Shown here: positions 1 to 64,000 of the stretch, piece by piece
Numbering within the stretch: the stretch's first letter is position 1
How the letters are laid out: the number at the start of each line of letters is the position of its first letter
Source: Deroplatys truncata
Taxonomy: Eukaryota > Arthropoda > Insecta > Mantodea > Mantidae
DNA length: 64,000 nt
NCBI GenBank assembly: GCA_030765065.1
Contig: CM060988.1
Span: 203,461,565-203,525,564, forward strand
Direction: 5' to 3'
Translations under genes and position numbers: made by a program
Notes under the pieces: generated by a model
The model's input: the letters and a program-made list of their open reading frames with translations, nothing else
Database searches by the model: none
Told to the model about the DNA's origin: nothing

Positions 1-150
1 TTAAAATAAAATTAAACTTGACCAAGTCTTCTTTCCTGTAAGTAAGCTTCTTGTTAATTGTGAATGTTCGCATTATAATATGTGTACATATTTTAACTTT
101 GTCATTCTCGTTTCCGTTCTCGGTTATTTTGAATCAGCCAGTATGTAATA
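1..150. repeat. DRd dispersed repeat, copy 1
   Basis: This stretch resembles 12225-12370. Both carry a 'tcaagtcttctttcc' block, then a 'gttaattg(t/c)gaatg' block and a run of 'ttttaactt...ttctcgttt' in the same order and strand. It is non-coding and the family is not recognised. It lies just upstream of the splice acceptor at 241-242, so it is probably intronic. Confidence 0.5.
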
Positions 151-242
151 TGAAAATGTTATGCTTACTTCCAAATGTATTCTCCTGATTCATATTCCAT
201 ATCTTGAGCTAACTGTAAGAAAACAATCACTTGTGTTTACAG

Positions 243-420
243 GGCTGTTTGTGGAAGAATTGAGACAACAATACAAGGACTTCCCCCTCCCTATCGGTTG
301 AACAAGCCTCTAATGAGCCTTATTACCTCTCCGGAAGTCCGGCAGCCTGGAAAGGCTCCTAACTACAGCGTCAACTGGACAACAGGTGGGGAGCACAAGC
401 TAGTTTGCTGGGCTGCATGA
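243..420 (+). CDS. Terminal coding exon of an unidentified gene
   Basis: A pyrimidine-rich acceptor (ttgtgtttacag, AG at 241-242) opens an exon with one base completing a split codon. It then reads through 58 codons to TGA at 418-420. The peptide contains GRIETTIQGLPPPYRLNKP, then LMSLITSPEVRQPGKAP, and ends in KLVCWAA. It is richer in G+C and in Pro, Arg and Lys codons than its surroundings, as expected of real coding sequence. No upstream exon lies in the window, so this is the 3' end of a plus-strand gene that starts before base 1. There is no membrane segment or known domain. I do not recognise the family. The exon could be longer or shorter if a donor is used, for example the weak GTGGGG at about 385. 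Confidence 0.6.
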
Positions 421-639
421 TACGAGAACTTCTGTTTAAGAAGTCCTTGTGTCATTTTGTAAGAAAGGCTCCTTTCCAATTCCATCCTCTGCACAGTAGT
501 TAGATGATATCAAGTAGCTGGCACTTGAGCAACAGTAACATGTCACGTGCTCAGTTTTTAGAAGTGATCATTTTTAACCTAGTTGAAAATGTGAGTGGAT
601 TGGCATGCTTTAACTTCACTTACTAAGTTCTTAATTTGA
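421..639 (+). other. Probable 3' UTR
   Basis: This follows the TGA of the exon ending at 420. It has no ORF and no repeat match. No clear AATAAA is visible before the PLE insertion that follows, so the transcript end is not placed. Confidence 0.3.
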
Positions 640-1400
640 AGCTGTTCGTCTCCATCTTCAGCTGTATGTCCATTGATATCTGGAAAGAGATTCCTTCACC
701 ATGTCATCTACTGACAGAATTTCAAAATTAATTACTCTGTGTTTTTGATGTGGATTTGTTCCCATACTGTGAGTTATGCTGGTGTTTTGACATGTTTTAA
801 AAGCTTTATTTCCTGTTTGATGTTCTGTTCTGTTGACCAGAAATGGTGAGCTACTTCAGATTTGTCTATTTGCTTAAGTTTTAAATTTCTTAGTTGTAGA
901 TATCTCTTGATGATAGTCTTCACAGTCAGTCTGGTAAATCCCTGTTCCATATACTGCATCATCCCTATAGGACACTAAGAAACCAGGGATTTACCAGATT
1001 GATTGTAAACACTGCCATGTAACATACATAGGAGAAACCTACAAACCAAACTAAAGGAACACTTAAGGAATTTAAAAGTTAAGCAAATAAACAAATCGGC
1101 AATAGCTCAACAGAACACAACACAACATTAAATGGGAAATAAGCCTTTTAAAACACCAGCAGAACTCGGCAGTATGGGGAAAAAAAATCCACATCACCTA
1201 AAATGGACATATGAGTGATGAATTTGAAAATTCCACCGGTAGATGACAAGCTCTCCATTAGATGGCAGTAGAGGCTTTACTGAATTAGAGGATCCCCTTT
1301 TAGATGCCAGTCAACTGATAATGGAGATGCATGCCTTCAAAACATGTTTTGAGTGAAAAATAATAAGTGAAACTAGTGTCATCAATTCATTCACTTGTTC
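640..1400. mobile_element. Old inverted pair of Penelope-like element (PLE) 3' ends
   Basis: The left half reads on the minus strand (about 962 down to 640) and the right half on the plus strand (985 to about 1345). Both encode the end of a PLE GIY-YIG endonuclease region. Minus: KQIDKSEVAHHFWSTEQNIK. Plus: GIYQIDCKHCHVTYIGET, then TQHNIKWEISLLKH. The plus peptide has the GIY and YIG motifs of the nuclease. The arms share further non-coding sequence ('gaatttgaaaatt...gtagatgaca') and are clearly diverged, with stops and frameshifts, so the insertion is old. The 3' ends point outward, as in every other PLE pair in this window. Confidence 0.75.
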
Positions 1401-1486
1401 AGTTATATAAAAGCATATATTTGTAGTTTTCTGTGATCAGTAGCAGGACTGCACACTGGATCATGATTGAAGATTAGGCACAGTCA
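1401..1486. other. Unassigned spacer
   Basis: AT-rich, with no ORF or repeat match recognised. Confidence 0.3.
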
Positions 1487-2275
1487 AATAATTAAGTTTG
1501 AAATTAAAATCTGAATAAGTTACGTTCACTTGACTTTCTCTATCCCAGTCTATTTTTATCTCTTCCACAAATTATTATTCTTGCAGTTGCTAAAGTCATG
1601 TTAATATTTGCAGAAATAGTTTCATTATACATTTCATTGTAGATACAAGAGGAATACAGGAGATTGAAGTGATAGTAAAATCTTTCAAAAGCGAGTCACT
1701 ATATGCCTACTTTGAAATTCCATACTCTTCAGATGATATCACAATAAACAAGAAAATAAAAATATTGGAAAAATCGTACTAAGAGCACAAAATATCTTGA
1801 TTGTGATTGCCATAAATAATGCATTTAATATATTGTGTTAATAAGGTTTACATCTTCCATTTACTTCGCTTTTGCATATCTCTTGTTGTTTACCACATAT
1901 TCTAAATTTATTCAGAATGAAGACAACTTCACAGAAAACTTCTTAAACGTATGCTACGTGAAGAAAAATCGATACAAGCATTTTTGATAAAATGGAAGAT
2001 AAGCAAAAATCTTCCATGTATATTGTAGTTTGGGATGAGGGAATCTTCATGCCACACACATCCTTGGAAGATACTGAACATAAATACCAAGTTTGATTTA
2101 GTAAAATCTTCAATGCTCCCTGAAATCAGTCTTGAAAATTTCAACATGTGAGTGGAGTTTTATTGTGAGATTTTATTAAACATCATGCTCTACTGTATAA
2201 AGTACTTCCTAAACCTCTACACCAAGTTTGGTATTTATCTGACCTTTCATTTTTGAGTTGTACAGTTAAAAAAAA
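1487..2275 (+). repeat. DRa dispersed repeat, copy 1 (3'-truncated)
   Basis: It begins 'aaaatctga...ttcacttgactttctctatc', which matches the start of the full copy at 20030. It follows the same order of blocks: 'gtagatacaagaggaata', then 'tgtatattgtagtttggga', then 'ccaagtttggtatttatctg'. It stops at a CA microsatellite. It is non-coding and short ORFs inside it are accidental. The family is unclassified. Confidence 0.7.
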
Positions 2276-2297
2276 TACACACACACACACGCACACA
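2276..2297. repeat. (CA)n microsatellite
   Basis: A short CA run with one G interruption, at the broken end of the DRa copy and directly before a SINE-like head. Confidence 0.9.
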
Positions 2298-2510
2298 GGT
2301 AGCCAAGGTCGTTAAAGCACTAGCTTGTTAATGGGAGGTCTGTGGTTGAAATCCTTTAGGATTGCACTTCCTGACCAACGTTTTTTCCAGGTTCTTAGTC
2401 CTCATAACTGGCAAAGGCTGGTGAGGTACCTAAATTTAGGCCTAGAATGTTTTGTTCCCAATTATCATTGCTCATCACGATAGAGCTAAAAAACTTAAAA
2501 TAGGCAGACA
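2298..2510 (+). mobile_element. tRNA-derived SINE-like element
   Basis: A tRNA-like head has an A-box-like 'tagccaaggtcgttaaagc', a GTT anticodon-like 'ttgttaatgggagg' and a B-box-like 'gtggttgaaatcc'. Non-coding sequence follows, with no CCA end and no good cloverleaf. It is unrelated to the SINEs at 18556 and 58079. The 3' end is not defined. It could be a single tRNA pseudogene, but the extra tail favours a SINE. Confidence 0.5.
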
Positions 2511-3593
2511 ACTAGGCACTACAACAAGTTCAAAATAGGGATTATCAGCAATGATAAGCTCTGAAATAGACACAATTATTTATTGATTTACTACTTAAAA
2601 CCCATTTTGGCATGATAGAACAGCAGAGAAATACCAAATAGCTATATACCATATATTAAATTTGCTAAATTCCACTATTCTCCTAATGAAGTGTAAATTG
2701 TAAAGGTTATTTCTTTAAACTTGCACTTATGGCAAACCCCGCCAACTTAAGTGCATCCAGAATACTTCCCGTTTGCCTATGCAATTTCAGATAAATTAAT
2801 AATTTAGGTGGAGAAATTACAATATGTTTCTATTCTAAATAGAAAAACAAATTTAAGGGGATACAGTTATATCCCATTAAGAAATTAATACATTTGAAAA
2901 ACAAACTACAACTTACATACAATTTCCAATGTTGTTTTAAAAGAAACAGTTTACAATTAAATATTTATCTGCATTTTCACTGAATAAACATGTTCTTTGC
3001 TCACTGAGAACAGTAGTGAGAAAAAAACTGAAATAATGGTAATTAAAAAGTGACTTTATATAATAAAACCATGTGTTTTATTTTGCGTTGTTGGAAAGGA
3101 ATGCCAGTATTACATGCTTCCACAGACAAGTTATTAACAATGGCTCATTGGCCCAGAGTGTGAAATATTAACTGCAATATGAAGGTTAACATCTTAATAA
3201 TATTAAGAAATAACTGCCAATAAACAAAAATAATGAAATTACTGTGGACAAAAATTTTTATAAAAGTTCTCATTGCAAAAATAAAAGTGTCAAGGTAATA
3301 AAAATAGGCAATTATAGGCACTATAAGATTGGAATATTATAGTCCAGTAGGTATGAAACATTTTTATATATACAAAACCTGTGATTGTAAACAAAGGAAC
3401 AAAATAGGCAAATGCCAAGCTCTAATCTTCAGTGTCTACTGCCTGTGGTGCCGTATGCAACAAGAATGGGCATTACCAATAAAATAAAATTAAAAGGAAA
3501 AAAAAAATAATATATATATGCATGCAAACACACACACACGTGCATGCACATTCACTAAAAGTGTTCTTTATTCAAAGGACCCCAAAACACATA
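2511..3593. other. AT-rich spacer
   Basis: No coding signal, splice-flanked ORF or recognised repeat. Short (TA)n and (CA)n runs lie at about 3510-3540. Confidence 0.5.
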
Positions 3594-4387
3594 CACTAGA
3601 CTCTCAGTAATCTGGCCATTCCTTACACATATGGATGCCAGATTAGCAGAGGTCCGAATTATTAAGAATATCTGAAATTTAGTGTAAACACTATACTTTA
3701 TTAAATCCAAAGATATATTCGTTTTCATAGAAAACATGGTCCATGAGTGTGCACATATACAGTAGTATCACTCGCTATAAGACGTCCTGAATGTTTAATT
3801 GCCGCAGTGATGATACGTGGCATGTGTTATCAAGTATTACATCAGTACCACCTGTATCTAGTTGTTGCATAATGTATTCCAGGAAGATAACTGCAGCTTC
3901 AGCACCAGCAGTATGAAAAATCTTCATGTTCTCTCCTCCTATGTCCTCATTACTTTCCTGCGTGTTTTTTTATTGGTTGTTCATCTGTTAAAGTTGGGTC
4001 TACCTCACAGTTTTCCTCACTCAGCCACTTTGTAACATCATCTCCTGGAAGCTTGTGGAACATGTCAATGTACAAAGTGTCCGAATTGACTAGCACATCA
4101 CTGTACTAGCTCCAACTCTGCATCAACGCATGACCACACTTTTCTTCAGATCTTCATTATAATAGTGTTCTCCAACTTATACCTGCTTCTGCTGTTTGGG
4201 AAACAACAGTACACAAGTTGTGCTTTCCACATCTTCAACACAGCCTCGGTAGAGTTTTCACAAGGATACAAGATGTGCATGTCGATAATGATGTTTAATT
4301 GATTCCAAAATGCCCTGGTCCATGCACTGAATCAGGGATGTCACATTGGGTGGAAAAAAGAGAGCTTGTATACCATCAGACTTTAGA

Positions 4388-4592
4388 AGAAGAAAAATTG
4401 AATTTTATTTATGGAGGCTCTTTAACTGCTATGGTTCTTAGCATCCCATTCTATATTGGGTGTGAAAGACCGGGAATTTTGCTCAGAGGCCTCTTTATCA
4501 GGCTTGAGGTTCTTTTATGTGCCGTAAATCTACAACACAGGACCACCGGTTTTACGTCCTTCCGAAGGAAGCCATGCTAAGGATTTTTACTT
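4388..4592 (-). mobile_element. SINE-1 fragment (5'-truncated) inside Tigger
   Basis: The reverse complement matches the body of the SINE at 21368. It contains 'cttagcatggcttccttcgg', 'gcctgataaagaggcctctg' and the terminal 'ccataaataaaattcaattt'. The tRNA head is missing, which is usual for 5'-truncated retroposition. It splits the transposase between its catalytic core and the C-terminal motif. Confidence 0.85.
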
Positions 4593-5128
4593 GATCACCC
4601 TCTTCCGGTTTGAACCTCAACTTCAGATAATAAGAGGCTACCATGGAGGATGACATCAGAGCTATGTCAATTATAAGGATGGTTTTCAGTGGAAGTTGTT
4701 TCTTCTTCAGCTCTTTTCTCACAGCTGGTACAAATGTTTTGTGGAACCATCGAGAGAATATTTCTCTGTCCATCTACACTTTCTTCTGAGCACAATATTG
4801 CACTAACAGTGTATTCCTTTGGCTGTGTTGAAAACAATATGGATATTGGACTTCCCAATCAGCACGAGCAGTAGTTTATGACTCCCATTGATGTTACATG
4901 CTGTTTCCACTAGCTTCCTTCTCGTTCTTGGCAGCTAATGGTTTTAAAAAAGAGGCCAGTTTCATCAGCAGTTAAATCATCTTCCTCTATTATCTTCTTC
5001 ACAAACTCTTGTGCATCTTTTTTCTTAGCTGAACGACTTTCTCCGGTGACTGCCAGTTGACGCACTCCGTGTCTTTTTTTCAATTTGATAGCCAACCCTT
5101 GCTTGCTGCAGACAAGTTACTGTTTGTT

Positions 5129-5301
5129 GACTAATTTTGAAGATTTAGAAGCTAGTAACAGTGATGTGTCATAATTTAAAATAGAGAGTTGAGAGTTGTT
5201 ACACTACATCACTATGATATTCACTATATATGATATATATGTAGTAAGAATATCATAGTGATGTAGTGTAACAACCCTCAACTCTCTATTTTAAAATAAA
5301 A
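5129..5301. mobile_element. PLE-derived hairpin element, type B
   Basis: An almost perfect palindrome about a centre near 5225: the arms are 'aaaatagagagttgag...ttgttacactacatcactatgatat' and its complement. A one-sided leader 'gaagatttagaagctagtaa' plus 'cagtgatgtgt' precedes the left arm. A direct duplication 'aagttactgtttgtt' flanks it (5114-5128 and 5302-5316; true length 12-15 bp because terminal A's are ambiguous). There is no ORF. It sits inside the Tigger transposase gene. The same type occurs at 58562-58708. Confidence 0.85.
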
Positions 5302-5754
5302 AAGTTACTGTTTGTTAAATGCAACTGCTTTTTCCTTTATTATCGGGCCAGTGAATGGAATTCCTTTGCTGCATTATATGAACCATCTATAAACAACTGC
5401 GTCCAGTTCTTCTTTCTCACTCTTTCGCATAACCTTCCATTTTTCCAACTCGCTCTCCATTTGGCTTGTGTACTGTCGAATAACATCTTCTTTCTTTTTG
5501 ATGTCATAAATAGTTGCTTGTCCAACATTGTACTCTGCAGTAATGTCTTTCTGCAAAGAACCTTGGTTCAACTTATCTAAAACTTGGGCTCTAGCGTAAC
5601 AAGTTTCCTTTTAGAAGCCATGATACTGAGCTGTAAAGGAAGTCACAATTTCAAATATAGCATTGTATAACATTATAATTAACTAACATTGTTGCATGTG
5701 TCATTTCTGCTTGAGTGACTCGAAGCCGGATTAGTGAGAGTTTAGTGTACTTAG

Positions 5755-5820
5755 TAGCAAATGTTTCAGCAGAATACAGTACTTCCTCTGCCTACTAGAT
5801 CAATAATGGTGAAAGTAAAA
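5755..5820 (+). repeat. DRa 3'-end fragment
   Basis: 'agaatacagtacttcctctg' followed by 'cctactag' and 'gtgaaagtaaaaatgc' matches the last 60 bp or so of the DRa family. It abuts the right end of the Tigger element. Confidence 0.45.
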
Positions 5821-6233
5821 ATGCTATAACAACTTTTGTAATGAAATTTTCTCTAATAATATCACAAGTACGTCTGAGATTGCCAATAAATGAATGAACA
5901 TAGTAAGTGATTTAACTAGAAACCTCATCCTCAAGTGATATTTATTTGAACTATTTCATAAATGAAAGAAGAGTTAAAATGAAATGTCCAAAGTTTGCTC
6001 ACAAAATGTTAATAATTGCTTGCTTATGAATCCTTACCTGTTCAGCGATCTTGAGGCTGTAATAAACGAATGTTGAATACTGTCAGTAATACCAATAGAG
6101 AAACCTGAAATACGAGTTTAGCAATTGTAATTGCATGAACTGCGCTTTTCGCTTTTTTATAGGGTGTAATAGAAATACGTTTACATAACATAAAATAAAA
6201 TTTTATTTTCAACATTTCTCTTATGTTGAAATA
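5821..6233. other. AT-rich spacer
   Basis: Nothing recognised. The TA at 6232-6233 is the target duplication of the next element. Confidence 0.4.
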
Positions 6234-6339
6234 CACTGTTACTCAACATTTTTTTAACACCCCTCATTTTCTCAATGTATTGGAAAAATGGAATCAAAAA
6301 GACATAGTATGTATTCATAAAGAAATATTCAATGAAAAT

Positions 6340-7242
6340 AAACAATACATGTCGGAGTTTGCTTTCTTTGAAGTAACCTCTCCTTGCTTTATTAATGACT
6401 GCTTTGCACACTCTGGGCATCCGTGTTACCAAGTACACAAGCATTTCTTTGAAAATATTCCTCCATACCTGTTGCAAATGGCTCCATAGTACATTTACAT
6501 TAGTCAGTGGTTTCTTTCGGACCTCTCTATCCAAATGATCCCAAAGGAGTTCAATGGGATTGCAGCCTGAACTTCGAGAGGGCCAAGCTATGTTCTTCAG
6601 GTCTCTTCCAATTGTTCAACTACAGAGCAAAGATGTATGCTTGGGGTCATTGTCCTGCTGCAGAATGAAACCCTTGCCGATTAAACATATCCCAAATGAT
6701 TTTGCATGCTGTGATACTGTTCTTACTTCATAATTCTGTCTTATTTTCACAATACCAAACCATCCCCATGCTGGACTGTAGGGCATATGCACTGAAGTGC
6801 CATGCATTCAACTTTTGCAATTGGACAAACTGGCGTTTTGTACCAGATAGTTTCAACTTTGATTCTTCATTTTTCCACTGATGAACCATTGAATGTTCAT
6901 GTAGTTTGGTCCTCTGCAGGGGTTTCTTTGATGCAATGCAACCTTAAGATGTGCATCCTGAAGTCGTCTCTTTACTGTAGAAACACTCATCCCTCAAATG
7001 GTTAATTTCCTTGTCAGGATGGGTGTTGTTTTTGTTTGCTGATCACTACTAAATATTTATCCTGACTTTTTGAGGTCACCTTAGGCCTCCCCTTCCAGTA
7101 ACGGTCCTTATTGCTACTTCATTACAGTGTAGTGGACATTTCCCAAGGAAACATGTTCTTGTTTGATGCATGCTGTGACCTTTTGTATGTAATTTGATCA
7201 TTGCAGGACGTTTTTCTACTGAAAGTTGCCTTTTACCCATTT
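6340..7242 (-). pseudogene. Tc1-like DDE transposase, broken
   Basis: Reading from 7242 down, the N-terminus is MGKRQLSVEKRPAMIKLHTK, a Tc1 paired-like HTH start. Near 6660 comes GKGFILQQDNDPKHTS with the second catalytic Asp. Near 6560 comes AWPSRSSGCNPIELLWDHLD with the catalytic Glu (family form WPSQSPDLNPIE). The C-terminus is RMPRVCKAVINKARRGYFKE. Several frameshifts and internal losses break it. Spacing and motifs fit DD34E Tc1. Its product would cut at TIRs and insert at TA; this copy cannot. Confidence 0.85.
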
Positions 7243-7832
7243 CAGACCTTCAAACTCCACAATTACAATGTTACTTGTTCAATTGCTTATGAAGGACTAC
7301 ATGGCTGTTTACTGCCTCTATTTACAAATTGCCGTGTACAACATCTAAGGGATTATTAGGGTTAGTGTTCCTATAAGGGTCAACAATTCACATTTTCCAA
7401 ATGTACGTATTTTGCACATGAAAGATAGCACAATGGATTTTGTAATGAAAAGAAGCTAGAAACAGTGATGTGTATTGAATTTATTTAAAGGTGAGTCGGA
7501 ATTGTAACACTAACATCACTTAAGTTTACTCACTTAACATGTTTCGGGAAACCGTTGTTCCCATCATCAGAAGGTTAACTCGTCGACTGGCCCGTGTTGT
7601 TGGTGTTTCCGTTTTTTGGACTGGATCCTGTGGTGGCATCTTGTGGTGGAGAAATGTACTTCCAGAGAGGATTTGGTGGCGGCAAATCAAAATTCATTAG
7701 ATGTGTGTTGTGTTTTAGAATGGTGATCTTCTCCCATGCATCTAATTCGGCTGCAAATTTGGCTGGTTTGACTAATGTAATATTGGGTTTGATGTTGTGA
7801 TTAGTGATCCAAAAATGGTGTGAAACTGCAGA

Positions 7833-8366
7833 AAGTTCAAGAAATTCACATACCACCCAAGAACATTTCACAAATTTAAGAAGATTTTCATGAAACATAA
7901 CATCAGCCTAGCTCCACAGAACAAATTTAACATAGAGAAATTACTTTGTAACAAGTTAAAAGACCCCATTCCACAAGACAAAAAAGCTGGAATCTATAAA
8001 ATCAATTGTTCAGATTGCAACAAAGTATACATTGGTAAGACAAAAAGAAACTTAGAAACTAGGCTAAAGGAGCACATGAGATGTATTAAATACAAACAAA
8101 TGGACAAATCTGCAGTTTCACACCATTTTTGGATCACTAATCACAACATCAAACCCAATATTACATTAGTCAAACCAGCCAAATTTGCAGCCGAATTAGA
8201 TGCATGGGAGAAGATCACCATTCTAAAACACAACACACATCTAATGAATTTTGATTTGCCGCCACCAAATCCTCTCTGGAAGTACATTTCTCCACCACAA
8301 GATGCCACCACAGGATCCAGTCCAAAAAACGGAAACACCAACAACACGGGCCAGTCGACGAGTTAA
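7833..8366 (+). CDS. PLE C-terminal region with GIY-YIG endonuclease
   Basis: Open from 7833 (first in-frame ATG at 7890) to TAA at 8364-8366. It starts in the RT-to-nuclease linker with KFKKFTYHPRTFHKFKKIF. The nuclease core is AGIYKINCSDCNKVYIGKTK, with GIY and YIG, followed by RNLETRLKEHM carrying the conserved Arg, and DKSAVSHHFW. It ends in FDLPPPNPLWKY and a Ser/Thr/Asn-rich tail. In PLEs this domain nicks the target to prime reverse transcription. The RT is absent, so this is a 5'-truncated copy and not a functional element, although its nuclease portion is unbroken. The matching left arm encodes the same last 86 residues on the minus strand. Confidence 0.88.
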   Translation, partial: KFKKFTYHPRTFHKFKKIFMKHNISLAPQNKFNIEKLLCNKLKDPIPQDKKAGIYKINCSDCNKVYIGKTKRNLETRLKEHMRCIKYKQMDKSAVSHHFWITNHNIKPNITLVKPAKFAAELDAWEKITILKHNTHLMNFDLPPPNPLWKYISPPQDATTGSSPKNGNTNNTGQSTS

Positions 8367-8367
8367 C

Positions 8368-8405
8368 CTTCTGATGATGGGAACAACGGTTTCCCGAAAC
8401 ATGTT
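8368..8405 (+). ncRNA. Hammerhead-like ribozyme core in PLE 3' region
   Basis: CTGATGA at 8371-8377, then a 5-bp helix (gggaa 8379-8383 with ttccc 8391-8395), then GAAAC at 8396-8400. The inverted twin lies in the left arm at about 7538-7575 on the minus strand. Hammerhead motifs are known in PLE terminal repeats. Here an unpaired T at 8378 departs from the canonical core, and I could not draw a convincing third helix, so activity is uncertain. Confidence 0.45.
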
Positions 8406-8539
8406 AAGTGAGTAAACTTAAGTGATGTTAGTGTTACAATTCCGACTCACCTTTAAATAAATACAATGGATTTTATTAATGTTTCCATGGATTTCGGCCC
8501 AAAATAACTGGAAATTGGCTTTGTTTGTTGTCATACTAA

Positions 8540-9829
8540 AAGGTCTTTCAACAAGAGTGTCCTATCTTTAACATGTGATAGCTGCCGTTGTTATTGAGTT
8601 ACAGCAGTCACTTTTTTCATGTGGTTACAGTTGTTATTGACAAATAGCCATGGAATGTTACAGCATTCAGCAATGGGTAGAAATTGTGAAAATTTATTAT
8701 CAAAATGGATCATCTTTTCGCCAAACCTTCCGTGTATTGCGTAAAGTTTATGGTGTGCATAATTGTCCATGCAAGAGAACGATTCGGCGTTTGATCGATA
8801 AATTTGAAAGAAGTGGTTCTGTCAGTGATCAAAGAACGCCTGTACGTAATTGATGTAAGCGCTCCAACAAAAACACAGGTGCCATTCGTGAGAGTGTATG
8901 CGAGAATGGAAACAAATCCAGTTGCTCATCGAGCGCAAGAATTGGGGCTTTTGCCGACCACAACTTGGTGAATTCTGCATCTGGATTTAAAGTTTCACAC
9001 TTACAAAATGGTGTTAACTCAAGAACTAAAACCCAACAACCATAGGTGGCGCTGTGTATTCGCTGACTGGGCTATGGAGCAATTGGAAGCTGACCCGTAT
9101 TTTTGTCGAAAAATCATCTTCAGCGATGGAACCTGCTTTTGGATGGATGGTTGTGTTAAACAAAAGTGCCGCCATTGGAGCAATCACAATCCAATGCAGA
9201 TTCAAGAACGACCACTTCATCCCCAAAAGGTTACTGTGTGGTGTGGATTTTGGTATGGTGGAATCATTGGTCCATATTTTTTCCAAGATGAAGATGGAGA
9301 AGCTGTAACTGTCAATGGAGAAAGATACCGGGCTCTTATAAGGGACTATTTTTGGCCTCAATTGGATGGTATGGATCTCAGAAACATCTGGTTCCAGCAA
9401 GATGGTGCCACATGTCATACTGCTCTCAAAACAATCAATCTTTTGAAGGAGAAGTTCAGAGGTTTCATCATTTCCCGTGGTGGTGATGTTAACTAGTCAT
9501 GTGATTTAACGCTGTTGGATTACTTCTTGTGAGGTTATGTTAAATCTCGAGTTCATGTCAACAAGCCAGAAACAGTAAATGATCTTGTGAATAACATCAC
9601 GCGTGTTATTCGTGAAGTTGGACCTAATTTACGTTCTTGTGTCATTGAAAATTGGGTCAACCGTATACGCACAACCCAACGAAGTTGCAGTGGTCACTTA
9701 ACTGATGTTCTCTTCCACACGTAATGACATTAATTTTGTTCCAAAATAAAAAAAAGAAATAAATCTCTTATCATTTATAGAACGAGTTTTATTTAGGTTC
9801 AAAAATAGGACATACTTGTTGAAAGACCC
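8540..9829 (+). mobile_element. Mariner-family element, copy 1
   Basis: TIRs read 'aggtctttcaacaagagtgt' on the left and 'gggtctttcaacaagtatgt' inward from the right, with flanking TA at 8538-8539 and 9830-9831. It is about 1290 bp with one transposase gene on the plus strand. A sister copy lies at 26185-27455 in reverse. It inserted into the 5' part of the Tc1-like element. Confidence 0.9.
8650..9724 (+). pseudogene. Mariner-type transposase (possibly DD41D/rosa-like), broken
   Basis: The N-terminal HTH is MECYSIQQWVEIVKIYYQNG, then RKVYGVHNCPCKRTIRRLID. A stop and shift after TPVRN (about 8853) separates it from the catalytic ORF (9008-9496). Catalytic motifs are FSDGTCFWMDG (first Asp), WFQQDGATCHTA (second Asp) and LLDYFL (third Asp). 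The gap from second to third Asp is 38 residues here because WPPR-type residues are missing and a stop stands in their place; the expected gap is about 41. That suggests the DD41D group. The end is TDVLFHT at about 9724. At least three lesions; not functional. Confidence 0.82.
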
Positions 9830-9885
9830 TATACTTGTTAACTAAGGAAACCATAAGTGTTCAAAAACTTTTGAGTAGTCATGTA

Positions 9886-11626
9886 CACAGTAATTAAATA
9901 TGACAGAAAACATAGGAAAGAAGCTGTGATAATCTTAAAACAAATGAATGACTGCAAAATTATCAAGAAGTATTGCTGTGATTGATTGAAATTTAAAATT
10001 TGATTATACTTCATTGGTTGAAAATGAATGTCAAATGCATGAATTAGTCACTAAAATATTAGCATTATAATTTATTTAGCACCATTAAGGAATTCTAAAA
10101 ATTCTTATACCCTTGTGTATGTAAGATTCTAATAAAGAAATCATGAAAATATCTTGTTTCGTGTAGCATCTCTGAGAGTAATGCATCTAAAAGTTGCAAA
10201 TTTAATATCCTTAAGAAAGCCTTTGCATTTTGTTCAGTTTCTTAAATACCTTTGGTTATTTACAGTTGTTATAAATCATTATTGTTATGCAGTAATGATT
10301 ATGCCCTGAAGATGACGGGAGGGCATTACCATTAATAATTCCTATGCCGCATTCGTTTGTTATTGGATAAATTAATAATTTAGATAAAAAATCTGATTCC
10401 TGACTTTCACTTTTGCTAGGAAACTCAATTTAGGGACTCATTTTAATAAATAAAGCTTGCTGGTAAAATTGTAATTAAAGCTAAAGAAGCTGCATTTGTA
10501 TGATAAGGAATATACTAGTTTTGAAAGCTGTCATCTGTTTGTGTAAATGAAAAACATGAATCAGGATTTACCAATAGGGGTTTATTTAATCATTTTATTT
10601 ATTTCTCAGCGTTAATTATGTGTCATGGGCTTAATGAAGGTGTTAATTGTGAGGGAATGATGTTGAATAACGTTTTTTGAAATTCATTGTTTAGTTTTTG
10701 TTGTGTTACCAGATTAAATCTGATACACCCATGTGGGTGTAAAAAATGTTAAATCTGGGTGGATACTAGTAATTCTGTAACACATCTCATATGTAAGTAA
10801 TAACAAACCGTTACATTGTAGAAGTAATTGGTCACCTAAAAGCTACTCAGGATAGAAGGTTTGATATAAATTGATCATTAGAGAATATGTGAACAATTCA
10901 GCAATTTTGAGTACAGGATTTAGAAGAAAGACAGGCACACTTCCCAGGTCTTAGAGACCATTCACAATGAAAATCAAAGTTAACATAACTTGATAAACTT
11001 AATGCGATATGTTGTCATAAACAGCTGAGCAAAGCCACTACCAACAGTACACACAACAAAAGAGGTTTATGTACATATACCAAAATGAACAATGCGATTA
11101 AAGGATGTTCAAGCACCATGTACCATTATAATTGGTTTTGCTGCACTTTTTACAGATATCCCTGATCTTACATAGAAAGTGTATACTGTCGATGGAAATG
11201 GAAAAATAATCACGTTGTGAGGATGCTCTCTGATTGCTGTTTGACATAGGTTCTAAGTTTACAGTTATTTTTATGTGATTCATTATGAAAGTTTATTTTC
11301 GTTTGTGAATGGGCTTTAAGATGAAGCTTCACATAACAAAGTCCTCACACTTTGAATCCTATAAAGTAAAGCTTAGTGCCAGGTCTTGGTATTGGTAGTA
11401 GTTTAATTGTGCCACCTTCCTCAAGCCTTTCTCGTTTATGTCAATGTATTGTAAGCAAACTGTAGATAGCTCCCAGTTGAGTAAGCAAGCCCCTCCTGGT
11501 TGAGCCTCCGGTAGAGCTTGAATACAGCTCCTGGAGAAGGAAATGCTCCCACCGTACACACAGTATGAAGTTCACTCTTGAAAATTTTGAGAATGAATGC
11601 AGTATCAAAGTATTCTCCATTACATT
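9886..11626. other. AT-rich spacer
   Basis: No coding signal or known repeat recognised. The short ORFs at 11098-11283 and 11359-11559 (minus) have no family look and no splice support. Confidence 0.5.
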
Positions 11627-11985
11627 CTATACTACAGCTAATTTACAATAACCTAATGCAGAAAGGACAACGGGAGTGCATATCCACCATATCAGTAGCA
11701 AAATGGAAAGTTGATTTTGCACATTAGACATCATTTGTTTGTAACTGACCAGTGATATTTTTTCACCTGTTTCCAATTCAGCCCACATAATGCAGGCTAG
11801 CCAATGTAAACTTTTGAGAGAACAAACATTTTTAAGTGCAGATCCATTACTATTTCTGATTCTCCTAGTCATACAAAGTGTCATTCTTTTATTAATAGGA
11901 TACATTCAAGTTGTTTGTTCTTTGTTAATTTCTACCTGTTTTTGCTGTTCTTTGTGTTTTTTTGCTATTGCTTTTTGAGGCAACA
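11627..11985 (-). repeat. DRc dispersed repeat, copy 1
   Basis: The reverse complement aligns with 27490-27985. Both contain 'ggtagaaattaacaaagaac', 'aacttgaatgtat', 'tatgactag(a)gga', 'ggctgaattgga' and 'agttacaaacaaatgat'. A short open stretch is shared at peptide level (AELETGEKISLVSYKQM here, AELEAGEKVLLVSYKQM there). It could be a retroposed gene fragment or part of an unknown element. Confidence 0.7.
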
Positions 11986-12224
11986 TCCAGTTTTGTGTTG
12001 CATTAAACAAGCTGCAGATGACACTTTTGCTATAAAAACCAACACTCAATGGATCTGAGGGAGTAAGGATGCACGTTTACTGGAATTTCTTCCAGTTACA
12101 TTTTCCCTAGACTAGAGAGAGCTCTAATGGCTGTTTCATGTCACAGCTGCCTTGAATAATTTCTACAGTGAAGAGCTTAATATGCACGAGATGGATCTAA
12201 TATACTGTTCTTGGGAATGAAAAT
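11986..12224. other. Spacer
   Basis: No feature recognised. Confidence 0.3.
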
Positions 12225-12370
12225 GTCAAAGTTTGGTCAAGTCTTCTTTCCCATTCCTGGAACCTGGGAAAGCTTTCTGTTAATTGCGAATGTAATATAT
12301 GTATTTTAACTTACTCGTTCTTGTTCTGTTTTCCATTCTTGATAATTGTGAACTAGCCTAAATACTTAAT
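12225..12370 (+). repeat. DRd dispersed repeat, copy 2
   Basis: Matches bases 1-150 of the window in the same orientation ('tcaagtcttctttcc', 'gttaattgcgaatg'). Non-coding. Confidence 0.5.
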
Positions 12371-12374
12371 GCCA

Positions 12375-13110
12375 AGCTTCTTTGGATACAGTACAAAATA
12401 CACGTTCTTTGTTATGCAACCACTTCAACTGCAGATGATTCAGATTCTTAATCATAAATTTTTTTCTGTTATTTTTGGGAAAAAGTGACATGGAGCAAGA
12501 TCTGGACTATAGGGAGAACAGGGCATACGTTTGACTCCTGCAGAAATTGAATTGTTTGCAGTGTAGTACATTGTCATAGGATTCCATGCAGACCAGTGTT
12601 CTTAGTGTGTTGAGACATTTTGTTGTGTACTATTGAAAATTTGTCCTTCAATTGGAAGTGCACGATTTGGCCACTAGTTGAGAGGCAAAAACAGATCATC
12701 TCACTTCTGTTGGGAACTTCCTCTTAGTATGTATCCAGCTTTCATCAGTGGCTATGATGTTAAATACGTCTTTTAATCTTCCTCTTATCAAATTTTTCCA
12801 ACATTTACTGGCACCAATACATATATGCTTGGAGATCCAATGAGAGCTTCCTGAGGTTTTTCTTTAAGGATTGTCTTCCAGGGCCTCTTGAATTTGATAT
12901 GAACAGTGATAATCTTCCTGCAACATATGCTCTACTATTACCACATTTTCTTCTAATGTTGCTGTAGGTCTTTAATCCTCCAGGAAATCCTTTCCTCTTC
13001 TAAAATCTGGAAGTCACTGGTTGAGTTGCAAAGAGAAATATTGCAGTCTTTCAAGGTGTAATCTCTTCCTTGAGATTCATCTTAGCATTTAGCGTAAACA
13101 TTTACACAGG
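12375..13110 (-). pseudogene. Degraded mariner-type transposase
   Basis: On the minus strand, near 12750, NIIATDESWIHTKRKF carries a DESW-type first catalytic Asp. Near 12520, PCSPYSPDLAPCHFF is the mariner PYSPDLAPCDFF box with the third Asp. The rest is heavily shifted and no TIRs were found. It is an old fossil, distinct from its mariner neighbour at 13563. Confidence 0.6.
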
Positions 13111-13562
13111 CTGCTATCTAAAGGTAGAAAAACCTACACTGGTGCATCCATTCTCAAAACTTTCAGAATGACTCGTATTAATGGGACAAACTGTCCCAGT
13201 TAAGGAGGTAAGAAGCCTCCTAGTTGAACTGGAAGACTGTACACATCTGTGGACAGGTGAACCAAGGCTGCTACCAAGGAGTGACCACTCTGGCAACAAA
13301 ACTGGTGGTTAAGAAAGTCGCTGTGTAATTCCTCATTGTAGTCAAAGGGGCCAAACTAATATGCAGCAAACAGGTGAGTACATCATGAGAATGCATTAGT
13401 AATATATAGCATGCTTGTTTGTACTTTCTTAGTTAATAACATTGTATAATGTGTATTACAGAACAGAATATTTATGTGTGCTTAACAGTATACAAAAATT
13501 TAAATACATTTATATTAAATCTCAGAGTTAGTTACATTCTAAGTACAATTTGAGTCTGCTTA
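13111..13562. other. Spacer
   Basis: No feature recognised. The TA at 13561-13562 precedes the next TIR. Confidence 0.35.
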
Positions 13563-14375
13563 CGAGGTGGTATCCAAAATATAAGGGAATAGTGGTGCCA
13601 TCTGGTCAAAAATTAATGACCTCCATCAACCTCAAAATAGTCCCCTTCTGCACATACATGTGGGTTCCAGCTAACTTGTCATTTCCCATCTTGGAAGTTG
13701 TGTTTTGAGGGTGTTGTACACCGTCAGCATTTTTTTCTTGGATTTGCTCAGTCAAGTCGAACCGAGAGACTTTGAACTTGATTTTCAGTCAGGTAAATAG
13801 AGCGAAGACGCAGGGTGCCAAATCAAGTGAGTAGGGTGTAAGGAGATTTACAATTTTGTATTTGATCAAAAAGTTCCTGGTAAATAAAGAAGACTGTCGT
13901 GATGCAACAGCTTGTTGCCAATGTCGTGCATTTTCATGGAGTCATTGCAAAACAGTATCACAGTAGTAATTTAATTGAATCTTGAGTCGGTGGATACACT
14001 TTAAATTAATCGAACATGTTTCAAAAGCACCACTTGCTTTCATCTTCAGCTTTGGGCCCATACATGTAGGTGGAGTGGATTGTTTTGCTTCACTGTCTCT
14101 AACTTCCGAATAACATTTTTCAATCACAATAGTACTTGGAATAGACTTTCTGGATTGATGGGACAAATTCAAAGAAAACGAGGGGCATGCTCTTGACTTC
14201 TTTGTGAAGTTGGGCTCTTCCACTGGAAGGAGTCTTGTTTTGTCTTAGGGTCGTATCCTATGATGGCCCTGGACAAGGTTGGACCATCGGATATGATCTG
14301 ATGAAGCATCCTGCAAACTCAACACGTTGGATCTTTTGATTTTTAGACATCCTTGACACAAAGTTTGTGGTGACA
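13563..14375 (-). mobile_element. Mariner fossil interrupted by a PLE 3' piece
   Basis: It begins after a TA with 'cgaggtggtatccaaaat', a mariner-like TIR. Reading minus from about 14260, GYDPKTKQDSFQWKSPTS matches the conserved mariner GYDPETKQQSSQW block. The gene is then cut by 13957-14216. It resumes as MKMHDIGNKLLHHDS (second Asp region), then NLLTPYSLDLAPCVFALF in the third-Asp region. The right TIR was not found, so the 5' side is lost, possibly at the LINE boundary near 14395. Confidence 0.7.
13957..14216 (-). mobile_element. PLE 3'-end fragment
   Basis: Reading minus, a tail peptide with KLKMKASGAFETCSI is encoded over the motif 'ctgaagatgaaagcaagtgg' and then 'tgcttttgaaacatgttcg'. 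This is a degenerate CTGATGA...GAAACATG PLE terminal motif with an A-for-T change in the first box. It interrupts the mariner transposase. Confidence 0.5.
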
Positions 14376-14394
14376 GGATGCATTCATTGCACTT

Positions 14395-15611
14395 TTATAC
14401 AAGAGTTAAAAGCTTTAAGAAGGGGTATCAGCCAAGAACGGATTACTATAGAGATATGAAAGGAAATCTGATTGGAGATAAGAAAGGTATGCTAGAAAAT
14501 TGGACAAAACATTTTAGTAGTCTGCCAAATGGTAATGAAGCAGAAGAAAGATAAGACTAGAGAGGAATGGGAATACAATAGTATATAGGAGAACAACAAA
14601 TGATACCTGAAGGAGAAATAATAACTGCAATGTGACAGATGGGCAGAAAAGCTCCAGGAGAAGATGGCATTTCAGCTGAACTACTTATAAACAGAGGAAG
14701 AGAATTTGAAGCCCATTCTGTGAAAGTGATTAAAGAAGTATGAGCTAATAAAGAGATGCCTGATGATGGGAAAAGTGCATTAGTCCAACCAGTGCGTAAG
14801 AAAGGGGACAAGACTGTTTGTGACAATCAGAGAGCATATAAAGTAACATCAAGATTAATAGAAAATAGAGTTGGGGATTACTAAGTCAGATTTATGGGGA
14901 TCTACTAGTCATACATATTCATATAAGGAATTTCATGTAAAGACGTTATGAGTTCAATATTGACCTTCATATGGTATTTATTGATTATAAACAAGCCTAC
15001 AATAGCATTGAGTGGAAGGTCCTTATTAAAACATTGGTACAATTCTACGTGCCTAGGAAACTGATTTGACTGACTCTAATGACCTTTACAGGTAATATGG
15101 GAAAAGTATCAAATAAAGTCAATATTAAATGGGGAGTGAAGACAAGGAGATGTGCTCTCTACAATATCGTTTAATTCTGTATTAGAAAGAGTGGCCAGGA
15201 AGATGGAATTAAGTGCAGGTGGTATGATTTATAATAGGATGATACAAATATTGGCATATGTGGATGATATTGTAGTAATTAGTAGACCAGTTCCAGAATT
15301 ATAAATAAGATTTTCCCAGTTAGAACAGCAAGAAGCTAAACTAGGACTGAAGATGAATACAAAGAAAACAAAGTATATGATTGAGATGAAAATAAATGGG
15401 CAAACTGTACTAACATATCTATACAGAAATGTAAATTTGATAGTTGTAAATACTTGGGTTCATAATCATAGAAAATCGCACAATAAGGGAAGAAATTAAA
15501 GAAAGGTTACAAATGGGAAGCAGATTTTACTGGGTGCTTCCTCTCTTGAAATCCAAGGATCTTTCAAAAAATGGGAAGAAGAAAATACATAAAACTGTAA
15601 TTAAACTTGTA
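14395..15611 (+). pseudogene. RTE-like LINE reverse transcriptase, 5' part
   Basis: Translated with shifts, it gives GRKAPGEDGISAELLI (RT block 1), ALVQPVRKKGDKTVCDNQR, VFIDYKQAYNSIEWKVLIKT (block with catalytic Asp), ADD-box remnants near 15255 (VDDIVVISRPVPEL) and LGLKMNTKKTKYMIEM. It is cut at 15611, in 'KTVIKL', by a Harbinger element and continues at 17337. Many stops and frameshifts. The clade is most like RTE-type LINEs with an IDFKQAYDS motif; the APE domain is not visible, so the copy is 5'-truncated. Confidence 0.75.
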
Positions 15612-15908
15612 GGGCCGTATTCATAGATTTCACATAGGTCTGGACTATCTCCAGACTCGTTTGGTCCGGAACAAAGGCCGACCAAGTTTTTGATATTCAT
15701 AGATGATAAAACATCTCGGACCAAGAAAGGCCGTGGATCAGCAAGGAGAAAATGTTACATGACGAAGAAAGGTAGTTCTGCGCATGTGCGACTGCCATAG
15801 GGTAGTAAACTAACCACTGTTACTCCTTAGTTTTTACTTTCTATAGTCGTTTCACAGCTGTTTTTTCATCAGTTCAGTGCTCACTCCTCGCCCAAAGCAA
15901 AAAAAAAA

Positions 15909-16062
15909 ATGGACATAACCTAGAAGCGTGCATTAAAATGGTCAGAGGAGGAAAATGCCTGTTTTCCTTAATACAAAAAATGATGGATATTATTGAAAAC
16001 AAATCGGTTTCGACAAATGCAAACACAAAAAAAGAGGACGTATGGAGGGAGATAATACATAT
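15909..16062 (+). pseudogene. Harbinger Myb/SANT-like DNA-binding protein remnant
   Basis: In one frame, after MDIT and a stop, it reads KRALKWSEEENACFPLIQ, then KMMDIIENKSVSTNANTKKE, then DVWREII. This is the trihelix (Myb/SANT-like) start common in the second protein of Harbinger elements, with the typical Trp-Ser-x-Glu-Glu-Glu start and the Lys-Lys-Glu-Asp-x-Trp helix. In this family it helps bring the transposase to the ends. Only the first part of the domain is readable. Confidence 0.6.
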
Positions 16063-16589
16063 ATAGACAGTTTTGTGCATGATTTTAACCTATTGCCACC
16101 CCTCCCTTTTTGGAAATGTTCTTATCCACACAGTTTCATGGCATTGTTAATCATTTCAATAAGAATTTAACTTAAGCTTAAAATTTCAGAATCAAATCAT
16201 ATTTAAATAGGAAGAAACATTTGTTGTTATTAAAATCTCACTCTGGATCTTAACCAAATAAATATTGTGTGATCGTAATTATACAGAAATAATTACCCGA
16301 GGAAATTCTAATACATCATAAACCTTCCGGGAGTTGTAACCCTCCCCTCGAGGGAAAACGTAAGCAAAGCCTAAATTATTTCGAACTTAACCCAAGTGGG
16401 ACATTATTCTGTATACGGGTAGGAGGTATGAAATGCTAAGAAACAAATGGAATCAGGGTTTTTTAACACGTAGAATTGATTGTGTAGTCTCCTATTCTCA
16501 TTCGAGTTTAGACGTGCAGATCCCTCGGCTATGCCCTGTCGTCGCTTCCCAGTTGCAACTGCTACACTCCTCTCCTCCTAAATTTAGCA

Positions 16590-16812
16590 GTGTCAAACTT
16601 TTCCTTCCCATTACGTCAAGTTTAATGTGACATGGCAATTAGAACCAATCGGCGTGAAGCAGTAGCATGAAGTAATAGAAGAACAATCAATCAAGATTCA
16701 TTCCCGTTACGTTAAGTGCATCCTAATTAAACCTTTACTGTAGCACAATTTCTTAACTTCGCGTTACATCCCGCCATGTTACGTAAAGTGCATAGTAATC
16801 CCGGTTTAACAA
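16590..16812 (+). repeat. Partial copy of the 60220 MITE family
   Basis: It shares 'gtcaaacttttccttcc', 'ttacgt(c)aagtt' and the terminal 'gt(c/t)cat(t)agtaatcccgg' with the second half of the MITE at 60220-60509. The left TIR was not found, so this copy is incomplete, or the family's left part was replaced by Harbinger sequence. Confidence 0.5.
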
Positions 16813-17336
16813 AGGTAAATCTAGCAATGGCATATGAGTCATTAGTTATAATGCGGCTTACTAAGGTCAGTAGTCTTTTCTTGATACCCTTCTCTTGCAT
16901 AATGTGGAAGTGCTATTAGCATCGTATCAATTGAGATTCAAGCATCGGTTATCGTCGTCTGTTATATAGGTTAGGATGAATCCGTTTTATCAGCCTTCTA
17001 ACCTTTGCTTTACTAAACCTGTATTTGTTTTGAAGTTTAGGTCGCCATACTTTCCAATTATGTCTAATTTTGGTAGATAGTTTTACTCCATTGTCTCATT
17101 TCGCGAATTCTACGCAAGAAGCCACGCCCATTACTCCAAAGTCATCCATTTTGTAAAGATGGTCTGCTTTTAATCTACCCCTCTGAGGTAGACCAAAATT
17201 TGGTCCCGACCAAGGCGTTTGATCCCCGGGCCAACACAAATCCCGGTCTATGAATAAGAAAATCGATGGTCCGCTGTAAATCCACCGGAAGTAGCAAGTT
17301 GGGCTGGACCAAAATCGACTATGAATGCCGCCCGTA

Positions 17337-17700
17337 GTGACCTATACAGCAGAAACTTGGTATACACTAATGTGTGATGAACTAGAATTTATGGACCTAA
17401 GTATGAAAATGGGAAATGGAGAGTTACAGCTAATAAAGGTCTCTACGATGGGTAGGACATATAGAAAAGTGTGTGGAGGAATCCTTATTACAAAGGATAT
17501 GGAAAGGGAAAACCAGGAGGAAGCAGGTGTGTCGGAAGACCAAGAAAGAAATGTTCGCAGAACTTTGAGAACATAAACGCGCTGAATACAAGAGGATGGA
17601 GGAGAAAGGCACATGTTAGAAGAGAATGGGCTTCAATAGTGAGGCAGGCTCTAGCCTTCAAGAGCTGTAATGTCATGGGGAGAGAGGGAGGATGCATTCG
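17337..17700 (+). pseudogene. RTE-like LINE, 3' part of ORF
   Basis: It continues the LINE after the Harbinger insertion. The order is VVTYTAETW (family form VVTYGAETW), GRTYRKVCGGIL (GHI-R-type box), then GGSRCVGRPRKKCSQNFENI and WRRKAHVRREWASIVRQA, the usual basic C-terminal tail of such LINEs. Frames shift between blocks. The 3' end of the element is not certain past 17700. Confidence 0.72.
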
Positions 17701-18261
17701 TCAGTCAAATTGTTTGAAGTTTTGGGCCTTGTGCAGCCTTCCCATGTGGTCATTGTCTTCAATGGATGTAAAGCTGGCAGCTCATGCTTTGTTCCCCGAA
17801 CTGTTGTTTAATCATTGCCACAGTCTCCATAACACTTTCACTGTTCCATTCTTGGATGCATCATGAAATCGCCCTCACCACAGCCAGCCCATCACAACTC
17901 ATCCGCCGAGTTGCATGAAACCCTGCACACTGACTCATCAGATATGCAAGTACTGTCAACATGGCAGCTTCAGTCCTGAGTATTTCTTTTTTTTCTTTCA
18001 TTCCTACCTTGCATCAGGCCCTTTCACTTTCAGGTAGCCCTTATTCTTTCCCTTCCTTTCCTGCTCCTCTCCCCTTGCTTATACTTTACTTTCTTAACCA
18101 TTTTTCCTTTGTCTTCCTTGAAAACTCTCCCATGTTTCTCTTATCTGTTTTACATTTTTATGGCTACCACTTTGTCACACTTTGAATCCCAGGCATCCTG
18201 TCTCCACTTCTCTGTTTGCATTCTACTAAGTAGTGTATTTTACTTTACTTTTCTCTGCATA
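17701..18261. other. Unassigned, pyrimidine-rich
   Basis: On the minus strand a short peptide METVAMIKQQFGEQSMS (about 17780-17840) looks like the helix-turn-helix start of a mariner or SETMAR-like protein, without other support. The rest is C/T-rich with no clear coding. Confidence 0.3.
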
Positions 18262-18435
18262 TGAGGGCAATACTGAATATTTTTAGAATTCCATGTTTCT
18301 AAAAACAAATGAAATTTGAAAATTGTTTACAGCCGCCTTCTAATGCTTTGCAAGTTGATTGCCATGTAGTTTTTTCAATTTGTTCTAATAGTTTGTTAAT
18401 TATCATCATTTAAAGTTTTGTGTTTTCACCCAAAA

Positions 18436-19690
18436 ATGAATTTGACTAAAGAACATTTCTGTGCAATTATTTTTTACATGATTTTAAATCATCATTAATG
18501 CCTAAACAATGTGAAAATTGGCTTAGAAATGCATTTGGTAAAAAACCCCATCTAAGGCAATAGTCTAGTGGTACCATGCTAGCCTCTAGTTCCTGAGGTC
18601 ATAGGTTCAAACCCAGCAGAGGGCAAAGAATTTTTTTGGGTGTAAAAATCCTTAGCATGGCTTCCTTCGGTAGGGAAGTAAAGCCGTGGTCCTGTGTCAT
18701 AGATTTAGGGCACTAAAAGAACCTCAAGCCTGATAAGAGGCCTCTGAGCAAAATTTCCGGGCTTTCACGTCCAATATAGAATGGACGCTTAAGAACCATA
18801 GTAGTTAAAGAGCGTCCATAAATAAAACTCAATTTCAATTTTTGAAGATGATGGACATCTTATGAGTTTATTCGGGCAACAATGGGCATTGGTATGAGTC
18901 AAATTGAAAACATTTTACATCAACTATTAATGTGAAAAAACTTTTGTGTCCATGGATTCCACATAAATTGACTCCTGATTAAAAACAACAATGCATTGAT
19001 TGGTGGCGCAGAAAAACTAGAAAAATTCCAAGGTAGCACTTCAAATTTGGTTTGGAATATCGTTACTAGTGATGAAACTTGGATTTATTGTTATGATCCT
19101 GTAAAGAGAAGTCAATCAGCTGAATGGGTCTTTCAAACAGAACCTAAGCCTACAAAAGTCCGACGAATTTGCAGTGCTGGCAGGAAGATGGTTGCTTTAT
19201 TTTTTTTTCTTTTCTTTTCTTTTATTCCTTCTTAAATGGGCCATATTGCTACTATAGCATTAGAACATAGGCATACCGTTACTACTAATTGGTACATAAA
19301 TGTCTGTTTACTGCAAAGTTTTAAGAAGTTTGTGAAAAATGTTCAAAAGGAAAAATGTACCATGATTACAAAGCATCATCGCACACAGCAAGACTAGCAA
19401 CTGAGTATATGGATGCCCTAAAGGTCAGCAAAATGAACCCTCCACCCTACAACCCTGACTTAGCACCTTGCAATTTCTTTGTTTCCAAAAAGATAAAATG
19501 TGTGGAATCACTTTTTTTTTGTCCTTAGATGAAGCAATGGAGCGTTATAAAAACCCTTTCTGAAGTTCTTCAGGTAGAGTGGCATCATTGCTTTGAGGAC
19601 TAGTTTCATCGGATGCAAAAATTTATTGATGGTAAAGGAGAATATTTTGAAAAACAAAAATCATGTAAATTTTTTAAAACTAATCCTTGT
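18436..19690 (+). pseudogene. Mariner transposase, broken
   Basis: The N-terminus MNLTKEHFCAIIFYMILNHH matches the typical MNLTKEHFRAIIFYDFK start. After the SINE comes MGIGMSQIENILHQLLM, then LEKFQGSTSNLVWNIV and SDETWIYCYDP with the first catalytic Asp. The third-Asp box near 19435 is NPPPYNPDLAPCNFF, with Asn in place of the catalytic Asp (the family form is PCDFF). The C-terminus is IDGKGEYFEKQ. Several frameshifts; dead. Confidence 0.8.
18556..18845 (+). mobile_element. SINE-1, near full length
   Basis: A tRNA-like head has an A box ('tagtggtaccatgctagcc') and a B box ('ggttcaaaccc'). The body is the same as at 21368: 'cttagcatggcttccttcgg', 'cctgtgtcatagattta', 'gcctgataagaggcctctg'. 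The tail is 'ccataaataaaactcaattt'. The internal pol III promoter is visible. It splits the mariner transposase after its HTH. Confidence 0.85.
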
Positions 19691-19729
19691 TTGATTTTAC
19701 AAAAATGGTCAGTGTTCCTTCGCACGACA

Positions 19730-20029
19730 TATGTTCCCAGTTCTCTCCCCCTCTAAGCCCTTCTAGGAATGCCCTTTTCTCATCCATGCAAATCCTTCCC
19801 CTTCCTATCATATGTCAACAATGACTTTATTATGTTATATAAACTCAAGGACTTTATTTTCAAGGATTCCCCAGATTCCTCTGTCCTATTTCTCACTACT
19901 TTACAAAATCTATTGTCAGTATTTTTTATTCTAGTTGCCATATATCCCACATTCCTATCTTATCCTAAGTTCTTTCTATCCCTGCCCATCAGCTATTCTT
20001 GTTTGAAGTTATCGTTGGTGGTTCAAACA
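19730..20029. other. Spacer
   Basis: T/C-rich with an accidental plus-strand ORF. No feature recognised. Confidence 0.35.
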
Positions 20030-20877
20030 CAAAAATCTGATGTGTTACACTCACATGACTTTCTCTACTCTTGTACAAACTACTTTTACAAATGCTTATT
20101 CTCCATATGCTTCATGTTAATCGAGATATCGAGATGTCAATATTATTGCTAATTTTCTTGTAGATGCAAGGGGAATATGGTAGGTTTTAAGCGATAGTCA
20201 AATATTTAAGTGCTGGTTGCTATGTGGCGCATTCCATTCTCCTTTGCATGTCCAGGACATAAAAAAATGAGTAACGAATTTGAGAAAAAGTATAAGTATT
20301 GGAAAATTTAAGGGAATAACAAGCAATATCTCGAAAACGGTTCACTCAACAAAAGAAATGTATATAACATAAATTGTGTATTTTAACGCGATCTACATTT
20401 TTTGTGCAGTAAAATTTTGTCTATCTCTTATGGTTTACCAGTTATGCAAAAGTCGTTCAGAATGAAGAACACTTTTGGAGACATTCCCAGAAAATTCGAG
20501 ATATACATTTCATTTGTCATAAAAATACCTTAAACATATGATATTTTCATCAAAATCGTTAGAGCCATTTTTGAGAAAATTAAAATTTTCGAAAAGTGTT
20601 CCATGTAAAGGGTAGTCTGGGGTGGAGGGATTTTCTTGAAAACCTTCGTGTCGCATCTCTGATACTGAACCTAAATACCAAGTTTGATGTTTATCCGACT
20701 GTTCGTTTCTGAGTTATGCTGTTCACAGAGACACACACACGGACATGTTTCCAAAAATGCTTTTTTTGGATTCAGGGGGCTCAAAACATGTATTTCCGGT
20801 GAAATCTCGGTATCGAATTTTTGGGTCGAATGCAATACTTCCCCTACTTACTATACGTAGTAGAGAAAGTAAAAATA
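20030..20877 (+). repeat. DRa dispersed repeat, full copy
   Basis: Runs from 'aaaaatctgatgtgttacac' and 'gactttctctactcttgtac' to 'actatacgtagtagagaaag' plus 'taaaa'. Near the ends there is an 11-bp inverted pair ACTTTCTCTAC / GTAGAGAAAGT, but 25-30 bp lie outside it on the left. Internal landmarks are a short CA run, 'ccaagtttgatgtttatccg' and 'gttatgctgttcacaga'. No ORF is conserved between copies. Possibly a non-autonomous DNA element; not classified. Confidence 0.75.
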
Positions 20878-21184
20878 TGCATTGTAAGTATGCACAACTC
20901 ACAAACATTTTGAAATCCCAAAAATATGATTTCTTTTAATCTTCATATTTCATACTTACTAATAAAAGAACATACGTGCCAACTTTTATGGTTTGTTCAT
21001 GAAATTTACAGGGAGGAAGGCTGTTTACAACTTTATGGAATAGAATGCCAATTTTATGAGTTTTTGGTGGGGTGGCTGATTCAGTATGTTCACCATGGCC
21101 ATGATGAAACAAGTGTTTTTGTGATATGAATGTAAGATTTCTCTCTAACTCAAGATTACAGCCAAAAGTACTGCACAAATAATC
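20878..21184. other. Spacer
   Basis: No feature recognised; leads into the tandem array. Confidence 0.3.
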
Positions 21185-22790
21185 TACAGTGCTATGATAG
21201 GCCAGAGCTTATCTGTGTGTCTGTCCATCATGATCATGGTCCCTCTTTACTGGACTACAACAAAATGTATAACACCACTAGTGACCTCTAGTAAATGGTA
21301 TATAGTACTATGATAGACCAGAGCTTATCTGTGTGTCTATCCTTCATCACTATCATGGTTGTCATTCTCTGTGGTGTAGTGGTTACCATACTAGCCTCTA
21401 GTTCCCGAGGTCACGGTTCAAATCTTGTGGAGGACGATAGATTTTTTTTGGGCGTAAAAATTCTTAGCATAGCTTCCTTCGGAAGGGAAGTAAAGCCAGT
21501 GGTCCTGTGTCATAGATTTATGGCACATAAAAGAACCTCAAGCCTGATAAAGAGGCCTCTGAGCAAAATTACCGGTTGTTCATGCCCAATATAGAATGGG
21601 ACGCTAAGGACCACAGCAGTTAAAGTGCGTCCATAAATAAAACTCAATTGAATATAATTTTAACTATCATGGTCCCCCTTCGCTGGGCTGCAACAAACTA
21701 TGTAGCACCACTAGTGACCTGTAGTAAATGGTATACAGTGCTATGACAGACCAGAGCTTATCTGTGTGTCTGTCCTTCGTCATGATCATGGTCTCCTTTC
21801 ACTAAGCTGCAACAGAATGTGAGCACCACTATTGACCTCTAGTAAATGATATACAGCACTAAGATAGACCAGAGCTTATCTGTGTGTCTATCCTTCATCA
21901 TGATCATGGTTCCACTTCACTGGGCTACAACAAAATGTATAGTACCACTAGTGACCTCTAGTAAATGGTATACTGTGCTATGATAGAGCAGAGCTTATCT
22001 GTGTGTCTATCCTCCATCATGATCATGATCCCCCTTCACTGGGCTGTAACAAAATGTATAGCACCACTAGTGACCTCTAGTAAATGGTATACAGTGCTAT
22101 GATAGACCAGAGCTTATCTGTGTGTCTATCCTTCATCATGATCATGGTTCCACTTCACTGAACTGCAACAAAATGTATAGCACCACTAGTAACCTCTAGT
22201 AAATGGTATACAGTGCTATGATAGACCAGAGCTTATCTGTGTGTCTATCCTTCATCATGATCATGGTCCTCCTTCACTGTGCTGTAACAAAATGTATAGC
22301 ACCACTAGTAACCTCTAGTAAATAGTATACAGTGCTATGATAGACCAGAGCTTATCTGTGTGTCTATCCTTCATCATGATCATGGTCCCCCTTCACTGGG
22401 CTGTAACAAAATGTATAGTACTACTAGTGACCTCTAGTAAATGGTATACAGTGCTATGATAGACCAGAGCTTATCTGTGTGTCTATCCTCCATCATGATC
22501 ATAGTCCCCCTTCACTGGGCTGCAACAAAATTTATAGCACCACTAGTGACCTCTAGTAAATGGTATACAGTGCTATGATAGACCAGAGCTTATCTGTGTG
22601 TCTATCCTTCATCATGATCATGGTCCCCCTTTACTGGGCTACAACAAAATGTATAGCATCACTAGTGACCTCTAGTAAATGGTATACAGTGCTATGATAG
22701 ACCAGAGCTTATCTGTGTGTGTATCCTTCATCATGATCATAGTCCCCCTTCACTGGGCTACAACAAAATGTATATCATGCAAATTTAAAA
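21185..22790. repeat. Tandem array, 119-bp unit
   Basis: The landmark 'gagcttatctgtgtgtct' recurs at 21205, 21321, 21754, 21872, 21991, 22110, 22229, 22348, 22467, 22586 and 22705, i.e. every 119 bp (116-119 at the left end). Units carry 'atgatcatggtccc', 'cttcactgggct' and 'gtgacctctagtaaatggta'. A SINE interrupts the array at 21368-21652. The central units are more alike than the outer ones, as expected from unequal exchange. A single diverged unit exists at 62850-62960. Confidence 0.95.
21368..21652 (+). mobile_element. SINE-1, full length
   Basis: Head 'gtggtgtagtggttaccata', with A box, and 'ggtcacggttcaaatc', with B box. The body contains 'gcttccttcggaagggaagt', which is self-complementary in part. 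The tail is 'ccataaataaaactcaattg'. It lies inside one unit of the 119-bp array, which helps date the array as older than this insertion. Confidence 0.88.
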
Positions 22791-23465
22791 TGTTATTGAC
22801 CTCTAGTAACTAGGGTGCATACATTCAGTATTGGATGACATGAATTAAGTTAACTCCTGGCATAAATTATCTTATTTGTGTTTTTTGGCTGCAGTAGGAA
22901 ATGAGGGAGAGGAAAATATATTTTAGTATAAACTCCACTACAGCATTCACCTACGAATCTGGAAAAAGTATGAAAAACTGCAGTCAGGATGGTTGGTCCA
23001 AAGGAACTCAGAACCTCCAAATATACGGTCCTGGGATGCTACTGCATGAGCTATCCTGCTTGGGGGGGGGGGGGGGGGTAATAAATTGTCAAGATAAGCT
23101 TGTATTTGTATGTCAGATAGAATGACGAAATAGCATCAATTATGTTGACTATTTTAACTACTCCTCATAGTAATGCTGAATATCAACATGTTTTCAATCT
23201 TGTAAGAAGGAATAGAACTGAACAGGTCACTGATGTTTAATAAGACACTGAACTACAGTAGCACTGTTGTATGTTATGAACAGAGGTTCAAGAAAGAGCT
23301 AACAGAGCTACAGCAAAAAGCATGTACTGCCTCAGCCTTAAACGTAACTGCATGATGTACAACCAATACATCCAGATTAGTAGTCTAGTGAATAGTGCAG
23401 GATCTATATGTTGTCTTCTTCTTGAAAATGTTTAGTGAATATATTGTGGCTTATGAGGCGGTGTA
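22690..23465 (+). repeat. DRe dispersed repeat, left block and flank
   Basis: 22690-22890 ('atgcaaatttaaaatg...acctctagtaact', 'cattcagtattggatgaca') matches 62850-63060. The array unit is therefore part of a larger repeat. A G17 run lies at 23062-23078. An ORF at 22901-23125 runs through that G run and has no family look, although its first part (FTYESGKSMKNCSQDGW) might be a decayed exon. Confidence 0.55.
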
Positions 23466-24727
23466 TCTTTATTGGTGTCATATATTTGGGGGACATGTTC
23501 CTGACATCAAAACAGTAAAAAAAGTTCATATGAACATGGGTCTGAAAATCATTTATTTCAGAGTTACAACACAAAATCAAAAGTACAAAAATTGCTCAAG
23601 GTGGCTTCCTCTTGCTTCGATGCATGCAGTAAGCCTGCGTTCCATGCTCCGGCGTACTCTGTTGAAAATTCCTGGTGTGTTTCGTATTTGGTCAAATCAC
23701 GTCCTCTCAAAATGTTAACATCAGGTACAGGAGTCGTATAAACCAAGGACTTCAAATGTCCCCAGACATTGGATCCAAATTAGGCAATTGAGACATGCAA
23801 TGGGTCCCCTCGACCAATCCATCTTGGCGGAAATTGATCATTCAAAATCTTACGAACTATCATACTGAAATGAGTTGGAGCACCCTTGTGTAAAAACCAC
23901 ATTCATTGGATGATGTCCAGAGGCACATTATCAGTTAAGTGATGCAACTCATTTCTGAGAAACGAGATAGGTTTCTCATTCAGACGCGGAGGGAAGAAGA
24001 AGGGACCAATAAGGCGATCATGAATGATTCCACCCCAAACGTTGAGAGAGAACCTCTGTTGACAGTTGTCCTGTCGCACTTCATTAGGATTTTCAAATGC
24101 CCAGTTATGGGTGTTATGAAAATTGAAGATGCCATCGCGAGTAAAACCAACCTCGTCCCTGAATAAGATCAGGCTGTGATGAACACAGTACACTGCTGTA
24201 ACATATGTTGACAGAAACGTCTTCTTGGCTCAAAGTCCGCCTCATTTAATCCTTGCACACGTTGAAGGTGATACAGGTACAGAAGATTTTCATGCAGAAT
24301 TCTCCAGATAGTCATATGACTAACCCTTTCCCGTACAGCCATACAGCTTGTGCTTTGTGATGGGTCTGCATCCACAGTACGAAGAACTCGTTCTTCAAGC
24401 TCAATGCCTCGTACCGCTCTTGGTTTCCCAACATTCCTAGTACTCCTCTCAAATGCGCCATTCTCTCTCGAGCGTTGGTGAATTTGAGCGAATGTTCTTG
24501 CACACGGTGACGGTCTGTCAGGGTACCTTTCTGCGTAAATTTCACATGTTCGTGCTGGATTGCCGTCTGCACGGCCATACGTGTAGTGTATATCCATCTG
24601 TTCACTCATGGAATACATCTTCTTTGACCTATAACAACAAAACAGATTTTCAGACCCATATACATATGACCTTTTTTTACCGTAGTGATATCAGGAACAT
24701 GTCCCCCAAATATGACACCAATAAAGA
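23466..24727 (-). mobile_element. IS630/mariner-type element with good TIRs
   Basis: The left end 'tctttattggtgtcatatat' and 'ttgggggacatgttcctgac' is matched inward from the right by 'tctttattggtgtcatattt' and 'gggggacatgttcctgatat'. TIRs are over 40 bp with few differences. TA lies outside at 23464-23465 and 24728-24729. One transposase gene runs on the minus strand. It inserted into DRe. Confidence 0.9.
23565..24618 (-). pseudogene. IS630/mariner-type transposase, nearly complete but broken
   Basis: From 24618 down: MYSMSEQMDIHYTYGRADGN, then PDRPSPCARTFAQIHQRSRE (HTH), VGKPRAVRGIELEERVLRTV, and VSHMTIWRILHENLLYLYHL. After a shift at about 24170 comes DEVGFTRDGIFNFHNTHNWA with the first catalytic Asp context, then QQRFSLNVWGGIIHDRLIGP. 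The second and third Asp region (about 23905-23750) is badly decayed. The end is FNRVRRSMERRLTACIEA near 23610. This domain order is a common arthropod family with no accepted short name that I can assign. Confidence 0.8.
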
Positions 24728-24729
24728 TA

Positions 24730-24885
24730 CATCCTGTATTACGTGTCATTTATTGCACTGAACATTTTACGCATTTTAAATTTCATCTCATCACAAAATT
24801 ATTAAGCTTTGTTGGACAAGGAAAAGTTTTACTGGTTTCAGTTTTAGGAAGTTGGCAAGTATGTTTGAAAAAAATTGTTTGTTTA
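24730..24885 (+). repeat. DRe dispersed repeat, right block
   Basis: 'gcactgaacattttacgcat', 'aaattattaagctttgttgg' and 'ggtttcagtttt' match 63275-63400. The 23466 element therefore sits between blocks that lie closer together in the other copy. Confidence 0.65.
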
Positions 24886-25082
24886 TTGTCATTTTAATTG
24901 ATTGGTACTGTGTCTTATTGGTACATGTTTTTCAGTACCAAGGAAAATTATAAGTATATAAATATTTACTTGGTGCTTTTTATCCTTGGAAATGTTGTGA
25001 AAGAAAATTTGATTGTTAGAATGTTGTGGAATAGTTATAAGAAAGTGAAGAGTTTTAATGCTTTTGCCATTAACACTTTTAG
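24886..25082 (+). other. Intron end
   Basis: AT-rich, ending in the acceptor 'taacacttttag' at 25081-25082. Confidence 0.5.
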
Positions 25083-25276
25083 GACAAGAGGGACCTGAAA
25101 TAATCAACTCTGTGACAGGCAAAGATGATCGTGGCGTGGCTTCACGTCTCTCTAAACAAGGTTTGTTTAGGCGATTCCTCAATCTCGTCGGAAGAATAAG
25201 CTCTATCACAGGTTTAACATTTACTTCCTGCCCACGACAGTATTCAGATGCCAAAGATGCTGTTCAGGATTATAAG
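25083..25276 (+). CDS. Internal coding exon of an unidentified gene
   Basis: A 194-nt exon lies between acceptor 'cacttttag' and donor 'AAG|GTAATT'. It starts with two bases of a split codon and ends on a codon boundary. The open peptide is GQEGPEIINSVTGKDDRGVA, then SRLSKQGLFRRFLNLVGRIS, SITGLTFTSCPRQYSDAK, DAVQDYK. Codon use and G+C stand out from the AT-rich flanks. It has basic and small polar stretches, no membrane segment and no domain I know. Its phase-0 end fits the terminal exon at 33571. Confidence 0.72.
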
Positions 25277-25552
25277 GTAATTATTACTACTTTTCTTGTT
25301 TCTTAAGGGTCTCAACTCATTATCCAAAAGAAATGTGATAAAATGAATAATTCAGATGACAGTTACAAGCAAGGTAACAAAAGAATAACTGAAAACTGCC
25401 TAAGTGTACTCAAGCAAGATGAGATGGGCCAATTAAAGCTGGTTCACAATAACCAAAATAAGAAACTAGAACAATTAAAACAAAAGCTAAAATACACTAA
25501 TATAATTTAAGTGTTTACAAATTAACAAGAAGGGCTCTTTGTTTTTGTGGAT
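25277..25552 (+). other. Intron
   Basis: Follows the donor at 25277. No feature recognised. Confidence 0.4.
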
Positions 25553-25612
25553 GTTCTTTAACTACTAAGGTCCTTAGCATCCCATTCTAATTGGGCGTGA
25601 AAGACTGGAAAG
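25553..25612 (-). mobile_element. SINE-1 3' fragment
   Basis: The reverse complement 'caatt agaatgggatgctaaggacc', with 'agtagttaaagaac', matches the last third of SINE-1. It is about 60 bp and old. Confidence 0.65.
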
Positions 25613-26184
25613 GGGAACAGGATTTGATTTAATTGATCCCGAGCTCTTCTGTGCTATGTCTTCCAGAAGTGTCAATTATGAGATAACTCAGTTTACAGCA
25701 AGGGCTAATCTTGAGATCTGGAGAAAACACATTACTGCCAGGCAAGCTTACTGGGGCCTGGCAGGAAATCGAGTGAGTTTCTCTTGAATTTTACCAGATC
25801 TAAACTTAGAAGAGTTGTTGGCTATCTTAATGACCACAACACTTTGCACAGATATTTATACTTAATTGGACTTACCCAAGACCTTTTATGCAGGAAATGT
25901 GCAAGGGAATTTTAAACTTCCATGCAAATAGTCTGCAAATGCAAAGGATTCACTATGTATCTCTAGGGTCCTGAGGATATAAGAAGGGCAGATATCAAGG
26001 ATGTGGTCTGTTTTATCTGGACCATCAGACTTGATTAATGCCCAGGATAAGAGGCACAAAGGGCCACCAAAATAGGTCACTTAAGGTTTATCATCATCAT
26101 TTTCAGGCACTGTGCATCCTGAATCCCTTACATTCATTGAGTGTTTGTTCTTAAAGTGAAAGCATCATTTATAGCTTGTTTATA
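25613..26184. other. Intron, nothing recognised
   Basis: AT-rich. The TA at 26183-26184 is the duplication of the next element. Confidence 0.4.
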
Positions 26185-27455
26185 AAGGTCTTTCAACAAG
26201 AGTGTCCTATCTTTGAACTTAAATAAAACACATTCTATAAATGATAGAGGGATTATTTCTTTTTTTATTTTGGAACGTAATTAATGTCATTACTTGTGGA
26301 AGAGAACATCAGTAAAGTGATCCCCGCAACCTCGTTGGATTGTGGATATATGGTTGTCCCAATTTTCAATGACAGAAGAACGTAAATTAGATCCAACTTC
26401 ACGAATAACACACGTGATGTTATTCATAAGATCATTTACTGTTTCTGGCTTGTTGACGTAAAATCGAGATTTAACATAACCCCACAAGAAGTAATCCAAC
26501 ATGACCTCAGGGGCAGTTAACATCACCACCCCGGGAAATGATGAAACCTCTGAACTTCTCCTTCAAAAGATAGATTGTTTCAAGAGCAGTATGACATGTG
26601 GCACCATCTTGCTGGAACCAGATGTTTTTGAGATCCATACCATCCAATTGAGTCCAAAAATAGTCCCTTATAAGAGCCCGGTATCTTTCTCCATTGGCAG
26701 TTACAGCTTCTCCATCTTTATCTTGGAAAAAATATGGACCAATGATTCCACCATACCAAAATCCACACCACACAGTAACCTTTTGGGGATGAAGTGGTCG
26801 TTCTTGAATATGCATTGGATTGTGATTGCTCCAATAGCTACAATTTTATTTGTTAACACAACCATCCATCCAAAAGTGGGCTTTGTTGCTGAAGATGATT
26901 TTTCGACAAAAATGCGGGTCAACTTCCAATTGCTCCATAGCACAGTCAGTGAATACACAGCGCAACGTATGGTCATTGGGCTTTAGTTCTTGAGTTAACA
27001 CCATTTTGTAAGCATGAAACTTCAAGTCCAGATGCAGAATTTGCGAAGTTGTGGTCGGCAAAAGCCCCAATTCTTGCGCTCGATGACCAATTGATTTGAT
27101 ACACTCTCACGAACGGCGCCCATGTTTTGTTAGAGCACTTACGTCGATTACGTACAGGCGTTCTTTGATCGCTGACAGAACCACTTCTTTCAAATTTATC
27201 GATCAAATGCCGAATCGTTCTCTTGCACGGACGATTATGCGCACCGTAAACTTCACGCAATACACGGAAGGTTTGGCAAACAGATGATCCATTTTGATAA
27301 TAAATTTTCACAATTTCTACGCATTGCTGAATGCTGTAACGTTCCATGGCTATTTGTCAATAACAACTGTAACCACATGAAAAAAATGACTGCGTAACTC
27401 AATAACAATGGCAGCTATCACATGTTAAAGATAGGACACTCTTGTTGAAAGACCC
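26185..27455 (-). mobile_element. Mariner-family element, copy 2 (of 8540-9829)
   Basis: The left end 'aaggtctttcaacaagagtg' and the right end, inward 'gggtctttcaacaagagtgt', match copy 1. TA lies outside at 26183-26184 and 27456-27457. It is about 1271 bp, inverted relative to copy 1. It sits in the presumed long intron between the exons at 25083 and 33571. Confidence 0.92.
26280..27347 (-). pseudogene. Mariner-type transposase (copy 2), broken
   Basis: The N-terminus MERYSIQQCVEIVKIYYQNG is at 27347. HTH residues KRTIRHLIDKFERSGSVSDQ follow, then NGVNSRTKAQ. The middle ORF reads FSNKAHFWMDGCV, where copy 1 has FSDGTCFW: here the first catalytic Asp is Asn. Then WFQQDGATCHTALETIYLLK (second Asp), and after a shift LDYFLWGYVKSRFYVNKPET (third Asp) to TDVLFHK. 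Reading both copies together shows that each has different lesions. Not functional. Confidence 0.85.
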
Positions 27456-27489
27456 TATATGTAGCTCAAAACTAGCTAGTGCCTGAAAA

Positions 27490-27985
27490 AAGTAGTAAAA
27501 AAAAGGTAGAAATTAACAAAGAACAACAAATAACTTGAATGTATACTATTAATCATTGTTACACACATGCACATGCACTCACTCACAGAGTTTTTTTCCT
27601 TTCTTGTGTACCCTTTTGTATGTATTTATTCTTTTGTATTTTGCCTACCGCCTCAGTAGTTTACAGGTAGTCCATACCCAGAGCAGTATGCTCATTGGCA
27701 CCTTCTTTGTAAATAAATAATAAAGGATGACATTTGGTATGACTAGAGGAATCAATAGTAATGGATTTGCATTTATAATATGTTTAGTCTATCAAATTTT
27801 GACATTTGCTAAACCTGCATTATTTGGCTGAATTGGAAGCGGGTGAAAAGGTATTATTGGTTAGTTACAAACAAATGATATATCAATGCACAAAATTTGC
27901 TTTTCACTTTGCTATTGATATTGGCATCAGTATGCATTGCCGTTCTATTTCCTGGAGCATTGTGAACCAAAATGTTGTATGCTGT
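27490..27985 (+). repeat. DRc dispersed repeat, copy 2
   Basis: Aligned to the reverse complement of 11627-11985, with about 170 bp extra at 27555-27725 (a CA-rich and T-rich insert). It shares AELEAGEKVLLVSYKQM at peptide level. It continues into 'tgtgaaccaaaatgttgtat', which also occurs at 33484. Confidence 0.65.
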
Positions 27986-29474
27986 TCTCAGTATACTGTG
28001 AACCACTTTTATTTGTGTGTAGTCACTTTACCATATCATGAGAAGGTGTTTTGTTTACGTAAATTATTTAGCTTCACGCTTGAGGAGCTAACTTGAAGTA
28101 TTGTTCTTGGAGTTACTTTATTTAAGAAGTTTGCAACACACTTTGGGCGTTGGTTTGAAGTTGTTGATTACGTAATAGTTACTGTTATTACGTAATATGC
28201 TGCTACGTACAAGAAGCTGATTTTAAGATGTAATTTTGTTGTTACACTCCAAGTTTTACACTATAATATTTAACTTTGTTATTAAAACTGCTTCTATATA
28301 TTATTTATGTTTTAATTTGCCTTGGCTGCGTCAGTAATGTTTGTAGAGTCATGTATCTCTTAGGCAGGGTGCGGTACGACAATAATTGTAGACATACACA
28401 GAATTTAAGTTTTTAAATTCTTTTTAAATTCACTTCTTTCATTAATCCTTGCACATTTTAATAAAGCACTACACTTTTTAAGAGCTGTGAGAATCTTTAA
28501 TACTTTCACTTAGCTAACGCGTAGGTATATTTTACAATTCACACATAATATTTCTGTAGAGAACACATCTTCCATCTGGTCACTACCAAGGTTTGCCAGC
28601 AACTGAACATTATTTCAACGTTAAACCTGTAAGCTTCGGTATTTCAAGTCTCTATTGGCTAATTCTAGTCCAATAGAACATCTGCATTTTACTTAAACTT
28701 TTTCCTTGCTATTGATTGTGTAATTTTAAACTGTCACAGAACTTACATTATCGTTGCTGTAATCATGACTAGTAACATTCAAACTCTAAAACTCATTATT
28801 GCTACAAGGTTACCTCATTGTTAGCAACTTAAAACTTATTATTCTCACAGCTGTTGCATTATTAAAGTATGTAATGTATTCACATAACATTATTAAACAT
28901 TTTTACAATAATAATAATAAGCATATGCAATGACTGTTACATACATATTGTTTTAAGGCAGGCTGTTATTGAATTTACTTATAAAATACAATTGAAATTA
29001 TTAGGTATTAAAATACTGCCTCAATCACCACGTTCCGAGCAGTCACATTTTTTTGGTACTCTCCACCACAAAATTTAACTGGTAGTCAGCGAACCATGCT
29101 TTGCAGTGCTCTTATGTGCTACTAAAGTTGTGTTTATGCTTCAATGTCCTTCCTTATACAGGGTGTTTGCTAATACTGGATATATGAAATTATACCGGAA
29201 TTAGTAATAGCATACTGGAAAAATTGGATGAAACATCCATATAACATAGATTTATTTCAGATTAAAGTTTAAATGATTGGTTCTTGGAAGATCTTACTAA
29301 ACAAATAATATACTAATAAGTATCTTGAAAAACTTATTGTCTTGCATGATATAGGATTTTCCATAATTTTCTATCTTATATAATAATGACTCATGTATTT
29401 GGATAATCTTTTACCCCTAAAATATTTTTTACAAGCTGTACAACTTTTCCAGAATTATGAAGATTGTTACAGGA
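27986..29474. other. AT-rich intronic spacer
   Basis: No coding or repeat recognised. A small palindrome around 'attacgtaatagttactgtt' lies near 28168-28198. Confidence 0.4.
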
Positions 29475-29935
29475 GATGCTGGGGGGGGGGTGTTGCTAAG
29501 GTTACACATGCAAAACCTGCTGATATTTCATTCCCATTTCTGTGAATATCAGTGAATGTTTGTCCATTATTATGAATAGCACAGGAATTTTATGAAATTA
29601 CGTTTCTAAGAGGTAAAGGGGAGAATTCAGCATAAAAATTGTTCTTGATCACACACCAATTTCATGAAGAGTACAGAGAGTAAGTTTAATTAAATAGTTA
29701 TTTAAGATTTAAAAAGCCACCTGTTCAACATCGAATATAGCAACACAGCTTCATATTATGAAACAGTAAAGGAATTAACTTAGCCACAATACGCATTTGA
29801 ATACTGCTGCATTTTTACTGCAAAGTGACTTAATGTAATACTGGAATTTTATCAAAGCAAATATTGGAAATACATTGGAATTTTAAACCTTCAAGGCAGT
29901 AGACACACTGCTATAATTATTCATTTTATTGGTTT
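29475..29935 (+). repeat. DRb dispersed repeat, copy 1
   Basis: Matches 41900-42300 in the same order: 'ctgctgatatttcattc', 'ttctaagaggtaa(a/t)gggga', 'tttcat(g/a)aagagtacagag' and 'gcatttgaatactgctg'. It begins at a G10 run. Non-coding and unclassified. Confidence 0.7.
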
Positions 29936-29992
29936 CTATGAAAATGATGTGTAATTTTTTGTTTGATTTTTGTTCCCTTTTTTGCTAATATA

Positions 29993-31448
29993 CACTGGTG
30001 TGAAAAACCTAAGGACGAAAGTAATCTTCGTATGCTGTGACACATAGCTCGATGAAACTTAGAGGGAACTGCTACAGTAGGCAACTAAACGAAATATGCA
30101 ATGAGACGAACAGAAATGCCACTTTTATTCATAGACCATAAGCTACACTAAAGTCTATACGATATATGATGGCTCTGTAGATTTACAGAAACAGATACAT
30201 GGTGCTTAAAAGGGTGTATGATCATCACGGACAGCAAGGTTGGTAAGTAGTTTTGTGGTAGGGCGTTCCATTCCTCCACCAGCGCTGTTGACAACTGTTG
30301 GATGGTTGTTGGTGCATGTGGATGTGCTGCAATGCGTCTCCCCAAAGCATCCCACACGTGTTAGATGGGATTTAAATCGGGGGAAGGGGCAGGCCTGTCC
30401 ATTCGCCGAATATTCTCTCGTTCCAAGAGATCCTCCACCTGCACTGCTCGATGCGGTCGCGCATTATCATCCATAAAAATGAAGTCAGGGCCGACTTCAT
30501 CCCTGAAAAGATGCACATGGGGCAGGAATACAGTATCACAATAACATTGACCAGTGAGGTACCATGTTCAAACATTTGGAGGTCGGTGCACCCAAGCAAC
30601 TTTATGCCTCCCCAAACCATAACACCGGGACCACCAAAACGATCATGTTCAAGGATGTTCCTGGGTTCATTACATGTTCCCACCTCTCACCAGATGAGGG
30701 TACGTCGAAAATCAATACTTAGACTGAATCTGCTCTCAACAAGAAGAGCTCGCGACTCCATTCCTCATTGGTCCAGCTTTGATGCTCTTGGGACCATCGC
30801 AAACGGTGCCGCTGATGTGCGGATGTCAATGGAACACAATGTACTGGCCGTCAGGCAAAGAGACCACCTTTGTGTATTCGCCGTGCCACTGTGTATCATG
30901 AGATTGCATGCCTAGCTGTTAAATGTGGTTGCAATTGCACCTGCTGTTTGGCATGGATCCCTTCTTGCCTGTTGCACAATGTAGCGACCATCTGCTGCTG
31001 TAGTTGAGCGTGGTTGATCACCACCTCTCCTTGGGACAGCAGTGCCTGTGGTTTGGAAGGTTCCACATGCACGTGAAACAATGCTGTGAGCAATTCCAAA
31101 CTCCTGAACAACACTCGTCACACTTCGCCCTTCTTCCAGTTTCCCAATGTTTCTTCCCCATGTGAAGTCATCCAAATGGTTCTACGGGCCATGTTGCAAT
31201 GAAGAACACCACTACAGTCACCGTAATAGCTCGCTAATTGCCACACACCGTCTTCTCCTGTTTCGTCAACTGCCCCGTGTTGCGGGACCAGACTCATTTG
31301 GCACTATAGGCTCGCTACACTCACACCATGTGATGTCCAGCTTTCTGTGTACGTGTGAGAGACCTCCCGTACCTTCATCTTTTTCCACCAAGTAGTTCAT
31401 TTGTTATGTTACTTGACCCATGTCATCTTTAGGTTTTGCACACCAGTG
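29993..31448 (-). mobile_element. Tc1-like transposon, about 1.46 kb
   Basis: TIRs are 'cactggtgtgaaaaacctaa' on the left and, inward from the right, 'cactggtgtgcaaaacctaa'. TA flanks at 29991-29992 and 31449-31450. The minus-strand gene covers most of the element. The ends are well kept, so it is younger than the element at 6234. Confidence 0.92.
30148..31175 (-). pseudogene. Tc1-like DD34E transposase, broken
   Basis: It starts at 31175 with MDDFTWGRNIGKLEEGRSVT, then the HTH VVQEFGIAHSIVSRACGTFQ. After shifts come GGPGVMVWGGIKLLGCTDLQ and a decayed second-Asp box (LWMIMRDRIEQCRWRIS; the family form is FMDDNARPHRAVQVEDFL). Then MWDALGRRIAAHPHAPTTIQ follows the SPDLNPIEH box, and EEWNALPQNYLPTLL. 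The family is common in arthropods. Several frameshifts; the catalytic block is split between frames. Confidence 0.85.
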
Positions 31449-31494
31449 TATCTGCTGTTTCATTACCAGTTACTCCGCAGTGTGCTGGAATCCA

Positions 31495-32412
31495 CTGTAG
31501 TATGATTTTTACTTTCTCTACTACGTATAGTAAGTAGGGGTACTATTGCATTCTACCCAAAAATTTGATACCGAGATTTCACCGGAAATACATGTTTTGA
31601 GGCCTCCTGAATCCAAAAAAAGTATTTTTGGAAACATGTCCGTGTGTGTGTGTGTGTCTCTGTCTGTGTGTCTGTGAACAGCATAACTCAGAAACGAACA
31701 GTCAGATAAACACCAAACTTGGTATGTAGGTTCAGTATCTCCCAGAGATGCGACATGAAGGTTTTCAAGAAAATCCCCCCATCCCAGATTACCCTTTACA
31801 TGGAACATTTTTTGAAAATTTTAATTTTCTCCAAAATGGCTCTAATGATTTTGAATAAAATACCATAAGTTTAAGATATTTTCATGACAAATGAAATGTA
31901 TATCTCGAATTTTCTGGGAATGTCTCCAAAAGTATTCTTCATTGTGAACGACTTTTGCATAACTGGTAAACCATAAGAGATAGACAAAATTTTACTACAC
32001 AAAAAATGTAGATCGCGTTAAAATACACAATTTATATCATATACATTTTGTTTTGTTGAGTGAACCATTTTCGAGATATTGCTTGTTATTCCCTTAAATT
32101 TTCCAATACTTATGCTTTTTCTCAAATGGGAATTCATTTTTTTTTTTTTTTTTTTTTTTTTGTTTTTTGTTTTTTGTTTTTGTCCTGGTAATGCAAAGAG
32201 AATGGAATACTCCACATAGCAACCAGCTCTTAAAATATTTGAATATCGCTTAAAGCCTACCAATTCCCCTTGCATCTGCAAGAAAATTAGCAATAAGATT
32301 AACATCTTGATATCTCGATTAACAAGCATATGGAGAATAAGCGTTTGTAAAAATAGTTTGTACAAGAGTAGAGAAAGGCATGTGAGTGTAACACATCAGA
32401 TTTTTTTATTGG
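31495..32412 (-). repeat. DRa dispersed repeat, full copy, inverted
   Basis: The mirror image of 20030-20877, from 'tttttactttctctactacg' to 'gtgagtgtaacacatcagat'. It carries a GT run (31641-31658) and a T25 run (32137-32161) not found in the other full copy. The strand is assigned by the 20030 copy. With that copy it defines the family ends best. Confidence 0.78.
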
Positions 32413-33570
32413 GTTTTTGAATTTGTTGAATTGTGGCATGTAATTCTTTTATCTTTTTCATTTTTGGATAATCAGTGTATGCTATAGCTTGAATAGCAGC
32501 TTTTGAATATGATAGTATTATAAAATTACTTCACCTATTTAACCAGTTAAAGATATTTTCGATTGATGTATATATAGCTTTGATTTCCCCATCAAAATAT
32601 GTACTGTTATTTCCAACATGTTCATAGAAGAAAAAGAACTTACAAGTTCCTCCCCTTCACCATCATCAAAGGGGAATACATCTGCATAAACATGTGTCCA
32701 ATTATTTTGTGGATGCTTTTCTATTTATTGTTTCTATTGTAATCATTTTGCTGTTTCTGGTTTTATACCTTTTTTACTGAATTGTTCACTTAAATCCAGA
32801 TAATGTTGTATTTCAATGTTGTCTGTTGGGTTGTAATTACTCATATTTTCTTTTTCTTTGTGGATGTTTAACATTTCTTTTAATTTATGTGTTTGTTTCA
32901 AAATTGCAGTTTGAGTTTTCAGCGATTGATTGTTATCTAAATATACACAGCATTTATTTTGGTTTGATAGTCTCAGCAATGTATGAGAATACATTAAGAG
33001 GGCCTGTGTTTGTAATTCTAGAACAAGTGGTTTGTTGGATGTAGCAATTCTTAAGGTGACTATTGGGGTACTTTTAGCTGCTTAAGTTATTAGTCTGTGT
33101 GTCTTTATTTAGTGTATACTGTTGTTAGTATTCCTCCACAATGTTTGAAAATTGGTTTCATATACTATTATACATTGCATACATGTTATTCTAGAGCTAC
33201 CCCATTTTGTTTTGCAAGTCCTTTAATTAACTTGAATCTTTTTGTTGCTTATGTAGTTATGTTATATAATTCTTCCATGTTAGTTTCTTGTCAAAAATTA
33301 CTCATAAATATTTTGTATTATTTTTACATTGTAACTCAATACTTTTACTATTGTCATTTAAGAGGTTTAAATGCTTTGATTTCTTGCTCAGGGAGAAAAG
33401 TTGAAATTTAGTTTTTTCTTTATTTACTTTCATCATGTTTTCTGTACGCCAGTCTTGAAGTTGTTCTCGTTACTGGGTTTTTGTGAACCAAAATGTTGTA
33501 TGCTGAACCAGCCTTAAGTTTAAGACATTGGGAATGTAGCAATGACACAAGTTTGTTTTGTGTTTTTCAG
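32413..33570 (+). other. Intron end
   Basis: AT-rich with T-rich ORFs that are not convincing. It ends in the strong acceptor 'tttgtgtttttcag' (33557-33570). A copy of 'tgtgaaccaaaatgttgtat' at 33484 matches the DRc neighbour at 27960. Confidence 0.5.
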
Positions 33571-33690
33571 ATGGCGAAGGAGCAGTTGGTGTTAGCATTC
33601 CATAAAGCAGAACTGGGCACTTGGTTGAAGAAACCGATAGAACAGGACCAGTTTGAGCTGGACGACTGTGTGTTGAATAACCACCAATGA
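33571..33690 (+). CDS. Terminal coding exon of an unidentified gene
   Basis: The exon starts right after the acceptor and reads MAKEQLVLAFHKAELGTWLK, then KPIEQDQFELDDCVLNNHQ, stopping at TGA 33688-33690. The exon start is phase 0, which matches the phase-0 end of the exon at 25083-25276. The joined C-terminus would run ...DAVQDYK-MAKEQLVLAF... The Met is then internal rather than a start. It looks helical and charged with an acidic end (FELDDC), like a cytosolic protein. I do not recognise the family. Other exons between the two cannot be excluded. Confidence 0.7.
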   Translation: MAKEQLVLAFHKAELGTWLKKPIEQDQFELDDCVLNNHQ

Positions 33691-34440
33691 CTGGGAGATG
33701 GTTCCATCGGGGTTTGCCTTGCAGAATAGAGCAGTCGCTCAGTCCCCCGTCCCAACTCGCCACAGTTGCTTCTTGAAGCAGTTAGCGCACTTGGCACCAG
33801 TAAAGGGCAGATCCTGGAGAACTATATTGTGTAGCACTCCAGCAGCACACTCTCGGTTTAAAACGAGACGAAAAATTTGCATGCCCAGTAAGCGTTGCAT
33901 TCTGCATCATGACGCTTTTATTTTCCTCCTGTATGATTCTTTTAACACAGTACAATCCAGTTGCTCAATCTTTCGTTTAGATGCACATATCATGCACGAC
34001 TTTTTATGACAATAGACAATTTATGTGTTGTTAGATAAATGACATTAATGCCACTTTATTTTCCTCTTCTCCCCCTCCCCTTTTTTTCTGTGCAATAGGT
34101 GAAGAGCTGTGTGGAGTTTAATTGTATGAATTATATCGTTTATGTGATGCTGTGAATTTTTTCAAGTTTCCCATGTAACTTAATTTGCCACCAAACTTTT
34201 TTTTATTGCTCATTTGAATATAAAATGTGCTATTTAATTGACAATGTACATATACATACTGAAGTAGAAAATAACCTTGCAATGTTACATGGGAATCTTA
34301 TAAAAAAATGTTTTGTACAAAACAGCTCAAACTTAATGGGTTAAAATTTCCAGTAACATTTTGGAAACGTTTCTTTAATTAAATGAAGCTTTAAATGCAT
34401 ACCTTGCACAGCAGAATTTCTCAACCAAAAAATAAAGCAT
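33691..34440 (+). other. Probable 3' UTR
   Basis: Follows the stop codon. The first 200 bp are richer in G+C than the flanks. A possible polyadenylation signal 'aaataaagc' lies at about 34430-34436. The minus-strand ORFs here are shadows. Confidence 0.45.
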
Positions 34441-35128
34441 TAGAGAATAGAGTATTGAAAGAAAGAAAAAAGGAAAAAAAAAAAAAAATTAGTGCCATAG
34501 GGTGAATATAGCAGGAAAGGTGCAATGTAGCAAAAATTGATATTGCAAAGGTTTATAACTCTGCAACAAGAAAAGAGCATTTTGTGTATTGTTAAAAGAG
34601 TACAATTTACACACACTCACATACACACACACTGCCTCCTCCATCTGAGAGTAAATAATACTTATTTAGCAACACAGATTCACAAATATATCAAGGACTC
34701 ACAGAGTGAGCTTTTTCACATCTGTAGGTTATTTAGAGACTAATAATTGCAAGTTTATGTAATTTGATAAAACTTCCGAGAAGGTTATCGGAAACATCAT
34801 TCTGTAGGGAACTCTTCCAAGATGTTTTAAAATGTGATGCCATGATTAGATCTCCAATTAAGTTGCAGAAATTGCTTCCATGAATGCTGATATTTTGCTT
34901 CTTTGTGGCAATACATTAAGTTTTATTATTAAGACTTCTGTTTTGTAGTTTAGTGCATGCCCTAATGACAATTTCCACAGAGGAGGTTTAAAGAAATTGT
35001 AAAACGCTTTCTTCTGTGTGAAATTTTTACATACAAGGTTGGTTAGAGGTGCAGCTTGCAGTATTATTAATGAAAAAACGTTCAATCTTGCAACATAATT
35101 TATTTTTTTGAGATAGTCCTCCTGAAAT
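34441..35128. other. Spacer with A-rich run
   Basis: A-rich at 34460-34490, short CA repeat at 34612-34632. No coding recognised. Confidence 0.4.
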
Positions 35129-35776
35129 TCAATACACTTGCCCTATTGTTCGTAATTCTCTTGTGGAAGAAGGTTTGTTTACCTCTTGTATGACTTGGCT
35201 TTTGAAAGCAGATTGTAACACAGGGAGCAGTATCAGGCAAAGAATTTCAACAATTTGTGCTAAACAAGGCACCTGCTTATTGTTCTGATGGAGTGTATTC
35301 TTTTTGGCCATTCTTGGACTTCTTCTGTGATTGCTGCTGTCAGTCTCTCCAATAGTTGCTTGATTGGTGCTAATTCTCTGAGAAGTGTACGTGTTAAATT
35401 TAGGTTCGGGAACATGTAGATATGCGATGAAACAGTCATTGCTTCATATGAGGACATTTTGACAGCAAGATGTTACATTATTTATACTGTAATGTGTTTT
35501 TTGTTTTGGAATTACTAAGTTTGATAGTGGTATATCAATGAGAGATATGGTGTGTGGTAAATCGGGTCCAACCACAGATGCAGGCCTCCATTCACATTGA
35601 GAGTTGTGAATACCAAAACGTAAAACTGGTGTTTTTTTTTCTAACACAGCTATAGTAAACAGGGTTGCCAGATATCTGAAATCAAAATAAGTGTCAGATA
35701 CACATTTCGCCTGCCCCCCCTCCATATAACTGAGAAAGCTTATGGAAATATTTATAAAATACTTTGTACTTACCAT
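35129..35776 (-). pseudogene. Coding-like minus-strand stretch, possibly a midasin fragment
   Basis: On the minus strand one frame gives YFDFRYLATLFTIAVLEKK, then GIHNSQCEWRPASVVGPDLP. After a break come MSSYEAMTVSSHIYMFPNLN and LTRTLLRELAPIKQLLERLT, AAITEEVQEWP, then in another frame CLAQIVEILCLILLPVLQSA. The amphipathic 'LLERLT...LLQEWP'-like section reminds me of the large ATPase midasin, but this is memory of pattern only. At least one frameshift and no clear donor suggest a retropseudogene or decayed exon. Confidence 0.3.
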
Positions 35777-36199
35777 TGCATACTAACCAGTCACCAAATT
35801 CAGTTTAATTTTCAAAGTCCTTATGAAAAACACAGAGCCTCAATTTTTTGTTTGTTGCATGATCAGCATTGTGTTTCAAATTTCTATCCATTTCCATTAT
35901 TGATTTACTTTCTGTTTTCTAACAAAATAACCATGTGTTCATGTTCATCTCACTGACTAGTAACAAACACCCTTCATTGTTGACGGATATCAATCAAAAG
36001 TAAACAGCACAGCAGTTGTTAATTGTTAGGCATCATATCTGCCAGGCTGGCCAACCAACCCCCCCCCCCCAATATGTCAAATTTGAAAACAATGAACCAA
36101 TTGTAAGTGGGTCAGTGCCAACTCTACCTGGGTAAAACTTACACCAGGAATTACTTTTTGCAATATAAAGAAATGTAGCAGTCAGTTTTAGTAACTTCA
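35777..36199. other. Spacer
   Basis: Holds a C10 run at 36060. Nothing else recognised. Confidence 0.35.
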
Positions 36200-36340
36200 G
36201 AGGTGAAAACATAACTTTTTGTTTGTTTTCTTTCTTTCCTTTTCCATGTTTCGAAGTACTCCAAAATGCAGAACAATTACCATCCTGGATAGGAAATGGC
36301 TGGGGCATGTTTCGAAATCCAGCCGATTTCATAATCAGCT
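36200..36340 (-). mobile_element. PLE 3'-end remnant
   Basis: On the minus strand 'gctgattatgaaatcggctg', then 'gatttcgaaacatgcccc', has the layout of the PLE terminal hairpin: CTGAT-box, helix 'gaaatc/gatttc', then CGAAACATG. There is no coding sequence nearby. It may be an isolated hammerhead-like fossil. Confidence 0.45.
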
Positions 36341-39300
36341 TCGTTTTTCGACTTGTTTATTTATGTTGTTACAGTTACTGCAGCTAGGTGACAGATTGTA
36401 TTGCTATAAGTATGCGTGCTTCCTCGCATCCGTTTTTCATCAATTTTGTAGGCACATCACTAGGCGACAACAGTACATTATGGTCACTAATGTTGTCTGA
36501 TTGCATGACCACAGCTGAAGCCATCAGAACAACCTCTTGACTAGAGTACATGCTCATTCTGTATTCAATTTATAATGTTTTGGGAAACAATGAAACATAC
36601 ACTTTTGTTCCATTATTTTTAAAGTGCTTTTTGCTTTAGAATTTTTTTTTAAATACTGAAGCTATCTGTTGATATATAACATTTTCAAATTACTTGCAAA
36701 TGCATATCCAGGACACTTTATAGATGTTTGTTTCGTGAATAAATCAACTTTCACAAGATGTAACACAGATGTTAAATAAAAATAAATAATAGTAATAATA
36801 TTGATGGTTAATGAGCTGAATGGCTAACTGAATGATGGATAATTGAGGTTCTGCTGTGTATCGAAACCTAATAGAAATGTAATACTTGCATATATAGAAT
36901 CATATCAGTAGTTACTGCTTATAATTATAATTTTTCCATAACCTTATAACTGTTGCAATATGTCTGACACTGATTTGTTTTAATACCTGATTGGTCAGCA
37001 ATGTGACAAGCCCCTCCCATGACAAATAATACCACACAAGCTTCAATTACAAATTTATTTCTCCCTCAGTGTACGTAAAATGCTGTTATAAATGTCCTTT
37101 GTTGTTTTCCCTTCTAGAAAAAAAACCCATTTTTCACTATCATCTAAACAAGGAATGACTGTGAACACAGAACAAAGTTACTTATCAAACCATCATTCTA
37201 TTTTTCAAAATTACTTTCATTGGCATGTTCCGCAGTGTGTCTTTTGTTCAATATGTTATTCACAAATGGCTTATGATTGAAGTCTTGATATTTTCAATAC
37301 AGAAGGTTTTTTAGTTTATTGCTTTGTTTGTGAAACTTCCATCTATAAAGATACAAAACTCTGGGAATAGGCCTTTTGTTCTTCTGATGAAAGATTGCAG
37401 ATGCTTGTATTTGAAACTAATTTAGTTATATTTTTGAGAACCTTAAGCTTACATCCATATACAGTTCAGTATTAAAACTTGTTTTTAACTTGACGTTTCC
37501 TAGACCAATGTTATGGCCAAAAGGTTCATTTTCTGTGGATTGCAACCTTTAGCTTCTTGTTTCCATAATTTAGCCTTTTATTGAAAAGTAGGTTTTCTGG
37601 GGAAGGTTGCAATTTTGTTCAGTTCTACAGTTGTGGCCCAACATAGTATGGATGAAACATTGCCATACAAACATGCAAAAACACTGCCTTCCCTGGAAGA
37701 CATAGGTATTATAGACACTGGGCGCTGAAGCCTACGTGTTGAATTAAGTCTTCATTACATATTCAAGCAAGAACATTTTCCATAAAGGTTTACTTTATCA
37801 AATGCAGTAATATTCTGCATTTACATTCTTAGAATCATTTTCCCTTTGAATTTATAGCAATGTTTACAGTATCTTCAGTACTAATGTAATTTTAATTGCA
37901 TGTTTACATTTGCTTAAACTCAGACGCTTGCCTATAACCCATCTAAAATTATAGACAGCCTACAACTTTTATCCTTATTTTTAATTCTTTACATACAGTT
38001 CTTTTTGACTGGTGAAAATTGCCACCGTCAGCATTTTGATAAAGATCAACTGTTCTATATCATCCACTGAACACCTTGCACTTCATTCATGTCAAAATGA
38101 CTGTAGTATATTGTACTCTGCCAAAGCATATATGGCAGTATAAGATGACCTTGCTCCCTCATATGTTCATAGCATACATCCCTCCCTCCCTACCTGTGCC
38201 ATGTGATCAGATTTCCAAAGCAAGAATGTGGAACAACTTTATTGGACACCTCCAGTACAATCTACATGAAAGTTATTTCAAACTTAAGTTAAATACAAGA
38301 TTGAAGTACACTTACATCTTAATTTATTTATTTGTTCTAAGAAAAAATTACAGTTTGTCTGTCTACTAGTTCTTTCCACTCATTTAATAGACAACTATAA
38401 TTCATGAAAATCTAATAACTGGATATTATTATCCACCCTCTTCGCAGTCCATTTCCACTTATTTTTTACATTATATAAATATTAATGCCCACACTCTTGC
38501 TCATATGAGCTCCTCTTTCCCCTTAAAGAAAAAATATGGCATTTGCTGCCATATTGTGCTTATTGTGTTGCTTTGTTAAAATCAAAACCAACACTTCTAG
38601 ATGTGCATCTATTCATTCAGAGCCGGTTAGTGAATTGTATCTCAAAAGATGTTCCACTAACTCAAGAAGAAAAGGAAACACAAGTTTTTCACCAAATTTA
38701 AATTGTTTGCATTGAAAGGATGCCACGCTTATGTGAACTTTTGTTTGAAAACCTAGAAAGGTAAAGTACTCTGTTATTGACTGGTAAGGAGTGTTGTTAG
38801 CCCCTCCCTAAAGGAATCCTGGATCTGCCTCTGCCATTGCTTTCTTCTTAAATGTTGTTGACCAGTGGCACTGGGGATTAATTGATCTGCATCATTTTCC
38901 CTCTGGCTTCCCAATATAAAGTCTGTAAGTTATCACTTTTAAGGCCTTTGCATTTGTTCAGGATGACATCTTCTTAAATATTCTGTTTAAAACTGATCAT
39001 CTCTGTTTTCTAGATGTTCCTTCCACTTCCCCTCTCACCTTTTAACTTACACACTGCAGTTACTGCCCTCTTTCCTCCTTATTTACTTTATCAACATATT
39101 TTTCTCTATCCCAAGAACATTTTAACATATCATTGATCTCTCTTCTGTTAAACCATTAAACAAGTAGAGTTGTAACAGCATTACAATTATATTTATCTGA
39201 AGACATTATGTCCTCCAAAAGGTTTTCTTCTGTCATAAATATCAGTGCACCAATTATCAAAGTATATCGTGATAACAAATAACTGCTTTTGCAGTCTTGA

Positions 39301-41817
39301 TGTTTGAGCATCATTTGTTCCTGGGGTTGCCATAACAACTTATGCATGTTCTTGGAGTACCTTAAAGGCGTCACAGCAGTCTTTTATGTTCTTCATTCTT
39401 AGAGTTCAGAAAGGTGTACAATAATCATAGTATGCACATTGACCTTGAAACATAACAAATTAATATAACAGAGTGATCTTTAAGCTGCTTTACGAAGGTG
39501 GAATGTGACCTCATGCATTTGTGAAGCTACAGTGGTGGACTGGTACAAATAAATTTGGAGAAAACAGTGGAAAAAGAAACAATTAAATGATAATCATAAT
39601 TAACTTGTTGAAAGATGTTGAAAATATTCCCCATTCTGTTGAAGTTACAGATTCACACGTTTAACTTGAATGTTAAATACTTTGGTTAAATTTCTTTTGT
39701 TACTGAACTAGTGTAATTTGTTATTGTCAATTTCAGTTCATCTATTGTTTCCGGATTATCTTTTTACAGCGTTGACTTTGCAAAGCCCTGAAAAAAAGTA
39801 ATTGGTTCTACCACTTTTTCAATGTCATGAACAGAACCAGCCCCTCAAAATTTATTTATTGAATCATTAACGGTATTATTGTAATCTGGATTTTGGAATC
39901 GCTCTGCAAATTGTTGCTTCACTTTATAAAACCTTCACAGAAAACATTCTCCATTAAAAACAGATGCTATTGAATGGAAAACATTTTCAACTTAAATGAA
40001 AAGACTTGCACACTGGCAGGGCAGTCTGACACTGACAATCCTAGTTACAATAGGGATGTTGCTTTGGGCATAGAGTGTGACAGCCATTTCCTTGACAATA
40101 GCTTGCTACCAACCATTTTGGGAGTGTGCTGAAGGCTATTGAGGGACTAAACGATCACACATGCTGGCGTGCATAAAATGTGGCTTATAATGGAACGGAG
40201 CTGTTTATGTTGGTGCTCACAAAATCTAGCACTGCCCCTTACCACTGTTTTTCCACCATAATTCTAGCCACTGGATTGGCAAGGTACTTTACCCTTCCCA
40301 GCTATGACCAAACTCCGAAGGTAACATTACATCTTAAACCTTATACTTCATGCTACACTACCGTTTGGTAGCAACAACAACTTTAAACTTTGTCTAAATG
40401 TCACTGATGAAGCACTCATATTTATGAATGTTTGTAACTGTCGTTCAGTTTAACCCCACATGCAAATAATTCTCTACCTCTTCCTCTAGAAGGCCGAATT
40501 GTTTGTAATTGGTTTAGCCTTCTCTTGTACGCCAATTATAGCGAAACACTTTCATAGAGGTAGTATTCAATCCACCGCTTCATTCCACATAGGCTGTAAA
40601 CATCATTCTTGCCCCTGTATTGTTTTTCAGGCCAGTCACATAGAGAACTGATACCAGCTGAGTGGAGTCAAAAGTTGGTTACTTGAAGCTGGAAACCTTA
40701 CGGAAGGAAAAACACTATGGCAATCTAGGGAAATTAACTACTTTTTATGCACGACAGTGTATAATAATGAAGTACAATATAAGAAGAATGGTGCATAATG
40801 GAATCAGAGTGTTTAAGAAGAGTCCCATTAAGGTTTTGTGATCAGACTCTGAAAAAATGGGACTTCTTGGTCACTCACTAAAATAATGGGCTACTGCTTA
40901 AAAAATATTGGCATTTCATGTGAAATACAATTGCTGCTTCAGTTATACCAGGATAAGAGTTTTGTTGAGATTGAAATTCCTTTTCAGCATTAATAAATGT
41001 GAAACATTTGAAGCATGGCGCACATATTGGACTAGCTAAGTTTAAACTAGAAATGTAATACCTCTTTTGGGAGTGTATCTGTTGCCTATTGTGATATAAA
41101 GATAGCCTTCTCTTTTAACATTATACATAATAATACTCATAACTATAATAAAGATTAGATTAGTACAATAAATAGTGGAGGCATAAATACTTAATAGTAC
41201 TATAGCAACTTTTACAAATAATAAGTTTAGCTGCCTCAGTGATTTTTTCTGCACTTAGTTAGCTTTGTTTCACACTGTATCGAACTTCAAGCTTAAACAG
41301 TACATGTTTACCAACATTCACCAAGAAAAATGTAATGCAGGATAATACTTTGCAGTTATATCAAAATGCAAATTGAAGAATTGTGTTTTAAGTATTTTTA
41401 AATCATTGTGGAAAGAATACATTTTCATATACGATAATTTAATCGTACTGGTGTTCAAATATGTTTGGTATCTAATTTATAATCATAGACCTAGATTGGG
41501 CTTCACTAGCAATCAATAATGAAAACAATGACATATTAAGAACATGGCGGAATACCATTTTAATTCTAAAGTTTTGCTGCCGTGAAAATAATTATGTAAA
41601 TACAATAGTCTACCTATCATAAAATACGGAATTAAAAAAAAATAAAGAGATTTCATCACAAGAAGGCGAGAAATAAAAGCAGTAAGATTAAGGGGTTATA
41701 GTACATTCACATTGTTTACAGTTTGAACTTTTGTTGTCATATATACAGCCTACTGTAGTCTGGTGGTCATAGCTTATAGAATGAATTGTTGCAGGGCATC
41801 TTGGAAGTACTTTGTTA
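36341..41817. other. Long AT-rich spacer
   Basis: About 5.5 kb in which I see no supported exon, known transposon or tandem repeat. Short ORFs are AT-rich and without family features. This may be intron or intergenic DNA. Confidence 0.45.
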
Positions 41818-42350
41818 GATATCCATTTGAGTTGTACTGCCTTAATAAATCAAGTTGGTTTTGTTTTGGTAAAACTGAGACATGAAATAGGCTTGATAAA
41901 ACGTGGGGGGGCTAAGATAAATACAAAATCTGCTGATATTTCATTCACAATTCTGTGAATACCAGTAAACTTTTGGTCTGTTGTTATGACTGGTATGGAA
42001 GCTTTATGAAATTAACAGTTCTAAGAGGTAATGGGGAGAAATAGGCATAAAAAATATTTTAGATCATTGTACAATAATTTCATAAAGAGTACAGAGTAAA
42101 TTTAATTAAATTATTATTTGAGGTTTAAAAACCAGCCTGGTTAAAAAGCAGCATCAAGTATGGCAGCCAGTAATAAACATTATGGCTTGGAAACAAATAA
42201 AACCAATAAAGATGTTAAGCTAGCCACAACATGCATTTGAATACTGCTGTATGACTCGATGCAGTACTGGAAATACTTCCAAGCAATAGGCACCCTGGAT
42301 AACCGAAAAATGTTAGTTATATCCATTTGAGTTGTACTGCCTTAGTAAAT
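41818..42350 (+). repeat. DRb dispersed repeat, copy 2, between direct repeats
   Basis: Its core matches 29475-29935. It is bounded by imperfect direct repeats of about 40 bp containing 'tatccatttgagttgtactg' followed by 'cctta(a/g)taaat' (41818 and 42317). These may be a long target duplication, terminal repeats or an old tandem duplication. Non-coding. Confidence 0.65.
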
Positions 42351-43722
42351 GAAGCAGAAAAAGTATAACAAAAAAGCCCCTGTGATGAAACCACGCAGCC
42401 AACATATTTGAACACTCAGTATTACCAATGGTAAATCTCATTTCAATATTTAATAAAAACTGTAATTTCGATGTAGTATGGAACAAAAGTGGCATTGCCT
42501 TATATCAAATATGTAACTCAATTACTGTAGCATAGGTATAATAAATAACAATAGGAGGTGGATTGCTGAGGTAGTGTGTGTTGCAAACGTGGTTGAGGAA
42601 GACTGTCGTGCTAGGTGGTTACAACGGATTGGCTGTGAAGTAGGTGGATAAACGCACATTAGTGTTGTCGATGTTGTCGCGTTTCCCAGGTTCTGCCCCT
42701 CACTATGCCAAGTCATTGTGTCACTGGGACGGCAGACTGAAGACCAGCTCTATTCTGTTAGATGTGGAACTCGTGGAATCCAATTAACGACGACATATCC
42801 AGTATATCATGCTATACTGGCCAAGTTTTCCCTTTCCACTTTTGCCTATCTTTACCATTCTAGCTTTAAACTTTTATCATCCATAGAACACTTGTTAAAT
42901 ACGAATTGCTGTTTGAAGTGGCACGTTCAGGATCACAGATAAAGCGCTTCCTTTCTTTCTTTTTGGTTGTGTTATAACACAAACATAGAAATTGAAAAGT
43001 GTCTAGATAATAATTTAATCTGTATTAGAAAAAGAAATTACGATAGAAGGATAATGTCTTCCATCTAAGATGTATTAGTAATCTGTTTGATGTTAGACTT
43101 TGTTTTACTTTCAGGATATTGGCGTGCTAAGAGTACAGGACGACTGTAAATGATTGGAATACAGAGTTTAATAACATTTTTAAAATCCAATGCCACCAAC
43201 TGTCTTTGCAACATGGTAGAATATAGCCTTGTTTTTAATCCTTTCACTCTAAGCTGAAATGCTATACTATTTTAATTTAATCGAATCTTGAGCAGTGGTT
43301 GTTACACGTAACTTTACTTGGTTTATTCAAATCTGTTTTTGGCACAAATTCAGTATTGAATACCTTAAGCCCAATGCTCTCTAATCAAGATATCTGGATA
43401 CATTTAGCCTCAATCTACAGAGCTAACATTATGTAATAACTTAGTTGTTTTTGTTACATGTTTAATAGGTTTATTGCTACTTGTTCATAAGTTCTTAAAG
43501 GCATACAAATTGACACAGAGAAATTGTCTGATGTATGGAAATTGTCTGCTGATTGTGGGGCTGGTAATGACCTTAATGGCAAGACAATGTGTGCTATTGT
43601 ATCTGCATCATTTGGTGGGGACTTATGCATTAATTAGTAGAAATATCAGTATAAATTTTTTGCATATTTAGATGTAAAGCAGCACACACAACTTAGTGAT
43701 ATTTGTTTTGTCATGGTTTCAG
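42351..43722. other. Spacer
   Basis: A small G+C-richer patch lies at 42585-42790, without a supported ORF. The end is the acceptor at 43721-43722. Confidence 0.35.
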
Positions 43723-43810
43723 CCACCTACAAAAGTGCCAAATGGTAACAAGCTAGGTGAACCTGTTTTCAAAATGCAATCTATCATTCTTCTTGCAAAA
43801 TTTAGAAAAG
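43723..43810 (+). CDS. Possible internal exon
   Basis: Acceptor 'catggtttcag' and donor 'AAAAG|GTACAA' enclose 88 nt open in one frame: PPTKVPNGNKLGEPVFKMQS, then IILLAKFRK, ending on the first base of a codon. That phase is what the terminal exon at 48909 needs. The donor is only fair. It could be chance in AT-rich DNA. Confidence 0.35.
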
Positions 43811-46800
43811 GTACAATATATGCTGCTTGAAAAACGTGTGTTAGGCTCGTATTCTTTTCCAGTGATCTGACAGGTTTAGGAGGGTTGCAATGGGATGGTG
43901 CCAAAGATCTTCTAGTTTGGGAAGAGTCACTGAGAGTTGCATGCCCATGTTACGTAATTTTTTGTTCAACTCAGCCATACAGAATTTGAGCACATTTTAT
44001 ACTGTGTTTAGACCATGGCTTAATAGGTGTTTTAAGCTGTAGCATCAGCGTGAGAATTGACAATAAGAGAGGTTCATGTGCAACACCAGTTTACATGCTC
44101 TCAACTACTCTATAAGCTTCTAGCAGACAGCTATAATGACAATGCAGTCTTGACGACTTCAAATATTGTTTATATATTTAATGTTCATTATGCTATATAG
44201 CACCTTATTAGTTGTAGATTTGAATTATACAATGATAAACTATTGACACTTGTGTTATAAAATATGACATAAATATGCATAGAGAGATGCACCTCCTACA
44301 AGTAACTTTCTCTTTCTCCTCTCTGCTGTACTGATCCAGGTATCACAAATCACTACTAGCGATAAATAATGCATTGTTTTGAGTTTTCCAATGAGCATAC
44401 ATTTCATTACATGCAACACCTTTCAGTTAAGTAATAGTTTTTGCGTTATGCATGTCTATGTGTGTTAAGCTCTATAAACTGAAATGTGTAATATTTGCAT
44501 TTAATCAATAGCTGAATAAAAATCTACGCGTAGCTTAAGTCAAAGCAAGAAAAAGGATATGTCTTGTCATTCTATGTATTCCCAAAAGTCGGTGTGAACT
44601 AAAAAAGAAATGAAGTATAGTAATTTCTCACCAAGGAGACAAGCTGGGCTCTCTTTGGACACCAAAGCTAAATGTCTGTAGTAGGCATTTTAAAAAAAAC
44701 ATTACAGCATCAGCACATCTATAAAGTTGTGCCATCAATATTTGAAAGTTTTGTGTTCAATCTTCAATATGAGGCAACAAAAGAAAAGAAAACACTGAAA
44801 TGGGAAATGAAAACTGTCTATCTAATAAGCCGCAATGCTCTACAAGAAACTGGATAAATTGACAAGGCACATATGTTTATTGGGAAAAGCAAGGAATGGA
44901 GGGAAAGAAACATGTGACCATAGTATTATCAATTTGTTTTGACTGCAGGATCCACCCCGTAGAGCAGAGACATGTGGCTTGTTGAAACTTTGTATGTATA
45001 ACCTCTAACAAAGAAGCAGCATTTCTAAATGTTGCTCATAGTGTGCCATGTTGGGCCATGCTGAAAACTTCACAGTTATAGGGACCCAAGCATTAGATTG
45101 TTTTCTTTACACATTCTTGGTGATATAAGTTTGCATTAGTTTGCATTATTGGAATCTAATTACATTTCAGTGCATTTGAGGAGCTAAGATAGTGGGTCTG
45201 TAGTTGAGGAGAAGCACGGTGCTGACTAGGGATCTCACAATTATTGTTGTACGTAATGGTTACCAATAATGATCATACTAAACGATTGGATTGTGCTGTT
45301 GAACTGAGCTATAGTGGATTGTAAATATAAACATCACTATTGCGGCTGAAATTAAGCATATAACAACTTACATATTCTCATAGGACGTTAGATGATAAAA
45401 CATGGCAATGACAGTTTGAAAGATGTTGCTAGAGTAGAGAAACATTATTGTCTAACATCACAGAAGATGCAGATAATCTCAGTTGGTTATATATATGTAG
45501 CCAAACAGATAATTAGAAGGCATGCCATCACAATCTGACATTGATCTGTATAACGGTTTGAGGAAATAGTTTCTGTTAAGATACCAGTGCACTTGCAATG
45601 AACGATATCCAGAATCGGTAACTGGCTACATCTGTAACCATTACAGTGTAACCATTATGTTATTTACTGCCCAAGCCTACTGCTGACCACATCATCATGA
45701 GACTGACAGGCATATTGTTAGGTTCACACCAGTCAGGGCTGCTGTACCACAGATCATAGTTGGTCACGGGAACGGGCTAAGAGGGGCCCCCTTAATTATA
45801 GCGGGAAAAGACAATTGTTATACTTAAGGTTGTCATTGGTTTGTTTTGGTAATTTCTATTTTATTTAAACCAAATGAGCATCTGTTTGTTTATATTCAGC
45901 GACTGAAGTTATCATAGTGCCCCATTAACTCAAAGAGGATGAAACAAAACAAAAAACAGATAGGCTGAATCATATTTTTTTTTTTTTTTTTTACATTTAC
46001 TATTAAATAACTTCTAAATAAGAATTAAATTTTCAAACAATGAGGATTTAAGGAGGAGTAAAACTGAGTAATCAAGCTCTTTTAAATATTACATTTAAAA
46101 GGCATCTTATTTAATAAGTCATTTTATAAATTGTCTCAAAATTCAAATTTATGTTTGTTTCCAAAAGAAGGATCCATCAATAACTTATAGGATGTTTGAA
46201 AATTTAGAAATGAAAATGCGGTATTACTGATTCCATTTTGCTCATTGGTAAAGTATGTTTCAAAATGTGTTAGTCCTATTGTAAAAGAATCCTGAATCCG
46301 CCTCAGCCACAGATTATTATTTTAATGCATTGGTAAAATAATTTTGTATGTCTGCATTATGAGAGAAAGACAGCCTTTTTTTATATATATATTTAATCAA
46401 AGTTTATAAAATTGTGTTGATGGTAAAAAAGTGATTTAAGAAAGGAAAAGAAACCATTCTGAGAAAGTTAACAAACATTTTAGAGGTATGGTGCTCCATT
46501 TGGTATTTTTACAAAAAATTGATGTTAAAAGTTTGTTTGTTTTAGTTTCTTTTGCTTACAAATCAGAATTAATGTTGAATCAGCTGCGACAATCTTGGTT
46601 CAATAAGATTTCAGTAATAGTCGACTATGATTGTTCAAACTGACACAGCTGGTGAATTGGATAGGTCAGTATTGAACACTCTGCACATGAAGTAAATAGA
46701 TCATACAGATGAACCCTAATAGAAGTTGATGGTGCTTTAGCAAAACAAAGCAAGACTATTGGTGTAGCTATTGACCATGCCTTGCTGTTTGCATTGATTT

Positions 46801-47252
46801 ACTACTAATTTGTTCAGCAGAAATAAAAAGCAGATGCCTATACTATAAAACAGACACTTTGTTTCTGGATCATTATGCTGAATCCAGGTCCTATCTTTTG
46901 AGGGGAGTTATCATTCTCACACTGGTAGAACATTTCATAGCACTATTCCATTCCCATGACCTGTTGAACTCAGGTGAGAGAACTGTGCAGTATTTTTAAC
47001 ACCCAGCATCCAGGCACTATGGTTGCCTTAATAATGTTCATCAGAGATCTTCTGATAACACTATGGCTTTCTTCAGCTTTGAGAGATATTTAAATTTGGT
47101 AAACCGGTTGAAAATTGTAGCACAAAAAGGGCTAAGATCCCCAAAAACAAGTGATCGTAACATTTTCACAATTTGATCAGGTCTAAAAAAATTTTGAGTT
47201 ATCCTCATATGTTGCATACTTTATAAGAATGCTAGCATTTGTATCCATAGTT
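43811..47252. other. AT-rich spacer
   Basis: No supported coding. A T18 run lies at 45975-45992. If the exon pair 43723/48909 is real, this is intron. Confidence 0.4.
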
Positions 47253-47885
47253 CTATGAACAAAATGGCATTTGCTGAAACGCGTTCAGAGAGCGCATGCC
47301 TGCTAGAACCGATAAAATAAAGCCATTGTCAAATGTTTGATATGCAACACAAACGGAAGCCAAGATGTGAAAATGGACCTGTTTATGCATTCTTGAAGTA
47401 ATTAAACTATCTTCAGTAATATCACAAGTGCTGATAGTTTTGACAGTTTGTACCAACCACAAACAGTGAATAGGATAATGCATGAAAATAGGCTTCCTAG
47501 ACCCATAGTAGTGTCGAAGTAGAGATTGTAGGAATAAAAAAGATGAATATGGGAGCAAAAAGCTGTCAGTCATTAGTTTTTGGGTTCTATGCTTTAAAAC
47601 TATTAAGTTTGATTCTGATTGTTGAATAAGACACTGGCGGCTCCAGGAGTTCCCCCTCACACTTCAGACATATCATCCTAATTTTTATCCACAATGTCAA
47701 TCCTGTTTGACTACTTATGCTCACGTAACGTATATATTTGCATGGGTAATCAATAAAATTCAAGATGAGATATATATGGTATAAGATTGTTCTGAGCAAA
47801 AGATAAAAACATGCAAAGTCACACAATAAAAATGTTCAACATTTTGGATTTACCCCTTCCTCAAAGGTTAAAAATCATACAGAAA
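47253..47885 (-). mobile_element. Possible PLE remnant
   Basis: On the minus strand 'cctttgaggaaggggtaaat' then 'ccaaaatgttgaac' (about 47870-47830) resembles a PLE terminal motif. Farther along, MGLGSLFSCIILFTVC (about 47510) recalls the PLE RT box GSPLSPIIAN. A 135-codon ORF (47253-47660) in another frame is probably accidental. Weak evidence. Confidence 0.25.
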
Positions 47886-47989
47886 ATACACTTGACAGTC
47901 TACTGCATTGGTTAATAATCATCTTTGTTGCAACAGAGGGGGACATTGCGACCTACGACAGATCTATTGCAGTTACCACTCCCCAGGAG

Positions 47990-48555
47990 AAAGAGATAAA
48001 GCTAAAGCGGTTTGAAACACTTCTGCTCCACTTACTTGTCACTATATCAGAACATGTTTTTGAGGAGCACATCATCCTCAGCATCAGCTGATTGGTTGGC
48101 TGGCTCTTGCATAGTGTCTGCCTTCCCTTTCCCTCGTTCGGCCCTCTATCAATTCTATTGACAAGTCGTATGCTGCCGTCCGATTTTTGTATTTTGAAAT
48201 TCATGACTCTATTTGAATTCTTGATAAACAACAAACAGAAAAATCAGCCATAGTTCACCGTTTTTGGTTACACAATCATACGTCAGCTCAATAAAACTCA
48301 CCAAGAATCATTTGCAATTAATACTGTGTGAGAATATGTACATTATCAAGAATTCAAATAGGGTCGTGAACTTTTAAATATTGGCATTGGTTGACAGGAA
48401 CGATAGCGGGTTGAACAATGGGGGAACGGGAAGACAGACACCATGCGAGAGCCAGTCGACCAACCAGCTGATGAGGACGTGCTCCTTGAAACACATTCTG
48501 GAATAGTGACAAGTAAGTGGAGGAAAAGTGTTTTGAAAGCTGATCAACCATTTTA
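47990..48555. mobile_element. PLE fold-back with hammerhead-like cores
   Basis: The arms (about 48005-48230 and 48345-48550) are inverted copies, diverged but aligned throughout, with a spacer of about 115 bp. The right arm, plus strand, has CTGATGA at 48468-48474, a gga/tcc helix and GAAAC at 48488-48492. The left arm has the degenerate twin on the minus strand. The 3' ends point outward. There is no coding sequence. A duplication at the edges was not found. Confidence 0.7.
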
Positions 48556-48908
48556 AAAACGTATGCTTATTGTTGAACACTGCCATGCATGGGATGTTTT
48601 GACAATGAGGGCCACATCCAAAGTGACCAACCCTGGCGCTTCATTTCTCACCAATTTTATAACAAACAGTTGCTAGAATTTAGGCATGATTTGTAATTTC
48701 ATCCTATCTTCAAGTATGTTGTTCATGTTTTAAGATTTTGTCGCCCCCAGGGTGGTGGCATGGTCCGATCCCCCCTTGAGCTGGCCCTGATTGAGACCGC
48801 ACATTGGCTGAAAGGTGTTGCCATGTAATTGTCTTCAAAATATGTGAGAAATACAGCTAAATCATGTAGGTTTTATTTGAAGATAACATTTGTATAGCTC
48901 TTCTGCAG
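48556..48908 (+). other. Intron end
   Basis: Nothing recognised. It ends in acceptor 'atagctcttctgcag' (48907-48908). Confidence 0.4.
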
Positions 48909-49021
48909 CAACAAACCAGGTGAATGGCAAAAATCCTGCTGCTAATAACATTGTCCAGTTTGAAGCACCTCATAGCAAAAAGATAAAACTGGATGCAGAT
49001 GCCTCTTTAAACCTGTATTGA
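48909..49021 (+). CDS. Terminal coding exon of an unidentified gene
   Basis: After a strong acceptor the exon starts with two bases of a split codon and reads TNQVNGKNPAANNIVQFEAP, then HSKKIKLDADASLNLY, to TGA 49019-49021. The KKIKLD stretch is a plausible basic (nuclear-type) cluster, and the peptide is otherwise Asn/Ala-rich and disordered, as C-terminal tails often are. The start phase fits the possible exon at 43723-43810 (joined codon GCA). I do not recognise the gene. AT-rich 3' UTR sequence follows. Confidence 0.65.
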
Positions 49022-52000
49022 TTCTTGGTTTTTAATTACTGTTAAATGTAATTTAATTTAAAATGTATATAATTTAACTTGTTCAACATTCATGCATAAA
49101 ATGCAATAGATTTACATATCACATTGTATCAAATAGGAGTAATGCAGGAGGTGATTCTGCTTGCAGAGTGAATGACAAATTATAATCCTGTTCCAGCCAT
49201 TGAGCTCATTTCAGCTGGAAAAAAAAGTTTTGCACTTTTTTGTGCCATTATAATTCCAAAACAGAGTAATTAAGGCAAGTTTTATTGCTTATTGTACAGC
49301 AGCTGAGTACATTTTTCACTTTCTTCCTTAATTGCCTAGTTTTGTAACAATTTACAATTTTTGTGAGTGTCAACCATTTCATGACCTAGGACCACTTTCT
49401 GTGGAAGGCATAGCTAATGCTTTATGGCACATATATTGTAGGTTCAAATAAAAACAAAATGGATAGGTTTTAGTTCCTTCCATTAAATGTTTAAATAAAA
49501 TAATTAATTTTGATATATTGAACCCTGAAAACTACCAAAAACACAATTAACTTTTATTTGTTTTCTTTGAAGTCTTGTGTAAGCATGTGAACTTTCTGTT
49601 TTTTTGTATCTGACATTTATAAACTGCAGTACCTGTTTTGTAAGCTTTTATGAGTGAATGTTTAAGGGGATATTAAAAGTTCTATCCTGCAAACGTTTAA
49701 TTTGCTAACCTCATGACCCATTTATCTCAAACAGATGTAGATGGGTGCCTTGTCAATTCACTGATGTCCACGGTGTAGTAGTATGCTTCCCATCCATGGG
49801 TGTGCACATTTAAGGCTGTTGCCTACTCAAACCAACATTCCAGCTGGGGAAGCATAGTGCTGTCATGCCACCAGAGGCATAGCTAGGGAGCGATTTTGGA
49901 TGTTGGAACATCCACTTGCTAAAAAAAAAAAATGAATAGCAAAAATAGCTTGTTAAAATAACATGTTTCTCAGTTGTCAGGAACGAGATACTTCCTAATT
50001 GTATCACTGGTTGTGCTATATTTATGCTGCATGTCTTGGACAATATCACCAAAGGTGACAGCAACAGATGCTAAATTTAAGTGTTGCCCAAATAAGTGCA
50101 ATATCTCCCAATTTAGATCATAACTAGAAACCCTGATTTGTAGAGAAATAAAATACTTCACAATGGTCATTAATTCTCATGTCACAACACATTTGTGCTT
50201 GGAATACCAAAACATTTTATCCTAATTTTAATTCCCGTTGCTGCACTGCAATTTGTGAATATAAAATCAATTTATTTAAATATTTCAATTCAGGATTAAT
50301 TCATATTTGTGTTTGAATTGATACGAATTGTTTAAAAAAATGGATCCCTATACATAACCCCCGTTAATATTTTTCTGGCTATGGCCCCACATGCCACAGA
50401 TTATTACCATTATTTTTAAAGAAGATAAGATTATTTCTTAATCATACAGATATTTCACTGAATTATCAGGAACTGACTGTAACAAAAAAACAAACTTTCT
50501 TATTAGCATCAAAATATATCCACAACAGAATTAATGTGTTGTTTTTATCATTTTAAAAATTTTCAGTAAGCTATATTTGATAATCTGAGAAAACATATCA
50601 TTTATATCGGAAAATGTCATTATTACAAAGAAACAAACCACATGGCCTGGGCCTATAAAAGCTGCCATATTTTAACGGTACCAATTTGCAGAGCAAAAGC
50701 TGAGCTAAAATGTATGATTTTTTTTCCCCCATGAAGTGATGCAGATACAGATATTATATCTACAATGATAAAATATTTATCAAATTAAAGACCAAATTCC
50801 AATTTATGAGACTACACAAAAAACTAGAAGTCTTGTATTACAATTTTTACCAGTTAATCTACTCATTCATTCCTTTGCTCAAACTTAAAGCAAGTGCTTT
50901 GGCTTTAGTTCCTTTCATTAACTTGCTACAAATTCATAAGAGAACTGCTTTGAGAAGCAAATATTATCAACAAATGTAAATATAAATCTTCTAATGCAGA
51001 CCCCGGTGTGAGGCAAACCTGTCAACACAAATTCTAACATACAGCAAGGTGAAGCAAAGGTATTGTGGTTTTTCTAGAAATCTGTGAAAGTGCTGATAGA
51101 TATCTTTGTATGGTTTAAAGGATGATATTTATACTCCTCTGACCTGAAATAGGATCTTTTATGTGAATATCAGTATGCTAAATGAGTAAATTTTCACTTG
51201 TTGGCTCTGACTGCACAGAATTCTCTACAGTCGTTCTGTACTTTGGTTTTATTGAAGGTGTGTATATTTATTTGCTCTCCACTGAGCTGGCTGTGACCTG
51301 AGAAGTCCTTTTTAAACAGCAATCCTGTTGCACATGTGTTAGAATGTTTAGATGATCATAGAAGTTTCTCAATATTTATTCTAGGCACATCCTGGGACTG
51401 ATTACCCAGGAAATAGAATAATTAAATGCATTCATGGTCCCTGGTGCTTCACGTACATAGTTTCTATAGCAGTTGAAAAAAAAGAAACACTAAATACTAT
51501 TAAGGCACACACACACACACATACACATACAAATGAACTGATGATACCTTTCCTTTCTGCCAGGGACCCTGCTAGCAAATTATATGCTGGTTATAGTGTG
51601 CAGACTTTCTTTTTAAATTCGAATCCATTCTACGGTTCAATAGTACAATTGCTATTGAAAGTGATTAAACAAATGCACATAATATTGCCAGTTTTAACTT
51701 TTATGAATGGTAATACAACACCATTTCAAGCATTTAGTTAGATATTAAGATAATATTGCGTGAAATAGAAAACATGCACGCAAAAGGACATGTCCGAAGG
51801 TTTTGAAACTGGAGGCAAACTTGGTGTTCATTTGTGTTTAATTTGCTTCATTATTTTTACACTTTACTGTAGGCTCATTAATTCCTTGCCTTAAAACCCT
51901 AGAAAATATGTCATTTTTAAGTTTTCTAAAGTAGTACAGAAACTGTGTGGAGCATTAATGGTTTTTGTAAACCACAAAAGTAATTCTGTTTCATTTAGTA

Positions 52001-52544
52001 ACTCAGGAAATATATCATCTTGAATTTTTTTTATAAAACATTGATGCAAAGGTCAGAAAATTTTCTGAGAAGTTTGTGCTTTCAGCTTATTTTATATTAA
52101 GTGGAGTTATTCCAGACCATGAACAAAATATAGAAAATAAAAATGGTGTTACTGCCATTGAGAGAATCCTGGCTGGAGTTGGTTTTTCTTCACTTGTTAC
52201 ACCCATATGTGCATGATTTGTGTTAAAAATCTGATGTGATGCAGTCACGCAAAGCAGTTTCATATTAAGCAAGAAGTGTTTAGTTACATCATGTTTAAAT
52301 GTTTGGGGTAACAAGCTCTTGCAATGTAAAGAAAGGAAAAAAGAAGAATCGCAAGCATGTGTGTTAGATGATGGAGTTTAAACTTGCAACATGGAATATT
52401 TAAACAACAGCTAACATTTTGTTGTATTTTAATGAGCTTTACAGTTTTCATCAAGCTTTTGTCTCTAATATGGTTTTTAGTTATACAAACTTTAGAGACA
52501 TAAAGGGGACTTGATAGACTATATGCAGAAAATTGAAGATAGAC
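49022..52544. other. 3' UTR then AT-rich spacer
   Basis: The first few hundred bases are probably 3' UTR. After that no coding or repeat is recognised beyond a CA run at 51506-51522. Confidence 0.4.
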
Positions 52545-52885
52545 ATTTTATTATCCATGCAAATATCTTCAGCATATAGCATTTTAAATAAAATCGTTAA
52601 GAGCCATTTTTTGAAAAAAATAAAATATAGTTTGGGATGAGGTGGATTTCCTTCAAAATGTCATATCTTTGGATGATGCCGAGCTTAAATAACAAGTTTG
52701 TATTTGCTTATTTTATTCTTGAGTTATGCTTTACACACAAATAGACATTTTTCTATAAAATAAAATTAGTTAATGGGACCTCAAAACATGTTTTTGGAAT
52801 GGAATCACAATATTGAACTTTTGGGTGAAATACAAGGCTTCCTCTGCCTACAGACCAACCGAGGTATATGGCAGATAGAGTAAGA
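52545..52885 (+). repeat. DRa repeat, 3' half, diverged
   Basis: Matches the DRa blocks 'aaaatcgttaagagccattt', 'atagtttgggatgagg', 'aacaagtttgtatttgc' and 'ggacctcaaaacatg' in order. It ends near 'cagatagagtaag', a decayed form of GTAGAGAAAGTA. Confidence 0.7.
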
Positions 52886-53602
52886 AGAAGGACTAATAAT
52901 AATTTAAACAGTTGCTCTGATTAAAAATTCTCTTATTGCAGTGAGGACATAATCTGACAACTGTATTTTTGCACAATTTTGTGTTATAGGGACGAAATTG
53001 CTGGTATCCAAGTTGATCTAAGCCATTAATTGCAGCTCTTCATTGAAATACTTCTCTCTAACTAGTAGGGAAACAATTTTATTTGGCCCGTTTTGAGTTT
53101 TGGTGCACACAAAGAAATTGTTTTTCCATTTTTTCTAAAGCCAATTAGCTTTAAAGGAGACCAAGTGTCCCGGTAGTGTTTTTTTTTGGGAGGGGGTTGA
53201 TAAAATGTTCCTTTGTTCAGCATTACATTTTTTAATTTTTTTTTTTCCTCCCCGAATTACAAGGGTAGAAAGTTTATATATGTGATGTTGGGATTTTTGA
53301 AATGCAAAGATATGTAGCACTTTAAGAGATGTGATAAAAAGTCTTGAAAATCATATGCTACAATTTATGAGCTCAATTCTGAGGATACTAATGATCAGAT
53401 GTAGACCAAATTTAACATGTGACTGCTTTGGACACCCAACTAAAATGTGTTTCTTTTTCAAGTCCTTATGTACAACACTACCAATCACGTCACAAATTTG
53501 TGCACCTGAGCTATAGGACTCAGTGAAAATTAAAGAAACTACCCTTATTCAAATTTGCAACCCCTTATGTATAAAATAAATGTGTACAACATTTTGCTAC
53601 AG
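52886..53602 (+). other. Intron or spacer before exon
   Basis: Nothing recognised until the acceptor 'cattttgctacag' at 53590-53602. Confidence 0.4.
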
Positions 53603-53684
53603 GTTTCGGCTACCCTGAGTTTGAAAAATCATCCGTATCCCAATTCTCAATCAATTATTGTAGAATGCATCCGCACTCTGCCAG
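53603..53684 (+). CDS. Internal coding exon of an unidentified gene
   Basis: An 82-nt exon with acceptor 'ttttgctacag' and strong donor 'CCAG|GTAAGC'. In the open frame it reads VSATLSLKNHPYPNSQSIIV, then ECIRTLPG, leaving one base of a split codon. G+C and codon use are typical of coding sequence and unlike the flanks. It is too short to name. It lies after the presumed 3' end at 49021, so it belongs to a different plus-strand gene that continues past repeat-rich DNA to the right. Confidence 0.65.
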
Positions 53685-53774
53685 GTAAGCCATTCAGTAG
53701 TGTATACTTTAGCCTACTTTCAAAACATATGCAAAGTTTCACTTTTTTTTTTTAAATACTGAATAAACAAATAT

Positions 53775-54255
53775 GATTTGTTTGACTTTCTCTTCTCACT
53801 TATTTATTTTTATATATCTTCTGCAATTACTCTTACCTAAGCTATTTTTCTATCTACTTCATGTTAATTGAGAGAAACTTTACAGAAATAGTTTCATTAC
53901 ACGTTTTGTTATGGGTACAAGGGGGATAGAGCAAGTTTAAAAACTAGAAGTTCCATACTCTATCCATGACATTGCAAGAAACAACTGAATAGTGACAGCA
54001 CTTAAAAATAAAAAGCCAAATTATGTAAAAATTTAAACCTATATTAACACATATCTCAGAAATGGCTGATGCTGCAAAAAACTTACGCGAGATAAATTGT
54101 TGTTTTAAAGAGGTCTACATTTTTTTGTATAGTACGTTTTGTATCACTTAATGTTTACTAATTATACAAGATTCCTTATAAATGAGAGAACTTAAGAAGC
54201 TATTCCCAGAAAATTTAGGATACACATTTTATTTGCTTTGTAAATATCCTAAATA
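53775..54255 (+). repeat. DRa repeat, 5' half (split by a mariner)
   Basis: Begins 'tttgactttctcttctc' and follows DRa blocks ('cttcatgttaattgagag', 'gggtacaagggggata', 'atctcagaaatggctg'). The mariner at 54256 cuts it at a TA. The piece 55495-55534 ('ttttaataaaatcattaaga' then 'gctatttt') continues it. Confidence 0.7.
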
Positions 54256-55494
54256 TGAGGATGGTTCAATAAGTACCCATGTTAGGAATAAGATGTTTTT
54301 TTTTTTCAAACACAAATTCTTTCTCAACATAGTTCCCTTTTAAGCATATACACTTCTCCCAACGTTTCTGCCATTTTTTAACCCCTCCAAAAAATAAGTA
54401 TTGTCAAGCTCTGCAAAATACAGCTCTGTCTTGACGAACTTATTTGATCTAAGTTTTATTCCTACGAGCCATTTCTTCATGTTTGGAAACAAGAAGAAAT
54501 CGCAGGAAGCCAGGTCGGGTGAATATGGAGGCCGTGTGGCAGCAATGCATAGCGCAATTCATACAGTTTGATGTTCACAACTCCAGATGAATTTGCTGGT
54601 TCGTTGTCGTTGTGAAACAGCACTTTCTTTTTTGCCAAATGGGGCTTTGTCTCCAACTTCTTGTCGAATTGGTCCAGTGATCCTTTTTTACTTTTTCTAA
54701 AAAGTCAATGAGTATGATGCCCTTTGCATCCCCCCCCCCAAAAAAAAATGCCATGACTTTTCCTTCCGATGGAACCGCCTTTGGACCAGAATCAACCCAT
54801 TGTTTTGATTGTTGCTTGGTTTCCGGAGTATAATGATGAATCCAGGTCTCATCGATGGTGACAACTTGACACAAAAAGTCCTTCCAATGTTGCTTAGATT
54901 GCTCCAAACACAGCTTTGAAGTTGAAGGCCACACCTGCTTGTTGTCCTCTGTGAGCAGTTGCAGCATCCATGTGACCAATTTTTTCATCTCCAACTTAAC
55001 ATGCAAAATATGAATTGCCATTCTTGTTGATGCACCTAAGGCATTTGCCACTTCACAAAATTTTGTTCGATGATCAGTAAGAATCATATTGTGGATTTTT
55101 CAATGATTTCCCCGGTAACCACATCTGCCAGGCATCCTGGGAACTCATCAAAAACGGATATTCAACCACGTTTTAAGTCATCGAAACAATATCTGTTGTC
55201 ATAGATGGCGAAAGGTCCCCATAAACAGCATCCAATTTCACTTTTATCACCTCGCAAGTTTTCCCATCCAAAAGTAAAAAGTGAATCACTGAGCGGTATT
55301 GCACTTTCTCAATTTTAGCAAAACCACATTGAACGGCTAACTGAAATGCCTGCCAAATCCAGACTAACTTATGATTCAGTAATAAATTTGTTTTGACGAT
55401 GTCTAACAAAACATGACGGTACCTGATGGTAACTCCAACTTACCTAGACAACACAATCTATTTTGAAACACGGGTTCTTGTTGAACCGCCTTCG
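54256..55494 (-). mobile_element. Mariner element, 1.24 kb, in DRa
   Basis: The left TIR 'tgaggatggttcaataagta' and the right TIR, inward 'cgaaggcggttcaacaagaa', agree at most of 28 positions. TA lies outside at 54254-54255 and 55495-55496. Transposase is on the minus strand. Confidence 0.9.
54400..55409 (-). pseudogene. Mariner transposase, broken
   Basis: From about 55330 down: KIEKVQYRSVIHFLLLDGKT (N-terminal HTH), LDAVYGDLSPSM. After a shift comes HRTKFCEVANALGASTRMAI (second HTH), then QVVTIDETWIHHYTPETKQQ (first Asp), VPSEGKVMAFFFGG and GIILIDFLEKVKKDHW. The second-Asp box is shifted to a decayed KKKVLFHNDN(E)P form. After that comes no clear PYSPDLAP box. Well-known mariner type with HHYTPETKQQSKQW. 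Dead through several frameshifts. Confidence 0.85.
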
Positions 55495-55534
55495 TATATG
55501 GTATTTTAATAAAATCATTAAGAGCTATTTTGCA

Positions 55535-56215
55535 CTCCATCCAAAAATTCTATATTGAGATTTCACAGAAAATATATGTTTCACAAAAGTATTTTTAGAA
55601 ATAGTTCCAAATGTGTGTGTGTATAAGTGACAGGCGAGAAAAGCAGCATAACCCAAAAACAAAATGTTGGTTAAATACCAAACTTCATACTTAAATGAAG
55701 TTGCAGCATGAAAGTTTTAAAATACATCCCTCCATGCCAACTACCCTTAACAGGGAACATTTTTCATTATCTTGTATTTTCTCAAAAATGGCTCTTAATG
55801 ACTTTTATATGTTTAAGATATTTACATGTATCTTCAATTTCCTGGAAAAAGTCTATCAAGTCCTCTTCCTTCTGAAAAAAGTTTTTATAATTTTGGACAA
55901 GTTGTAAGCCAAAAGAGACGGAAAACTACTACACAGAAAATGTAGATTTATGTCTTTAAAATACACAATTTGTTTAATGACATCAGCCATTTCGGTGATA
56001 TCTGTTGTTAGTACATATGTCAGTTTTTAAAATGCTGACAACATTCAGTTGTTTCTTGTGATGTTATGAGTATGGAATTGCGACCACTTGACTATCACTT
56101 TGATTTCCCATATCCTCCTTGTACTTAACAAAATGCGTCATGAAACTATTTCTGCAAGCATTTATATACATTAATGTGAAGTAGACAGAAAAATAACTTT
56201 GTTAAGAATAGTTTG
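55535..56215 (-). repeat. DRa repeat, inverted copy
   Basis: Begins, reading plus, at 'ccatccaaaaattctatatt' (the 3' part of DRa in reverse) and runs to the 'catgaaactatttctgca', 'taatgtgaagtagac' blocks. It stands tail to tail with the copy broken by the 54256 mariner, so the two form a large fold-back. Confidence 0.7.
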
Positions 56216-56254
56216 TAAAAGCCATATAAAAATATACAAGAAAGCAATTACATA

Positions 56255-57210
56255 GCGTGTCCAGGCTATATGTTTAACATTACAAAGTTTTTATAACTTT
56301 AATGTGATTAGTAGGTCTCTTATTATTGATGATTGCAACAATGAGAATGTGCAAAGATGGCGACGTGGTCACAATGTCAGAAGGTTTTCTGTGCTCTTGG
56401 AATGGCTAAAACAAAATCTGTGAAGCATGTACAACAAAATTTTCACCATGAATTTAACCTTTACTGTGATGACGATGTCCCCTCTTATGTAAGCATTATG
56501 AAATGGGACAGTTTTCATTAGTGCACACCACACATTTAATTTTGGTGAGTCCCTTTTGAGTTCATGAAACACCCCAGATACGACAATTATGTCTGTTAAC
56601 TTTCCCATTCACATGGAAAGTTGCTTCATCAGAGAAGCACACTTTATCCAGGAAAACACTGCGGCGAATGTCTTGTTTGTTTTTGTGCAGGTGTAACTGA
56701 ATCTTATAGGTCTGGAACATAATCTTTTGTGGACTGCATCATGAACCTTAGACCGAGGAATGGCAAGTTCTATACTGGCATGTCGAATTGACTTCTTTGG
56801 GTTTCTTACGAAGGCAATATGAATCCTTTCTACAGACATGTTCCGTTTGCTGTGTGTTCCATGTGTAGACAAAAGACTACCAGTTATTCGTAACTGTCTG
56901 TCTCATTTCATAATGCTTGCTTAGGAGGGGACATTGTCGTGACGGCAAAGTTAAATTCATGGCGAAAATTTCTTTGTACACGCTATACAGATTTTCTATC
57001 AGCCATTCCAAGGACACAAGAAACCTTCTGTTATGATGTCCATGTTGCCATCTTTGCACATTCTAATGTAACCTAATAGTGGAACATTGTTGCAATCATA
57101 AATGGCAAGAGGCATACCAATCATATTGTCTTTTTTTTTTATCTGGATCTGATACACCTAAAGTTATAAAAGTTTGTAATCTCAAACATATAGGCTGGAC
57201 ACCCTGTGTG
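56255..57210 (-). mobile_element. Non-autonomous IS630/mariner-type element with long TIRs
   Basis: The two ends are inverted copies over roughly 260 bp: about 56255-56515 and 56893-57210, the right one slightly longer. The outermost match is 'gtgtccag(g/c)ctatatgttt' and the inner match starts 'atgtgcaaagatgg'. TA lies next to both ends (56253-56254, 57211-57212). The middle (56520-56880) holds only a transposase remnant. Confidence 0.8.
56530..56872 (-). pseudogene. Transposase HTH remnant in the long-TIR element
   Basis: From 56840 down it reads MSVERIHIAFVRNPKKSIRH, then [20 protein letters not shown], the second half of an IS630/mariner DNA-binding domain (family form SVERVRQTFLRSPKKSTRRA). 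Then comes [12 protein letters not shown]-type sequence in another frame, and [17 protein letters not shown] runs into the left TIR. The catalytic centre past that point is missing, so an internal deletion created this short element. Confidence 0.75.
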
Positions 57211-57215
57211 TATAT

Positions 57216-57792
57216 TGTAACACCCTACCGGGGATAGCTACCCCGCAGTAGTTGGTTACACTAAAGGGGGTTGATAGCTCAGAGGTAGGGGGATGCATCG
57301 GTACTGTGGTGGTAGGTAGGTAGGTAGGTAGCAGGCTGGGGGCGGCGCTCCAGGATGTGGGTAGTTAATTAATGCACAGGGGATGCATTGACCCAATAAA
57401 TTGTATTATTGTTTCGCGTGAGTACATTTGGGGGCCGTAGACAGGCCACTCAAACTGGGTGAAGCCCGTGTAAGCAGGACTTAAAGCAGATGCATCCTTA
57501 CCTATTTAACTCTGTCGGGATGGCGACTCGAGTACGGAAGGCAGAACACGGGTTGTCGATGATACAATTCACCCTCTCTCCTTATTCACATTATCGTTTC
57601 ACGACCTGTCTTGGTTCCCTCACACTCTTCACGATTCCGGCCCAGTGAGCCAGACCCCCATAGTATAAATACATTCGGAAGTGCTGACTTCGCATTCCTT
57701 AGCGTGCCCATGTTAAGGTAACTGCGTTTCAACACTTTCTGTTTGGTTAACCTCATCTGACGTAATCCCGGTGCTCAACCTGATTCGCTGCA
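57216..57792. mobile_element. Solo LTR of an LTR retrotransposon (fossil)
   Basis: It begins TGTAACACCC and ends CGCTGCA, the usual TG...CA borders, with a 4-bp duplication ATAT on both sides (57212-57215, 57793-57796). A TATA-like box lies at 57664-57671 and a small GTAG microsatellite at 57311-57331. It is G+C-richer than the neighbours. A 4-bp duplication favours the Ty3/Gypsy group. There is no internal region, so it is a solo LTR left by recombination. It looks whole as an LTR, and probably of moderate or young age because the borders and duplication are intact. Confidence 0.65.
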
Positions 57793-57903
57793 ATATATAC
57801 AGAGTGTCATGCAACTTTTTTTCTTTCCTTCCTTAACCTTGGCACAGGAAAATAAACACTTTTTGTTAGGAAACCAAAAGACTGAATAAATAGCATTAAA
57901 TTA

Positions 57904-58063
57904 CGTTGATATTGTAATGAAAAGAAGCTAGAAACAGTGATGTGTATTGAATTTATTTAAAGGTGAGTCGGAATTGTTACACTAACATCACTTAAGTTTA
58001 CTCACTTAAGTGAGTAAACTTAAGTGATGTTAGTGTAACAATTCCGACTCACCTTTAAATAAA
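57904..58063. mobile_element. PLE-derived hairpin element, type A
   Basis: A perfect-looking palindrome ('tttatttaaaggtgagtcgg...' and its complement) is centred at 'ctcacttaagtgag' near 58010. The one-sided leader 'gtaatgaaaagaagctagaa' is shared with the 7442 fold-back. A 12-bp duplication (agcattaaatta) lies at 57892-57903 and 58064-58075. The arms are the last 55 bp or so of the PLE at 7442-8462, so this is that element reduced to its 3' tail. Confidence 0.88.
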
Positions 58064-58078
58064 AGCATTAAATTAGTT

Positions 58079-58462
58079 GGCGGCGCCGTGGCCGAGCGGT
58101 TAGACCGCTCGCCTCCCACCAAAGCAGCCCGGGTTCAATCCCAGGGACCTGCATGTGGGATTTGTGGTGGACGAAGCGGCGTCTGGGCGGGTTTTCTCCG
58201 GGTTCTCCGGTTTCCCCCGCCATTCATTCCACCAACTGCTCCATCATCACCTTTCCTTTCATACATTTCACCAACATTTCGTTTCATCTACTTCCTTCAT
58301 CCCATACCAGGCATCGGGCTGATCACCCATCCTGGATGTTCTGTCTGATCCATGAGTGTCTGCTCCTCGACGGGCCTCTGACCCCAGGCACCCGCTTGTA
58401 AGTCCTGGGGGGTGTAAGTCCTACATAAGAGGAGGGTAAACAGATAATGAATGAATGAATGA
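58079..58462 (+). mobile_element. tRNA-derived SINE-2, full length
   Basis: The head 'ccgtggccgagcggttagac' (A box, Leu/Ser-tRNA-like) and 'cccgggttcaatccc' (B box) give a pol III promoter. A body with 'gggttttctccgggttctcc' follows, then a (TGAA)n tail at 58446-58462. A 12-bp duplication (attaaattagtt) flanks it at 58067-58078 and 58463-58474. Its left duplication overlaps the hairpin's duplication, so it inserted after the hairpin. It is G+C-rich compared with all neighbours. The ORFs through it are accidental. Confidence 0.92.
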
Positions 58463-58561
58463 ATTAAATTAGTTCTGATGATCGCCTACTACTCATAAGG
58501 TTAGTTAAACTTTGTAAGTAAATGTTAACAAAATTAACCAAGAATGAAGTTGTCTAAATAA

Positions 58562-58708
58562 TTTAAAATAGAGAGTTGAGGGTTGTTACACTACATCACT
58601 ATGATAGTGATTGTTGTTGTTGTTAGTGATAGTGTAACAACCCTCAACTCTCTATTTTAAATTATGACACATCACTGTTACAAGCTTCTAAATCTTCAAA
58701 AATTGAGC
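58562..58708. mobile_element. PLE-derived hairpin element, type B, inverted
   Basis: Arms 'aaaatagagagttgagggtt' and complement, with a short (TTG)n loop near 58609-58620. The leader ('gaagatttagaagcttgtaa' in reverse complement) is on the right, so the element is inverted relative to 5129. A 12-bp duplication (ttgtctaaataa) lies at 58550-58561 and 58709-58720. No ORF. Confidence 0.88.
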
Positions 58709-58720
58709 TTGTCTAAATAA

Positions 58721-59049
58721 CTTAATAATTGCACAACCCATCTGAAGTTCTCCTAGAAATTTCAAGCATTGAAATGAAAAACTGTGGTGTGTGGATAATT
58801 TTGAATGATGAAATATGCTGGAAAAAAAAAAATCTGCATTCACACAACTTTCTTTACAAATGATAAATTCACATACATCTATTATATATTATACTATTCA
58901 TATAAAAAGCAGTTTTTCTATCCTCACTGCTGTACATGTGATATATTTTTACCTTGGAATTATTTCAAGTTAAGGTTTCAGCATGTGGAAACACCATTTA
59001 AATGTTCATTTGTGGTGATAAACTCTTAGAAAATAAAGGGGGAAAAGTA
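58721..59049. other. Spacer
   Basis: AT-rich, nothing recognised. Confidence 0.35.
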
Positions 59050-59440
59050 AAGATCATGAACTTTCAAGCGTTTTGGTTAGGGAATACTGGGAAAAGTCTA
59101 AACATGTAAATTGAGTATTTTGAAAACCGCTAATGCTATGAAAAAACTTGACACCATTGTTTTTTGTTTTTTTTAATTTTATGTTGTAGATAACTTATGA
59201 TGTACATTTTATTTCTCATGTGAATATATTAAAAATTTGGTATTTTAATCAAAATCGTTGGAGCTGTTTATGAGAAAATAAAGAACGTTTTTCATGTAAA
59301 GGGTAGTATGGGGTGAATGTTTAACTTAAATAGCAAATTTGGCGTAATTCTTTTTTCATTCTTTTGGGTTGAGGGATCCCAAAACAACAATGGTATGCAA
59401 TGCTTCCTCTACCAGAATACGTGGGTAGTAGAGAAAGAAA
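59050..59440 (+). repeat. DRa repeat, partial
   Basis: Carries 'attttaatcaaaatcgttgg', 'catgtaaagggtagtatggg' and the terminal 'gggtagtagagaaagaaag'. Internally deleted compared with 20030. Confidence 0.68.
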
Positions 59441-60219
59441 GGGAAAGCCTGAAATTGTGAGGTATAATTACAAAAGAATGTGAATTTCAAAATAGTTAAA
59501 AGGCCAGATATTCTGTTTGTTTGTTCTCAATAAGGCAAAGAAAGACAATGAGCATGCACACATGTAAGCCCAGAATGACACGTGCTGGCAAACCTTTACT
59601 CGATTTTGTTTGCGCTACTTGTTATTTTCCTTCCTAGGACTTCCATCATTTACTGTGTTAATAAAATGCATAATTCATTACTGCTTTTGTGATTTGATTT
59701 TGTAACTATTGCACTTTAAAGGAATTTTGGCTTATAATTAATATAATCACATAAAATGATATGAAATTTTGATGAAAAAACTTATCTGTTTTGTGTAATT
59801 TTGACTTGTTATAAAATTAATGCGCTGAATGTGGTCAAGAGAAAGTTTTATTTTTTTCTTCTTTTTATCACTATAAATTCTGTTTTCTACTGTTTTTAAA
59901 AATTTTAGCCACTTTACTTTGTTTTATAGCACCAAAATTATTTTTTCATTTTTGCTGAAAATGTGGCATATGTAAAATGCTTTCAGTAAGCAGAAGTACG
60001 TCCATAGAAGACTGTGGGATATATCTATAAAAACAATACAATGCACAAGACCAACACAGAGCCTATAGGAATAGATGAAAAACCCTGTCCTTTCAGACAG
60101 ACATACGTTATAAAGGGGAGGGATTTTTATATTCATATCACACAATTTCAAGTATGATTCATTGAATATGAATACCAGAGGACATTTTTGTTCCTTTGTT
60201 GCAAACTCAGGGGACTAAA
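59441..60219. other. AT-rich spacer
   Basis: No coding or repeat recognised. Confidence 0.4.
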
Positions 60220-60509
60220 GCTGGGATTACAATGAACTTAACACTACATAATGTGAGAGTCTAACACATTGTATTAAATGAAGCTATTTAGGGTTGGCTT
60301 AACCTGACTTACTCTGTCAAGGTCAAACTTTTCCTTCCTGTTACATTAAGTTGGATGTCACATGACTTAAATTTGAACCAATTGGTTTGGAGTAATAAAA
60401 ACAACTAAGAATCAGAATCATTCCAGTTACATCCGAACTAGAACTTCAGTAGCACCATTTTTTAACTTTACGTTATGTCTCATTTCATTAAGTTCATTGT
60501 AATCCCAGC
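60220..60509. mobile_element. MITE, 290 bp
   Basis: The TIRs are identical for 22 bp, starting GCTGGGATTACAATGAACTT at both ends. A 5-bp direct repeat CTAAA flanks it (60215-60219, 60510-60514). There is no ORF. A partial relative lies inside the Harbinger element at 16590-16812. The superfamily is uncertain: the 5-bp duplication does not fit Harbinger (3 bp), Tc1 (2 bp) or hAT (8 bp). Confidence 0.85.
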
Positions 60510-60659
60510 CTAAAAGGCAAGGCCTAAAGTAAAACTTAATAAACTTTAGGGGATGGGAAGTTACATAAAACAGCAAATTTCCATCTGAACTTTGTTATCA
60601 AGTAATATTTTTGGTATGATTTTGACAAAACTGGTACCCTTGAATTTTTGAATATGGAA
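60510..60659. other. Spacer
   Basis: No feature recognised. Confidence 0.3.
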
Positions 60660-62380
60660 GAGTTACTTACTACAAATACACTTGATGAAAGTGGAGTCAA
60701 CCTAAACACCCTTAATAGCTTCACTCACCTATTTATTTTGCAGAACATGTATCGTGAGCATAAGCTCACATCATCAGCTGCCTGTTGGATCGACTGTTGA
60801 GTCATATTGATGAAATGTTGGGTGTTCTCTGGTGACCTATGGATGAAACTAAATAGAGGGTTGTCTGTTTCTGGCAAATCAAAGTTCATGATGCAGTTTT
60901 CAAACTTCTTTATATAAATCTTCTCCCATACTTCAAGCTCTGGGTTTTTGGGTTGGGTTCAGCAACTGGATACTGGTGTCTATTTCATGGTTTTGAGTCC
61001 AAAAGTGAAAAGCAACTGCTGATTTGTTGGTCTGTTTGAACTTTGTGCAACGCTGGCGTTCTTGAAGTAGGTGCATAAGTTCCTTTTTGTTTTTCTGATG
61101 TAAACCTTATCGCAATTTTCACATTGGATCTGGTAGATTCGTGACTTTTTGTTCTGGGGTTGTCTGGGATGGACAACTTGGAGTTATCCATGTTGCCGAG
61201 TTGTCCATGTTGAAGTTAGCCAGAATATATAGCCTCCCCAAAATCTGCCAGCTCTGAACAACATGAGGCTGATCATCCATTAAATAAACGCTCCCTCTTA
61301 TCGCCTTGCCAGCTGGTTGTTTCACCAATTTCAAGCATTGCCACAGCATCAGAAACTCCCTATATGTTCAAAGTGTGGTATAGATACGCTGATGACATAT
61401 TTGCAATAGTAAAACACAAACACACAGAGGACAACTCTCAAGCTTTTAAACTTACAGAACCTATCCATTCAATTCACAATGGAGATAGCTACCGACAACT
61501 CCTTAGCTTTCCTGGACCTCAAATTAATGAAGATTTCAGACAGGATAGAATTCGGAATACATAGAAAACCCATGCATACAGATAATTCCATCAAAGCACA
61601 CAAAGAAGCAGCATTCAACAGCATGGCTCACAGATTAATCAACATCCCCCTCAACAGAAATGAATAGTACAAAGAATATCAACACATTGTAAAATCTGCA
61701 GTAGAGAATGGATTCAGCCAGGAAATGTAGATAGGAAAATACGTAAATTCAAAAGACAAAAATGCATCAAGCAGGTGACCACACTTTCTAACACAGCAGA
61801 AAAGATCAACTTCAGTAAATTCACATACCACCCAGGTTTCTCAAAAATTTTAGAAAATATTCAAGAATCACAACATTATCCTGACACCTTGCAACAAATT
61901 TAGCATCAATCTCATTAAAGCAAGAAAATCTGATCCCATACACCAGGACAAAAAGTCAGGAATCTACTGGATCCAATGTGAAAATTGCAAGAAGGTTTCC
62001 ATTGAAAAAACACAAAGGAACATGGCATCCGCTTCAAGAAACACCAGCGCTGCGTAAAGCTCAAACAGACCGACAAATCAGCAGTTATTGAAACCACTCC
62101 AAAAACCCAAAGAGCTTGAAATATGGGAGATGATTTACATAAAGGAGTTTGAAAACCGCATCATGAACTTTGATTTACCAGAAGCAGACAACCCTCTATT
62201 TAGTTTCATCCATAGGCCACCAGAAGACACCCCAGGCTTTCAACAATACAACTCAAGAGTTGGTTTGACAGTCAACAGCTGCCCATGCTCACGATACATG
62301 TTCAGCAAAATAAATAGATGAGTGAAGCTAGTAAGAGTGTTTATGTTGATTCCACTTTCATCAAGTGTATTTTATTAATT
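60660..62380. mobile_element. Inverted PLE pair with RT and GIY-YIG remnants
   Basis: The left copy is on the minus strand (about 61200 down to 60660), the right on plus (about 61346 to 62380). Each ends with 'gtgaagct(a)...ttgattccactttcatcaag'-type sequence, outward. The left arm has a terminal motif CTGATGA (complement of 60771-60777), a tgagc/gctca helix and GATAC in place of GAAAC. The right copy is longer and includes RT. A short unrelated or rearranged segment joins them (61200-61346). Many stops; old. Confidence 0.82.
61350..62250 (+). pseudogene. PLE reverse transcriptase C-terminal half and GIY-YIG region, broken
   Basis: VWYRYADDIFAIVKHKHTED carries the RT catalytic YADD box. In the next frame come TDNSLAFLDLKLMKISDRIE, then FGIHRKPMHTDNSIKAHKEA and AFNSMAHRLINIPLNRNE, the PLE RT thumb region. 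Then FSKFTYHPGFSKI is the linker also seen at 7833. The nuclease GIY block is frameshifted (SGIYWIQCENCKK-like near 61960). After it come LEIWEMIYIKEFENRIMNFD and LPEADNPLFSFIHRPPED. This is the only RT sequence of a PLE in the window. Not functional. Confidence 0.85.
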
Positions 62381-62849
62381 GCTTCACTGTGTGCGATTCC
62401 ACTCTTTTTGGATACTTACTACAATTTTTAAAAACTTCCACCTATATTTTCAGCCCTTTATGTAGAAATGTGCACTGTTTAGCTCTTTGGTCAAAATATA
62501 CAATTATACTATATGGCATGACAAAAATCTAACTTCCAAAAACTATTCAACCCCTACATAAACTGCACCAAACAACCAATTGTAACCGAAATGTGTGCAC
62601 TTATATTATAGGACTTTTAAAAAATTATGGGCTACTGTAAACAAGCTATCCATCATATTTTCAACCTGCTATGTATTAATCTGCACCATTTAACCAGTCT
62701 GGACAAAACGTGGAATATCATTTTAGATCTCGGGGTAAATAATAGGTTACTTTTTATGGCCTTGTGAGCAGATTCAAAGTGTTAACAGATTTTCGCTACG
62801 GACATGACAAAGCATTAAATTCTATTACATTATGTTGTAACTTGAATGT
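62381..62849. other. AT-rich spacer
   Basis: No feature recognised. Confidence 0.35.
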
Positions 62850-63400
62850 ACCATGCAACGATAGGTCAGCTTACTGTGTGTCTCTGCATCATTAATCCCC
62901 CTTCACTGGGCTGCACAAAATGCATAGTATGCAAATTTAAAATTTGGTTGCACTACTAGCGACTTCTAATAACCAGGACACAAACATTCAGTAAGGGATG
63001 ACATTAATTGTAAGGTCAACTCCTTCATATAAATTATTTAATTTGCATACTATAGCTGTGGGATGTAAGTTTCCCATTTTTTGTGACAGTTATTGTTTAT
63101 AGTTGATGTTATGAAGCATAAAATATGGGCTAGTAATGTGTGTATAGCCTAGGAAGTGGTGATTTTCGCTTTAATATGTGTGTATTGTTTTAACAGGAAG
63201 AATTTCAGCATATGTGAGAAGTACTACCAGGTCTCCAAGGGTTGTTATTAAACCAAATTCCCATTTGTTTTGAATACATTTACTGCACTGAACATTTTAC
63301 GTATTCTAAATTTAATGTCAGAAAATTATTATGCTTTGCTGGAGGAGGGAAAGTTTAATGGGTTTCAGTTTCAGAAAGTTAGCAAGTATGTTATTTTCAA
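62850..63400 (+). repeat. DRe dispersed repeat, second copy
   Basis: 62850-63060 matches 22690-22890 and includes one unit of the 119-bp array sequence ('cccccttcactgggctgc', 'agcgacttctaataac'). 63275-63400 matches 24745-24880. The segment between (63061-63274) shows no match to 22891-23465. A splice-like 'ttttaacag' at about 63195 precedes a short ORF I do not accept as an exon. Confidence 0.65.
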
Positions 63401-64000
63401 ACTTTTATTTATACAGTGATCTGTGCAATGCTGGTTAAGACAGTAATAATTAATAATAACGATAAGGGTTTGTTCATGTGTCATGCCACACAGAAAATCA
63501 AACATCCTAAAAAAATTCTATTTTCTAAGAATTCAGACTAAGAGGAAACATGGTTGTAAGCCCTCATATTAGTATACTTTGTTATAACTGTCTGTATGTT
63601 GCACATCTTTTTTGGAAAAAAACACATTCAGAGTGAATTTGAGGATAGTTTATGGCAGACACAAAATTTGATATGTGTGGGGGAGGAGGTGTTTTATCAC
63701 AAAATCCAATGATGGGCTTGCCCCACCTTGCAGTGTTGTCTAGTTAAGACATTGTGAAATCATGCTGTAAACCCCTTGATGCAAATATCATTTGCGCCCA
63801 CAAAATTCACTTGCACTCCAGGAAAAAGAATAACCTGTTCATGAAGAGCATTTATTTTCGAAGCTTGCAGTCTAAAAACCAACTTGCTATGTTAACTGGT
63901 TGCAGAGACATGGACTTACACTGAACTCCTCTTTTAAAAAGGGATTCTGCTAAGAAGCTTTAAAGTTCTCTGTCAAACTCTCTTTGTGCTGCTTTTATTT
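63401..64000. other. AT-rich spacer to window end
   Basis: No supported coding, splice pair or known repeat seen. Confidence 0.4.

Follow-up and report, generated by a model that had tools for sequence, protein, structure and literature searches.

Several features of the insertions considered here are already known for PLEs, as far as the accessible parts of the two reports describe them: the inverted pLTR, the tail, the target duplication and the palindromic junction (PMC3846280, PMC11167929). In Pen2a and other PLEs of Adineta vaga, as at the locus described below, pLTRs lie adjacent and inverted, a target duplication is present and palindromes occur at the inverted junction; there a 31-bp tail is optional on one inverted pLTR, compared with a tail of 38–48 bp and duplications of 12–15 bp here (PMC3846280). 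For PLEs more generally, the optional tail is given as 30–40 bp (PMC11167929). In vitro, the enzyme of Poseidon PAc of Anolis carolinensis both cleaves the two target strands and extends them, with two adjacent internal RT starts and the tail between them; the later steps of PLE insertion are described in the available text as yet to be validated (PMC11167929). Hammerheads of PLEs are characterized as minimal forms that have no helix III (PMC7761336, PMC6155905), and their role in these elements is stated as unknown (PMC7761336). The Anolis hammerhead cleaved only in the presence of protein, and the accessible part of the same study reports that PAc hammerhead mutants inserted normally and that no reads ended at the cut (PMC11167929).

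Here, we describe three non-coding hairpin elements (A, B1 and B2) and one related coding PLE copy (C) in a 64,000-nucleotide stretch of DNA from the mantis Deroplatys truncata, referred to as the window (Table 1). We consider it probable that the hairpins are of PLE origin and are minimal insertions made by two-sided target-primed reverse transcription, in which both strands of the target would be cut, both would prime cDNA on PLE RNA, and the two cDNAs would be joined.

Hairpin elements and their coding relative

The three hairpins are near-perfect palindromes. Their palindrome scores of 56 (A), 45 (B1) and 36 (B2) are the top three in the window when loops of up to ~60 are allowed, the fourth being 18, whereas 30 random sequences generated from a first-order Markov model of the window reached no more than 15 (mean 11.8). 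Every position of the 56-nt arms of A is paired, and the DNA fold of this element reaches -61.2 kcal/mol (z -20.6). B1 has an AT-rich, partly self-complementary centre and an ungapped loop of 25; with gaps allowed, its fold becomes a near-complete palindrome with a 5-nt loop. B2, the left arm of which has its outer 4 bases in common with its target duplication, has arms of 36 nt and an ungapped loop of 36, with a 3-nt loop inside the gapped fold, and its centre is a trinucleotide repeat unrelated to the centre of B1. Types A and B can be aligned along both arm and tail.

Table 1. Hairpin elements, the coding PLE copy and associated features, in window coordinates
Feature	Length	Coordinates	Strand	Details
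Hairpin element A	160 bp	57904..58063	.	tail 57904-57951; arms 57952-58007 and 58008-58063; loop 0
A target duplication, left copy AGCATTAAATTA	12 bp	57892..57903	+	exact
A target duplication, right copy		58064..58075	+	overlaps the left duplication (58067-58078) of the adjoining SINE-like repeat
Hairpin element B1	173 bp	5129..5301	.	tail 5129-5174; arms 5175-5222 and 5248-5295
B1 target duplication	15 bp	left 5114..5128; right 5302-5316	+	exact
Hairpin element B2	147 bp	58562..58708	-	opposite orientation; tail 58666-58708; arms 58558-58593 and 58630-58665
B2 target duplication	12 bp	left 58550..58561; right 58709-58720	+	exact
Coding PLE copy C, 5'-truncated	1021 bp	7442..8462	+	inverted arms 7474-7832 and 8109-8467; tail 7442-7479
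C target duplications	12 bp	7430-7441 and 8463-8474		exact
Open frame with GIY-YIG endonuclease domain		7824..8366	+	PF01541, 28 bits (Pfam cut-off 22.6)
Predicted minimal hammerhead ribozyme of the PLE		8356..8425, core 8371-8400	+	motif and stems; predicted cut between 8405 and 8406
Second copy of the predicted hammerhead, in the inverted arm of C		core 7541-7570	-	

All four elements are flanked by target duplications, and for none of the four flank pairs did any of 1000 single-base shuffles equal the one observed. Summed by hand, 40 of the 51 duplicated bases are A or T, as against 64% for the window. With up to 3 mismatches allowed, the leader motif AGAAGCTAGWAACAGTGATGTGT is found at four sites in the window, a single one in each element and on one side only, compared with none in 100 shuffles. 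This leader is the published PLE "tail". It measures 48 nt in A, 46 in B1, 43 in B2 and 38 in C, and lies on exactly one side in 4/4 elements, coding copy included, while in each of the four the untailed arm terminates at the corresponding A+T-rich stretch. As the tail of A exceeds that of C by 10 bases beside the duplication, the outer RT start seems to be variable.

The coding copy has the same architecture as the hairpins (tail, inverted arms and target duplication) with longer arms, which are paired at 358 of 359 positions and whose last 5 bases extend into the duplication. Hairpin A and the 3' end of C agree in 55 of 56 bases. The sole difference is a variant that reads GTGTAAC in both arms of A and GTGTTAC in both arms of C; because it is shared by the arms within each element, both arms of one element derive from one template lineage, and A was not copied directly from C. 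A GIY-YIG domain is present in the coding relative, and all four elements show an inverted pLTR with a one-sided tail as well as a target duplication. A domain search of the one frame of C of at least 120 aa returned no RT family, telomerase-like RT included; hence we class the hairpins as insertions derived from PLEs rather than full PLEs.

A preliminary description of this DNA had reported three almost pure palindromes, direct duplications of 12–15 bp, a conserved leader on one side only, and the identity of type A with the 3' end of a coding PLE at 7442. Our results bear out each of these observations: the palindrome scores lie well above the ≤15 of the random sequences, the duplications are exact at 12 (A), 15 (B1) and 12 (B2) bp, the leader occurs once per element, and the match to C is nearly complete. 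It had also proposed that the hairpins originate from PLE 3' ends and were placed by the nuclease and RT of a PLE; the derivation is supported by the GIY-YIG domain, tail, arms and duplication of C, and placement by that nuclease and RT is most likely.

Other repeats are present in the window. Adjoining A is a SINE-like repeat (58079-58462), recognized by eye from its tRNA-like start and (AATG)n end and flanked by ATTAAATTAGTT at 58067-58078 and 58463-58474; its duplication overlaps that of the hairpin, so the two insertions share a target. We considered whether this repeat marks a partial empty site for A, and dropped the idea because either order of insertion yields the same sequence. Two transposon-like stretches (26187-27454 and 8537-9833) have similar terminal inverted repeats of 28–33 nt, the former with a DUF4817 helix-turn-helix frame, and long imperfect inverted repeats occur at 60674-62372 and 56301-57127 (81–93% in the pieces listed). 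A further region, 48015-48533, combines inverted repeat pieces (87%) with a hammerhead-like motif, CTGATGAGGACG...GAAAC, at 48468-48492, and may be another decayed element.

Proposed two-sided insertion and the predicted hammerhead cut

In the proposed mechanism, the GIY-YIG/RT protein of a PLE would cut an AT-rich site on both strands, at positions staggered by 12–15 nt, as suggested by the duplications. Both 3' ends would then prime cDNA on PLE RNA from two different starts: an inner one at the AAATAAA end of type A and another ~38–48 nt downstream, which would leave the tail on one side only. The ends in question can be read from the elements themselves, and the two-start rule is that published for the Anolis PLE. 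Each cDNA would extend as far as the 5' end of the RNA, and the pair would then be linked head to head, almost or entirely without a spacer, creating the palindrome. A long RNA would give rise to a copy such as C and a short RNA to a pLTR stub alone; for A, the template might have been ribozyme-cut RNA. The one-sided tail, together with an untailed end at an A+T-rich stretch, is as expected if priming takes place on both sides from two start sites. The hairpin products themselves are probably dead ends.

Upstream of its hairpin-forming part, C carries a predicted hammerhead with the letters CTGATGA-T-GGGAA...TTCCC-GAAAC-AT-GTT/AAG (the slash marks the cut). Its Anolis counterpart is CTGAGGA-T-stem II-GAAAC-GTC/AGG, cut 26 nt after the start codon (PMC11167929). 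The position of the cut in the window was set by the Anolis layout, using a script that reproduces the published Anolis cut at that distance. The layout is like that of PAc in its extra U after A9, its short or absent helix III and its GUH cut; the main RT start of PAc lies 82–89 nt after the cut (PMC11167929), and in the window 57 nt separate the cut from the untailed end. Among the four elements a hammerhead query matched C only, at 8331-8400 and 7541-7610, and was absent from the three hairpins. The pattern CTGANGA...GAAAC has 6 matches in the window, two of them those of C and another the one at 48468, versus a mean of 0.67 in shuffles. Rfam called no hammerhead in the window's candidate, and the minimum-energy fold of the isolated C segment is not a hammerhead. 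A stem I of at least 3 pairs at the expected register was found in 10 of 24 rows (the 22 loci described below, Anolis and the window), chance loci included, so stem I by itself is weak evidence for a hammerhead. Just past the predicted cut of C, GTGAGT (8408-8413) resembles a 5' splice site, as does GTAAGA at the homologous place of B1, near 5242-5247; some PLEs have introns.

Further copies and hammerhead loci were sought in two contig collections, viral_contigs and genome_contigs, which hold viral and prokaryotic contigs, such that a null result there says nothing about the host. The tail pattern had no match in either collection, and the B and A pLTR ends had none in viral_contigs; 4 pattern matches to the GIY-YIG protein in viral_contigs were rejected, none being a relative by tblastn. 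With a general hammerhead pattern, 20 loci were obtained from genome_contigs and another 3 from viral_contigs, and the motif was re-found by script in 22 of these 23, the locus missed (L005) containing N letters. At E 0.1, no relative of the GIY-YIG frame is encoded at any of the 23, and their matches to the four elements did not fall below E 0.069. Only two of the 22, L011 (107-139) and L017 (62-95), combine a stem II of at least 5 pairs with a stem I of at least 3 at the expected cut; a third, L012, has 6 pairs in stem II and 1 in stem I. Both L011 and L017 present a PLE-type hammerhead motif near the contig start, with stems II and I in the register of C and stem letters that differ from those of C (CCTC/GAGG, ACTC/GAGT). 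Upstream of its motif, L011 has an inverted repeat of 25 nt (88%, at 1-59) unrelated to A or B. Near the L017 motif no inverted repeat was found; a tRNA-like repeat lies beside it. The two records belong to bacterial bins named Nt197P3, which we take to be from termite gut, and the first part of L017, eukaryotic-looking in our reading, may be host DNA that was misbinned or joined in a chimera.

The right arm of A begins with AAGTGAG, the first bases past the predicted cut in C, and its junction is blunt. The centre of A therefore coincides with the predicted cut, with an uncertainty of ±2 nt since TTAA is self-complementary. Calculated by hand, such a match would arise by chance with a probability of 5/57 for ends placed at random along the 57-nt arm, or 5/635 for the longer arm of C (635 nt). 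The other two hairpins do not repeat it. As read from alignment and fold, the template of B1 reaches ~8 nt upstream of the homologous cut position, and that of B2 would stop ~13 nt downstream of it if the trinucleotide stretch is a later insertion. The two template ends thus appear to differ, so that at most one of them could be a ribozyme end of a single B template.

Hammerhead self-cleavage could set the 5' end of the PLE RNA that is inserted, in which case two cDNAs from both target strands would meet at the cut, and bare hairpins centred there would be an in vivo footprint of the ribozyme. We offer this step tentatively and regard it as rather doubtful; seen in one of three hairpins, it is only a lead. 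There is close to, if not quite, an even chance that insertion was two-sided but that the short arms reflect ordinary RT stops or RNA breaks, the match between A and the cut being coincidental. The two different places at which B1 and B2 end in our reading agree with coincidence, as does the finding that the hammerhead is dispensable for insertion in vitro (PMC11167929), whereas the blunt junction of A falls at the exact predicted cut, and 55 of the next 56 bases match C.

Other possible origins for the hairpins

A different origin for the second arm has been proposed for the Penelope palindromes of A. vaga, where palindromes at inverted junctions are interpreted as the work of one cDNA that folds back and copies itself (PMC3846280). 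Private variants common to both arms of A, and to both arms of C, would suit such self-priming, and the loops in the gapped folds of B1 (5 nt) and B2 (3 nt) would permit it, although they are compatible with either two cDNAs or fold-back priming. A cDNA folding back on itself should, however, leave a loop, and that of A is zero. Moreover, in 4/4 elements the second arm ends short of the tail, whereas a strand copied by fold-back should include the tail and go on into the target. These two observations are better accommodated by two separate cDNAs joined at their ends, and we consider self-priming unlikely here.

The preliminary description had likened the hairpins to parasites that use a PLE as a SINE uses a LINE, that is, to a family whose transcripts the PLE enzyme would copy in trans over generations. 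Three copies of two types within 64 kb, each with its own duplication and a PLE tail, would be in keeping with such a family, and in A. vaga the pLTRs of PLEs can carry foreign cargo in trans (PMC3846280). Yet B1 and B2 have unrelated centres and, in our reading, different template ends, suggesting that they are not copies of one hairpin but separate events from PLE RNA. A 56-bp hairpin in RNA would also be expected to obstruct copying. Furthermore, in one PLE that has been studied the template must include RNA lying downstream of the RT starts: the Anolis PLE depends on the first 172 nt of the ORF, which extend past the RT start at 111–118 (PMC11167929). If this requirement extends to the present elements, a hairpin insertion, which ends at the RT starts, would be without that RNA. 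ARAGORN detected no tRNA in the segment 57850-58500, which of the hairpins includes A alone; the result says little, as the program also misses the tRNA-like head of the adjoining repeat. Accordingly, of the earlier proposal we retain the derivation from PLEs and the separate duplications; the parasite family we think improbable, the more so as its leader and inverted pLTRs were already published, and separate by-products of PLE insertion are the favoured reading. Lastly, MITEs or foldback DNA transposons would account for inverted repeats with flanking duplications, but with duplications of varying length (12, 15 and 12 bp) in place of a fixed one, a one-sided tail in place of symmetric ends, and a match between A and the end of the GIY-YIG-coding copy that already contradicts it, this origin is scarcely credible.

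Comparison with known systems

The preliminary description knew of no described family of this form. In the literature accessible to our search, we likewise found no description of bare inverted pLTR-stub pairs without ORF or cargo, or of a centre at a ribozyme cut; the tail, the inverted pLTRs and the palindromic junctions had all been published. The A. vaga inserts hold an ORF, cargo or other captured sequence, with solo pLTRs also mentioned (PMC3846280), whereas the insertions in the window consist of the inverted pLTR stub pair only.

Minimal insertions with readable ends, tail and centre provide a direct test of PLE insertion. Should centres pile up at the cut across a genome and the tail always lie on one arm only, sequence data by themselves would lend support to two-sided priming as well as to ribozyme-cut RNA being used in vivo. 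A mechanistic parallel is Poseidon PAc, in which both strands are cut and extended and two adjacent RT starts define the tail. PAc is an in vitro system in which the ribozyme cut was unneeded for insertion, and no hairpin insertions are described in the available part of the report (PMC11167929). Metazoan non-LTR retrozymes differ in structure, being tandem repeats that contain a ribozyme, whereas the hairpins are inverted and have none, and we do not class them as retrozymes; nevertheless, retrozymes are likewise small and non-coding, PLEs have been proposed as their movers, and the size of their RNA is set by hammerhead cuts, to which the hairpins described here may be likened (PMC7229834, in its accessible part).
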